Positions 1 to 45,253 of a stretch of 45,253 nucleotides of DNA are shown here, one piece after another. The DNA is taken from positions 1 to 45,253 of the forward strand of contig JAAYVH010000272.1 of assembly GCA_012517255.1 (NCBI GenBank), given 5' to 3'. Both the position numbers and the translations under genes were made by a program. The stretch's first letter is position 1. Each line of letters starts with the position of its first letter. The DNA is from Chthonomonadales bacterium (GTDB lineage: Bacteria; Armatimonadota; Chthonomonadetes; Chthonomonadales; CAJBBX01). The notes under the pieces were generated by a model. The model was not told where the DNA came from. It ran no database searches and worked only from the letters and a program-made list of their open reading frames with translations.

Positions 1-165
1 CCGCCGGCGGCGATGCGGTACACGGAGGTCCGGATGGCCCGGATTTCGGAGGAGCTGCTGGCCGATCTGGAAAAGAACACCGTCAATTTCATTCCCAACT
101 ACGACGAATCCATGGAAGAGCCCTCCGTGCTTCCGGCGAAGATCGTGCCGCCGTCTGCCGCATAG
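1..165 (+). pseudogene. gyrA: DNA gyrase subunit A, internal fragment (partial at both ends)
   Basis: Frame 1 runs from the window edge to a TAG at 163-165. Residues encoded by 1-144 match the GyrA breakage-reunion core: [13 protein letters not shown], then [17 protein letters not shown] and VLPAKI, in the order found in E. coli GyrA. The tyrosine of RYTE (codon 19-21) corresponds to the catalytic tyrosine that attacks DNA. After the Lys-Ile at 139-144 the homology stops dead; GyrA should continue with Pro-x-Leu-Leu-x-Asn-Gly but the frame gives six unrelated residues and a stop. The rest of the gene is not in this window. The fragment is joined tail-to-tail to the WD40 gene on the other strand, with positions about 118-144 readable as either. 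It is either a real truncation or an assembly join. Confidence 0.8.
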
Positions 166-1079
166 GCGAGCGAAAGCACGCCGACAGGCAGCGGGATGGT
201 GCGCTCAACGGCGCCGTCAGCGACGGTTCGGATCACGATGGTGCCATCGCCTGCCCCCGAGGCAAGTCGGGTTCCGTCCGGCGAAAACGCCACGTCGTAG
301 ACATAGAGGGTCTGGCCCGTGAAGGTCCCGATCTCGGCGCCGTCGGACATGCGCCACAGGCGCGTCGAGTTGTCGGTCGAACTCGAGGCCAGCGTGTCGC
401 CCGAGGGCGAGAATGCCAGCGAAAGGACAAACCCCGTGTGGCCAGCGAGCGTGCCCAGCGAAGCCCCATCGGACACGCGCCAGAGGCGGATCGTGGCGTC
501 GCCGCTCGCCGAGGCGAGCACCGTATCGTCGGGGGAGAAGGCGACTGCGTATACCCAGTCCGTATGCCCGACGAGCGTGCGAATGAGGCTGCCGTTGGCC
601 GCGTTCCACGTTTTCACGGTTCCGTCGGCGCTCGCCGAGGCAATCATTGTGCCGTCGTGCGAATAGTCGAGGCCGAACACGCCGTCCGTGTGGCCGGAAA
701 GCACGGCTACGGGCAACCCCGTCGCGGTGTCCCACACGATGACGTTGCCTTCATATCCCCCGGTCGCAACCCGCGTTCCGTCCGGAGAGAAGGCGACTGA
801 GAGTGCGGCAACGCTGTGTCCGGTCAGCGTGTGCATGAGCAGGCCGCTCGTCAGGTTGAACAGCTTGACCGAGGTGTCGAAGCTGGCCGTTGCGAGGGTC
901 TGGCCGTCGGGTGACAGCGCCACCGACGAGACACCGCCGCTGTGGCCTCCCACCATCCACGCGATGTCCGGCTTGCCCTGCGCCAGCGCAGAGGTCCGAC
1001 CGAGGAGAGATGCTCCAAGCGTCAGCGTCAAGACGAGCACGCCTGCCGCCACATGTCGGGGTAACTTGGCATGAAACAT
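99..1079 (-). CDS. Exported WD40 beta-propeller protein, truncated in blade 7
   Basis: 326 aa. Residues 1-34 form a signal peptide (basic start, hydrophobic [13 protein letters not shown], then SALAQ). Six full WD40 repeats follow, each with a GH near the start, a VAFSPDG-type turn and a LASAS-DxTxRLW-type strand. A seventh begins ([22 protein letters not shown]) and stops after six more residues. That end lies in DNA that also reads as gyrA on the other strand, so the natural C-terminus is missing. An AGGAGG about 8 nt before the ATG (1088-1093 on the plus strand, complemented) fixes the start. WD40 propellers are protein-interaction platforms; no enzymatic domain is visible. A possible -10 (TACAGT preceded by GG) lies at 1252-1257 on the minus strand. 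Confidence 0.85.
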
Positions 1080-1251
1080 GGTTCGAGCCTCCTAGGGTGT
1101 CAGGAGCCCGAGGAGCCGAGCGAAATGGCAAGTGCGGACGTCGGAACGACGCGGGGCGCATCGTCCTCGCCCCCGCGCCGGCATGAAACGCAGATCCGAT
1201 AGGTCCTCGACAGGGGGCCCGGCAACCTGTCATCGGGACTGCTACGGGTCT

Positions 1252-1257
1252 ACTGTA
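1252..1257 (-). promoter_or_regulatory. Possible -10 element upstream of the WD40 gene
   Basis: TACAGT preceded by GG on the minus strand, in the 282-bp gap between the WD40 gene and the URO-D gene. It resembles the GGTAYAAT boxes upstream of other genes in the window. No -35 box is recognisable and the start codon is about 170 nt away. I see nothing else in the gap. Confidence 0.25.
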
Positions 1258-1361
1258 CCGGCGCTTGCCGACAACGCTTATCGGTCATTCCGCGCGTCGA
1301 AAGTAAGCGGATGCGCTCGCCCCGTGAAGGATGATCCCTGACCGCCCTGTCGGACTGAGAC

Positions 1362-2351
1362 CTACACAGGATGTGCGGCGGTTGCCGCGGCCGCAAATAC
1401 GTCGTAGGCCCATCCATCCCATTCCGGCTGCACGCCGATGCCATGGAGATCCGGGTAGTCCTTGGCGATAAACGCGCCGCCGAAAAGCTCTACCATCTCT
1501 TGAGCCTCACGCTCGATGCGCTCACGGTCTCCTGTTGGCAAGACCTGCTGGATGTCTACCGGCGCGTGGAGTGCCATGCCGTTGGCCCGGAGCCTCTGCG
1601 CCAGCTTGTCCAGACCGTAGATGGAGGGTTGATCGAACTGCATCGCGTTGACCCCGCAGTCCGCGAGGTCGTCGAGGATGTCCCAGACGAAACCGCACGA
1701 ATGCATGATCACGTCCATGCCGCGCTCGCGAGCCGCCGAGCATAGCCTCGCGAAGAGGGGCCTGAACACCTGCCGCCACATCCTCGGGCTGATGAGCAGT
1801 CGGTTCTGGACTCCCCAATCCTCGCAGAACATGATGCCGTCGGCGCCGACATCTGCCCACTGAATGATCATGGCCTCGAGCAGGTCGGTCACCCTGGCGT
1901 GGAGACGATCCACGTTGTCGCGCTCCCAGACGAGGTCCTGAAAGTAGACTTCCATCTTGCGCAGATACCGGCAGATGGCAAAGGGGAAGCCCGGGAGGAA
2001 CCCGACACGGTAGTGTTCGGCATCGCACGCGAAATGAGCGCGTGCCGGCTCGAAGCGCTTCGGATTGGCAAGATCCGGCATGCGATAGGCAGAAAGCTTC
2101 GACCAATCGTCGAGCGCGGGAGTGTGGATCTCGCCGCCGCGTGACATGCCGACGAGCCTGTGCCAGACGTTGCCCCACTCGTCGGTGTAGAACTCGACGT
2201 TGCCTTCCGTCCAGCGTCGCGGTTCCCAGCCGTCCACGGGCCCCAGTCCCGCGCCGGTCATGTCATTCATGCGTCCGCCGGAGAAGTTCATGCCGATTCG
2301 TGCCGGCGATGTGCGCGTCAGGTTGCGTCGGATGATCTCGCGTGGTGTCAT
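1362..2351 (-). CDS. Uroporphyrinogen decarboxylase (URO-D) superfamily protein
   Basis: 329 aa, close to the usual length of the URO-D superfamily. It is related to HemE and to the MtaA/MtbA corrinoid methyltransferases. The segments WADVGADGIMFCEDWG, the MHSCGFV motif and the closing region around VDIQQVLPTGD are typical. His217-Ser-Cys219 gives the His-x-Cys pair that binds zinc in the methyltransferase branch. The N-terminal arginine-rich loop expected of true HemE (PVWFMRQAGR-like) is absent, so haem synthesis is unlikely. Relatives of this kind often act in methyl transfer or unknown catabolism; the exact role is inferred only. It is divergent from the FIST gene, with a 114-bp shared upstream region. 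Its ribosome binding site is weak (GAAGAA region). Confidence 0.75.
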   Translation of the reverse strand: MTPREIIRRNLTRTSPARIGMNFSGGRMNDMTGAGLGPVDGWEPRRWTEGNVEFYTDEWGNVWHRLVGMSRGGEIHTPALDDWSKLSAYRMPDLANPKRFEPARAHFACDAEHYRVGFLPGFPFAICRYLRKMEVYFQDLVWERDNVDRLHARVTDLLEAMIIQWADVGADGIMFCEDWGVQNRLLISPRMWRQVFRPLFARLCSAARERGMDVIMHSCGFVWDILDDLADCGVNAMQFDQPSIYGLDKLAQRLRANGMALHAPVDIQQVLPTGDRERIEREAQEMVELFGGAFIAKDYPDLHGIGVQPEWDGWAYDVFAAAATAAHPV

Positions 2352-2465
2352 GGCGTCATTCTTCGCCCCGGCTCACCCCGGGTCCTCCCGGACACGAAGC
2401 CATTGACAGGGGTCGCCTCTGCGCTCCACAATCCGGCCGATGATATCCGCGCAGGAACACGCTCG

Positions 2466-3878
2466 ATGATCCCGTTCGGCAAAGTCCTCGATGCGCGCCA
2501 GCATCGTCCCGTGCTGCCGGCCAACGCGCAGTACAGCGCACCGCCTCTGACGGTCGAGTGCCTCGCCAAGCTCGACAGCGCCAAGGGGTTCAACATCCTC
2601 GTCGCGAACGAGCCCAAATCCTCGGCCACCCATTGGGAGATCTACAGCTACGCCGGCACGGGCGTCCTGAGCGCCTACATGCCAGGGTACACACCGGCGG
2701 AGATACGGTCGGATGCGGTCATTGCCGACGGCAGGTGGCATCATTGCGCCATGACCTTCGATGGCCGGACCGTCCGGCTGTATGTGGACGGCAAGGCGGT
2801 CAAGACGGAGCCTGTGCTGCGTCAGCCGGGCATGGCGCCGGTGTCGGGTCCTCTCGGCGTCGGAGATGTGCCGGGCACGGGGATCGGCTGCGATGGCCTC
2901 CTTGACGAAGTGCGGGTCTCGAGCGTGCTCCGCACGATCGAAGGCATTCCGCAGGCGCCGTTCGAGGATGATCGCGATACGCTGGCGCTCATGCACTTCG
3001 ACCCGGAGTTCGCCGGGGCGGGCATGTCCTCGCTTAACGAGCCCTTTCGCGCGGGCGCCGAAGCTGCTCTCCGGGCGCGCAAGGCGCTGGGAGGGACCGA
3101 GGCCTCGCTCGTGCTGGTGTTTGACCGACTGGACGGTGACGCAGAGGCACGGCGGCGCTTGATCGAAGGGATCGGCTGGTTCTTTGACACCGCCATCGTG
3201 TACGGATGCAACGGTTTCGGGCCCATCACTCGCGATGGCAACACGGGTACCGTCGGCGTGCTTGCGTTGGGTGACATCGTGCAGACCTTCTCGGCGTGCG
3301 CCGATGTGGGAGGCAGTCACGAGCGGTGCGGCGATTCGTTGGGCAGGGCGCTCAAGCCTGAGATGGCGAAGGCTCGTGGCGCCAAACTCGCGGTGTTGCT
3401 CGGCGATTGCCATGTGCCCGCCAACGATTCGTTGGTGAGGGGTTTCGTGGGCGCAGCCGGCCCTGGCATCCCCGTTGTGGGCGGATCATGTCCCCTCAAC
3501 GGCTATGTGTATGATCGTGGAGTCGTCAAGCAGGGCGTCAATATCGCATTGCTGATCGCCGGCGAGTTTCGTCCAGGTTTCGCCCTCCGAGCGGCCCAAC
3601 AGCCCGACGCCATCGCGAGCGTCGCAAAGCAAGCCGCGGCCGCTGCCGTCGGCGACCCCGGGAGCGACCTCGCGCTGGCGCTCGTCTTCGACTGCGTCAG
3701 CCGCCTTCAGGCGCTGGGACCGAACGCTCAGGATGAGCTGGCTGCCCTGCGGCAGATCACAGGGCACGCCCCGCTGTTCGGCTTCTATGGCTCCGGCGAG
3801 ATCGGCATGGATGCCGCCGGTTCTGCACCGCGCGGCGTCGGCGCGCATCTCTCCATTGCGGCCCTGCTTCGCGCCTGA
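2466..3878 (+). CDS. LamG-type domain fused to a FIST domain
   Basis: 470 aa from ATG 2466; the reading frame is open further upstream but there overlaps the divergent URO-D gene. A GTG or other start slightly upstream is possible. Residues about 10-175 form a concanavalin-like (LamG/laminin G) module: PPLTVECLAKL, GRWHHCAMTFDGRTVRLYVDG and GLLDEVRVSS are diagnostic. Residues about 195-470 resemble the FIST sensory domain: a YGCNGFGPI segment, then GSCPLNGYVYDRGVVKQ, ALVFDCVSR and LFGFYGSGEIG. FIST domains bind small ligands, probably amino acids, in signalling proteins. No kinase or output domain and no signal peptide are visible, so the protein may be a soluble binding protein. The gene ends at a hairpin shared with the convergent peptidase gene. 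Confidence 0.75.
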   Translation: MIPFGKVLDARQHRPVLPANAQYSAPPLTVECLAKLDSAKGFNILVANEPKSSATHWEIYSYAGTGVLSAYMPGYTPAEIRSDAVIADGRWHHCAMTFDGRTVRLYVDGKAVKTEPVLRQPGMAPVSGPLGVGDVPGTGIGCDGLLDEVRVSSVLRTIEGIPQAPFEDDRDTLALMHFDPEFAGAGMSSLNEPFRAGAEAALRARKALGGTEASLVLVFDRLDGDAEARRRLIEGIGWFFDTAIVYGCNGFGPITRDGNTGTVGVLALGDIVQTFSACADVGGSHERCGDSLGRALKPEMAKARGAKLAVLLGDCHVPANDSLVRGFVGAAGPGIPVVGGSCPLNGYVYDRGVVKQGVNIALLIAGEFRPGFALRAAQQPDAIASVAKQAAAAAVGDPGSDLALALVFDCVSRLQALGPNAQDELAALRQITGHAPLFGFYGSGEIGMDAAGSAPRGVGAHLSIAALLRA

Positions 3879-3883
3879 TCATC

Positions 3884-3914
3884 CCGGACGAACACGCCCC
3901 GCTTCGGCGTCCGG
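3884..3914. terminator. Bidirectional terminator-like hairpin
   Basis: CCGGACG (3884-3890) pairs with CGTCCGG (3908-3914). The hairpin fills the 39-bp gap between the convergent FIST and M3 peptidase genes. There is no T-run, so Rho-independent action is uncertain. Confidence 0.5.
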
Positions 3915-3917
3915 CCC

Positions 3918-5714
3918 CTATCCTGCGGTTCCGGTCAGCCTCTCGAACTCGGCGATGTGCGTCCGCACGACATCAAGCCCGGCTCGCCAGAAACCGATGT
4001 CGGTCACATCAGCGCCGAATCGCATGCCCAGACTGGCAGCATCGTCCATGCCCGTTGAGGACAGGAACTCGTCATAGCGAGCGCGGAACCCGTTCGGATC
4101 GTCCAGATAGCGCGCGTAGAGCCCGATACCGAACAGCAGCCCGAAGGTGTACGGGTAGTTGTAGAACGTCGGCCCGTAGTAGTGGCCCTTGACGGCCCAC
4201 ATATAGGGGTGCAGCGGCTCGACGTCCGGACCATAGGTCTGCCGCTGGGCATCGGTCATGAGCTGCTTCAGCTCTGCGACGGTCAGGTCACGGCTCTTTC
4301 GGCGCTCGAATACGGCCTTTTCGAACAGGAACCGCGAGTGGATATCCACGACGGTCTGCAGGTCGCGCTCCAGCGATGTGTCAAGCAGGGCGATGCGCTC
4401 GTCAGCCGAGGCTTCCTGCAGGGCAGCATCGAACGAGAGCGTCTCGCAGAAGATGCTTGCGGTTTCGGCGAGGGTGCTCGGCGTCAGGCGCTGGATGGGC
4501 GTGCGTTCGGCGAGATTCAGGTTATGGTAGGCGTGGCCCAACTCGTGCGCAAGCGTGGAGACGCTGGTGAACGATCCGTCGAAGTTCATGAAGACGCGCG
4601 ACACGCCCGGCAGCAGGCCAGTGCAGTAAGCCCCGCCCTCCTTGCCCACGCGCGGCTCGGCATCCACCCACCGCTCGTCGAACGCGCGTCGCGCGAATGC
4701 CTGAAGCCGCTCAGAGTACCGCCCGAAGTTGGTCAGAATGAACTCGGTTGCGTCCGGCCAATCCCACCGTCGGGCCGAGGCGCCGACCGGCGCCATGAGA
4801 TCGTACCAGGCCAGCCGCTCGACACCGAGCGCACGAGCCTTGGCCGCCATATAACGCCGAAAGTCCGGGAAGCTCTCGGCGCAGGCTCGCTGCATGGCAT
4901 CCAGAATGTCAGCGCTGATGCTGTTGCTCAGAAGCGTAGGCGCAACGTCGTCGTCATAGCTGCGCCGCCGTCGAATGATGCTCTGGTACCCCTTGACGCC
5001 GTTCATACACGCGGCAATCGGAACCTCGACGCTCTCCCAGGCCTTGATTTCGGCCTCGAAAGCGGCCTGACGAACCGTCCGATCCGGGTCCGACGCGAGA
5101 GCCCGCACCGAGCTCATGGGCAGCGTCTGCGTCTCCCCGCGGATCTCTACGTCGGCGGTCAGCAGCGACGTCATCGTGCCGTGCAGGCGAGCCCAGCCGA
5201 TGATGGCAGTGGGCGCCAGTTCGGCGGCGAGGTTCTCTTCTGCCTCAGGCATCTGGTGCGTCGCCAGAATCGCTGCCTTTCGAACCGCGAATGCGTGATG
5301 CCGCGCCACCTCAGATGCCTCCAGAAGCGCGTCGGTGTCCGTGGTTCCGACCCAAGCCGTGTACCGCGTGCGAAGTTGATCCAGCAAGACGGCGCGGGCG
5401 TTGAGCTCGGATTCCAGGCTCTGAGCCTGCTCGTCGCGGGCATCGGTCGTGACGAAACACGCGACGTATGCCCCCACCGTTCGCAGACGGTCCATGAGCT
5501 CGTTCAGCGCATGCGTCGCCTGCTCATACGCAGCCACGAACTCAGAGTCCACTCCGGCTGACGCGCGTCGGCGGACACCGAGTCGGTCGAAGCGCTCGGC
5601 CAGACGGCCGATGTCGCCTACCGCCGACTCGAAAGCGGCGCGGAACTCGGGCGAATCGAGCGATGGGAAGATGGGCGTCATATCCCATCGAGGCAACGGC
5701 TGTGACGCTGACAT
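3918..5714 (-). CDS. pepF: M3 family oligoendopeptidase (PepF type)
   Basis: 598 aa zinc metallopeptidase that cleaves short peptides in the cytoplasm. The thermolysin-like motif is H390-E391-x-x-H394 (HELGHAYH), with the third zinc ligand Glu417 in the STLAETASIF segment. The C-terminal NYPYTFGLLFGIGLY and the ARYDEFLSSTG segment are typical of the PepF/M3 group, and the length fits (about 560-610 aa). The frame is open 18 codons further upstream, but ATG 5714 has GAGGAG ten bases before it and the protein then begins MSASQPLPRWDMTPIFPSLDS, as family members do. No signal peptide is present. A possible minus-strand -10 (TACTAT after GG) lies at 5856-5861. Confidence 0.92.
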   Translation of the reverse strand: MSASQPLPRWDMTPIFPSLDSPEFRAAFESAVGDIGRLAERFDRLGVRRRASAGVDSEFVAAYEQATHALNELMDRLRTVGAYVACFVTTDARDEQAQSLESELNARAVLLDQLRTRYTAWVGTTDTDALLEASEVARHHAFAVRKAAILATHQMPEAEENLAAELAPTAIIGWARLHGTMTSLLTADVEIRGETQTLPMSSVRALASDPDRTVRQAAFEAEIKAWESVEVPIAACMNGVKGYQSIIRRRRSYDDDVAPTLLSNSISADILDAMQRACAESFPDFRRYMAAKARALGVERLAWYDLMAPVGASARRWDWPDATEFILTNFGRYSERLQAFARRAFDERWVDAEPRVGKEGGAYCTGLLPGVSRVFMNFDGSFTSVSTLAHELGHAYHNLNLAERTPIQRLTPSTLAETASIFCETLSFDAALQEASADERIALLDTSLERDLQTVVDIHSRFLFEKAVFERRKSRDLTVAELKQLMTDAQRQTYGPDVEPLHPYMWAVKGHYYGPTFYNYPYTFGLLFGIGLYARYLDDPNGFRARYDEFLSSTGMDDAASLGMRFGADVTDIGFWRAGLDVVRTHIAEFERLTGTAG

Positions 5715-5855
5715 GCTCTGGTATCTCCTCTTCGTGCAGGGCAGCGGCGTGGTCGTGACGTCATGCACGACACGGCGCGCAGTCCCTGAGCGGAATCTTG
5801 CCGCGCATTTCAGCGTGATTCTGCAGGAAAAAGCGCGAACCGCGGATAACGGATC

Positions 5856-5861
5856 ATAGTA
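5856..5861 (-). promoter_or_regulatory. Possible -10 element for the M3 peptidase gene
   Basis: TACTAT preceded by CCGG on the minus strand, about 140 nt before the start codon. It matches the GGTAnnAT pattern seen upstream of several genes here. No convincing -35 was found. Confidence 0.3.
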
Positions 5862-5902
5862 CCGGCACTTCCAGGACTATGCATCAGGTCTCGGCAGAGT
5901 GA

Positions 5903-6642
5903 ACCACGCTCCTAACCTCGCCAGTACTCGGAGAGATCGCCGACCGAAGCCGTCTGCTGGTTCTGGACTCCGACGGCGCGGCATGGCTATGGTCCATGGC
6001 CATGTCAGGCGTCTTCGAGATCGGCAGACGGGCCACCACTGCGTGCGTGAGCCCCTGTGGGCGCCTGGCGGCCGCGGCCTCCCCGGGGCTCGTAAACATC
6101 ACCGACCTGTCCGGCAGGCCCGTACGTCGGATTCGGTGGGGCGGCTCCCTGTCAGACGCCGTGTTCTCGCCAGACGGCAAGTGGTTTCTGGGAGGCGGTG
6201 ACGGCATTGCCTCCCTGTGGGAGACGGCAACCGGCACGCGACGGCTCGCCTGCCCCCTATGCTCCACCGCGGCGCTGTCCGGCACATTGCGTTCTCTCCC
6301 GACGGAGCGTTGCTCGTTACGAGCGGCGCAGACCGGACGTTGCGTCTCTGGAGCGCACGCACGGGCGAACCCCTGTGCCAGCCGATGCGCATGCCCGGAC
6401 AGGTCTACATCTCCTACATTGCCCGCGGCAATCGGGCGGTGCTCGCGGCCTCCAATGATGGGACCGTGCGCCTCTGGTCCCTGCACGGCACGCCGGACGA
6501 TCCCGCCAAGCTGATGCAGCTCGCCCAGTTGATGTCGAACCGCCAGATTGACGCAGTGGGCGGGGTCGTTGCCCTGAGCCAGCGCGAACGAGGCCGGCTC
6601 GCCGGACGGCTGCATGCCCTGCAGCCCATTCTGCAGCGCTGA
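5903..6642 (+). pseudogene. WD40 protein remnant with a frameshift and no 5' end
   Basis: Two adjoining frames together spell WD40 repeats. The first frame runs after a TGA at 5900-5902: RLLVLDSDGAAWLWS, then SDAVFSPDGKWFLGGGDG and ASLWETATGTRRLA. From about 6258 the next frame continues PMLHRGAVRHIAFSPDG, TSGADRTLRLWSARTGEP and SNDGTVRLWSLHG. It then gives a helical tail ending ALQPILQR. That tail resembles the ends of WD40 proteins and WD40-linked kinases in planctomycete-like bacteria. The frame change falls at the five-C run 6253-6257: one extra C would restore one continuous frame, so a sequencing deletion there is possible. Even so, there is no suitable start codon or N-terminal part, so I read it as the 3' relic of a longer gene. 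Confidence 0.75.
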
Positions 6643-6955
6643 GCTCTTTCGAGCGCATCGCGCAGGGGATTCGGGAGTCGGCATCGCGTCACGGCAGAAC
6701 CTGCCCGAAAGGGCCCAGGCGGTTTCGCTCCCCTCGGCGGCAGACCGCACGTCATGCCCCGCTCTGCGCACGCGATGGGGTACGCGGTTCGGTCCCTGCA
6801 TGCGTGCTGATGCTGCGCCTCGTTCGGCGTTCGCTGAGCCACGAGCACAAGGGAGTGCACCGCCGGGTTATTGTCTGTCGCGACGCGAAGGTGATCCATG
6901 GGCGGATCGTCTGTGGGTACAATGACTCCTTGAGCAATCCGCTCCGTACCAAGCT
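6643..6955. other. 313-bp gap without a gene
   Basis: This lies between the WD40 remnant and the ABC exporter gene. Short frames here do not resemble proteins. The only element I can point to is the -10-like box at 6918-6923. Confidence 0.5.
6918..6923 (+). promoter_or_regulatory. Possible -10 element for the ABC exporter operon
   Basis: TACAAT within GGGTACAATGAC, 32 nt before the start codon of the exporter gene. No -35 hexamer is recognisable at the usual distance. Confidence 0.4.
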
Positions 6956-9226
6956 ATGCCACTGCTAGAGGAACTGCCTCCTTCCGTACGCGAGGCCCTG
7001 CAGGCAATCGCGCCCGACAGTGCGCCGCTTTCCGACGTCCCTCCTGACGGGGCATCCGGGAACAACGGCTCCAATCCCACAATCGTGCTCGAGACGGACA
7101 TTCACGACGGAGTGTTCGGAACCGAGTGGCTCGTGCTCAAGAACGGCACGGTCTTTGTGCTCAGCCCGAACGGCGACGGGCCGGCATCGGTGCGGTGTGC
7201 GCTGCCCCTGAGCAAGATCAAGACCGCACGGGCCGAGATGTACGTGGGCAACGGCGCCCTGGAGGTCCAAACCGCCGACGAGACGATCCCGCTCATCCGG
7301 TTCTCCAACGCTGTGGCTCCTGAGGCAAGCGCGGTCGCGCGGCAGATCAACGGGCTGGCGACGGGCGAGCACCTCCAGCTCGACAAGATCGAGCCGCGCA
7401 AGCGTCTGTGCCCCAAATGCAAACGGGTGCTCCCCGAAGGCAGCGACGTCTGCAGAGCATGCATCGACGCTCGCGCCGTCCTCTTGCGCCTGTTCCGATT
7501 CCTCAAGCCCTACAAACTGCAGGCCGTGCTCAGTGTCTGTATCATCATCTCGGTGAACCTGCTGGAGCTGGCGCCGCCGTGGATAGGCGGTCGGATCGTT
7601 GACACCATCGTCTCCAATGTGAACGCGAAGTCGCGCGACATGGCGGGAGTCCTCTTCTTTGTGGGGATCTTCGCTGCCACCCGGGTCGCTCTCGCGCTCC
7701 TCATGTATGCCCAGCGTCGCCTCAACTCCTGGCTGGGAGCGCGGGTGCTGATGGAGATCCGCATCGCCGTCTTCAATCAGCTCAGTCTCCTGTCGCTGAG
7801 CTACTATGACAAGCGCAACTCGGCGTCGGTTATGTCCCGGATCACGAATGATGCCGACCATCTCTGGGACTTCCTGACCGACGGCATACCCTGGCTGCTC
7901 TCGACTTTGATCTCCATCGTCGGAACGAGCTGGATGCTGTTCCACATGAACGCGCATCTCGCGGCCGTTCTCCTCACTCCCGGCATCTTCGTGTTCTTCC
8001 TGAACCGCTGGTTCCATCCGAGGATCCGGCGCAAATGGCACCATGTGTGGCACCGCATCAGCAAGATGTACGCGGCGCTGGGCACGACCCTTTCGGGCGT
8101 CCGGGTGGTGAAGGCCTTTGCCCAGGAAGACAGGGAGCGCGAGCGGTTCCGAGACCGGAACTTCCGCGTGTTCCGCGCGAGCTATGAGGCCAACGCCATG
8201 TGGGCGCCCTACTGGGCCGGCATGAACCTCATCATGGCCAGCGGCTTCCTCATTCTCTGGTCGTACGGCGGCTATCAGGTCCTGCATGACGCCATGACCG
8301 TCGGCATGCTGACCGCGTTCGCGGGCTACTTGATGCGGTTCTACCAGCCGTTCCAGGATTTCAGCCGGGTGATGGACTGGTCTTCCCGATCGCTGACGGC
8401 TGCCGAGCGCGTGTTTGAGGTACTGGATACGCAGCCCGACGTGACCGAGAGCGACCAGCCGCAACGGCCGGACGAGATGAAGGGCGCCGTGGAGTTCGAC
8501 CGAGTCGGGTTCAGCTACGATGGCGCGAAAAGAGTGCTGGACGAGTTCACTTTGAAGGTAGAGCCTGGCGAGATGATCGGCCTCGTTGGCCACAGCGGGG
8601 CCGGCAAGACGACGATCATCAACCTGCTCAGCCGTTTCTACGATGTCATTGACGGCTCCATCAAGGTGGACGGCGTAGACCTGCGCGACATGGACATGGA
8701 CGAGTTCCGCAAGCGCCTGGGCATCGTGCTGCAGGAGCCGTTCCTCTTCCCCGGCACCGTGCGCGACAACATCGCCTACTCGAAGCCCCATGCCACCGTC
8801 GAGGAGGTCATGCGCGCGGCCAAGGCTGCCAACTGCCACGAGTTCATCATGAAGTTCCCCGACGGCTACGACACACAGGTCGGCGAACGCGGGCAGAGGC
8901 TGTCGGGCGGCGAGCGGCAACGCATCAGTATCGCGCGGGCCATCCTGCACGATCCCAAGATACTCATCCTCGACGAGGCGACGGCGAGTGTGGACACCGA
9001 AACCGAGCAGCAGATCCAGCAGGCGATCCAGCGGCTGGTGGCCAATCGCACGACCTTCGCCATTGCCCACCGCCTGAGCACGTTGCGCAATGCCTCGCGG
9101 CTCGTGGTGCTCAAGGAGGGCAAGCTCGTCGAAGTCGGCACGCACGATGAGCTGATGGCGAAGGATGGAGTCTATGCCAACCTTGTCAAGATCCAGACCG
9201 AGGTGAACCAGATCCGTGCCATCTGA
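6956..9226 (+). CDS. ABC exporter (fused membrane and ATPase domains) with N-terminal PH-like and zinc-ribbon parts
   Basis: 756 aa. Residues about 40-135 form a beta-rich, PH-like domain. Residues 152-169 are a zinc ribbon (CPKC...CRAC). Residues about 175-480 hold six hydrophobic segments of a type I exporter domain. The ATPase domain has Walker A GHSGAGKTT near 545-552, signature LSGGERQR, Walker B ILILDEATASVD and the IAHRLST switch histidine. The complete domain set predicts an efflux pump acting as a homodimer in the inner membrane. Exporters with this extended N-terminus beside a DUF1854 gene are annotated in other bacteria as cyanophycin-metabolism-associated; no cyanophycin gene is present here, so the substrate is unknown. 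The next gene starts on a GTG inside its last codons. Confidence 0.88.
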   Translation: MPLLEELPPSVREALQAIAPDSAPLSDVPPDGASGNNGSNPTIVLETDIHDGVFGTEWLVLKNGTVFVLSPNGDGPASVRCALPLSKIKTARAEMYVGNGALEVQTADETIPLIRFSNAVAPEASAVARQINGLATGEHLQLDKIEPRKRLCPKCKRVLPEGSDVCRACIDARAVLLRLFRFLKPYKLQAVLSVCIIISVNLLELAPPWIGGRIVDTIVSNVNAKSRDMAGVLFFVGIFAATRVALALLMYAQRRLNSWLGARVLMEIRIAVFNQLSLLSLSYYDKRNSASVMSRITNDADHLWDFLTDGIPWLLSTLISIVGTSWMLFHMNAHLAAVLLTPGIFVFFLNRWFHPRIRRKWHHVWHRISKMYAALGTTLSGVRVVKAFAQEDRERERFRDRNFRVFRASYEANAMWAPYWAGMNLIMASGFLILWSYGGYQVLHDAMTVGMLTAFAGYLMRFYQPFQDFSRVMDWSSRSLTAAERVFEVLDTQPDVTESDQPQRPDEMKGAVEFDRVGFSYDGAKRVLDEFTLKVEPGEMIGLVGHSGAGKTTIINLLSRFYDVIDGSIKVDGVDLRDMDMDEFRKRLGIVLQEPFLFPGTVRDNIAYSKPHATVEEVMRAAKAANCHEFIMKFPDGYDTQVGERGQRLSGGERQRISIARAILHDPKILILDEATASVDTETEQQIQQAIQRLVANRTTFAIAHRLSTLRNASRLVVLKEGKLVEVGTHDELMAKDGVYANLVKIQTEVNQIRAI

Positions 9227-9752
9227 GACCGCTGAGACCACGCAGGCTCCCGAGCAACTCGACAGCTTCGAGCTGCGCATCCTGGATCCGGCCAGGACAA
9301 CGCTGAGGCGCATCGGCGGCCTCACACGCCTGACCATCGAGGGCGACCGATCGTGGACCCGAGCCAATCCCGCTCGGGCCTTCCCCGTCTCCGATCCTGA
9401 CCACTACATCGGGTTTCTAGACGGCGCCGGCAAGGACATCGGCATTCTCAAGGACCCAACCCAACTGGATGAGGAGTCCCAGCGCATCCTGGCGGAGGAC
9501 CTTGAGATGCGCTACTTCGTGCCAGTAGTCACAAAGGTGAACAAGGTCAAGGTGGAGTTCGGCGCCGTCTACTGGACCGTCGAAACCACCCGTGGGCCGC
9601 GCGAGGTCATCGTCCGCAACCTGCGGGACAACCTGCAGGAGCTGAGCGCGACGCGGGTGTTGGTGACCGATGTGGATGGCAACCGGATCGAGTTCCCCGA
9701 TGTCAACGCGCTGGACGCCGAGAGCCAGGGCGTGATCCTCCGCCATCTCTGA
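9216..9752 (+). CDS. DUF1854 family protein, partner of the ABC exporter
   Basis: 178 aa, starting with GTG 9216 inside the end of the exporter gene (11-nt overlap), which implies translational coupling. The body matches DUF1854: YIGFLDGAGKDIGILKDP, then a run RYFVPVVTKVNKVKVEFG, WTVETTRGPREVIVRNLRDN and LVTDVDGNRIEFPD. DUF1854 proteins are small soluble proteins found next to this exporter type; their biochemical role is not known. The VRNLRDN segment and the DVDGNRIEFPD segment are the most conserved-looking parts. No membrane segment or signal peptide is visible. I infer a cytoplasmic accessory or regulatory subunit. Confidence 0.8.
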   Translation: MPSETAETTQAPEQLDSFELRILDPARTTLRRIGGLTRLTIEGDRSWTRANPARAFPVSDPDHYIGFLDGAGKDIGILKDPTQLDEESQRILAEDLEMRYFVPVVTKVNKVKVEFGAVYWTVETTRGPREVIVRNLRDNLQELSATRVLVTDVDGNRIEFPDVNALDAESQGVILRHL

Positions 9753-9853
9753 GCCTTCCCACTCAGCGCAATAGGTGCAACATCCCCCCTCCCTCGGACG
9801 TCCAACGATGAGACGACCCCGGTCGTCGTCCCCTCTTAGTCTGAGACACAAGG

Positions 9854-9859
9854 TACAAT
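9854..9859 (+). promoter_or_regulatory. Possible -10 element upstream of the first Gfo/Idh/MocA gene
   Basis: TACAAT within AGGTACAATGACC, 52 nt before ATG 9912. It shares GGTACAATGAC with the box upstream of the exporter gene. No -35 is recognisable. Confidence 0.4.
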
Positions 9860-9911
9860 GACCGGACGAAATCGCGCGTCACCGATGCGGGTGCACGCAG
9901 GAAGGGCCGCA

Positions 9912-11177
9912 ATGTCAGACAAGCAAGGAATGGATCGTCGGGACTTTCTCATGGGGGCGGCGTTGACCGGTCTCACCATGGGATTGGTTGTGGAGGAGCT
10001 TCGCGCCGAGCCGCAGGCCGCTGCCCAGCAGCCGGCCGCTGCGGGACCGCCTGTAACCTGTGCGGTGATCGGGTTAGGAGCGCGGGGCCGCGAGACCCTC
10101 ACGGCGCTGGCAAAGATCGCGGGTGCGCCGGTGGCCGCCATCTGCGACTCGTACACTTCGGAAGCGTACGTCAAACGTGCTCAGACAATCGCTCCCAACG
10201 CCAAGTTCGAGGCCGACTACAAAGCCGTGCTCGCCATGCCCAACGTTCAGGCCGTCTTCGTGGACACGCCCTCGCACCTGCACAAGCAGATTGTGCTCGA
10301 TGCTCTTCAAGCCGGAAAGCACGTGTTCTGCGAAGCGCCGCTGGCATCCTCGATCGAGGACGCCCGAGCCATCGCCGCAGCCGGGGCAGCCGCCAAGACC
10401 ATCTTCATGCCGGGGCTGCAGTACCGCGCGAACAAAATGCACAACCATGCGCTGACCTTCCTTGGCGACATGGGAGCGCCCGTGGCGGCTCGGGCTCAGT
10501 GGCATCGCAAGACATCGTGGCGCGCGGCGGCTCCGACGCCTGAGCGCGAGAAAGAACTGAGCTGGCGCATCTACAAGGACACCTCGACGGGACTCCCCGG
10601 GGAGATCGGCATCCACCAGTTTGATGTCATCTCGTGGTACCTGAAAGAGCAGCCCATCGCGGTGACGGGATTCGGCAACAAGAAGCCGAAGGACCGCATG
10701 GAGGTGCCTGACACGATTCAGTGCGTGTTCGAGTATCCGTCCGGTGTCTGCATGGTGTACGATGCCACAATCTGCAACTCATTTGATGGGACCTATGAGA
10801 TCATCATGGGACCGGCATTCGCCATGATGATCCGCGATCAGCGTGGCTGGATGTATAAGGAGACCGACTCGCCGCTGCTGGGCTGGGAGGTCTATGCCCG
10901 CAAGGACAAGTACGGCGATGAGAACGGCATCGCTCTTGTGGCCGACGCGACGAAACTCATGAGCCAGGGCAAGGAACCGGGCAAGGTGGGCACCGACGTC
11001 AGCAAGTCGGCGCTGTACCAGGCCTGCGAAGCGTTCATTGAGAGCGTTCGCACCGGCAAGAAGCCTGCAGCTACGCCTGAGATAGCCTACCAGGCCAATG
11101 TGGTGGCGATCCGTGCGCACGAGGCATGCATGACCGGCGGCCGCGTCGAGATCCCTGCAGATTCGCTGAAGCTGTAG
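9912..11177 (+). CDS. Tat-exported Gfo/Idh/MocA family oxidoreductase (EAP variant)
   Basis: 421 aa. ATG 9912 is preceded by AGGAAGGG at good distance; the frame is open 18 codons further but without support. The start carries a twin-arginine signal (MDRRDFLMG, hydrophobic segment to about residue 27). The Rossmann fold begins TCAVIGLGARGRE (GxGxxG-type) and continues with AVFVDTPSHLHKQIVLDALQAGKHVF. Family members usually have Glu-Lys-Pro next; here it is CEAPLA, so the lysine that contacts the nicotinamide or substrate is alanine. GEIGIHQFDVISWYL supplies the usual active-site histidine. Such proteins are NAD(P)-dependent sugar or inositol oxidoreductases. The lost lysine makes an altered chemistry possible. 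Confidence 0.85.
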   Translation: MSDKQGMDRRDFLMGAALTGLTMGLVVEELRAEPQAAAQQPAAAGPPVTCAVIGLGARGRETLTALAKIAGAPVAAICDSYTSEAYVKRAQTIAPNAKFEADYKAVLAMPNVQAVFVDTPSHLHKQIVLDALQAGKHVFCEAPLASSIEDARAIAAAGAAAKTIFMPGLQYRANKMHNHALTFLGDMGAPVAARAQWHRKTSWRAAAPTPEREKELSWRIYKDTSTGLPGEIGIHQFDVISWYLKEQPIAVTGFGNKKPKDRMEVPDTIQCVFEYPSGVCMVYDATICNSFDGTYEIIMGPAFAMMIRDQRGWMYKETDSPLLGWEVYARKDKYGDENGIALVADATKLMSQGKEPGKVGTDVSKSALYQACEAFIESVRTGKKPAATPEIAYQANVVAIRAHEACMTGGRVEIPADSLKL

Positions 11178-11211
11178 GACTGCCTCGGAGAGGCAAACGT
11201 CCATGCCATAC

Positions 11212-11227
11212 GCCCGGCCTGCCGGGC
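11212..11227 (+). terminator. GC hairpin after the first oxidoreductase gene
   Basis: GCCCGG (11212-11217) pairs with CCGGGC (11222-11227) around a CCTG loop, 35 nt after the stop codon. No T-run follows. Confidence 0.35.
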
Positions 11228-11235
11228 CTGACTTG

Positions 11236-11269
11236 CTCTTCCAACACCGAAGACGGGAGTTTGGAAGAG
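11236..11269 (+). promoter_or_regulatory. Leader hairpin before the second oxidoreductase gene
   Basis: CTCTTCCAA (11236-11244) pairs perfectly with TTGGAAGAG (11261-11269); a further CCG/CGG pairing fits in the loop. It lies just before AAAGGAG (11273-11279), so it could tune translation or stabilise the message. Function is inferred only. Confidence 0.4.
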
Positions 11270-11291
11270 ATCAAAGGAGTGACATGATACG

Positions 11292-12626
11292 ATGAGCAAC
11301 AACAGGGAGACCGGCGCGACACGGCGAGAGCTGATCAAGACCGCCGCAGCGGCAACGGTGGCTTCGGTCGCGACGGCCGGCGTGGCGAAGAGCTCGGCGT
11401 TCGCGCTGGCTCCGCCGAGCGTGCTTGGCGCGAATGACCGGATCAACATCGGCTTCGTCGGCGTCGGCGGGCAGGGCATGACCCATGTGCGGCTCCTGAG
11501 CGAGAACGCCGAAGAGAACAACACCGCCAACGTCGCCGTGTGCGACATCTACCGCCGACGGGTCAAGGGCGCGCAAGGCTTCTGCAAGCTTCCCGACAGC
11601 GCGGCCTTCGAGGACTTCCGAAAGCTCCTCGAGATGAAGGACATCGATGCTGTCTGGATCGCCACATCCGACAACTGGCACGCGCCGGTCGCCATCGCCG
11701 CCATGGAAGCGGGCAAGCACGTCTACATCGAGAAGCCCATGTGCCGCACCGTAGAAGAGGCCTATGCGATCTATGACACGGCCCAGAAGACGAAGAAGCT
11801 CGTTCAGGTGGGCTCGCAGGGATGCTCGGACCCCAAGTGGCATGTAGCGGGCAAAGTGGTCAAAGAGGGCCGCATCGGCCATCTCGTTCAGGCTCAGGGC
11901 AGCTACTGCCGCAACGGCAAGGCAGGCGAGTGGAACTACTACACCATCGATAAGGACGCCGGTCCTCAGGCCAAGGGCGACGCATACGTCAACTGGGACG
12001 TTTTCCGGATGGGCAAAGAGCCCAAGGAATGGGATCCCGATCGCTACTTCCGCTGGCGCAAGTACTGGGCCTACGGCAACGGCATCATGGGTGACCTGTT
12101 CCCCCATCGCCTTCACCCGCTTGCCATAGCCATGGCGCTCCCGCAGTCCGGTCTCGGCGGTTTCCCCATGCGGGTATCCGCCAACGGCGGGCTGTATGTG
12201 CAGAAGATCAATCCCGAGACGAAGCGCATAGACCGAGAGGTGCCCGACTTCACCACGGTTCAGGTGGACTTCGCCGAGGGCTGCACTATGATGCTGCTCG
12301 GCTCAACCATCAACGAACAGGGCTGGCAGGACATGATCCGGGGCAACAAGGCCACCCTCTATTTCGGCGGCTCCGGCGTGCAGATCCGTCCGGAACGAGT
12401 GTGGGCCGAGGAAGTGGAGTTCGGTGAGGAGCCTGTCGAGAATGCCGGCGAGAGCATCGAGTCGCACCATAAAAACTTCCTGACCTGTATCCGCGAGGGC
12501 GGCGTGCCCAACTGCAACATAGAGCTCGCGCTCCGCGTTCAGATCATGGTCTCCCTGGGCGAGATGGCCTATCGTCGCGGCAAGACCATGCATTTCGATC
12601 CCAAGACCCGCAAGTACTGGGGCTGA
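11292..12626 (+). CDS. Tat-exported Gfo/Idh/MocA family oxidoreductase
   Basis: 444 aa. The N-terminus carries a Tat-type signal (TRRELIKTAAAATVASVATAG). The Rossmann domain starts INIGFVGVGGQGM, and the EKP motif is intact in HVYIEKPMC. A catalytic-type histidine sits in MGDLFPHRLHPLAIAM. The substrate domain ends KTMHFDPKTRKYWG, as in the secreted dehydrogenases common in Planctomycetes, Acidobacteria and Armatimonadota. A NAD(P)-dependent sugar oxidation in the envelope is the usual guess; the substrate is unknown. The strong AAAGGAG is 12 nt before the start. Closer to it, at 11284, an ATG opens a three-codon frame (Met-Ile-Arg-stop) whose TGA overlaps the start codon. It is a paralogue of the preceding gene, but has kept the lysine. 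Confidence 0.88.
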   Translation: MSNNRETGATRRELIKTAAAATVASVATAGVAKSSAFALAPPSVLGANDRINIGFVGVGGQGMTHVRLLSENAEENNTANVAVCDIYRRRVKGAQGFCKLPDSAAFEDFRKLLEMKDIDAVWIATSDNWHAPVAIAAMEAGKHVYIEKPMCRTVEEAYAIYDTAQKTKKLVQVGSQGCSDPKWHVAGKVVKEGRIGHLVQAQGSYCRNGKAGEWNYYTIDKDAGPQAKGDAYVNWDVFRMGKEPKEWDPDRYFRWRKYWAYGNGIMGDLFPHRLHPLAIAMALPQSGLGGFPMRVSANGGLYVQKINPETKRIDREVPDFTTVQVDFAEGCTMMLLGSTINEQGWQDMIRGNKATLYFGGSGVQIRPERVWAEEVEFGEEPVENAGESIESHHKNFLTCIREGGVPNCNIELALRVQIMVSLGEMAYRRGKTMHFDPKTRKYWG

Positions 12627-12634
12627 CGCTGAAG

Positions 12635-12660
12635 TAGGGGCGATTCATGGATCGCCCCTA
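12635..12660. terminator. Perfect 10-bp palindrome, terminator or REP-like element
   Basis: TAGGGGCGAT (12635-12644), loop TCATGG, then ATCGCCCCTA (12651-12660). It lies 8 nt after the stop of the second oxidoreductase gene. Nearly the same palindrome, as I remember it, recurs between genes in many unrelated bacterial genomes, so this may be a mobile REP-like unit serving as a terminator. Confidence 0.6.
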
Positions 12661-12678
12661 TCCCCTTTGCCGCATTCT

Positions 12679-13563
12679 ATGTCTGCCGAACCGTTCCGTG
12701 CCGCATGCAACGCCATGGGTACGCGGTTTGAGATCCTCCTATGGGGCGGCTCCGAGCATCGTCTCCAGGCCGCAGCTCGCGAAGCGCTGGAAGAGATCGA
12801 ACGGCTCCACTGCCAGCTCAGCGCCTTCGATCCGGCGAGCGACATCTGGGACATCAACGAACGCGCGGCCTGGGAACCCGTGCTCGTCGAGCCGCGCCTG
12901 TTCGCTCTGCTGGAGCGTTGCCTTGGACTGAGCACGCAGACCCATGGCGCGTTCGACGTCACGATCGGGGGCCTGATGGCAGCATGGGGTTTTCGCGACG
13001 CTCTCACAGCTTCGTCTCGTCAGTCTGATCCATCCCAAGGACGTGTCGGCTCGAGCATGGTTGTTCTGGACCGCGATGCCTGCACCGTGCGATTCGCGGC
13101 CCAGGGCCTGTCTCTCGACCTAGGTGGCGTTGCTAAGGGCTATGCGCTCGAGGCAGCCGCCGCCATCCTTACCGAGTGCCGCATCGGCGGCGCGCTCATT
13201 CATGGCGGAACGAGCTCCGTCCTCGGGCTGGGGACTGACCCCTCCGGGCAGCCGTGGCGCGTGGGGATCCGCCGGCCAGGGACCACCGACAGAGCGAACA
13301 TCATCGCTGCAGCGAACTTACGTGACCGAGCGCTGGGGGTTTCGGCGCAGCACGGCCGCATGGCAGGCGCTGCGGGCCACATCATGGATCCACGTTCTGG
13401 CCGACCGGCCGAGGGGATCTCGCTGGCGGCTGTCGCATGCCCCTCGGCGACCGAAGCTGACGCGTTCTCGACGGCGCTTCTGGTGCTGGGGTCATCGTTC
13501 GCAGACGAGCTGCGCTCCATGGGCCACGAGGCGTGGCTGTTCGAAGCTGCCGAGCAACCCTGA
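12679..13563 (+). CDS. apbE: FAD:protein FMN transferase (ApbE family)
   Basis: 294 aa from ATG 12679; a TTG four codons upstream is the only other start. ApbE moves FMN from FAD onto a threonine of a target protein, using magnesium. Family marks are NAMGTRFEI near the start, LSAFDPASDIWDINER, GAFDVTIGGLMAAWGF, LDLGGVAKGYALEAA, HGGTSSVLGLG and HIMDPRSGRPAEG. The length is normal or slightly short. Most ApbE proteins are lipoproteins; here no signal peptide or lipobox is visible, so it may act in the cytoplasm or the start may be misplaced. No obvious flavinylation target (Nqr/Rnf or an FMN-bind domain) lies in the window. It follows the palindrome at 12635-12660 and has no clear ribosome binding site. 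Confidence 0.85.
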   Translation: MSAEPFRAACNAMGTRFEILLWGGSEHRLQAAAREALEEIERLHCQLSAFDPASDIWDINERAAWEPVLVEPRLFALLERCLGLSTQTHGAFDVTIGGLMAAWGFRDALTASSRQSDPSQGRVGSSMVVLDRDACTVRFAAQGLSLDLGGVAKGYALEAAAAILTECRIGGALIHGGTSSVLGLGTDPSGQPWRVGIRRPGTTDRANIIAAANLRDRALGVSAQHGRMAGAAGHIMDPRSGRPAEGISLAAVACPSATEADAFSTALLVLGSSFADELRSMGHEAWLFEAAEQP

Positions 13564-13589
13564 CCCGTTCCGGAGATTCGCTCAGGCCG

Positions 13590-14675
13590 CTACCAGCGTA
13601 TGGGCCGGGTCAGGTTCGGTTCCGCCGCTTCAGCATAGCCTTCATCGAAGATGCGCACCGTTGACCGCCGCACAAACCGCGTGCGGTCCTCCTCCATCTT
13701 GTCGCGGTTGCGCGGAATACCTTTGAGCAGAAGCGCCCCCAGGCGGGCCTCATCTTTGACATCTTCGAAGGGCCGCGTCTGTGCCCGCCACTTGGCGCTG
13801 CAGCGGAGCAGCCACCATTTGCGGGCGGCTCGCACAGGCCCGATTCGTTCGCCAGGCAGCATGCCGAAAACGGCCGCTTCGGTGGCCGGGTCCGTGGCGA
13901 AGACCGACTCGCCGCGTGCGAACGGGACCATAAGTCCGTTCAGTTCGCGGCTGGGGTCCACGCTGTAACGTGCCACCACCGTGTCCCACGGCACTCCCCG
14001 CACTAGCTCGCTGAGCGCCTGACGAGCCAGCTCCGCCGACGGAACGCCGATGGCGCTTACCTGAACCCGGTCAGGCGTGTGGAACCTGGCGCCGGGGTTC
14101 GCGGGATCAATGTTGCGTGCGTAGAACGCTCGGACCTCTTCGGGGCTGACCTCGACATTCCGGATGAGCAGCTTGACTTCCGCCAGCTCGAGACGAAGCC
14201 TATCCCGAAACTCCTCTTCGGTGATGCCCGCAACGGCGAGCTGTTCCAGAGAGTCGGGCTTCGAGCGTTCGCGCTCCATAGCCGCATTGACTTCGCCATC
14301 GTCGGGCCAGCACCCCTTCGAGACTGCGTACTGCCGTGCGAGCTCGTCGGCGACGAAGCGCTTCACCTCGCTGATGCCGTAGCGGCGCTCGCACCGGAAC
14401 CGCAACTCGTCCCGGCGGAGAGGGGTGCCGTTCACGATAACGACCATGGGCGTGGCCGTACGATGGTAATAGCGGCGAGCGGCCAGCGCACCGGCGACGC
14501 CGCCCAGGGCGAAGGCCGCCGCAGCCATCAATAGCGCGAACACGAGGTACCGCGAGGGCTCGGCGACCCATTGGCCCGGTCCCAGTCGGCGCAGCCGGTA
14601 GCCGGGCGGCACCTCATCGGTCGGCGCGCTTCTCGATGGCCTCAGAGGATCGTCGTCTTTCGTCCGCCCCAGCAT
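13590..14675 (-). CDS. Membrane-anchored SurA/PpiC-like (parvulin) protein, copy 1
   Basis: 361 aa from ATG 14675, which has GGGAGG six bases before it. A cytosolic stretch contains GYRLRRLGPGQWVAEP. One membrane helix follows (about residues 42-65). The outer part is a SurA_N-like helical region, then a parvulin-like domain (VVARYSVDPSRELNGLMVPF to RKWWLLRC). Parvulins are proline isomerases and chaperones for exported proteins. The domain is divergent and catalysis is not assured. It is a clear paralogue of the protein at 16073-17164: both share VADELxRQxAVSxGCWP and VVARYSVDxSRE. The two genes flank a PEP-CTERM protein, so a role in folding that protein is an inference from position. Confidence 0.65.
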   Translation of the reverse strand: MLGRTKDDDPLRPSRSAPTDEVPPGYRLRRLGPGQWVAEPSRYLVFALLMAAAAFALGGVAGALAARRYYHRTATPMVVIVNGTPLRRDELRFRCERRYGISEVKRFVADELARQYAVSKGCWPDDGEVNAAMERERSKPDSLEQLAVAGITEEEFRDRLRLELAEVKLLIRNVEVSPEEVRAFYARNIDPANPGARFHTPDRVQVSAIGVPSAELARQALSELVRGVPWDTVVARYSVDPSRELNGLMVPFARGESVFATDPATEAAVFGMLPGERIGPVRAARKWWLLRCSAKWRAQTRPFEDVKDEARLGALLLKGIPRNRDKMEEDRTRFVRRSTVRIFDEGYAEAAEPNLTRPIRW

Positions 14676-14850
14676 CCTTATCCTCCCATAACCGTTCGTC
14701 CATCGTCCGCCAGGAGCTTCCGGCGTCCTGCCCGCTCTGGGTCCCTCTACACCAGTACTATGATACTCGTCTCGGCTGCCATTCGTGAGCAAGCCCCACT
14801 GCGCTTCGCCACACTCAAGCCCTTTGGCCGGAGGGGTCTCGTTCGGTCAG

Positions 14851-14876
14851 ATGGATACCCGTCTCCGAGGGAATGA
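14851..14876. repeat. Possible decayed REP-like palindrome
   Basis: ATGGATACCCG, then a short spacer and GAGGGAATGA. It is similar in layout to the widespread TGGATTCCCGC...GCGGGAATGA repeats, which I recall from other genomes. Pairing is imperfect and only one copy is visible here. Confidence 0.3.
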
Positions 14877-14981
14877 GGCTTATGGGCGCGTGGGCTATCC
14901 CGGCTCCGGCCCGCGCGCCCACGTCATCGCGCAGGCTCTCTGCGCGGCAGTTGACCCGCGGGTGTCGTGCGCAATCTGTGG

Positions 14982-14987
14982 TATAAT
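14982..14987 (+). promoter_or_regulatory. Extended -10 promoter element for the PEP-CTERM gene
   Basis: TATAAT preceded by TGG, which makes an extended -10 (TGnTATAAT). TTGACC lies at 14951-14956, but the 25-bp spacing is too long for a normal -35. The start codon is 93 nt downstream, so a long leader is expected. Confidence 0.6.
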
Positions 14988-15080
14988 GTACTGACTCGCT
15001 TCGCGGACGTGCTACTGGCTGCTTAGCGGCATCTGCATGCGTTCCACGGGCGATGCCATCTCAGCGTGGAGAGACGAGCT

Positions 15081-16076
15081 ATGAGCTGTGCCTGCTGCAA
15101 GCGTCTGGCGTATCTCATCACGATGCTAACCGTGGTACTGGCATCGTGCCCATCGGCGTCTCGTGCCCAGTCTCCGAACTACAGTTATCTCTATCGCGTG
15201 CAGAACTTCGTCAGTTACGTCGGCCCATCACCCTACAACGACGCCACAAAGGGTGACCGGTATTTCACTTCCACCGGTTTTGAGGGGCTGAGCTTCACGA
15301 TGAACGCCTCCAACGTGGGGCAGTTCCGTGATGGGCAGCTCCGCTGGGATGCTTATGGCTCGAACCCGGCCCGCACGTTCAACTGGAACGATCTGGTACC
15401 AGCCGATCTTAGCCCAACCGGCAACAACAGCCCGTGGGACCCCGACCGCGGAGACACCGGCACGCCGTACCCAAACGAGCCAGGATATGCACGACTGAGC
15501 GACATCTTCTCTACCGGCAACATCAACCGTATCCTGGATGGCGAATCGGACGTCGCCAATGCTTACGTAGACCTGTACTTTGGCAACGGGCGCTACGTGC
15601 AATCTGATGGTATAGCCACGACACCAGAGCTCGTCCTGCTCGAGCGTGGCGGCAACAGCGCGGTGTATGTGCGCGCCATCCGAAGCGACTACACCTACTC
15701 CAACACCCTGTCCGTGAACATTCGTTCGGGCACCGGCACAACCAGTGATCCACGCACGGGTCTGAACCTGACCAACATGGGAGGAACCTGCAGTTTTTCG
15801 CTGGACTCCACAGAGATCGGGTCTGCACAGGCTGTCTACGGAACCGGCATCGACCTGATGGCTTTCGGCAACGTCAGCACGAGTGACCGGATCATCGGCT
15901 ATCAGATCTGGTTTGAGTACAACAACCCCTTCTGCAACGGCCCCGACTTGCACGGGTTCATCCTGTCGAAGGAAGCGTCCGAGGTGCCTGAGGCGCCCAC
16001 ATGGGCGGGTCTGGCGATGATGCTTGGAAGCGGCGTCGGGCTATGGCGTCGCACTTTGGGTCGCCGCACGGCCTAG
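15081..16076 (+). CDS. Secreted surface protein with a PEP-CTERM-type sorting signal
   Basis: 331 aa. ATG 15081 has GGAGA about 8 nt upstream. The signal peptide is LAYLITMLTVVLASCPSASRAQ. The C-terminus has VPEAPTWAGLAMMLGSGVGLWRR: a PEP-like motif (PEAP), one hydrophobic helix and a basic tail, the layout recognised by exosortase. The mature part is rich in Asn, Gly, Ser and Thr, with beta-strand character, and has few cysteines. It resembles exosortase-dependent surface proteins, possibly of the XDP type, but I cannot assign a function. No exosortase gene is in this window. Its TAG stop lies in a CTAG palindrome that also gives the stop of the convergent parvulin copy 2, so the two genes overlap by 4 nt. 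Confidence 0.75.
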   Translation: MSCACCKRLAYLITMLTVVLASCPSASRAQSPNYSYLYRVQNFVSYVGPSPYNDATKGDRYFTSTGFEGLSFTMNASNVGQFRDGQLRWDAYGSNPARTFNWNDLVPADLSPTGNNSPWDPDRGDTGTPYPNEPGYARLSDIFSTGNINRILDGESDVANAYVDLYFGNGRYVQSDGIATTPELVLLERGGNSAVYVRAIRSDYTYSNTLSVNIRSGTGTTSDPRTGLNLTNMGGTCSFSLDSTEIGSAQAVYGTGIDLMAFGNVSTSDRIIGYQIWFEYNNPFCNGPDLHGFILSKEASEVPEAPTWAGLAMMLGSGVGLWRRTLGRRTA

Positions 16077-17164
16077 GGCTGCCGGGGCGGGGCGGATACG
16101 ACGGGTCGAGCGACCGCATCATAGGCTGGATCAAAAACCTGGATCGAGGCACGTCGCACGAACTCATTGCGCTCTGCGGCGATGCGCGTTGCATTGCGTG
16201 CCGCTCCGATCTCAATCCGCGCGCCCATCTCGGCGTCTTCATGCGCCCGGTCGTAGGGAATGACCGACTCGGGCCACTTTCGCAGGCACCGTACGATCCA
16301 CCACTTACCGGCGCACGCGATGACTCCTGTGCGGTCGCCTTCACGCAACCTCCATATCGCGGCCTCTGCGTCGGGAGACGCGGAGAACACCGAACCGCCT
16401 TTGGCAAACGGATCCATCAGGCCGGCGTGCTCACGTGAACGGTCCACGCTGTAACGCGCGACAACGGCTAGCCACGGCTGATGGCGGGCAAGGTCCAGGA
16501 GAGCAGCCTCGGCGGCGCCTCGGGTATCTGTCACGATGACTGCAACCTGCATCTTCGCGGGCGATCGAAACACCGCGCGCGGATTCCTGGGGTCAACATT
16601 GCGGCTGTAGAAGTAGCGCACGTCGGCTTCCGAAGGCCGCACATCCTTGACGATGAGGTTAATCTCCGCCAGGCGGTGGCGAAGGCGCTTCTTGTACTCG
16701 GCCTCGGTCACGTTATCCTTCATCATCCGCTCCATGAAGCCCGGCTCAGCGGCCTCCTTTCGGAAGCGCGCCTCCACCTGCTCGACCGAGGGCCAGCATC
16801 CCTGGGACACCGCGAACTGGCGCATGAGCTCATCGGCCACCATGCTGCCAACAACCGCTGGGCCGTACTTCCGCTCGAGGTGAGCCAGAACCTGATCGCG
16901 CCGAATAGGAACGCCGTTGACGGCCACGATAGCGGTCTGTGCCTTGCGCAGGTGGTAGACGCGCATGGCCTGGATCGTCGCGCCGCACGTCACCAGCGCT
17001 ACGGCACAGGCGATTCCCCACATCCGCCAACGGACAGAGTAGGGCTCCGCCACCCACTGGGCGGGCCCGATGCGTCGGAGCCGATAGCCTCGGGGGACTT
17101 CGGCGGGATCGGGACGCCTGTCTGCCGCCGCAAGGTCAGCAGGCACGGGTGGGCGCCGAAACAT
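16073..17164 (-). CDS. Membrane-anchored SurA/PpiC-like (parvulin) protein, copy 2
   Basis: 363 aa. AAGGAG lies ten bases before ATG 17164. The layout equals copy 1: cytosolic GYRLRRIGPAQWVAEP, a membrane helix at about residues 46-68, a SurA_N-like region (NGVPIRRDQVLAHLERKYG) and a parvulin-like domain (VVARYSVDRSREHAGLMDPF to GKWWIVRC). A role as envelope foldase is likely but the active site is divergent. The first part of both copies (Pro-x-Gly-Tyr-Arg-Leu-Arg-Arg ... Gln-Trp-Val-Ala-Glu-Pro) is unusually conserved for a cytosolic tail and may be a binding site. It converges on the PEP-CTERM gene, sharing a CTAG stop. Confidence 0.65.
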   Translation of the reverse strand: MFRRPPVPADLAAADRRPDPAEVPRGYRLRRIGPAQWVAEPYSVRWRMWGIACAVALVTCGATIQAMRVYHLRKAQTAIVAVNGVPIRRDQVLAHLERKYGPAVVGSMVADELMRQFAVSQGCWPSVEQVEARFRKEAAEPGFMERMMKDNVTEAEYKKRLRHRLAEINLIVKDVRPSEADVRYFYSRNVDPRNPRAVFRSPAKMQVAVIVTDTRGAAEAALLDLARHQPWLAVVARYSVDRSREHAGLMDPFAKGGSVFSASPDAEAAIWRLREGDRTGVIACAGKWWIVRCLRKWPESVIPYDRAHEDAEMGARIEIGAARNATRIAAERNEFVRRASIQVFDPAYDAVARPVVSAPPRQP

Positions 17165-17278
17165 CGGTGCGGTTCTCCTTCACGCAAGATGCTTGGGGCC
17201 AGGAATCGAGGAGGTTTACGACACGACCCTGTCTACAATACCCTCCGCACGCCGGCCTGACGACGCCGACTGCCGCGC

Positions 17279-18004
17279 CTAAGGCCCTCGTTGGCGCATC
17301 TGCTCATAGCGCATAATCGAGCGCGCGATGTCGGCCTTGAGCTCGGGGGACATGCTGCGCCACATGGTGGTGACGAAGTCAGCCCGGGAGCCTGGATCGA
17401 GCGTCTGGAGCAAGGACATGGCTTGCTGCATGCCCGCTTGCTGAGAGTCAGGATCGAGCGAGAAGAAGGTGCCCAGCATGTCGCCAAAGACATCCACCAC
17501 AACCGACTGATCCTGCGGCGCACGCTCATCGGCTTGCGGTTTGGCGGCCGACTCCCGGGGCGCCCTGGCGTGCAGGATGAGGTAGACCGTGCGGTACTGG
17601 GCCTTGGTCAGTTCCGATCGGTAGGCGGGCGTTACCGAGTAGTTCCCCATCAGTACCGTTGCTCGCGTGTCGGCAGGCTTCTCGATGACAAGATTGGCTC
17701 CCGACTGTCCCTCCACCATGCGCACGCGATCCGCGAGAGCCCTCGCGGTTGGCATCGGCTTGCCCGATGGCACCTGCACATGGAGCCGCCGCCACGTAGA
17801 TCCGGGCATCTCCGCCACCAGCGCATCCAGAGCCTTCTCGATCGTGGCGGCCCTGAGGGAGGCCGATGACGACGCCGGCACGGTCAGTCCGGTCTCGACG
17901 ACAACCTGCGCTTTGAAGCGCTTGGCGATGGCGTCGGCAGCGTTGCCATCTCCCTGCATGGTAACCGCCATCATCAACACAGCCGCAATGTAGCCAGGGG
18001 TCAT
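17279..18004 (-). CDS. Secreted protein of unknown function
   Basis: 241 aa. GAGGAGG lies five bases before ATG 18004; an upstream extension of 35 codons is unlikely. The start MTPGYIAAVLMMAVTMQG looks like a short signal peptide. The middle (EKALDALVAEMPGSTWRRLHVQVP) has the alpha/beta look of secretin-STN-like modules, but I do not recognise a family. A segment near the C-terminus (SVVVDVFGDMLGTFFSLDPDSQQAGMQQAMSLLQTLDP) is helical, and the end DIARSIMRYEQMRQRGP is charged. It is divergent from the next gene. Confidence 0.6.
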   Translation of the reverse strand: MTPGYIAAVLMMAVTMQGDGNAADAIAKRFKAQVVVETGLTVPASSSASLRAATIEKALDALVAEMPGSTWRRLHVQVPSGKPMPTARALADRVRMVEGQSGANLVIEKPADTRATVLMGNYSVTPAYRSELTKAQYRTVYLILHARAPRESAAKPQADERAPQDQSVVVDVFGDMLGTFFSLDPDSQQAGMQQAMSLLQTLDPGSRADFVTTMWRSMSPELKADIARSIMRYEQMRQRGP

Positions 18005-18182
18005 GGTGTCCTCCTCTAGTAGCACCGTACATCGTACGCATACGCTGCGTGCACGCGAACCGTCGCACGCAGCCCTGTCACAGGCAATAGACGCGGAGCT
18101 GCGTCTCATGGCTTCGGCAATCTCAGGGAGTGGCGCTCAACGGCGGGCCGTACTGCTGACAAACCCAGAAGGGGGACAGCCC

Positions 18183-18644
18183 ATGACAGACGCGCATCGT
18201 GATTTCTCGGCCCGGTGTTTCAGTGCGTGCTGGGAGCTCATCGAGAGATCGGACCGAACGGACTCCGAGGTCGAAGACATGCGCCTGCTCGCCTATGCGT
18301 CGCTATGGCACTGGAAGCAACGCGACGACTGCACCGACGAGAACCTGTGCGTGGGCTACTGGCAGGTGTCGCGCGTCGAGGCGCTCGCTGGATACGGAGC
18401 CGTGGCGCGCGACTTCGCCCTCAAGAGCCTCGCGGCTGCGCACAGCGCCGCCCTCGCGCCCTTCTTCAGAGGCTACGCTCTCGAGGCGCTGGCACGGTCG
18501 GCCGCGGCGCTCGGCGACCGGGTCGTCGCATCAGAACAGATCGAGGCCGCCCGGGCCGAGCTGTCTCGCGTCGAGGACCCGGAGGCCGCCGACATGCTCC
18601 GCGCCGATCTCGATCAGCTTGCATGCCGGCTCGAAGCCGGATAG
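18183..18644 (+). CDS. Small TPR-like helical protein, conserved hypothetical
   Basis: 153 aa from ATG 18183, with GGGGGA about seven bases upstream. All-helical: MTDAHRDFSARCFSACWELIE, then YASLWHWKQR, CVGYWQVSRVEALAG and GYALEALARSAAALGDRVVA, which look like two to three TPR-type helix pairs. Similar small proteins starting MTDAHR and with the W-H-W and G-Y-W-Q-xSR segments occur in many bacteria without known function. No signal peptide. The frame is open 60 codons further upstream, but that part overlaps the divergent gene's leader and has no family likeness. Confidence 0.65.
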   Translation: MTDAHRDFSARCFSACWELIERSDRTDSEVEDMRLLAYASLWHWKQRDDCTDENLCVGYWQVSRVEALAGYGAVARDFALKSLAAAHSAALAPFFRGYALEALARSAAALGDRVVASEQIEAARAELSRVEDPEAADMLRADLDQLACRLEAG

Positions 18645-18726
18645 ACCCAAAGCGCTTCCGGCCGTATCAACCACCCGCCTGATCGCTTCCATCCTGTCGG
18701 GCCGTGAGCGGCGACACCGCACAGCC

Positions 18727-19293
18727 TCACGGTGAGCCGAGACGCTGCCCCATACGTCGCGCGGACTGCATGGCGGCCGGGTTCTGACGAACGTCGCCCT
18801 GGCCCCCGCAGGCAGTATGGACCACGTCCACGATCTGCAGGCCGAGGAAGTGCGCCGCATCCCGAAACGTCGCATACGCGTTGGCGACGCCGCTGTGGAG
18901 TGGGTTGGAGTCGCCATAGGTGAAGATGAGACCGAGCCTCTTCCCCGCTAATGCCGTCCAGTCGCCGCCGCCACCCAGAGCGTAGAGGCGGTCCATGAAC
19001 ACCTTGAGCTGCGCAGCCACCGTGAAGAAGTAGATCGGTGACGCCACGACAATGGAATCGGCGTCGCGCACCTGCGGGTAGAGGTCCTGCATAGCATCAT
19101 GCTTCACGCAGGGCGCCTCACGGGAAGTCTGGCATGTGTCGCAGGCGTCGCACGGTTCGATCCGCAAATGGGCAAGGCGAACTTTGGTGACTTGCGCGCC
19201 GGCTTCCCGAGCGCCTTCTGCGGCTTCGTCGGCCAGGATGTCGCTGTTGGACGTTCGGCGCGGGCTAGCCGAGAGTACGAGTACATGGGTCAT
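18727..19293 (-). CDS. Flavodoxin-fold NAD(P)H-dependent FMN reductase, iron-sulfur-flavoprotein-like
   Basis: 188 aa. Begins THVLVLSASPRRTSNSD, the FMN-phosphate loop of this family (SASPR...SN). CDACDTCQ at about residues 48-55 is a compact cysteine motif of the kind that holds a [4Fe-4S] cluster in iron-sulfur flavoproteins; a further cysteine follows (APCVKHD). SPIYFFTVAAQLKVFMDRLY is the second FMN contact region. It probably reduces flavin, quinone or metal-bound electron acceptors in the cytoplasm. AGGTGA lies eight bases upstream of ATG 19293. Confidence 0.85.
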   Translation of the reverse strand: MTHVLVLSASPRRTSNSDILADEAAEGAREAGAQVTKVRLAHLRIEPCDACDTCQTSREAPCVKHDAMQDLYPQVRDADSIVVASPIYFFTVAAQLKVFMDRLYALGGGGDWTALAGKRLGLIFTYGDSNPLHSGVANAYATFRDAAHFLGLQIVDVVHTACGGQGDVRQNPAAMQSARRMGQRLGSP

Positions 19294-19320
19294 AGCACAT
19301 CACCTCTTGCGCACTATGTT

Positions 19321-19348
19321 ACCGTTCCGCCCCCAATGGGGCAACGGT
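19321..19348 (-). terminator. Hairpin between the secreted hydrolase and flavoprotein genes
   Basis: ACCGTT plus GCCCC (19321-19333) pair with GGGGC plus AACGGT (19338-19348), with a CC bulge and a CAAT loop. It may terminate the minus-strand hydrolase gene or form the leader of the flavoprotein gene. The rest of the 190-bp gap shows nothing. Confidence 0.4.
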
Positions 19349-19483
19349 GAACCGCACACGTGCCGACGGCATGGGCCTCGTCGAACCCGCGGCCGCGCGC
19401 TCCTCCCACGGCTGCTGCATGGCACCGCCCGCTCGCATGTGGTGTCCCTCGATCAGCACAGGACGAGGCCCACTTCGCCCGGC

Positions 19484-21676
19484 CTATCGCTGTTCGATCA
19501 CATAGACTGGCGACTCGCCAACACGGAGCCCCATCGCGCCGCCGGTCTTCTGAGCGCTGATCTCGTGGCCCTCGATATCCAGTACGCGTACGCGACTCCG
19601 GGCCGGAACCGGATAGCGAATCTCCCGCGGCGCCCCCGTCTTCCAGAGGACGCTAATCCGCTGTCCATCGCGCGCGAATGCATATGCCCAGACGTCGGCG
19701 CCGAAACTGCGCACTCGCCTGACCGGTCGCGTGCCCTCCAGGATTTTCGCGCACGCGGCCATGGCCGTGACGAGAGGCTTGGGGCTGACGCGCCGCGCCG
19801 CCCATGGCCCCGCCGGTGAATCCACGTCGCGGTTGAACAGGAAGCCCCAGTAGCCCAGCCTGTCATAGTCAATCCCATAGAACGGCAAGAACACCCTAAC
19901 CCCTTCGCCTTTGAGGATCACCGCCGTGCGGACCATCCGCTCGGCTTGCGAGCGATGGACGACGGTCGCGCCAAGGATCCCGGGCTGGCCCAGCTCGGTA
20001 CAGCAGATGTCGAGCTTCCGGCCGGCGTAGCGGCGCGTCAGAGCATTCAGCTTTGCAATCTTGCCCGGGTAGTCGTTCTCTTCGGGGTCCCAAGCGCCCT
20101 CGCTGTAGCCATGGGTCTCGATGGCATCCACGTACTTCAGTACGCCAGCCTTGAACATCGTCTCGAACCACGCCGTATCCATCACCGACGGACAGGGACC
20201 GATCATCTGACCGGACGGATCCTCAGACCGGATAGCTTCACGGGTCCGCCTGAAGAGATCTACAAGCTCGCCAGGCGTGAACGGCGGAGGAGTGGCATGG
20301 TAGGGAGGCATGTTCAGATTGGCCTCCCATGCGCAGCCGTAGAGTCGCGGCTGCATGCCGGGATAGCGTGCCTTTTCGACCTTCGCACTGTCACGAACCA
20401 TCGCCAGGTAGTCATCCCAGTTGGCGAACGGCGGCGCCTTGCCCTCGGGACCCCGCGCCCATTCCGGCACCTCCTCCGCCATATTGCCCCGGAACGGGAG
20501 GATGTGGAGCGCGTAGGGCGAGACCGCGCCCTCGGCGATGCGCTTCCGCGCCCATTCTGCCGTGCCGGCCGCACGGTCGGGTCGAGCAGGCTCCAGCCAG
20601 GGCCACTTGTCATAGCCGAAGCGCCACGCAAGCCCGACCCGATCGGCCAGACCGTGGAAGTCGCCGTGCAGCCCGAAGAAGGCGCGTCTGCCCAGTCGGC
20701 GGAACATGGCTCGGTTCTCGGCGACGGTCGAGGGGAGCACGGCGAACGTTCCGAGCCCCTCAGGCATGGTTCCTTCGGCCCGAACGCATGAGTCCTGCTC
20801 GATCCGACGGCCGTGCGCGTCGAGCCACCAGGCCCGGACCTCGTAGTAACCGTGACGCGGTCGTGTGATTCGTACGCTGTGATCTCGACCGCCTTGCAGC
20901 GGTCGGGCGCCGCGCAGTACCGTCTTGCCCGCGAGATTGCGGACCTCCCATTCGAACTGCGCGACCGACGACGGCAGACTCCCTTCCACGGTGAAGCGCA
21001 TCTCGACGCTGTCGCCCCGCTCGAACAGGTTGCTCGCCGGATGGTTCGTCGCGAAGTCGAGCCACGCCGTCTGCCGACTGCGTCGGTACACTGAGATGCG
21101 TTGGATGTATAGATCGGCGCCGGGAACGCTGAACGCGAGCTCCATGGACTGAGCCGATCGTACCAGCGCAGGCGTCAGGCGTTCGTCGCCGCACGTGAAC
21201 GTGTCGAGGGGAAGCAGGAACTCCACGAGGCGTCCCGACGGAAAGATGCTGTCGGTGAGGAGCCGGGAGAACGCGCGGCCATCGGACGCCTTCACCGACA
21301 TGGAGATCCACCACTGCGCCTGTCCGCTGCTGCCGAGCGCCACACGGAAGCCGTCGAACTCTGCAGGAAGGTCGGCAGGCATGGCAGCAGTACGAGTCAA
21401 TGCGAACCAGTTACGGGGCGGGTCGCGGTCCAAGGGATCGGTGCTCCGCGGCGTTGCCTGCAGCATGTCGGTGGCGATGCCGGGCAGGGCGAATCCAAAC
21501 CGGGTGGATGCCGACACGTTGGCGCCCATCCGCGCCTGCCATGCCGACGTCTGGTCGGCGGCGAAGCTTGCAATGAGGCCAACGTCCCTCGCCGGACCGA
21601 GTAGAGCATCCGACGCCACGCCCCACGCCGCGCAAGCCGTCGCCACGACCAGAACAGTCGACGCCATGTACCGCAT
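19484..21676 (-). CDS. Large secreted glycoside-hydrolase-like protein (clan A type)
   Basis: 730 aa from ATG 21676, which has AGGAGG nine bases upstream. A signal peptide (STVLVVATACAAWGVASDA) leads to two beta-sandwich regions (about residues 30-310), then a TIM-barrel-like domain. Candidate acid/base is Glu451 in YGCAWEANLN; candidate nucleophile is Glu561 in CCTELGQPG. That spacing suits clan A enzymes (GH5/GH39/GH10-like). A short C-terminal beta domain (ISVLWKTGAPREIRYPVP) closes the protein. It should act outside the cytoplasm on a polysaccharide or glycoside. I cannot name the family or substrate. Confidence 0.7.
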   Translation of the reverse strand: MRYMASTVLVVATACAAWGVASDALLGPARDVGLIASFAADQTSAWQARMGANVSASTRFGFALPGIATDMLQATPRSTDPLDRDPPRNWFALTRTAAMPADLPAEFDGFRVALGSSGQAQWWISMSVKASDGRAFSRLLTDSIFPSGRLVEFLLPLDTFTCGDERLTPALVRSAQSMELAFSVPGADLYIQRISVYRRSRQTAWLDFATNHPASNLFERGDSVEMRFTVEGSLPSSVAQFEWEVRNLAGKTVLRGARPLQGGRDHSVRITRPRHGYYEVRAWWLDAHGRRIEQDSCVRAEGTMPEGLGTFAVLPSTVAENRAMFRRLGRRAFFGLHGDFHGLADRVGLAWRFGYDKWPWLEPARPDRAAGTAEWARKRIAEGAVSPYALHILPFRGNMAEEVPEWARGPEGKAPPFANWDDYLAMVRDSAKVEKARYPGMQPRLYGCAWEANLNMPPYHATPPPFTPGELVDLFRRTREAIRSEDPSGQMIGPCPSVMDTAWFETMFKAGVLKYVDAIETHGYSEGAWDPEENDYPGKIAKLNALTRRYAGRKLDICCTELGQPGILGATVVHRSQAERMVRTAVILKGEGVRVFLPFYGIDYDRLGYWGFLFNRDVDSPAGPWAARRVSPKPLVTAMAACAKILEGTRPVRRVRSFGADVWAYAFARDGQRISVLWKTGAPREIRYPVPARSRVRVLDIEGHEISAQKTGGAMGLRVGESPVYVIEQR

Positions 21677-21829
21677 GTGACCTTGCCTCCTGTGCAGGCT
21701 GTTCCTCCATTGGGCTGCACATTCCTGCACGCCATCGTCCTGCGCTTCAGGTACGCACCGACGGACCGATCCCATGCGGTGCGCGGGTATGCTTGTTGCC
21801 AAACGCAGCAGACTGCAGGAGCGCAAACC

Positions 21830-24190
21830 ATGGCCCCCAACGCGTTCAGTGCATTCCTCTGGATCTTTGCGGCCGTCGCGGCGGCACTCGCCGTCTACGC
21901 CTGGGGCCGGCGCCCCCACCCCTCGGCCGCATCCCTCTCACTGACGATGGGGTGCATTGCCGTGTGGCTCTTCGCCTATGGATGCGAACTGGCCTCCACC
22001 TCACGGGCCGACATGCTGTTCTGGCTGCGCGTGGAGTATCCGGGCATCGCTCTGCTGCCCGCTGCGTACCTCCTGTTCGCCTACAGGTATGCAGGCTCGC
22101 GCTTCAGCCTCAGTCGACCTGCTGCAGCGGTCTTGCTCGTGCTCCCTGCCATAACGGTGGTATCGGTGTGGACCAATGACAGTCACGGCCTCTACTACGC
22201 GCGAGCCACCGCCATAGAGTCGTTTGGTCTGCAGCAGCTTGAGCTCATCCCCGGACCGCTCTACTGGCTCAACCTCGTCTACGCCTATGCGTGCTTGCTG
22301 TTAGGGGCGGTGATCCTCTTCAGGGCCGCGCGCTCAATCTCGCCCCGGCTCCGTGGCGCTGCCCAACTGCTGCTCATTGGCGGACTGGCGCCGTTTGCTG
22401 CTGCAGTGGCTCGCGCCGTGGGGCTGCGGCCGTTCGGCGTGATGGACATAACGGCGCTGAGCCTCCCTATTACCACCGTCTGCACGTTGATCCTGGTTCT
22501 TCGCCACCGCTTTCTGGAGATCAGCCCGCTGGCAAGGGATCTCGTTGTGGACCGGCTCGACCACGGTCTACTGGTACTCGATCCATCCGACCAGGTTCTC
22601 GACACCAACCCGTCGCTCGCAGAGGCGCTCGGCGACGCCACCCCGGTTGTCGGGCGCTCCGCCAAGGGTTTGCTGGAGCGATGGCCCGACCTGCGCGATC
22701 TATGCAAGGCCGAACACCCTGCCAGCAAGGACGTGGTTGTCACCGCGGACAGCAATCCGCGAACGTTCGAGGTGCATATGTCGCCCGTCACCGACGCGGC
22801 CGGCGAGATCGTTGCGAGAGCGCTGGTCTGGCGCGATGTCACGGAGGCGCGCCGCGCCGTCGAGGCGCTGAAGACCCAGGAGCGTGTGCTTCGCGCCCAG
22901 GCCGATGCAACCTACGCGCTGCTCGAATCCAGCAATCCGGATGATGGCGTCATGCAGGCTCTCGCAGCGGTCGGTCGGGTGCTCGAAGTCCACCGCGCGT
23001 ATGTGTTTGAGGATCACATAGACCCCGAAACCGGTGCGGTGTGCACGAGCCAGCGCTATGAGTGGGTCGCCGATGGCATCCGCGCGTACATAGACGACAA
23101 GATGCTGCAGAATGTCCACTACATGCCGGATTTCGCTCGATGGTATGAGACACTCAGTCAGGGCCGATGTATCGCGGGTCTGATCAAGCAGTTCCCCGAG
23201 AAGGAACGCGCGATTCTTGAGGACCAGGGCATTGTCAGCCTCCTTGTTGTACCGATCGTCGTTGACCGCAAGCTGTGGGGATTCCTGGGTATCGATGACT
23301 GCCGCGACCCGCGAGAATGGAGCGATTCGGACGCATCATCGCTGACTGTGCTGGCGGCCGCCATCGGCAGCGCCATTCTCCGCGGCCGGGCTCTGGAAGA
23401 GATACGGAAGATGAACGCGACGCTCAACGAAAGGGTGGCTGAGCGCACGATGGACCTCGAGAATGCCAATCGCGAGCTCGAGGCGTTCGCCTCAGCGGTA
23501 TCCCATGACCTTCGAGCGCCGTCACGCTGGATCGAGGGCTTCAGCCGCGCTCTCGACGAGGGCTATCGCGACATTCTGGGCGAGGAGGGCGTCCGTTATC
23601 TTGACCGCATCCGAGCGGCATCCATCCAGCTCGATGCGCGGCTCGATGGGCTCTTGCGCCTGAGCAACGTCGGCCGGTCGGAAATGCGTGTCGTGCGGGT
23701 GAGTATCTCCGAGATCGCCAGTGAGATCGTGGATGAGTTACAACAACGTCATCCCGACCGCGCCGTGCATGTCCACATAGAGCCGAATCTGTGGGCTCAT
23801 GCATGTCCCAAGCTGCTGCGCATCGCGCTCGGCGATCTCATTGAGAACGCATGGAAGTTCACGGCGCCCAAACCCGATGCGCGCATCGGGGTCGGCAGCG
23901 CGAGCGTCAGACGAGGGACGTCGGAGCGGCCCATCACCGCATTCTATGTGCGCGACAACGGGGTTGGCTATGACCCGGCCTATGCCCACAAGCTGTTTGG
24001 AGCCTTCCAGCGGCTCCACTCGGAATCCGAGTTTCCGGGAACGGGGATGGGTCTTGCCGTGGTTCAGCGCATCATCCATCGGCACGGCGGCGAAGTATGG
24101 GCCGAAGGCGCGCTCGGGGAGGGAGCGACATTCTACTTCACGCTGCCCGAGTCCGATGCCGGCGTGGAGACCGACGGCGAAATCCTATGA
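21830..24190 (+). CDS. Sensor histidine kinase with 7TM, PAS and GAF domains
   Basis: 786 aa. ATG 21830 has GCAGGAG nine bases upstream. Residues 1 to about 225 hold seven membrane helices of the histidine-kinase N-terminal type. A PAS domain follows (DHGLLVLDPSDQVLDTNPSLAEALG), then GAF (VLEVHRAYVFEDHIDP to VPIVVDRKLWGFLGIDDC), a coiled-coil linker (MNATLNERVAERTMDLENANREL), HisKA with His559 in SHDLRAP, and HATPase (N box LIENAWKFTAP, G box FPGTGMGLAVV). It autophosphorylates His559 and passes the phosphate to a response regulator, but none is next to it, so it is an orphan. GAF may bind a small molecule or chromophore. Its last 6 bases overlap the convergent methyltransferase gene. Confidence 0.92.
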   Translation: MAPNAFSAFLWIFAAVAAALAVYAWGRRPHPSAASLSLTMGCIAVWLFAYGCELASTSRADMLFWLRVEYPGIALLPAAYLLFAYRYAGSRFSLSRPAAAVLLVLPAITVVSVWTNDSHGLYYARATAIESFGLQQLELIPGPLYWLNLVYAYACLLLGAVILFRAARSISPRLRGAAQLLLIGGLAPFAAAVARAVGLRPFGVMDITALSLPITTVCTLILVLRHRFLEISPLARDLVVDRLDHGLLVLDPSDQVLDTNPSLAEALGDATPVVGRSAKGLLERWPDLRDLCKAEHPASKDVVVTADSNPRTFEVHMSPVTDAAGEIVARALVWRDVTEARRAVEALKTQERVLRAQADATYALLESSNPDDGVMQALAAVGRVLEVHRAYVFEDHIDPETGAVCTSQRYEWVADGIRAYIDDKMLQNVHYMPDFARWYETLSQGRCIAGLIKQFPEKERAILEDQGIVSLLVVPIVVDRKLWGFLGIDDCRDPREWSDSDASSLTVLAAAIGSAILRGRALEEIRKMNATLNERVAERTMDLENANRELEAFASAVSHDLRAPSRWIEGFSRALDEGYRDILGEEGVRYLDRIRAASIQLDARLDGLLRLSNVGRSEMRVVRVSISEIASEIVDELQQRHPDRAVHVHIEPNLWAHACPKLLRIALGDLIENAWKFTAPKPDARIGVGSASVRRGTSERPITAFYVRDNGVGYDPAYAHKLFGAFQRLHSESEFPGTGMGLAVVQRIIHRHGGEVWAEGALGEGATFYFTLPESDAGVETDGEIL

Positions 24191-24964
24191 CGGCTTGCGC
24201 GCGATCCACACGTTGACGGCGGCGTCTTCGGTCAGCGGCGTGCCGTCGAAGTCGCCGTAGACGGCCTCGACCTCGAGCCCTGCCGCTTCGAGCTCCGCGA
24301 GCATCTGCTCGGTCTCGATCCAGCATGACGTGTAGCGCCGGTATCTCCGTCGGACCAGAACGCCGTCGCGATCAAGCTCGTCCGACCAGGCAACCACCCT
24401 GATGCGCTGATCCTCCAGATCGTAGATGCCGCACGTCCAGAAGATCACTTCGCGCCCTGTCTCAGGGTCCGTGTACTCGGCTTCTATGTGGGGGACGTTG
24501 TCATAGCGTTGAGCCAGCTCCGCGTCGAACACGAAGTGATCGAAGACGAACCTGCCGCCGGGGAGGAGGCTGTCGGCAACCCGCCGGAGGACCTGCGCTC
24601 GGTCGGACGGTTCTGCGATGTCGCAGATAGTGTGGAACGGCATCGTGACCAGCGGCACCGGTTCGGCAAGGGTTACTGCGCGGAAGTCGCTGTGGATAAG
24701 ATGAACACTATCGGCCACCCCGGCCTCTGCTGCGCGCCGGCGACAGGCGTCGAGCATGCGGAGCGAGTTGTCCACGCCGATGACATGTTTGCCCCGGCGT
24801 GCCACCTCCACGGCGATGCGGCCCGTTCCAACGCCGAGCTCCACAACCGTTCCCGGCGATTTCGCTCCCAGCCGAACGTAGAACGGCAGGTTGCGCCGGG
24901 CGATCTCAGACTGCTCGATGCACTGCTCGTACACATCGCCGAAGTCGTCATACTCAGCGCTCAT
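24185..24964 (-). CDS. Class I SAM-dependent methyltransferase
   Basis: 259 aa from ATG 24964; an alternative start at 25003 has AGGA at normal spacing, while the AGGAGG before 24964 is 13 nt away. Motif I VVELGVGTGRIAVEVA binds S-adenosylmethionine; GVDNSLRMLD is the acidic loop of motif II, and LLPGGRFVFDHF is the post-III region. It may methylate a small molecule; the C-terminal part (VNVWIARKPS end) matches methyltransferases of unknown substrate. It is divergent from the third Gfo/Idh/MocA gene and overlaps the histidine kinase gene by 6 nt. Confidence 0.88.
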   Translation of the reverse strand: MSAEYDDFGDVYEQCIEQSEIARRNLPFYVRLGAKSPGTVVELGVGTGRIAVEVARRGKHVIGVDNSLRMLDACRRRAAEAGVADSVHLIHSDFRAVTLAEPVPLVTMPFHTICDIAEPSDRAQVLRRVADSLLPGGRFVFDHFVFDAELAQRYDNVPHIEAEYTDPETGREVIFWTCGIYDLEDQRIRVVAWSDELDRDGVLVRRRYRRYTSCWIETEQMLAELEAAGLEVEAVYGDFDGTPLTEDAAVNVWIARKPS

Positions 24965-25117
24965 CGTCGCGATAGGACCTCCTGCAGGACGTTCCAACAT
25001 CATGGCATATCCTGCACATGGCAGCGAGTCTGGGCAGGAACCTCGGCGGGTCAGGCCGAATGCCCCATCGAAATCCGCCCGACGCAACGCGCGGCGGGCA
25101 CAAGGGAGTACGAAACA

Positions 25118-26209
25118 GTGTCAGACAGTCTACTGCCCGTGACGCGGGATGATGCCGTCCGTGTCGGCATTCTCGGCTTCGCCCACGGCCACGTCAATGC
25201 CTACTGCAACGTGTGGCGCGATAGGCCTGAGCTGGGGGTCCGCGTGGTGGCGGCGTGGGATCACGATGCCGAGCGCCTGCGGGCGAACGCTGAGAACTAC
25301 GGCCTGCAAGCCTGCCCTACCGTGGAGGCTCTGCTCGATGCCGGCGTTGATGCGTTCGTGGTTGCATCGGAGACTTCGATGCATGCCGACCTCGTCGAGC
25401 GCGCAGCTCCAGCCGGAAAACCCATCGTTGTCCAGAAGCCGCTTGCGTTGACCATGCAGCAGGCCGACAGGATCGTTGCGGCCGTCGAACGAGCGCAGGC
25501 TCCGTTCACCATGGCATGGCAGATGCGCGTGGATCCGCAGAACGTGCGCATCAAGGAACTGCTCCAGAGCGGAGAGATGGGGAAGGTTCTGCAGGTTCGC
25601 CGCAGGCACGCCCTCGCCACCCATCTGTGGCCCACGTTCGTGAACCTCTGGCACAACAAGCCTGTGCTCAACCGCGACATCTGGGCAGATGACGCGGCCC
25701 ATCCCATTGACTTCATCCACTGGCTCCTCGGAGAGCCCGAGACCGTCACAGCCGAGATCGAGACGCTGCTGGATCCGCGGGTCGTGAATGACAACGGGAT
25801 CGCCATCTACCGCTATCCGGGCGGACCGCTTGCTGAGGTGGTGTGTTCGTTCACCTGCGGCGCTCACGAGAACACGACCGAGGTGGTCTGCGAGAAGGGC
25901 ACCATCATCCAGAACTACGGCGACGGTCCCAGCAACGAATGGCCCCATACCCACGGTGCAGAGGGTCTCAAGTGGTGGAAGACCGATACCCGCACATGGA
26001 CCAACTCCGGCATACCGTCGCCTGCCGGGCACGGCATGCGGATCGCCGGGCTCGCCGAACCTCTGGCCGAGTGGTTGCACGGCAAGCGTGAGCCCGTGGC
26101 GACGGCTGAGGATGCGCGCTTCTCGTTGCGGATGACGCTCGCGTGCTATGTCTCGTCGCGCAAGGGTCGCCGCGTGCGTCTCGACGATCCCGCCATTGAC
26201 AGCGTGTGA
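25118..26209 (+). CDS. Gfo/Idh/MocA family oxidoreductase (cytoplasmic)
   Basis: 363 aa. The start is GTG 25118, with AAGGGAG nine bases before it; a longer reading frame exists but has no support. The Rossmann fold starts VRVGILGFAHGHVN, an atypical glycine loop (GFAHGH) instead of GxGxxG. The EKP motif is QKP (VVQKPLALTMQQAD), which keeps the lysine. The acid region DDAAHPIDFIHWLLGEPE gives the catalytic-type histidine. No signal peptide, unlike the two other paralogues. A sugar-type NAD(P)-linked dehydrogenase is likely. Confidence 0.85.
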   Translation: MSDSLLPVTRDDAVRVGILGFAHGHVNAYCNVWRDRPELGVRVVAAWDHDAERLRANAENYGLQACPTVEALLDAGVDAFVVASETSMHADLVERAAPAGKPIVVQKPLALTMQQADRIVAAVERAQAPFTMAWQMRVDPQNVRIKELLQSGEMGKVLQVRRRHALATHLWPTFVNLWHNKPVLNRDIWADDAAHPIDFIHWLLGEPETVTAEIETLLDPRVVNDNGIAIYRYPGGPLAEVVCSFTCGAHENTTEVVCEKGTIIQNYGDGPSNEWPHTHGAEGLKWWKTDTRTWTNSGIPSPAGHGMRIAGLAEPLAEWLHGKREPVATAEDARFSLRMTLACYVSSRKGRRVRLDDPAIDSV

Positions 26210-26263
26210 CCGATCTGGGATAGGGTGGACCGGCGCGGCGCTCGGTTCCTGAGGAGAGCCGCC

Positions 26264-26965
26264 ATGCGTGGACTTGCTGTCGTCCTCCTGATCGCCTGCA
26301 CAGACATAGCGGGCGCAGGCGCCATATCGGGGCGGATTGCCATGAAGGGCGGCCGGCCCTCATCCGTCAAGGCTGGCTACGTTGGCGTTACGCGCTCCGG
26401 TCAGAGTCTCTTCAACAGCGCGGGTCTTACCATTGGAAGCTTCAGGGGGTCCGTCGCGAGCACTACGTTCAAGCCCCGGGTGACCCGCCTCGACTGGGAC
26501 CCAAGACCGGCGTGCACCTTCGAACACACCGGCCTGCCGCCCGGACGGTACCTTGTCTGGGTGCGGTGTGATGACCATTACATGGACTGGCGCGTCGTGA
26601 CGCTCGATAAGGACACGGCATCGGCTACAGTGACACTCGGCTGGAGCAAGACGGATCGGGGCGACATCAAGCTTCTCGTCAAGCATAGATCCTCCGCCTA
26701 CAACGTGCGCGTGAGCCCCCTCGGGCCCGATGGCAAGACGCCGTTGCCCGAAGCCGACGTGCCCATGTACGCTGGATGGGATATAGACGTAACGGGCACG
26801 GCGCTGCTTCTTCGGGGCATGCGGCCGGGCGTCTACCAGGTGGAACTGCGACGACAGAGGAAGCTCGCCGGCGCCAGTGGTGGGTGGTCCGCCATGCTGC
26901 AGGAGGCGGGCACCTGGTCGATCAAGGTTGTTGCCGGCCAGCACAGAGAATACACGCTGCAATAG
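26264..26965 (+). CDS. Secreted beta-sandwich protein of unknown function
   Basis: 233 aa from ATG 26264; GAGGAG lies seven bases upstream. Signal peptide RGLAVVLLIACTDIAGAGA. The body is beta-rich, with GLPPGRYLVWVRCDDHYMDWR and GMRPGVYQVELRRQ, the turns seen in carboxypeptidase-regulatory-like and prealbumin-like domains. I do not recognise a full family. It is 71 bp upstream of the Spy-like gene in the same direction. Confidence 0.6.
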   Translation: MRGLAVVLLIACTDIAGAGAISGRIAMKGGRPSSVKAGYVGVTRSGQSLFNSAGLTIGSFRGSVASTTFKPRVTRLDWDPRPACTFEHTGLPPGRYLVWVRCDDHYMDWRVVTLDKDTASATVTLGWSKTDRGDIKLLVKHRSSAYNVRVSPLGPDGKTPLPEADVPMYAGWDIDVTGTALLLRGMRPGVYQVELRRQRKLAGASGGWSAMLQEAGTWSIKVVAGQHREYTLQ

Positions 26966-27036
26966 CCCCGCCAGACCGGGAACCTCCCGACCCTGGCGTC
27001 GTCCTGAGTTCAGCAACGCATCAGGAGGAAGCGACA

Positions 27037-27588
27037 ATGCGAAAACAGATCGGTTACGGCGTGATGGTGGCGGCGCTGTCGGCGGCGCTGGTGATGCCGG
27101 TGTTCGCTCAGGGACGGGGCCGCGGCTTCGGCGGCGGAATGGGACGGCAAGGCGCATGCGCGGGCATGGGAGCCGGGTACGGCCGGCAGGCCGGAAGGGG
27201 TCCCGGCGGTTGGTGGACCCGAGTGACGCCGACCACGCCTGAACAGCAGGCGTTCATCAGTCAGGTGACGGACATTCACAACCAGATTCGGGCGCTGAAC
27301 ATCGAGATCGCGGGCCTGCGTGCCAACAAGGGAGCTCCCGCCGAGATCGCCGCCAAAGAGCAGCGGATCGTCGAGCTTCGCGCAGAGCTGTCGCGCATCA
27401 CGACTGCCAACGAGAAGCTCATCCGTGAAATGGGGGTACCCGCTCCCTATGGCGTGTGCAACGGGCAGGGACCTGCGGGCAGGTTCGGCGGTCAGGGAGC
27501 AGGCATGGGCCGCATGGGAGCCCGAGGCAACGGCATGGGTCTTCGGAACGGCACGGGGCCCAACCCCTATTGCCCGCTGAAGAAGTAG
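27037..27588 (+). CDS. Spy/CpxP/ZraP-like periplasmic protein
   Basis: 183 aa. AGGAGGA lies seven bases before ATG 27037. Signal peptide: IGYGVMVAALSAALVMPVFAQ. Then a Gly/Arg/Met-rich segment, a helical hairpin (TPEQQAFISQVTDIHNQIRAL to ELSRITTANEKLIREMG) and a second Gly/Met-rich tail (GQGAGMGRMGARGNGMG) ending CPLKK. This is the layout of periplasmic chaperone-like metal-responsive proteins such as ZraP. The Met and Cys residues suggest copper or zinc binding; function is inferred. A strong hairpin follows. Confidence 0.7.
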   Translation: MRKQIGYGVMVAALSAALVMPVFAQGRGRGFGGGMGRQGACAGMGAGYGRQAGRGPGGWWTRVTPTTPEQQAFISQVTDIHNQIRALNIEIAGLRANKGAPAEIAAKEQRIVELRAELSRITTANEKLIREMGVPAPYGVCNGQGPAGRFGGQGAGMGRMGARGNGMGLRNGTGPNPYCPLKK

Positions 27589-27612
27589 GAGGTTCGGTTC
27601 TCGGAATCAGGG

Positions 27613-27643
27613 TGGGGCGCTCCCGTTAAGGGGGGGCGCCCCA
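27613..27643. terminator. Strong GC hairpin between convergent genes
   Basis: TGGGGCGC (27613-27620) with TCCC pairs with GGGG and GCGCCCCA (27632-27643). One T:G pair. It ends the Spy-like gene and lies just past the end of the gene at 27659-28408. Confidence 0.65.
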
Positions 27644-27658
27644 TAACCTTTGGCAGCC

Positions 27659-28408
27659 TTACGGCTCGAACGGCGGTTCCTGGCCCACGACGCGCATGAT
27701 CGCCTCCGCCTCGGCGAGCTGCTCCTCCGTTCCCTCAATGCCTATCCAGACGCTCCCCTCTGCACCGCCGACGCCGCCTGCCGCGACGAGTTCCGCCGAT
27801 GCGCCGGTTAGCATCTCGATCGCTTCCAGCTCGGTGATGACCTCGCCGATCAGCGGGAGAAGCCTCGGACCCGACGAGCCGGGCCCGTTCAGGCTGGCGG
27901 CCAGGTCGAATAGATCGGCCTCAACCCGTTTCTCCAGGCCAACCGGCACAACGAGACGCGCCCGTCTGCCGACTACCGCCTGCATGGCCGCCGCCGCCGT
28001 CCCGCCCCGGGTGTCCCCGATCAGCACAGCCGCCCGTCGCGCCGTCAGGTCGAGTGCGTTCGCGCCTTTCAGGATGACATCGCCTTCGCCGAGACCATCC
28101 ACGACGTCGAAGATCGTCGTGTCGGGCTTGCGCTGACCGAGCACGATCACGCAATCGCCGGGGAACGGCTCGTCGGATGCCTTTGGAGGCCGTCCAGGCG
28201 GGAGAGTGATGCCGCGGTAGAACCTGCGTCGCTCGAAGCTCGTGTCGCCGATGGTCTCCAGAACCTCTTCGGCCACATAGCCGTTGGTGGTGCCCGCAAC
28301 GATCACGACGGTTCCAGAGATCAGCGCCGACTGGATAGCCGGATGGCGGGCCGCGGCCTTTGCGATCAGCCGCTTGCCCGCGGCGGGCGTGACGATGTAG
28401 GTCTTCAT
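27659..28408 (-). CDS. Conserved hypothetical protein
   Basis: 249 aa from ATG 28408, which has TAGGAG eleven bases upstream. Starts KTYIVTPAAGKRLIAKA and continues with GTVVIVAGTTNGYVAEEVL, RFYRGITLPPG, DVILKGANALDL and VLIGDTRGGTAAAAMQAVVGRRA. The alternation of hydrophobic strands and Gly-rich loops suggests an alpha/beta nucleotide- or cofactor-binding fold. Proteins with the same opening seem to exist in several bacteria and archaea without a known role. No signal peptide. It is convergent with the Spy-like gene. Confidence 0.65.
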   Translation of the reverse strand: MKTYIVTPAAGKRLIAKAAARHPAIQSALISGTVVIVAGTTNGYVAEEVLETIGDTSFERRRFYRGITLPPGRPPKASDEPFPGDCVIVLGQRKPDTTIFDVVDGLGEGDVILKGANALDLTARRAAVLIGDTRGGTAAAAMQAVVGRRARLVVPVGLEKRVEADLFDLAASLNGPGSSGPRLLPLIGEVITELEAIEMLTGASAELVAAGGVGGAEGSVWIGIEGTEEQLAEAEAIMRVVGQEPPFEP

Positions 28409-28562
28409 GATGCCGAGCGCTCCTATTCGATGTCGGTCTCCGGACGGACCAGCGTACCGCATAGCGGCGGCAGCCGCAACTCCCTGGCGGAATGCCGCTC
28501 GCTCGTGAGCTGTCGCCGAAGCTGCGAAGGATTCCCGCAGCGAGCGAGCGAATCCTGTTCTG

Positions 28563-30137
28563 ATGAGCAACGACGCCGCCAGGGGGCGCTATTCGGCTTC
28601 CCGCCGCGAAGTTATCAAGGCGGGAGCCGCGATCCTGTCGGCGCATCTGGCTCCCCATCGGAGGTTAGCCGCCATGGCGAACCCTGCCCTTGTCTCCGAA
28701 GCCAACCTGCGCGTCGACCCGACGCCCCGTTTCGATCTCTCTCCCAACCTTTTCATGCAGTTCATGGAGCCGCTGGGTGTCACCGATAGCTCGGTGGAGG
28801 CCGCCTGGGACCATCGTGCCAAGCGATGGCGGCCCGATGTGATCGAAGCGACACGACAACTAGGACCGCCTTTGATCCGGTGGGGCGGCATCCTGTCCGC
28901 CTACTACCGATGGCGCGAAGGCATCGGACCCCGCGCAACGCGGAAGCCCTACGTGAACCTCTGCTGGGGAGGGGTCGAGACACATCAGGTCGGCACCCAC
29001 GAGTTCGTTGACTTCTGTCGTCAGGTCGGCGCAGAGCCCTTCTACTGCGTGAACTTCGAGTCTGAGGGCGCGGAGCACTGGCGGCGCGGGCCCGACGGCG
29101 AGGACCGGTCGGCAGGCCCCGATGAAGCCGCAGCCTGGGTGGACTACTGCAACAATCCGGACAATCGCGAGCGCAAGGCAAACGGCGCCGACAAGCCGTT
29201 CAACCTGAGGCTCTGGCAGATCGGCAACGAGACATCCTACTCGGATCAGCACTTCGGTCTCGACAAGGCCGCCGAGCGCACCGCTGCCTTCGCCGTTGCC
29301 ATGCGCAAGGCCGACCCGACCATCGCTTTGATCGGCTGGGGAGACAGCGGATGGGCCCCGCGCATGCTCGAGGTCGCGGGCGAACACCTGCAATACATTG
29401 CGTTTCATCACCACTTCGACTCAGGACTGCCCGACAGCCCCCTGCATGGCAACGAATGGCGCAAGGATCCCGATCGAACGTGGGAGCACCTGATGCACGC
29501 TCACCGCTCGCTCGATGCGAAGCTCCGCGAGATGCGCGAGCAGGTTGAGGGGCGTGGCGTTAGCCTCGCGATGACCGAAGGCCACTTTGCCCTCGGCGGG
29601 CGCAACCGGTGTGAAGTGCTCTCAACGTGGGCGGCGGGTGTCGCCAACGCGCGCATGCTGAACGTGCAGGCGCGTCATGGCGACCTCCTCAAGATCGCCA
29701 CGCTCGCCGACTTCTGCGGGACCCGCTGGCAGGTCAACGCGATCATGATCCCCGTTCCGGGCGGACGATCGTTTCTCATGCCTGTGGCGCGCGTCATGGC
29801 CCTCTTTCGCCATATGGGCGAACGGGCGCTCGACGTGGAAGCTGCTCCCGATGGGCTCGACGTGACGGCATCGGCAACGGGCAGGCGCGTCTACCTGCAT
29901 GTGGTCAACACGCGTCGGACCCGCGACGTGCAGGCTTCGCTGGGCATTGCCGGTCGCCGAATCCTTGGCGGTCGCCTGTTCACGCTGTCGGCAGATCCGG
30001 AGTTTGAGATCATTGGCCATCAGGATGGCGTGCTTGAGCCTGTGGAGTCCCGTATGGCCGACGATGCCACGATCACCTTCAAGGCGGCCTCGGTTACAGC
30101 GGTGGAGCTCGATCTCGATGAACCGCGGCAGACCTGA
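28563..30137 (+). CDS. Tat-exported GH51-like glycosidase (alpha-L-arabinofuranosidase type)
   Basis: 524 aa. Tat signal SRREVIKAGAAILSA near the N-terminus supports ATG 28563 although the ribosome binding site is weak. Domain order is a TIM barrel, then a beta-sandwich (VYLHVVNTRRTRDVQASLG). The opening DLSPNLFMQFMEPLGV and LIRWGGILSAYYRW are typical of the GH51 family. Glu223 in IGNETSY is the candidate acid/base and Glu339 in AMTEGHF the candidate nucleophile. GH51 enzymes release arabinose from hemicellulose. The gene after it overlaps by 20 nt, so the two are probably expressed together. Confidence 0.78.
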   Translation: MSNDAARGRYSASRREVIKAGAAILSAHLAPHRRLAAMANPALVSEANLRVDPTPRFDLSPNLFMQFMEPLGVTDSSVEAAWDHRAKRWRPDVIEATRQLGPPLIRWGGILSAYYRWREGIGPRATRKPYVNLCWGGVETHQVGTHEFVDFCRQVGAEPFYCVNFESEGAEHWRRGPDGEDRSAGPDEAAAWVDYCNNPDNRERKANGADKPFNLRLWQIGNETSYSDQHFGLDKAAERTAAFAVAMRKADPTIALIGWGDSGWAPRMLEVAGEHLQYIAFHHHFDSGLPDSPLHGNEWRKDPDRTWEHLMHAHRSLDAKLREMREQVEGRGVSLAMTEGHFALGGRNRCEVLSTWAAGVANARMLNVQARHGDLLKIATLADFCGTRWQVNAIMIPVPGGRSFLMPVARVMALFRHMGERALDVEAAPDGLDVTASATGRRVYLHVVNTRRTRDVQASLGIAGRRILGGRLFTLSADPEFEIIGHQDGVLEPVESRMADDATITFKAASVTAVELDLDEPRQT

Positions 30138-31287
30138 GCCTGCAGCGTGGACGCGCCGCGATCTGGGGGTCGCCGCCGCCGGCGCGTTGGTGGCGCGCTC
30201 GATGCGCTCCATAGAGGACATGGCCATGGACGAGACGTTCTATGTGCGCCCTGAGGAACTCCGACTTCTCGCGCTCCATCCACCGGGTCGGAGGGCGCTG
30301 TCGTTCCATAACCGCTTCGCCGGCGCGACTCCGTCGAAGGCGGCGTTCGAGACCTGGCGCGCCGCATGTCGGCGCAAGCTCGCCGAGCTCCTGGGCTACC
30401 GGGCTCCGCGGCCAGCGTCTGCCCGCAAGCTCCGATCAGTCGTGCGCGATGGCGTGACGATCGAAGCCTGGGTCATGCGAGCCGACAACGACGTCGAGCT
30501 GCCTGCATACCTGCTGCGACCGAGATCCGAACGATCGGCACGATCAGCCGTCATGGCCATTCACGGCCACGGTGAGGCCGAGCCCTGCATCGGGGCACGC
30601 GACGACTACCATCACCAGTTCGCCCTGCGGATCGCTCAGGCGGGATGGCTGGCGCTCTGCCCCGAGCATCGGGGCTTCGGGGCGCTGCGCGACATGGCCA
30701 ACTCGAGCCCCGATCACTGGCTCGATTACTGGGGCTCACGAAGAGGGCATCAGTTCACGCTGGTGACGGACGGTTTCCTCTATGGAAAAACCCTCCTGGG
30801 GCAAACCGTCGAGGACCTTGTGCGCTGGGAGGACTGGCTCTCCAACGAGCAAGGGGTGCGCGATGTCCACGCTGTGGGGATTTCCTACGGCGGCGATCTG
30901 GCGATGACGTATCCGCCATTCAGCAAGCGGGTACGGAGCATCTACTGCAGCGGTTCGATGGGATCGTTCAGCGGAGTGTTCGCCCGATGCTACAACGCCC
31001 CCGCGCATTGCGTGCCCCACGTGCTGCAATGGATGGATCGCTCCGACATCGCGGGCCTGAGCGCTCCCGTGCCCATTCGGGTGCATTTCGGTGAGCGGGA
31101 CACTCCCGGACCGGAGAACGCCTCGGCCGCCTACAACGAGACGGTTCAACCCTCCATGCGCGAACTGCGCGGCGTCTACGGGGCGCTCAAGGCCGATGAC
31201 CGCGTGAGCATGAGGGTCACTCCCGGGTCGGAGCATGAGTTTGAGATAGGCGACATACTGGCGTGGCTGACCGAGCGAACGACGTGA
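30118..31287 (+). CDS. Tat-exported alpha/beta hydrolase (esterase-like)
   Basis: 389 aa from ATG 30118, which overlaps the end of the GH51-like gene by 20 nt; GGTGGAG lies 11 nt upstream. Signal: WTRRDLGVAAAGALVARS. The catalytic triad is readable: Ser256 in GISYGGD, Asp328 in GERDTPGP and His373 in GSEHEFEIG. AVMAIHGHGEAEP is the oxyanion loop. It resembles dienelactone-hydrolase and acetyl-xylan-esterase relatives. Position suggests removal of side groups from the polymer that the GH51-like enzyme attacks; this is an inference. Confidence 0.8.
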   Translation: MNRGRPEPAAWTRRDLGVAAAGALVARSMRSIEDMAMDETFYVRPEELRLLALHPPGRRALSFHNRFAGATPSKAAFETWRAACRRKLAELLGYRAPRPASARKLRSVVRDGVTIEAWVMRADNDVELPAYLLRPRSERSARSAVMAIHGHGEAEPCIGARDDYHHQFALRIAQAGWLALCPEHRGFGALRDMANSSPDHWLDYWGSRRGHQFTLVTDGFLYGKTLLGQTVEDLVRWEDWLSNEQGVRDVHAVGISYGGDLAMTYPPFSKRVRSIYCSGSMGSFSGVFARCYNAPAHCVPHVLQWMDRSDIAGLSAPVPIRVHFGERDTPGPENASAAYNETVQPSMRELRGVYGALKADDRVSMRVTPGSEHEFEIGDILAWLTERTT

Positions 31288-31309
31288 GGCCTGCGCAGCC
31301 GCAGGCCTC
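31286..31309. terminator. Perfect hairpin between convergent genes
   Basis: GAGGCCTGCG (31286-31295) pairs with CGCAGGCCTC (31300-31309) around a CAGC loop. It includes part of the hydrolase stop codon and lies 12 bp from the end of the cyclic-nucleotide-binding gene. Confidence 0.65.
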
Positions 31310-31321
31310 GAGGTCGGCCAT

Positions 31322-31783
31322 CTACACGTAGGAGCTCTGCGTCTCGAGAAGCTGCTTGCGGGTAGCCTGAAGCCGCGTTTCGAGCAGCATCGCGAAGCGT
31401 TTCAGCAGCTCGTATCCCAGGCGGGGCTCCTGAGCGCACTTCCCTCGCAGGCAGGCGCCATCCAGCGCGAACGCTCGGACGCGCGTCACGCATCGTGCAT
31501 CAAACCGCCACTTGTATGGCGGGACCAGCCAGGACCACCCCAGCACATCGCCGGCCGTCAGCTCTTGCAGCAATACGCCGCCTCGCTCGAGATGAAACAC
31601 CTCAAGCGCCACGGTACCCTCGCGGAGAACGTAGAACCGGTTGGCATCCTCGCCTTCGCGGAAGATCAGTTGGCCGGCATCGAACCGGACGTTGGACGCG
31701 CAGCCGGCTATCGCTTGCAGAGCTTCAGCATCCAGGTCCTTGAACACCGGATTCTCGGCCAGCAAACCCTCAAGAGTCTCCAT
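31322..31783 (-). CDS. Cyclic-nucleotide-binding domain protein (no DNA-binding domain)
   Basis: 153 aa. The CRP-type beta-roll is clear: GQLIFREGEDANRFYVLREGTVALEV and LTAGDVLGWSWLVPPYKW. The arginine that holds the phosphate in cAMP-binding members is not obvious at its usual place. A helix follows (LLKRFAMLLETRLQATRKQLLE) and the protein ends, so the usual helix-turn-helix is missing. It could be a stand-alone sensor or a regulator subunit. GGGAGA lies seven bases before ATG 31783. It is divergent from the PQQ-DUF4091 gene. Confidence 0.82.
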   Translation of the reverse strand: METLEGLLAENPVFKDLDAEALQAIAGCASNVRFDAGQLIFREGEDANRFYVLREGTVALEVFHLERGGVLLQELTAGDVLGWSWLVPPYKWRFDARCVTRVRAFALDGACLRGKCAQEPRLGYELLKRFAMLLETRLQATRKQLLETQSSYV

Positions 31784-31923
31784 TGCCTCTTCTCCCTGTG
31801 AACGGTCTGGCGCCGCCCCACCAGCGCACCTGTATCAGATTCGGTGTGCGGGCAGGCTTGTCCTTCCAACTACGGCAGGATCGGCGTGCACGTTCGCCGA
31901 AATGCCCAACCGGGAGGAGACAC

Positions 31924-34900
31924 ATGGGACGCCGTGCTGCACTGCATGCTGCGACGAGCATCGCCTCGGCCCTGTCGTGCGTCCTTTGGGCGCCGATCCC
32001 GTCGAAAGGAGATGATGCCGTGGCCAATGAAGCCGGCCCCCTCAGCAGATCTCCGCTGCGATGGTCCCGAAAGCTGCCGGGCGCTGTGGGCCATCCCATG
32101 CCGCTGCGCACTGCCGGAGACCTGCAGGGAGTTGTGATCACGCTGGCGGATGGCGCCGTGGTCTTCATTGATGCCGCAGGCACGGAGCGCTGGCGTTCGC
32201 AGCTCGACCTTCAGGCGGATTCCGGTCCGGTATGCGCAACCCTTCGGCCGGGAGGATCGCCGATCGTCGTTGCCACCGACGTGTGGGGGTCCGTGTACGC
32301 TTTCGACGGAGCGGGCAAGCGGCTGTGGAAGCATGCTCGACAGAGCCGATCAGGCGGTTTCCGAACGCCAGTTATCGCCGACCTCGACAACGACGGAACC
32401 CGCGAGATCATCGTGAGCGACAGCCGCGGCACGCTCCTGTGCATCGGCGCCGACGGCAAGACCCGCATGGAGGTGACCGCCGGGAACTACCGTGTGGCTG
32501 CCCCAGCGGTATGCGACGTCGGCGACGGACCTCGCCACCTCATCTTCGGCAACGATGCGGGCGACGTCTACCGATTGACGTCAGATGGGCGCCTGGTGTG
32601 GGCGTGCCGTCCCGGAGGCCGTTTCGGGCGATCGCTGCCGATCATCGTTCCCGCACGGTCCGGGCCCGCGGTTCTGCTCGGCACATCGTTCGTCAGCTCC
32701 GAGCCAGGCCTGATGATGCTGGACGCGACGACAGGCGCATTTCGCCGAAGGTGCGCTTCCGAGGTGCAAGCCTACCAGTCGACGGCGGCGCCCGATCGTG
32801 CAGGCGCAGGCGGGCTCGCCATCATGTTCGGCGACAAGAACTCCGTGCTCTACGGTCTCGATGCCGACGGCAACCGCCTATGGGCGAGGCGCCTCGAAGG
32901 GCGCGGCATCTTCCACGCGCCGTCGGTGCTGGCGTCAGCCAACGATATGCTCATACTGCAGACAGTCCGCGGTTCAGGACCCGATGGCCGATGCCTCTAT
33001 GCCCTCACTGCCGACGGGCGCATCGTGGACGGCATCGCCCTTCCGGGCGGAGGCGGATCCTCAGCGATCGTAGGCCGCTTCGCCGGCCAGAGCAGTCTCA
33101 GCCTCATCACCCTCTCCGCCAACGGCACGCTCGAGCGGCGTGAGCTCGCAGAGCCCTGGAGCGGCGCGGCGGTGCTTTGGCCGGGCGCTCCGGAGAGCCG
33201 TGTAGGGCAAGCGCCCCTGGTTTCGACGCAGCGCGCTCGTCCGACGCCGATGGAGGAGCGGCCCGCCGTCCTCGGAACCAACACGATCCACGCCGTCGCG
33301 CCTTCGGGGGCTTCCTACGCCGCGATCCGCACGGCCTCCGGAGGCAGCGTCCATACCGTCTTGCTTCGGCTGGCTGACCCGGGGCCGCGCCCGAAAGCGG
33401 TCGTTCCCGTGCGCCTCGACTCCGTGGGCCGGCACGAGACGCAGATCGCGTGGTTCGGCGCGAACCCATCGCGCTTGCTCTCCGAACGGCGATACGCTCT
33501 CACCGTGGATCGGCGGCTCACGGAGGAGGCAGCCGAGCAAGCCGATTTCGACAGCCGCATGGCGGCGGCCATGCGATCCGACCCGCCGCATCGGGAGCTG
33601 CTGGATTATCTCCGTGCGGCGTGCCGAACGCAATACCTCGTGGCCCGAGCTGAACGGTCGGGCGTGGCGTTCGATGCTCTGCGCGCGGAGCGAAAGCGCA
33701 GCCTCGCCCTGACTCAACTGGCACGAAGGGCCGGCGCAGAAGGGGACATCGTCGCCGTTCCGATCGCCAATCCATGGCGGCCGTTCAATCCCGTCGCGAC
33801 CCTCGAGGCCAGTGGGGCCATGAACCGCATCGCCATGGAGATGCTGGGCAACGAGAGGGAGTCCTGCGCGCTCGCACTGGCCAACCTCACCGCGCGTCCG
33901 ATGAGTGTGCGTGTCGAACGGGGCCCGTTCGAGCCGAAGACGAAGAACGGCGTACAGGTTCCGGGAGCGCGGGTCGTTCGACTGCATGAACCGATCGCCG
34001 TGACGCCGACCACTACGGGCCGGCCTGTCGAAGATCCGTTGCCAGAGCTCGGCGAGGCATCAACGATCAGGCTCGGTCCCGGCGAAGTGAGGATGCTGTG
34101 GCTGACCGTTTCGAGCGCTGCGCTCAGCGCCGGCGAGCACTCGGGCACGCTTCGCTTGGGGGACACAACATCGCAACGTCCGCCCGTAGAGGTCCGGATG
34201 AGCATTCGGGTCTCATCGGTCCGACTGGCCGATCGCCTCCGGTATCGGCACTGCAACTGGCTGAACCCGGCATCCTTTGGCGATGAGGGCATCCGCGAGC
34301 GCGTGCTTCAGGACGCCCTCGAGCACGGGACCAGCGTGTTTGTGATACCGCCCCCAACGGTCCGTCTGCATGCCGACGGAACCGCAGCCGCCGTCGAGGG
34401 CGGCGTCCACGACCGCCTTGCCCGCAGACTGCAGGGGCGGGCGTTCCTGCTCATTTCGGGCGCCCCCGCCCTGACATGGGAGACTGCACCGCCAGCCGAC
34501 GCTCAGACGCGCGATATCGGATTCGCGGCGGCGGTCCGCGCCTACGGTGAGCACATGCGCGCGCTGGGCTTCACGACGGATGACTACGCGCTCTACCTGC
34601 AAGACGAGCCCGGTCTCGGCGGCCCCAACCACGAGTTCGAGGCCTTTGTCGCGCTCGTTCGCAAGGTCAAGGCTGCTGACCCGGGCATGCCCATCTACGC
34701 CAACCCCGCGGGCGGAGCGACTGCCGCCATGCTGGAGTCTCTGACCGACCTTGTGGACGTCTGGTGCCCGGACATGCACCTGTTTTGCGGCGACATGGCG
34801 GGCCTCGAACCCATCTTTCGCGCAGGAAAGGAATGGTGGCACTATGAGGCGCCGGGCGATCAGCGCAACCTGAGCCCGCTCGGCTTCTATCGGATGCAGG

Positions 34901-35322
34901 CATGGGTCGCGTTCCGCCACGGCATGCAGGGAGCCGGATACTGGGTCCATAGCTACGATCCCTACTGGTTCGACCGGCCGGGACAGGCATCCGAGTACGG
35001 CTCTGTCTACCTGACCGACGGCGCTCCCGTTGCGACGAAACGTTGGGAGGCAACCCGCGACGGGATCGAGGATTACGAACTGCTCTCGATCCTCCGTGCC
35101 GCTGCCCGCTCCGATCAGGGCACATGGTCCGAACGGGCCAGCCTGCTTCTGGACAAGGCCGTCGCCTTCGTGACCGACGGGCAGGAACTTGTCAGCGACA
35201 TCGGGCGGCAGACCGAGCCGTTCGAGCCGGACTACCGCCGATGGATGGCCTATCGCCGCGAGATCATTCGCCTCCTCGAGGAGCGCAGCCCGCAGCCCGA
35301 ACCGCTCGCATGTGTATACTGA
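31924..35322 (+). CDS. Secreted PQQ-type beta-propeller fused to a DUF4091 / GH123-like domain
   Basis: 1132 aa. GGAGGAG lies five bases before ATG 31924. Signal region: ALHAATSIASALSCVLWA. Residues about 40-420 contain repeated strands such as GSVYAFDGAGKRLWKHA, TLLCIGADGKTRMEV, DVYRLTSDGRLVWACR and SVLYGLDADGNRLWARR: a PQQ/WD-like propeller. Then a beta-sandwich and a C-terminal TIM-barrel-like region, with YLQDEPGLGG carrying the adjacent Asp-Glu of GH123-type enzymes and RDGIEDYELLSILRAAA, the end typical of DUF4091. It probably hydrolyses an N-acetylated sugar or related glycan outside the cell. A -10-like TATACT overlaps its last codons. Confidence 0.8.
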   Translation: MGRRAALHAATSIASALSCVLWAPIPSKGDDAVANEAGPLSRSPLRWSRKLPGAVGHPMPLRTAGDLQGVVITLADGAVVFIDAAGTERWRSQLDLQADSGPVCATLRPGGSPIVVATDVWGSVYAFDGAGKRLWKHARQSRSGGFRTPVIADLDNDGTREIIVSDSRGTLLCIGADGKTRMEVTAGNYRVAAPAVCDVGDGPRHLIFGNDAGDVYRLTSDGRLVWACRPGGRFGRSLPIIVPARSGPAVLLGTSFVSSEPGLMMLDATTGAFRRRCASEVQAYQSTAAPDRAGAGGLAIMFGDKNSVLYGLDADGNRLWARRLEGRGIFHAPSVLASANDMLILQTVRGSGPDGRCLYALTADGRIVDGIALPGGGGSSAIVGRFAGQSSLSLITLSANGTLERRELAEPWSGAAVLWPGAPESRVGQAPLVSTQRARPTPMEERPAVLGTNTIHAVAPSGASYAAIRTASGGSVHTVLLRLADPGPRPKAVVPVRLDSVGRHETQIAWFGANPSRLLSERRYALTVDRRLTEEAAEQADFDSRMAAAMRSDPPHRELLDYLRAACRTQYLVARAERSGVAFDALRAERKRSLALTQLARRAGAEGDIVAVPIANPWRPFNPVATLEASGAMNRIAMEMLGNERESCALALANLTARPMSVRVERGPFEPKTKNGVQVPGARVVRLHEPIAVTPTTTGRPVEDPLPELGEASTIRLGPGEVRMLWLTVSSAALSAGEHSGTLRLGDTTSQRPPVEVRMSIRVSSVRLADRLRYRHCNWLNPASFGDEGIRERVLQDALEHGTSVFVIPPPTVRLHADGTAAAVEGGVHDRLARRLQGRAFLLISGAPALTWETAPPADAQTRDIGFAAAVRAYGEHMRALGFTTDDYALYLQDEPGLGGPNHEFEAFVALVRKVKAADPGMPIYANPAGGATAAMLESLTDLVDVWCPDMHLFCGDMAGLEPIFRAGKEWWHYEAPGDQRNLSPLGFYRMQAWVAFRHGMQGAGYWVHSYDPYWFDRPGQASEYGSVYLTDGAPVATKRWEATRDGIEDYELLSILRAAARSDQGTWSERASLLLDKAVAFVTDGQELVSDIGRQTEPFEPDYRRWMAYRREIIRLLEERSPQPEPLACVY
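35315..35320 (+). promoter_or_regulatory. Possible -10 element for the toxin-antitoxin operon
   Basis: TATACT within TGTGTATACTGATCC, ending 6 nt before the GTG of the antitoxin gene, which itself has no visible ribosome binding site. If real, the message would be leaderless. No -35 was recognised. Confidence 0.3.
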
Positions 35323-35326
35323 TCCT

Positions 35327-35776
35327 GTGATCGCCACGCATGATTGTCTTCCAGCCAAACTCGGGCGCGGTCCGGTTGACATCGAGAGATTGCGCGAAGC
35401 GGTGCAGCGCGTCTGTCGCCGGTATCCGAGGATCCGGGCGGCGTTTGTCTTCGGATCGCAGGCAACGGGAACATCACGGGCAGACAGCGATATTGACCTC
35501 GCCCTGCGGTTTTCTTGCTATCCCGACGCCGACGACATGCTCGAACTCGAGGACGATTTGGTCCGTACCATCAGCGAGGAAATCGGCCGGGATGACATTG
35601 ACCTGGTGGATTTGAACTCCGCCAACGCGCTGCTGCGGTTCAATGCCACCGATACAGGTATTGCGCTATTCGAGAGGAACCCGGGTGACGCATTGCTTGC
35701 GGACTGCATCAGCTTCAAGCTGTGGGTAGACGAGCGCGACTACTGGATGCGTCGCGCCCGTGGAGAACGCACATGA
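35327..35776 (+). CDS. mntA: MntA-type nucleotidyltransferase antitoxin
   Basis: 149 aa from GTG 35327. The minimal nucleotidyltransferase motif is complete: Gly43-Ser44, ten residues, Asp55-x-Asp57 (FGSQATGTSRADSDIDLAL). The rest, LELEDDLVRTISEE and DIDLVDLNSANALLRFNATDTGIALFER, matches the MntA antitoxin group. MntA neutralises its HEPN toxin HepT by transferring AMP groups to a tyrosine. The following gene starts in a 4-nt ATGA overlap and is HepT-like but broken. The antitoxin itself is intact. A longer upstream frame is part of the preceding gene. Confidence 0.85.
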   Translation: MIATHDCLPAKLGRGPVDIERLREAVQRVCRRYPRIRAAFVFGSQATGTSRADSDIDLALRFSCYPDADDMLELEDDLVRTISEEIGRDDIDLVDLNSANALLRFNATDTGIALFERNPGDALLADCISFKLWVDERDYWMRRARGERT

Positions 35777-36338
35777 GCGGTCGTGAGATCGAGGACCTTG
35801 TCAGGCGCCTCGCGCGACTTCGCGAGTTCGCACGCGGCGTGGCCGCGGTGGGTGTATCAGAAAGCGTAGAGAGCTTTCTTAGGAGTTCGGACGCGGCGTG
35901 GCCGCGGTGGGTGAATCAGAAAGCGTAGAGAGCTTTCTTAGGAGTATATCGGACAAGCGAGTGAGTACATGGACATTGGTCTTGAGGCCTACCTGGAATC
36001 CGACACCATCCAGGACGCGGTGGAGCGAAGACTCCAGTTGTGTACTGAAGTCGCGATTGACATCGGAAGGACCATTCTGCGCGTGCTTGGAGCTCGTCCA
36101 GCCACTGACTACGCTGACGTGTTCAGGGCTCTGTCTGACGAGAGTGTACTGCCGACGCACCTCGCACGCAGCATGCAGCAGGTAGCTCGGTACCGCAACC
36201 GACTGGTCCACGACTATGATGACCTCGACCCAGCGGCTCGTTTATGGGTTTCGAGCAAGACACCTGCCGGACTTTGTCGCCTACGCAGATACCGTGGAGG
36301 CTTGGGTAACGCGCATGCATGTGGATGATAGTGAGTAG
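35773..36338 (+). pseudogene. hepT: HepT-type HEPN (DUF86) toxin, disrupted twice
   Basis: Starts ATG 35773, overlapping the antitoxin stop by 4 nt. The first 17 codons (MSGREIEDLVRRLARLR) are followed by a 118-bp insertion, 35824-35941, made of two 59-bp tandem copies. Removing it gives RLARLREYIGQASEYMDIGL then EAYLESDTIQDAVERRLQLC, a perfect HepT frame. The RNRLVHDY (RX4HXY) toxin motif is present, including the tyrosine that MntA modifies. A second change, near 36233, shifts the C-terminus: one frame ends LDPAARLWVSSK, the other continues RLVYGFRARHLPDFVAYADTVEAW to TAG 36338, the real family end. Both lesions together make a non-functional toxin unless recoded. Confidence 0.85.
35824..35941 (+). 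repeat. Two tandem 59-bp units, each with two hairpins
   Basis: Copy 1 is 35824-35882, copy 2 is 35883-35941; the start GAGT recurs at 35942. The copies differ at two positions only (35831/35890 and 35855/35914). Each unit has two stem-loops: CGCGGC-GTG-GCCGCG (35833-35847 in copy 1) and AGAAAGC-GTAGAGA-GCTTTCT (35859-35879). Both substitutions lie outside the stems. Confidence 0.9.
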
Positions 36339-36365
36339 CGCTCTGGCTGCAGCCTTCGTCTTCGT

Positions 36366-37307
36366 ATGCCTGAGCACGCCGATTTGGGCTCGGAAGATCA
36401 TGACACTCCTATGCATCCCCGCCTGATCGAATGCCTCGCAGCCGCAGAGCTGCACTTTCGCAGCGACCCCCGCTGTGCCGGCATGTTCCTCCACGGCTCC
36501 ATCGGGCGCGGCGAGACGGACGCCTACTCGGACATCGACGTGTGCGCCGTCATCGAGGACGAGCACTATGAGGACGTCAAGGCCGAGATGCGAGCGGTGT
36601 GTGAGCGGCTGTTCGGCCCGACAGTCATCTGGCTGCCGGAAGGCGAACAACCTCGCTACTGCAACTTCGCGTTCCTGTTCGAGCACGGGGACGAGCTGCT
36701 GCTGACGGACTTCGACATCGTCGCCCGCTCCCTGTTTGTTGCGTGGAACAGGCCGCCGGATCGAGTCCTGTGGGATCGCGATGGACTTCTGTCGCAAGCG
36801 CCCCGTGCGCACGGCCCACAGGCAGGCCTATCGGGGGAGCGTCTCCTGCGGCTGATAGACACCTACTGGGTCTACGCATACCTTGACGGGAAGTACATGA
36901 GGCGCGGCGATGTCTTCAAGATGCTGTATGTTCAGCAGACGCTGTTTCAGGTTCACGTCAGAATGCTATGCGGACATCAAACGGGCGACGAGGGCGTCTG
37001 GTGGGCTGGCGACATGGCGCGGCTCAGCGAGCATGACCGACACAGACTTCTCGGCTACTTCAGCGCAGCCGATACGGATCGGGTGGCCGAGGCCCTATCG
37101 CGATGCCTTGACCGCTTCTCCGAGGATGCACAGCGCGTGTGTGCCGATCTCGCCGCGCCCTATCCGATCGATCGGGAACTGGCCGTCCGCAAGCATCTCG
37201 CAACCATGGGTCTGCGGTCAGGACTTAGGCGGCGGCTTCAGGAGCCCGGCCGTCCGGTAGGGTCCGCGTCTGGCGAGTCGCACTGTGATCGTGAGGAGCT
37301 CACATGA
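36366..37307 (+). CDS. Polymerase-beta-like nucleotidyltransferase
   Basis: 313 aa from ATG 36366, or 298 aa from ATG 36411; neither has a strong ribosome binding site. MFLHGSIGRGETDAYSDIDV carries the GS-x10-DxD motif of nucleotidyltransferases. The helical C-terminal half (RLLRLIDTYWVYAYLDGKYMRRGDVFKMLY) resembles aminoglycoside- or lincosamide-nucleotidyltransferase relatives. It is larger than the MntA antitoxin and has its own C-terminal helical domain, so a small-molecule or tRNA-like substrate is as likely as a toxin partner. The GH43-like gene starts in a 4-nt ATGA overlap, which suggests co-translation of two unrelated-looking functions. Confidence 0.72.
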   Translation: MPEHADLGSEDHDTPMHPRLIECLAAAELHFRSDPRCAGMFLHGSIGRGETDAYSDIDVCAVIEDEHYEDVKAEMRAVCERLFGPTVIWLPEGEQPRYCNFAFLFEHGDELLLTDFDIVARSLFVAWNRPPDRVLWDRDGLLSQAPRAHGPQAGLSGERLLRLIDTYWVYAYLDGKYMRRGDVFKMLYVQQTLFQVHVRMLCGHQTGDEGVWWAGDMARLSEHDRHRLLGYFSAADTDRVAEALSRCLDRFSEDAQRVCADLAAPYPIDRELAVRKHLATMGLRSGLRRRLQEPGRPVGSASGESHCDREELT

Positions 37308-38317
37308 GCAGAGCCGTCTGCGTTCTATCGGCGCTGGTCGCCGTCGCTCCGTTGGCCGTTCGGTCAACGATAGAAGGGAATGGGATGCACAGGGAGCAGA
37401 AGATCGGACCGCCGGGAGGCCTGCGCAAGTTGCTCGACATCCCCATGCGCGACCCTTCCATCTGCCGTGGACCGGGCGGCTGGTATTACCTGACAGGCAC
37501 CAGCGAGCCGTTCTGGGGCTATAACAACGACAACGGCATCAGGCTCTGGAGGTCGAGGGATCTGATCGAGTGGGAGCCCCTCGGGACGGTCTGGCGCTAC
37601 GGCGCGAGTCCGTGGCACGCGCGCTATCTCGCGGCCAGGAAGCCCCTCTGGGCGCCGGAGGTCCACTATCTGAAAGGCACGTTCTGGCTAACCTACAGCA
37701 TGCCGGGATGGGACAACACCGCCAGAACCTCGGGCTCCGGCCTATTGCGCAGCGCCACGGGCAAGCCGGAAGGCCCTTACGAGGACGTGCAGCCCTCCGA
37801 GCGGCTTGGCGATGAGATAGACGCGTCGTTGTTCGAGGACGACGACGGCGCCGTCTACTTCCTGTGGCACAGCGGCAAGATCGCGCGGATGAAGCCCGAC
37901 ATGAGCGGCCTCGCCGAGCCCTACCGCTGGCTCCGCACTGCAGTCTCCGACTCGAACCCTGCCCATCATTCCGATCTGTGCGCCGGCATCTTCGGCGAAG
38001 GGTCATATGATCATGTCGGCTATGAGGGGATGTTTCTCGTCAAGGCGAGGGGCCGGTACTACCTCTGTTGCTCCGATCAGTTCGACGGCCGCTACAGCTG
38101 CGCCGTCGCCGAGTCAAAGAGCATCTTCGGTCCCTATGGCGCTCGCTATGAAGCCATCCCCTACGGCGGCCACAACACGCTGTTCCGAGACGCCCGGGGA
38201 CGGTGGTGGTCCACCTGCTTTGGCCCGCCATGGTACGAACGCCCAGCCGTGCTGCCGGTGACGTTCGATCGGAGCGGCCACATGCGACCCGGAGAGGCGC
38301 CTCTGAAGCAAGACTGA
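37304..38317 (+). CDS. Secreted GH43-like glycosidase
   Basis: 337 aa. GAGGAG lies six bases before ATG 37304, inside the preceding gene. The signal region is VCVLSALVAVAPLAVRS. The five-bladed propeller motifs are visible: MRDPSICRGPGGWYYLTGT (catalytic base Asp), WAPEVHYLKGTFWLTYS, DEIDASLFEDDDGAVYFLW (second Asp) and GYEGMFLVKARGRYYLCCS (acid Glu). GH43 enzymes act on arabinan, xylan or related side chains. Length is in the lower normal range. A hairpin follows. Confidence 0.82.
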   Translation: MSRAVCVLSALVAVAPLAVRSTIEGNGMHREQKIGPPGGLRKLLDIPMRDPSICRGPGGWYYLTGTSEPFWGYNNDNGIRLWRSRDLIEWEPLGTVWRYGASPWHARYLAARKPLWAPEVHYLKGTFWLTYSMPGWDNTARTSGSGLLRSATGKPEGPYEDVQPSERLGDEIDASLFEDDDGAVYFLWHSGKIARMKPDMSGLAEPYRWLRTAVSDSNPAHHSDLCAGIFGEGSYDHVGYEGMFLVKARGRYYLCCSDQFDGRYSCAVAESKSIFGPYGARYEAIPYGGHNTLFRDARGRWWSTCFGPPWYERPAVLPVTFDRSGHMRPGEAPLKQD

Positions 38318-38330
38318 CGGACTGAGGCCT

Positions 38331-38364
38331 GACGCCCTCGATCCTTACCGAACTCGAGGGCGTC
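38331..38364. terminator. Perfect 11-bp hairpin between convergent genes
   Basis: GACGCCCTCGA (38331-38341) pairs with TCGAGGGCGTC (38354-38364), loop of 12. It sits between the GH43-like gene and the small membrane protein gene, which end 14 and 7 bp away. Confidence 0.7.
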
Positions 38365-38370
38365 CAGCCA

Positions 38371-38541
38371 TTATCGCGGAGGCGGCAGCCCCTTGACCTT
38401 GGATGCGTCGAACTGGATGCCGCGTACCGACGACTTGGTAAACGTCGTGCCCTGAGCGCGGCTATAGAGCCAGTACCCGGCGCCGATGACGGCAAGGCCA
38501 ATGACGATCCACACCACCAGCGGATTGAGCTCTTTGTTCAT
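38371..38541 (-). CDS. 56-aa single-pass membrane protein
   Basis: ATG 38541 to TAA 38371. One hydrophobic helix (LVVWIVIGLAVIGAGYWLY) follows a short charged start (MNKELNP), then a polar tail ending KGLPPPR. Short membrane proteins with the same layout (M-x-K-x-x-x-P, helix, TFTK-type tail) are, as I remember, common next to prepilin-like genes in Armatimonadota. The gene is 69 bp downstream of the prepilin-like gene and in the same direction. The ribosome binding site is weak (GGGGCAG). The coding evidence is the helix, the clean frame and the position before a terminator. Confidence 0.65.
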   Translation of the reverse strand: MNKELNPLVVWIVIGLAVIGAGYWLYSRAQGTTFTKSSVRGIQFDASKVKGLPPPR

Positions 38542-38610
38542 GCTCTGCCCCGGTGCAGCGGCGCCGCAAGAGCGGAAATCCAGCCTCCCGACGCCGCTGC
38601 CACCTGCTGC

Positions 38611-39429
38611 CTAGCGGGTCATGGGGTGCATGACCAGCTTAACCAGGTCCACGAACTTGCCTGTCTTGTACTTGGCATGCCCATCCACCATAACGGCCAG
38701 CGTCGCGCCGGTCTCATTGCCTCCGCCGAACGGAGGCGGCACGACCTGGTTGTCGGTGAACCCAGCATGCGCCCCGTAGGAGTTGCAGAAGGCGATCACG
38801 GACTCTGCCGGAGTGTTGCACACGGCCTGCGGCTGGCCGGCAATGTAGAAGTCCTGCGGGTTGTTGGTCTTGTACTCGGGCCCGAACTGCGGACCGAAGG
38901 GCGGAGTGTCTAGCGCGATCAGCCTGACGAACAACTCCAACGGGATCCGGTCATAGCGGGGCGACGGCACCGGCCCGACGCCGCCGAACGCATACCCGTA
39001 GGAACCGAACGCGTTGACTGGCTGACCATCGGCGCCGATCACCACAGGGTCGGGCCGCAGCGTCGGACAGCCGAACAGGCCGTCGTTCTTGATGTACGGC
39101 CGGAAAGCATACTCCATGAAGAGACCCCGCTTGTTGTTGAGGTCCACCGACCATAGCGGCGGTCCCGTCGGGAGGCCCGTGCTGTATCCCGTGGAGTTGT
39201 TGTTGGTTCGATCGTCCATCATCAGCCACGGGAACTGCTCGTCGTAGTCCTGGACATACATGAGCGCTGCCAGCCCGATCTGCTTCAGATTGGACAGACA
39301 CACCGTCTTGCGGGCCTGCTCCCTTGCGCGCGCAAACACCGGGAACAGGATGGCTGCGAGGATGGCAATGATCGCGATCACCACCAGCAGCTCGATGAGA
39401 GTGAACCCTTGCCTTGAGACACGACGCAT
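38611..39429 (-). CDS. Type II pseudopilin / prepilin-like protein (DUF1559-like)
   Basis: 272 aa from ATG 39429, with AAGGAG eight bases before it. The prepilin signal is [15 protein letters not shown]: Gly-Phe at the peptidase site and Glu5 of the mature protein, then a hydrophobic helix. [22 protein letters not shown] and [11 protein letters not shown] follow. The end ([20 protein letters not shown]) is like the H-x9-DG type terminus of this family. Such proteins are numerous in Armatimonadota and Planctomycetes and may form pseudopili or surface structures. It is one of an eight-gene minus-strand run. Confidence 0.88.
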
Positions 39430-39529
39430 TGACGCATCTCCTTCCATGGGTGGAGAGAATGTGCGAACCGACCTCGGAGGTCTATCGCCGCTATGCCGTA
39501 CGTGATAATAACTCGGCGCGTGTCCGTTG

Positions 39530-40549
39530 TCAACCGGCCTCGCGGACGCTCGGAGCGCCATGTGCGGCGCCGGCGAAGAAGCAGGCCACGCTCCGGTCGT
39601 CGGCCATCTTCTCGAGCGGCGGCTCTTCGGCGGCGCAACGTTCGCGGGCTATCGGGCACCTGGTTCGAAACCGGCAGCCCGCGTGACGCGATGCCGCCGT
39701 GGGCGCGTCTCCTTCGATGGGGACGCGATGGGCGCGGCGGGACGGGTCCGCGATGGGAACCGAGGCCAGCAGAGCCCGTGTGTAGGGATGCATCGGCGCG
39801 GCGAAGATGGCGTCCGTGGGTCCTTCTTCGACAATGACGCCGAGATACATCACCGCAACGCGCGAGCAGGCATGCCGGACCACCGAGAGATCGTGCGCGA
39901 TGAACAGGTAGGCCGGCCCGAGACGATCCTGGATGTCTGCGAGCAGGTTCAGAATCTGCGCTCGAATGGAGAGGTCGAGCGCCGAGATGGGTTCGTCGAG
40001 GATGATGAGATCGGGTTCGGTGGCGATGGCGCGCGCGATCCCGATGCGCTGCCTCTGGCCGCCCGAAAACTCATGGGGATAGCGAGAGGCGTGGTCGCCT
40101 CGCAACCCGACCATCTCGAGCAGCGCCCTGGCCCGATCCGCTTGCTCTCTTCGGCCTCCCACGAGCCCGTGAGCTCGCAGCGGTTCCGACACGATGTCGC
40201 CGACCGACATGCGCGGATTCAGCGCCGACATGGGATCCTGAAACACGATCCCCATACGCCTCCGAAGCTTCCGCAGATCGCGCTCCGGCAGGGCCGCCAG
40301 ATCGGAGCCGTCGAAGCGCACCGAACCCGCCGTGGGCTTGAGCAGACGCAAGATGGTCCGCCCGGCCGTGGACTTGCCGCATCCACTCTCGCCGACAAGT
40401 CCGACCGTCGAACCTGCGCACACATCGAGGTCAATGCCGTCAACGGCCCGAACGACCTCATGCACGTGCCGCAGGCCCATCTGGCGCGAAACATGGAAGT
40501 GTTTCGTCAGGCCGCGAACGGAGAGGAGCGGGATGCTCGGATAGCTCAT
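39530..40549 (-). CDS. oppF: Oligopeptide/dipeptide ABC transporter ATP-binding protein (OppF/DppF type)
   Basis: 339 aa from ATG 40549, which overlaps the preceding gene's stop by 4 nt (ATGA). Walker [10 protein letters not shown], signature [14 protein letters not shown], Walker [14 protein letters not shown], then the oligopeptide C-terminal region with [14 protein letters not shown] (four cysteines). This subunit works as a pair with OppD and the permeases OppB/OppC. None of them is in the window, so it is an orphan as seen here. Its upstream neighbours are an AAA ATPase and a 159-aa unknown. Confidence 0.9.
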
Positions 40550-41025
40550 CGTAGCTCCAGGTGTCGGGCCGGCATGGCGATCCCCGCCTGACTGAGCTTC
40601 CGCGATGCCGGTGTGCCTGGATGGATGCCGACGTGTGCGTCTGTAGCGATCCAGTGCCATATCGGCTTCTCTAACCGTCGGCGCGTCCTGTCCGCAAGCT
40701 CCATCACGGTCGGCGCAAGCTCTCTAAGGCGAGTTTCGGCTGACGCCTTCTTACGGACGACCTGGTCCACCTGCCGCGTGTTGGCCGGGTGAACCTCGAC
40801 GAAGCAACAGCTTTCGCACTCCGTTGAGATCCACCCCAGGGCATAGTCCCACTGAGGGACGTCCGGGACCAGCCGAGAGAGCGCCTCCTCCAGATTGACG
40901 GAGTCGATCAGCGACGAGCCGCGGGACGTTGACACCCGGTCGCGATGCTCACCCTTAAGGGCGCGCTTTCCTTTCTTGACGTAGGAGCTAAGAGGCGTAC
41001 CTTTCGTAACCTTGCGAAGCGCCAT
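40546..41025 (-). CDS. Unknown 159-aa protein paired with the AAA ATPase
   Basis: 159 aa from ATG 41025; the ATPase stop codon ends one base upstream. A longer TTG start is possible. Visible parts: a basic N-terminus (KGTPLSSYVKKGKRALKGEHRDRV), a central PQWDYALGW...SCCFVEVHPA segment, a charged helix (VVRKKASAETRLRELAPTVMEL), and WHWIATDAHVGI then SQAGIAMPARHLEL. The Asp of WDY and the Glu-x-His of FVEVHPA are spaced as in PD-(D/E)xK nuclease cores, but the lysine is missing, so this is a weak guess. I recall similar small proteins beside AAA ATPases. The gene lies between the ATPase and oppF without gaps. Confidence 0.65.
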   Translation of the reverse strand: MALRKVTKGTPLSSYVKKGKRALKGEHRDRVSTSRGSSLIDSVNLEEALSRLVPDVPQWDYALGWISTECESCCFVEVHPANTRQVDQVVRKKASAETRLRELAPTVMELADRTRRRLEKPIWHWIATDAHVGIHPGTPASRKLSQAGIAMPARHLELR

Positions 41026-41026
41026 C

Positions 41027-42175
41027 CTAGGCTGCAAGCCTGGCAACCACGTCGGCTACCCTTTCGCTGAACCCGGTGAGCCCACCCCAGCCGCGTTCGG
41101 CGTCATCAGCGGAGGCCGGATCCAGATCCGAGATGTCACGCGATTTGCCGTCGGGACCGAAGTAATGGACTGCGCGGGTCTTCCCGATCGCGGCCTCCGC
41201 GACGGGCTTCAGCGACGGAGATCGGCCCGCGCCGAAGAGGTCCGCGACGTCTCGCCAGTCACCCCCAGAACGTTGGATGGCCTGCAGTCCCCAGAGGACG
41301 TCCAGCACATGCGGAGAGTGTGTGGAGATACACACACGGTAGCCACGCCAGAGGAGTTCCAGGACGAGCAGCATAGAAGCCCCGACCGCTCGCGGGTGGA
41401 GGCCCATCTCAGGCTCCTCGATCACCACCCAGTCGACGGCAGGCTTCTTGGCGAGCTTGGCGGGCGGCAAGAGCCAGTACAGGCCCAGCAGGAGCGGCAC
41501 GAACTCGCGCTGTCCAGCCGACCACGCCATGTATGGGAGTGACGAGGGCGCCTCGTTCCGACCAAGGACCAGTCGCCTCTGCGGATATGTTCTGTCCACT
41601 CTGAGGCCAAAGCCCCGGAAGAGAGCATCGTCGAGAACGTCGCGCAGCGCCGCCTTCAGCTTGTTGGCTCTGGGGAATATCTCGGACTGGCGACCGACCA
41701 TTCCGCCCAAGAGGATCCGCAGTCGGTCGCTGAAGTCGCGAACGGCGAACGGGTCGCCAGGACCGTAGTCGGAGAACGGCCTCGGCCAGCCGTCGCGCAT
41801 CGTTACAGCCCGCTGGGCGGGCATGTAGAACACCCCCGGCTCATCGCGCCGCCGCCCTCCACGTTTGAGCTTGGCTTCAACGTTGGTTACCGGCTCTCCC
41901 TCCACCGCGATTGCGCTGCCGTTGGGGCCGTCGTGCCACATTGGTCCGGTGCCCTCGCCGAAGTAGAGCTCCAGCAGGTCGGGCAGCGGCCCTTCCCAGT
42001 CAACCCCGTATTGCGCCAGCCGTCCGCGGATGTACTGGGCATCCTCCAGCAGCTTCAGCCATTGAAGGAAGATGCTCTTGCCGGATGCCTGCGGACCAAC
42101 CAGTACCGTGAGATCGCCGAACGCGATATCTGCCTTCGTGATCGGGCCCACGTTCTGGAGCGTGAGGCGTTTCAC
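41027..42175 (-). CDS. AAA ATPase of the OLD/ABC-ATPase-like (AAA_21) type
   Basis: 382 aa from GTG 42175, which has GAGGAGG nine bases upstream. It begins KRLTLQNVGPITKADIAFGD, then Walker A GPQASGKS, a long insert, YMAWSAGQREFVPLLLGLYW (signature region), Walker B VVIEEPEMGLHP and STHSPHVLD (switch). No TOPRIM nuclease region follows, unlike OLD proteins. ATPases of this type drive many phage-defence systems when paired with an effector. The next gene (159 aa) starts one base after the stop, so the pair is probably translated together. It is 29 bp downstream of a nitroreductase gene. Confidence 0.82.
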   Translation of the reverse strand: MKRLTLQNVGPITKADIAFGDLTVLVGPQASGKSIFLQWLKLLEDAQYIRGRLAQYGVDWEGPLPDLLELYFGEGTGPMWHDGPNGSAIAVEGEPVTNVEAKLKRGGRRRDEPGVFYMPAQRAVTMRDGWPRPFSDYGPGDPFAVRDFSDRLRILLGGMVGRQSEIFPRANKLKAALRDVLDDALFRGFGLRVDRTYPQRRLVLGRNEAPSSLPYMAWSAGQREFVPLLLGLYWLLPPAKLAKKPAVDWVVIEEPEMGLHPRAVGASMLLVLELLWRGYRVCISTHSPHVLDVLWGLQAIQRSGGDWRDVADLFGAGRSPSLKPVAEAAIGKTRAVHYFGPDGKSRDISDLDPASADDAERGWGGLTGFSERVADVVARLAA

Positions 42176-42204
42176 TCTCTCTGGCCTCCTCTGCGGGCGA
42201 GCCC

Positions 42205-42714
42205 CTACCACCCGTTGTAGTGCACCCGCTCGGGAGCCCACCGCTCGGGCTGCGGGGGTTTCTCGGCCGGCCAGCCGATCGGGATGAGCGCCAGCGGCAT
42301 GACATGCTCCGGCAGGTTGAACCGCTTCTTGAACGGTTCGATCCGCTCGTCCCGTGGGAAGATGCCCGTCCAGACCGCCCCGAGACCCAGAGCATGCGCC
42401 GCCAGGAGCAGGTTCATGATCGCCGCCGAGCAGTCTTGCGGCCAGTAGCCAGGATACTTCTCCCGCTGAGTGTTGCCGCAGACAAGGACGGCCACAGGCG
42501 TCTGTCGGATCATCTGGCAGTACGGATGCAGGTTGGGCATCTCATCCAGAAGTGCGCGCTCCGTGAGCACGATGAACTCCCACGGCTGCTGATTGCCGGC
42601 CGACGGCGCCATCATGGCTGCCCGCAGCAGCTTCTCGACCATCTCGGCCGGAACCGGCTTGTCCTCGAACTGCCGAATGCTCCGTCTCGTCACAATAGCG
42701 TCATACGCTTCCAT
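42205..42714 (-). CDS. Nitroreductase family protein
   Basis: 169 aa. VTRRSIRQFEDKPV holds the FMN-phosphate contacts; MMAPSAGNQQPWEFIVL, QDCSAAIMNLLLAAHALGLGAVW and IPIGWPAEKPPQPERW are typical family segments. The enzyme binds FMN as a dimer and reduces quinones, nitro-compounds or similar with NAD(P)H. Length is normal for the short group. GGGAGG is six bases before the start. Its start overlaps the end of the RraA-like gene by 14 nt. Confidence 0.88.
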   Translation of the reverse strand: MEAYDAIVTRRSIRQFEDKPVPAEMVEKLLRAAMMAPSAGNQQPWEFIVLTERALLDEMPNLHPYCQMIRQTPVAVLVCGNTQREKYPGYWPQDCSAAIMNLLLAAHALGLGAVWTGIFPRDERIEPFKKRFNLPEHVMPLALIPIGWPAEKPPQPERWAPERVHYNGW

Positions 42715-43459
42715 GATCTACCTCCCGGAAGTAAGCTTCCACCGTCTCGTAGTCTACCGTTTCGTCGGGCTTCATGCCCAGTTGACCATACAACGCCCGG
42801 CGCGCTCGCATGTCGGCGAGCAGGATCGCCCGGGCATGCCGGGCAACATCGGCGGCGATCTCGTGGGGCACCACGATCACCCCGTCGTCGTCGCAGCCGA
42901 CCATGTCGCCTGGCCGCACCTGCACCCCGCCGCAACCGATGCGCGTTTGGACCTCGGCAACTTCGATGCGCCCCGGTATGATCGTCCGACCGCGGGCCCG
43001 GCTGCAGATCGGCGTTCGCTGCAACGCCAGCTCGGCTGTGTCGCGGCAGTAGCCGTCGGTCACGATGCCGGCAGCGCCGCGCGCGACGACGCCGAGGCAG
43101 TTGCATGAGCCCCAGAAACCCACCTCGCCGCTGCCGCCCGTGTCCGTAACGATCACATGGCCGGGCCGAATGAGATCGTCGAAACCGATGGTGCCGACCT
43201 CGCGGAACCAGATGCCGTGCGCGTTGACGATGTCTTCGGTGGTATCGAGCTTCCACATAGGGCGATTGGCCGGCACGCAGCGAACCGTCAGCGCAGGCCC
43301 CCAGAAGCGCATGCCTGGCCACAGCGGCCGAACCTCCGGCGACATGAGGCCCGTGCCGAAGTAGCCCATGCCGTCCATGGCATCGCACACATCCACGACG
43401 CGGAGAGGCTGGAAAAGGGCGCGGAGCGCGAAGGGGTCATTCAGGGCGCCGGCGTTCAT
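42701..43459 (-). CDS. RraA-like / 4-hydroxy-4-methyl-2-oxoglutarate aldolase family protein
   Basis: 252 aa from ATG 43459, with AAAGGAG eleven bases upstream. GIVTDGYCRD holds the magnesium-binding Asp and Arg contacts of the RraA/HMG aldolase fold; RPGHVIVTDTGGSGEVGFWG and PGDMVGCDDDGVIVVP are the other family landmarks. Members are either class II aldolases or RNase E regulators; in this sugar-degradation setting an aldolase is more likely. Its start codon overlaps the stop of the GH5-like gene by 4 nt, and its end overlaps the nitroreductase gene. Confidence 0.8.
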   Translation of the reverse strand: MNAGALNDPFALRALFQPLRVVDVCDAMDGMGYFGTGLMSPEVRPLWPGMRFWGPALTVRCVPANRPMWKLDTTEDIVNAHGIWFREVGTIGFDDLIRPGHVIVTDTGGSGEVGFWGSCNCLGVVARGAAGIVTDGYCRDTAELALQRTPICSRARGRTIIPGRIEVAEVQTRIGCGGVQVRPGDMVGCDDDGVIVVPHEIAADVARHARAILLADMRARRALYGQLGMKPDETVDYETVEAYFREVDHGSV

Positions 43460-45253
43460 GGCGTGGTTGTCTCCTTTTGTGTGGCCGGTGATGCTTCGAT
43501 GGCGCACGCGATATCCCCCTGGAAGCTGGGTGCGGTCAGCCGCAGCGAGTCGGCCGTTTTCTGGATCGTTTGGGTCTGAATGATGGCTCCGGTCACGGTG
43601 TCCACCCATGCCGCTCGGTAGGCTCCGGGCCGCAGATCGCCGACGGTCACCGTCACTCCGCTGCTCGACTCGCGCACTTCGCCAGACGCCGTCCGTTGCG
43701 TCCGCACGGCGCGAGAGTCCTGGATCCAGACGAAGGCGGCGCTGTCCGTCGCCAGTCCGACAGCGCGCCAGCGGTCATCGCTGACGCTGAGCGTTGCGTT
43801 CTTCAATCGGCCTCCGTTCCACGGAATGCGGCGCACGAAGGCGGACACGCCCCGATAGCGCCGGTAGGCGTCGCGCGCGTCGATGTCCTCCCACCACCAC
43901 GCCATGACCGTACCCGAGAGCCCCGATAGGGCCGATGCCCAGAGCGCATTGTGCAGATGCACGTAGGCGGCGTCGGCGCGCATGTCGGGGCTGGGCTGCC
44001 AGTTGTCCTGCGCCAGACCGAACTCGGCGAACAGAGCCGGCTTGGAGGGCGCATGAGCGCGCAGATGACGCGCCTTGCTCAGAACCGCCTCAACTTCATC
44101 CTCATAGAGGGCAGCTTCGGCGGGCCGAAGATACCAGTGCATGCTCGCCACATCGATCTGATCGTGCCGCCAATCGTCCGGCGCGTCAGCCCAAGCGCTG
44201 GTGGTCCGGGGACGCCGGTACGGGTCCATTTGCTCGAGGAATGCGCCGAGTTCGCCATAGAATCTGCCTGCGGGTCGGCCAGGATCCATCTCGTTCCAGT
44301 ACTCCCAGACGGCCACGGACGTCGAGTAGCCCCATCGTGCAACGACATAGCGCATGAGGTTCCTGGCGTCCTTGATCGCGCGGTCGTATTCTGGCGATGC
44401 CGGGTCCTTCAGCCTGTCCATGTACAGATCACGGGTGAGGACGCAGAGATGCAGCCGAATGCCGACACGCTCGGCCTCCTCGACCACGGCATCCAGCATG
44501 GCGCAATCGGCCTGATGGTAGGCGCCGAGGTCTGGTCTGTTGGGATCGGCGTCCCACAGTATCTCCCGGTCTCCGGCAGCTTCTTTCAGCGAAAGCCCGC
44601 GCACGAACGCGGAGCCTCCCTCCGGCAGCGACAGGCGTACCGTCTCGAGCCACCATGTCTCGGGTCCGGTGGTGACTTCGGCAGTCTGCTGAGCGGGATC
44701 GGCTTCTGTGCTCCAGACGACGCGCGCTCCGGCGACATCCACGGCGATCGGCGACCGGTCCGGCGACCAGACCGTGGCTGACAGACGGTACCGCGTGTTC
44801 GGCCTCAGCCCCATGCGCTGTGTCGGGTTGGCGGTCACGGCGCTGCCCGCCGGTCCGCTCAGCCGAACGCACTTGCCGCCGGCAGGATCGTCGGCAAAGG
44901 GCGGCTTCCAGTCCCACGACCGGGACCATGCGCTCTTGCGTGCCTCGATCGCCATGCCCCAGTCCTCGCAGCAGGTCCATACACGCACGAAGTTGGCGCC
45001 GTTCGCAGCCAGCTTGCGGAGGATTCCCCGGGTCTCGTGTACGTCCTTGACGAACGCGACGTTCTGGCCAACCGCGAAGAACGGGCTGCCGTCGTCCAGC
45101 TCGAAAAAGCGTGGATCGCGGCGCGACACGCGCACGAAACCCGCCCGTTTCGACGGCTTCACCTCTACGCGGATTGATGGCGACTGCAGCGTGCGTGATC
45201 CGACCGTCGCGACGGCTGTAAGCAGGAACCGCCCGGATTCGGTGGGTGTATAG
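43456..45253 (-). CDS. GH5-like cellulase-fold enzyme with a carbohydrate-binding-like insert (5' end outside window)
   Basis: 598 aa are visible. The frame continues past GTG 45162 to the window edge (ESGRFLLTAVATVG then PSIRVEVKPSKRAGFVRVS), so the start is not in the window and 45162 is not the true start. Order: a DUF5060-type sandwich end, FFAVGQNVAFVKD as the barrel start, an insert of about 100 residues with binding-module character (CVRLSGPAGSAVTANPTQRM), then the TIM barrel. YWNEMD gives the candidate acid/base and FAEFGL the candidate nucleophile. A C-terminal beta domain ends it. The gene overlaps the next gene by 4 nt (ATGA). Confidence 0.75.
   Translation of the reverse strand, partial: YTPTESGRFLLTAVATVGSRTLQSPSIRVEVKPSKRAGFVRVSRRDPRFFELDDGSPFFAVGQNVAFVKDVHETRGILRKLAANGANFVRVWTCCEDWGMAIEARKSAWSRSWDWKPPFADDPAGGKCVRLSGPAGSAVTANPTQRMGLRPNTRYRLSATVWSPDRSPIAVDVAGARVVWSTEADPAQQTAEVTTGPETWWLETVRLSLPEGGSAFVRGLSLKEAAGDREILWDADPNRPDLGAYHQADCAMLDAVVEEAERVGIRLHLCVLTRDLYMDRLKDPASPEYDRAIKDARNLMRYVVARWGYSTSVAVWEYWNEMDPGRPAGRFYGELGAFLEQMDPYRRPRTTSAWADAPDDWRHDQIDVASMHWYLRPAEAALYEDEVEAVLSKARHLRAHAPSKPALFAEFGLAQDNWQPSPDMRADAAYVHLHNALWASALSGLSGTVMAWWWEDIDARDAYRRYRGVSAFVRRIPWNGGRLKNATLSVSDDRWRAVGLATDSAAFVWIQDSRAVRTQRTASGEVRESSSGVTVTVGDLRPGAYRAAWVDTVTGAIIQTQTIQKTADSLRLTAPSFQGDIACAIEASPATQKETTTP

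Follow-up and report, generated by a model that had tools for sequence, protein, structure and literature searches.

Parvulin-like membrane proteins flanking an XDP2-type gene in a Chthonomonadales bacterium, and the linkage of their family to PEP-CTERM-like genes

The present analysis bears on how PEP-CTERM proteins stay export-competent before the exosortase acts. The window analysed here is a 45,253-nucleotide stretch of DNA from a Chthonomonadales bacterium (genome G000). In it, the gene for an XDP2-type exosortase-dependent surface protein lies between the genes for two parvulin-like membrane proteins, P1 and P2. An earlier note on this DNA regarded the pair as foldases and the trio as a possible dedicated unit around one exported client. 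Are P1 and P2 foldases, and is their relationship to the middle gene more than chance? Among the matches listed from the open-licence PMC literature, no description of the P1-XDP2-P2 arrangement was found. The features are as follows.

12667..13563, plus strand: ApbE-like gene, which also adjoins P1 in genome G005
13590..14675, minus strand: P1, membrane-anchored parvulin-like protein, 361 aa (Rotamase_2 38.4 bits, cut-off 27; homology; structure model)
13785..14078, minus strand: parvulin-fold domain of P1, residues 200-297, with Ala208 and Trp288 at the catalytic histidine positions
14454..14555, minus strand: transmembrane helix of P1, residues 41-74 (structure prediction)
14557..14603, minus strand: cytosolic motif of P1, GYRLRRLGPGQWVAE(P), a predicted beta hairpin with strands at residues 26-32 and 35-40
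14982..14987, plus strand: TATAAT preceded by TGG (extended -10) of the XDP2 gene
15081..16076, plus strand: XDP2-type exosortase-dependent surface protein, 331 aa, whose start resembles a signal peptide (NF041929 152 bits, cut-off 75)
15984..16076, plus strand: PEP-CTERM-like tail of XDP2, VPEAP-hydrophobic-RR (own tail criterion)
16073..17164, minus strand: P2, paralog of P1, 363 aa (homology; Rotamase_2 15.5 bits, cut-off 27)
17043..17089, minus strand: cytosolic motif of P2, GYRLRRIGPAQWVAE(P)
17279..18109, minus strand: 276-aa protein with a signal-peptide-like segment, whose G005 homolog is located about 6 kb from P2

The three open reading frames are confirmed in the order P1 (minus), XDP2 (plus), P2 (minus). 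The start of P1 is most likely ATG 14675, not TTG 14792; by reading, GGGAGGAT is located directly before ATG 14675. GTG 15066 is an alternative start of the XDP2 gene.

The paralogous pair and its cytosolic motif

P1 and P2 share 44% identity (E 5e-88) and are thus homologous, as the earlier description of them as paralogs had it. In both, the outer part is PrsA-like. The cytosolic motif said to be common to the two minus-strand genes is present in both, as GYRLRRLGPGQWVAEP in P1 and GYRLRRIGPAQWVAEP in P2. The one membrane helix described with it is predicted in P1, downstream of the motif. The helix of P2 contains two cysteines, by eye with no strict lipobox.

A degenerate DNA pattern of the motif, with at most one mismatch allowed, is seen at six sites in 291 genomes of the phylum. 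All six belong to P1 or P2, in three related genomes: G000, its genus mate G001, and G005, which belongs to another genus. The same pattern reversed gives no match in the 291 genomes. As a check, it had been proposed to look for the motif alone elsewhere; within the phylum, it is seen in P1 and P2 only. The P1/P2 duplication predates the split of the two genera. Residues 18-40 are the best conserved region of P1/P2, with 73% mean pairwise identity, and the N-terminal 40-41 residues have no Pfam match at E <= 10.

A parvulin fold with replaced histidines

The parvulin fold is recognized by Rotamase_2 in P1, while P2 scores below the cut-off and is assigned only via homology to P1. The structure model of P1 (pLDDT 87.3, pTM 0.65) matches PrsA (Foldseek E 2e-12), and the best structural matches of its outer part are the PrsA foldase and Bacillus YacD. 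The parvulin domains of P1 and PrsA match tightly (Z 15.4, 1.8 A over 93 residues), whereas superpositions of the whole chain are loose (at least 8 A).

The two catalytic histidine columns are defined by PrsA, as the histidines of the SHILV/RHILV and GYHIIK stretches. Both are replaced in all 29 aligned family members, the first by V, I or A and the second by W or G. Three of the 29 contain a histidine two residues upstream of the second column, where a shifted histidine is possible. Because of these replacements, the term foldase no longer suits the pair; judged from their sequences, P1 and P2 are probably non-catalytic chaperones. Since the catalytic pair is lost throughout the family, holding rather than isomerisation may be the function that was retained.

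The nearest known systems resemble P1 and P2 only in part. PrsA is a lipoprotein and keeps the histidine pair, whereas the membrane helix of P1 is without cysteine and the histidine pair is absent. The EpsD family PPIase (TIGR02925) is likewise a parvulin-type protein tied to an exosortase system; P1 and P2 show no match to TIGR02925 at E <= 1. PpiD of E. coli is described in PMC9643414 as having a single N-terminal membrane segment, a large outer part with a SurA/PrsA-related chaperone domain, and a parvulin fold that is catalytically inactive. P1, with a predicted membrane anchor and a parvulin domain whose catalytic residues are replaced, may resemble PpiD in both points. P1 is shorter than PpiD and scores 11.8 bits against the PpiD model NF008054 (cut-off 493); also unlike PpiD, P1 and P2 carry the cytosolic hairpin motif and are linked to genes with PEP-CTERM-like tails.

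The XDP2 gene and the trio in related genomes

The plus-strand protein between the pair had been called a PEP-CTERM surface protein. It belongs to the XDP2 family and ends in VPEAP-hydrophobic-WRRTLGRR, which agrees with our own tail criterion of a short Pro-Glu motif, a hydrophobic helix and a basic end, and the genome contains one exosortase (183.7 bits). Genome searches with PF07589 and TIGR02595 (E <= 10, E <= 5) do not recover it, and no general PEP-CTERM model matches when the protein is scanned against Pfam and NCBIfam at E <= 10. The label rests on the tail and the XDP2 membership, since the general models miss the protein. The extended -10 sequence of the promoter reported earlier is present 93 nt upstream of ATG 15081. 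The promoter scanner gives no -35 partner for this TATAAT, which is compatible with an extended -10. By reading, TATAAT is retained in G001 and G005, and TGn in G001 only.

Conservation of the trio in relatives had been proposed as the test, and the outcome is mixed. It is intact in G001. In G005, P2 and XDP2 are adjacent with the same 4-nt overlap of their stop codons as in G000, while P1 is on a separate contig beside ApbE. Adjacency in the three motif-bearing genomes is thus 3/3 for P2-XDP2 and 2/3 for P1-XDP2.

Eight XDP2-type loci from two other families (seven above the cut-off and one below) contain no blastp match to P1, P2 or their third paralog P3 at E <= 1e-3, a search which a more distant parvulin could escape. 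A ninth locus examined in the phylum has no such neighbour either. Unlike these nine, the middle gene of the present trio is flanked by P1 and P2. XDP2 as such does not need P1, P2 or P3, because XDP2-type genes occur in the two other families without them; by this blastp search, a general association of XDP2 with these parvulins is rejected.

P1 and P2 could instead be general envelope chaperones, equivalent to PpiD or PrsA, which arose by duplication, with XDP2 merely inserted between or next to them and each independent of the other. This is a possibility that we would take seriously without expecting it. It fits the XDP2 genes above the cut-off in seven other genomes without a P1/P2/P3-like neighbour, the broken trio of G005, and P4 and other family copies without a PEP-CTERM-like neighbour. 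It also fits the strands: P1 and P2 lie opposite to XDP2, so they are not one transcript with it. However, the P2-XDP2 adjacency and the identical stop overlap are kept across two genera, and PEP-CTERM-like neighbours recur in 9 of 11 genera, where the clients outside the motif clade are unlike XDP2.

Linkage of the family to PEP-CTERM-like genes and to the exosortase cluster

PF07589 and TIGR02595 are too insensitive for a PEP-CTERM census here, and therefore our own tail criterion was used. A PEP-CTERM-like gene is the neighbour of 14 of 30 family genes, in these 9 genera, against about 0.3 expected; 11 were assigned by the automatic criterion and 3 by inspection. By the criterion alone, a PEP-CTERM-like ORF is located no further than 1 kb from 12/30, and one of these is judged false. 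The criterion was set on these same loci and relaxed once after the missed case G013_C12; the first setting gives 11/30 and the relaxed settings 12/30, with one judged false in each. In the control, 0.9% of random 3.1-kb stretches are positive (one match at every setting); these are the starts of arbitrary contigs, unmatched for function. The family is thus linked to exported proteins that have PEP-CTERM-like tails far more often than by chance. The earlier idea of a dedicated unit around an exported client is supported in part.

The count of 30 excludes distant rows of the tree (G012_C93, G007_C5, G004_C494, G006_C39, G003_C10, G020_C143) and broken or contig-end copies (G015 C1, G025 C46, G004 C421), whose stretches are negative by the criterion. 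In the distant row G006_C39, a PEP-CTERM-like ORF is seen beside the family gene.

Among nine neighbour proteins scanned, one passes the general PEP-CTERM model (G019, TIGR02595 16.7 bits, cut-off 16). Another six are matched by PEP-CTERM family models at scores under the cut-off, and two have no match. Since most are under the curated cut-offs, "PEP-CTERM-like" rests mainly on tail shape. For 16 of the 30 family genes, the criterion and inspection show no PEP-CTERM-like neighbour up to 1 kb away; the three P4 copies and the P1 gene of G005 are among them. Adjacency is not required for a client, because at least six further PEP-CTERM-like tails in G000 are encoded on contigs that give no parvulin match.

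Gene linkage is not equal to physical interaction, and a common location in surface or exopolysaccharide regions could suffice. Some loci do resemble polysaccharide clusters by eye, and an exosortase is on the same contig at 7 kb in G007 C41 and at 23 kb in G003 C2. That the neighbourhood reflects only joint residence in such islands is rather unlikely, given the close and oriented arrangement. In G003, G004, G006, G007, G013, G016, G019 and G021, the PEP-CTERM-like gene is on the same strand and just downstream; where the criterion is positive outside the motif clade (eight loci), the distance is 35-299 bp. By eye, the G016 and G021 loci adjoin a thrS-like gene, not polysaccharide genes.

Because family genes repeatedly adjoin genes of the PEP-CTERM/exosortase system, a little-known dedicated chaperone branch of this system is suggested. 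We lean towards placing P1 and P2 in a branch of PEP-CTERM/exosortase sorting made up of chaperones that are tethered to the membrane and probably non-catalytic, with XDP2 as the likely client of the pair. Since its genes are linked with those of likely substrates as well as with the exosortase cluster, the family offers direct candidates for a role in keeping PEP-CTERM proteins export-competent. We infer the chaperone activity, the client, the membrane orientation and each of the following steps. P1 and P2, from a family that spans this order, would be anchored in the inner membrane as proteins of the PrsA/SurA/PpiD kind. XDP2 would be exported through Sec, and the SurA_N-like and parvulin-fold parts of P1 and P2, facing outward, would bind its unfolded chain beside the translocon. 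They might keep XDP2 soluble until the exosortase recognizes the C-terminal VPEAP-helix-Arg tail. The cytosolic hairpin motif may bind a cytosolic or translocon partner.

The recognizing enzyme would be the single exosortase, and P3 is part of its gene cluster. By tblastn, the genes for the exosortase, EpsI and P3 follow one another on the same strand in all three motif-bearing genomes, G000, G001 and G005, and the exosortase and EpsI of G000 are above the TIGR02602 and TIGR02914 cut-offs. Among 118 parvulin matches in 61 genomes, 16 are located no more than 5 kb from a match to the exosortase, where about 0.45 are expected. The cytosolic N-terminal domain of P3 matches phrog_6299, the phage terminase small subunit (E 1.9e-8, 1.6e-10 and 7.6e-7 in three genomes). 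Domains of this type are usually DNA-binding. It can be speculated from this resemblance, from the conservation of the P1/P2 motif and from the replaced catalytic residues that these proteins are membrane-bound regulators. Exosortase substrates that are unfolded or accumulate would then be sensed by the outer parvulin-like part, and the cytosolic part would pass the signal inward. Such a role seems improbable, as the cytosolic part of P1/P2 is only about 40 residues long and without a Pfam match at E <= 10, and the P3 domain is modelled with low confidence (pLDDT 64.5).

If the chaperone reading is extended beyond the trio, there might tentatively be an order-wide exosortase chaperone branch of tethered parvulins without catalysis, each coupled to particular PEP-CTERM-like clients. 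Their cytosolic heads, the hairpin of P1/P2 and the terminase-small-subunit-like domain of P3, would then be interchangeable and could report the state of the client or dock a cytosolic partner.

Structure of the paralogous pair and loss of the catalytic histidines

As the earlier note observed, two minus-strand paralogs flank a plus-strand surface-protein gene in the window; the paralogs are 44% identical:

13590–14675, minus strand: P1, membrane-anchored parvulin-like protein
15081–16076, plus strand: XDP2, between P1 and P2; NF041929-type exosortase-dependent surface protein of 331 residues with a signal-peptide-like start
16073–17164, minus strand: P2, paralog of P1

P1 and P2 consist of about 40 residues, a single hydrophobic helix and an outer part. 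Pfam Rotamase_2 is over the cut-off on P1 (38.4 bits) and under it on P2 (15.5 bits). In the AlphaFold2 model of P1 (mean pLDDT 87.3; input alignment of 29 sequences), the cytosolic GYRLRRxGPxQWVAEP-type motif is a predicted hairpin (residues 26–32 and 35–40) directly ahead of the helix (41–74). By Foldseek and VIA-align, the outer part groups with PrsA, a Bacillus YacD model and SurA with loose whole-chain fits, while domain 200–297 fits the PrsA parvulin domain tightly (Z 15.4, rmsd 1.8 over 93 residues).

The parvulin-centre histidines of PrsA align with Ala208 and Trp288 of P1. Here the family comprises P1, P2, the further paralogs P3 and P4, and relatives in the order (30 genes, 11 genera). 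Among 29 aligned members, 20 have V, seven I and two A at the first histidine column, and at the second 28 have W and one has G; three of the 29 have a histidine two residues ahead of the second column. This resembles PpiD, whose isomerase domain is reported, in work cited in PMC9643414, to have the parvulin fold without activity. By this analogy, the family members most likely act as chaperones and lack isomerase activity. The "dedicated folding unit" proposed earlier is plausible in modified form: P1 and P2 plausibly belong to a family of non-catalytic membrane chaperones linked to PEP-CTERM/exosortase sorting, and the duplicated pair with XDP2 would be one local version of it.

Distribution of the motif and history of the trio

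The pattern G-Y-R-L-x-R-hydrophobic-G-xxx-W-[VI]-A-E-P has six matches in 291 genomes of the phylum, the same six as in a 61-genome search; the reversed pattern, used as control, has none in the 291. All six are P1 and P2 of the window's own genome, G001 (same genus) and G005, and the motif, which the earlier note asked to be sought alone elsewhere, was found only there. Residues 18–40, containing the motif, are the best-conserved stretch of the six proteins (mean pairwise identity 73%; helix 31%, parvulin domain 54%). The three genomes are mutually related, and the co-occurrence of P1, P2 and XDP2 in them may be a single event.

Conservation of the trio in relatives is partial. In G001, P2, XDP2 and P1 are adjacent in the same order as in the window. 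In G005, XDP2 and P2 converge and their stop codons overlap by 4 nt, identically to the window, but P1 is on a different contig. There, P1 adjoins ApbE and two genes, one of them Gfo/Idh-like by Pfam, which also precede P1 in the window; the 276-aa gene of the window has a G005 homolog ~6 kb from P2, on P2's contig. Both sets of neighbours are present in the window, so the intact trio is probably ancestral and the G005 arrangement a later break-up of it, as far as three genomes tell. A tree of 36 sequences, drawn with midpoint rooting, places the P1 and P2 clades as sisters (100/100). Each includes G005, so the P1/P2 duplication predates the split of the genera. P1–P4 of the motif genomes cluster together with moderate support (92/86).

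XDP2 of G001 (L039:8058-9440) has its C-terminal end out of frame, either by MAG assembly error or by real change. A BamB-like gene was also seen near the pair:

L041:8262-9377: BamB-like beta-propeller gene beside P1 in G005 (TIGR03300, 211 bits, under the cut-off of 285)
L039:1126-2328: its homolog in G001 (63% identity), ~5 kb from P2

NF041929 is over the cut-off in 10 of the 291 genomes and has E <= 1e-6 in 12. Nine XDP2-type loci lie outside the motif clade. Near eight of them, blastp found no P1, P2 or P3 match at E <= 1e-3; the ninth (G054, L057) has none at E <= 1e-5.

PEP-CTERM-like genes beside the family

PEP-CTERM-like tails were detected by an automatic criterion devised here (Pro-Glu-type motif, hydrophobic stretch and basic end). 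An ORF with a tail of this type lies within 1 kb of 12 of the 30 family genes; the neighbour at G013_C25 resembles a multi-pass transporter and was judged false. Control stretches (37 arbitrary contig starts, 523,562 bp in total, from 14 of the same genomes) gave one match, also false-looking; 0.88% of random 3.1-kb windows touch a criterion match, corresponding to ~0.3 of 30 expected. Three genes were added by inspection: P1 and P2 of G001, whose XDP2 has its last codons out of frame, and G028_C375, whose neighbour is cut by the contig end and resembles the G016 protein at its start. The total is 14/30 genes in 9/11 genera. These are not independent cases, since one XDP2 is the neighbour of both P1 and P2 and a single genus contains G016, G021 and G028. 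In all eight criterion cases outside the motif clade that were judged true, the PEP-CTERM-like gene lies directly downstream on the same strand, 35–299 bp away.

Nine neighbour proteins were scanned. One exceeds the TIGR02595 cut-off (G019, 16.7 bits against 16), six match PEP-CTERM family models under the cut-off, with E from 9.7e-5 to 0.19, while two (G007 and one of G016) match no such model. Among the six, the G013 neighbour also exceeds an LPXTG-anchor model (16.7 against 15.9). Since few reach curated cut-offs, "PEP-CTERM-like" mainly describes tail shape. By eye, at least six more such tails are seen in the own genome, on contigs without a parvulin match.

In L055 and L056 (G021 C14 and G016 C41), the parvulin gene is followed by four tandem same-strand genes of 195–208 aa with PEP-CTERM-like tails. 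P4 (L043, L049, L058) has a charged cytosolic N-terminus; by eye, the genes around it seem conserved among three genomes, with no PEP-CTERM-like gene by the criterion.

Exosortase clusters and P3

The 16 remaining family genes include three copies of P3 and G017_C297, each with an exosortase match no more than 1.7 kb away, and three copies of P4, which lack such a neighbour. The own genome has one exosortase (C285); downstream of it, in the same orientation, come an EpsI gene and P3. G001 (76, 73 and 71% identity) and G005 (65, 58 and 56%) have the same three-gene row, again on a single strand.

In 61 genomes with 76 exosortase matches, 16 of 118 parvulin matches are within 5 kb of an exosortase match, against ~0.45 expected under uniform placement. 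Family members account for four of the 16, namely the three P3 copies and G017_C297. Of the other twelve, eleven directly precede a same-strand exosortase and one, in G052, lies downstream; the three of these twelve taken into the tree form a separate clade. The closest known family to these non-family parvulins is EpsD (TIGR02925); among five scanned, one matches it, weakly (19.9 bits; cut-off 108.9). The text of Haft et al. 2006 (PMC1569441) mentions EpsI and does not contain EpsD, peptidyl-prolyl, isomerase or chaperone.

The N-terminal cytosolic domain of P3 matches a phage terminase small subunit (phrog_6299, best E 1.6e-10):

L042:6449-6850 (G000 C285, own genome): P3 terminase-small-subunit-like domain
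L044:7310-7714: the same domain
L048:5821-6220: the same domain

It is followed by a basic linker, the membrane helix and the parvulin domain, and its model is helical at low confidence.
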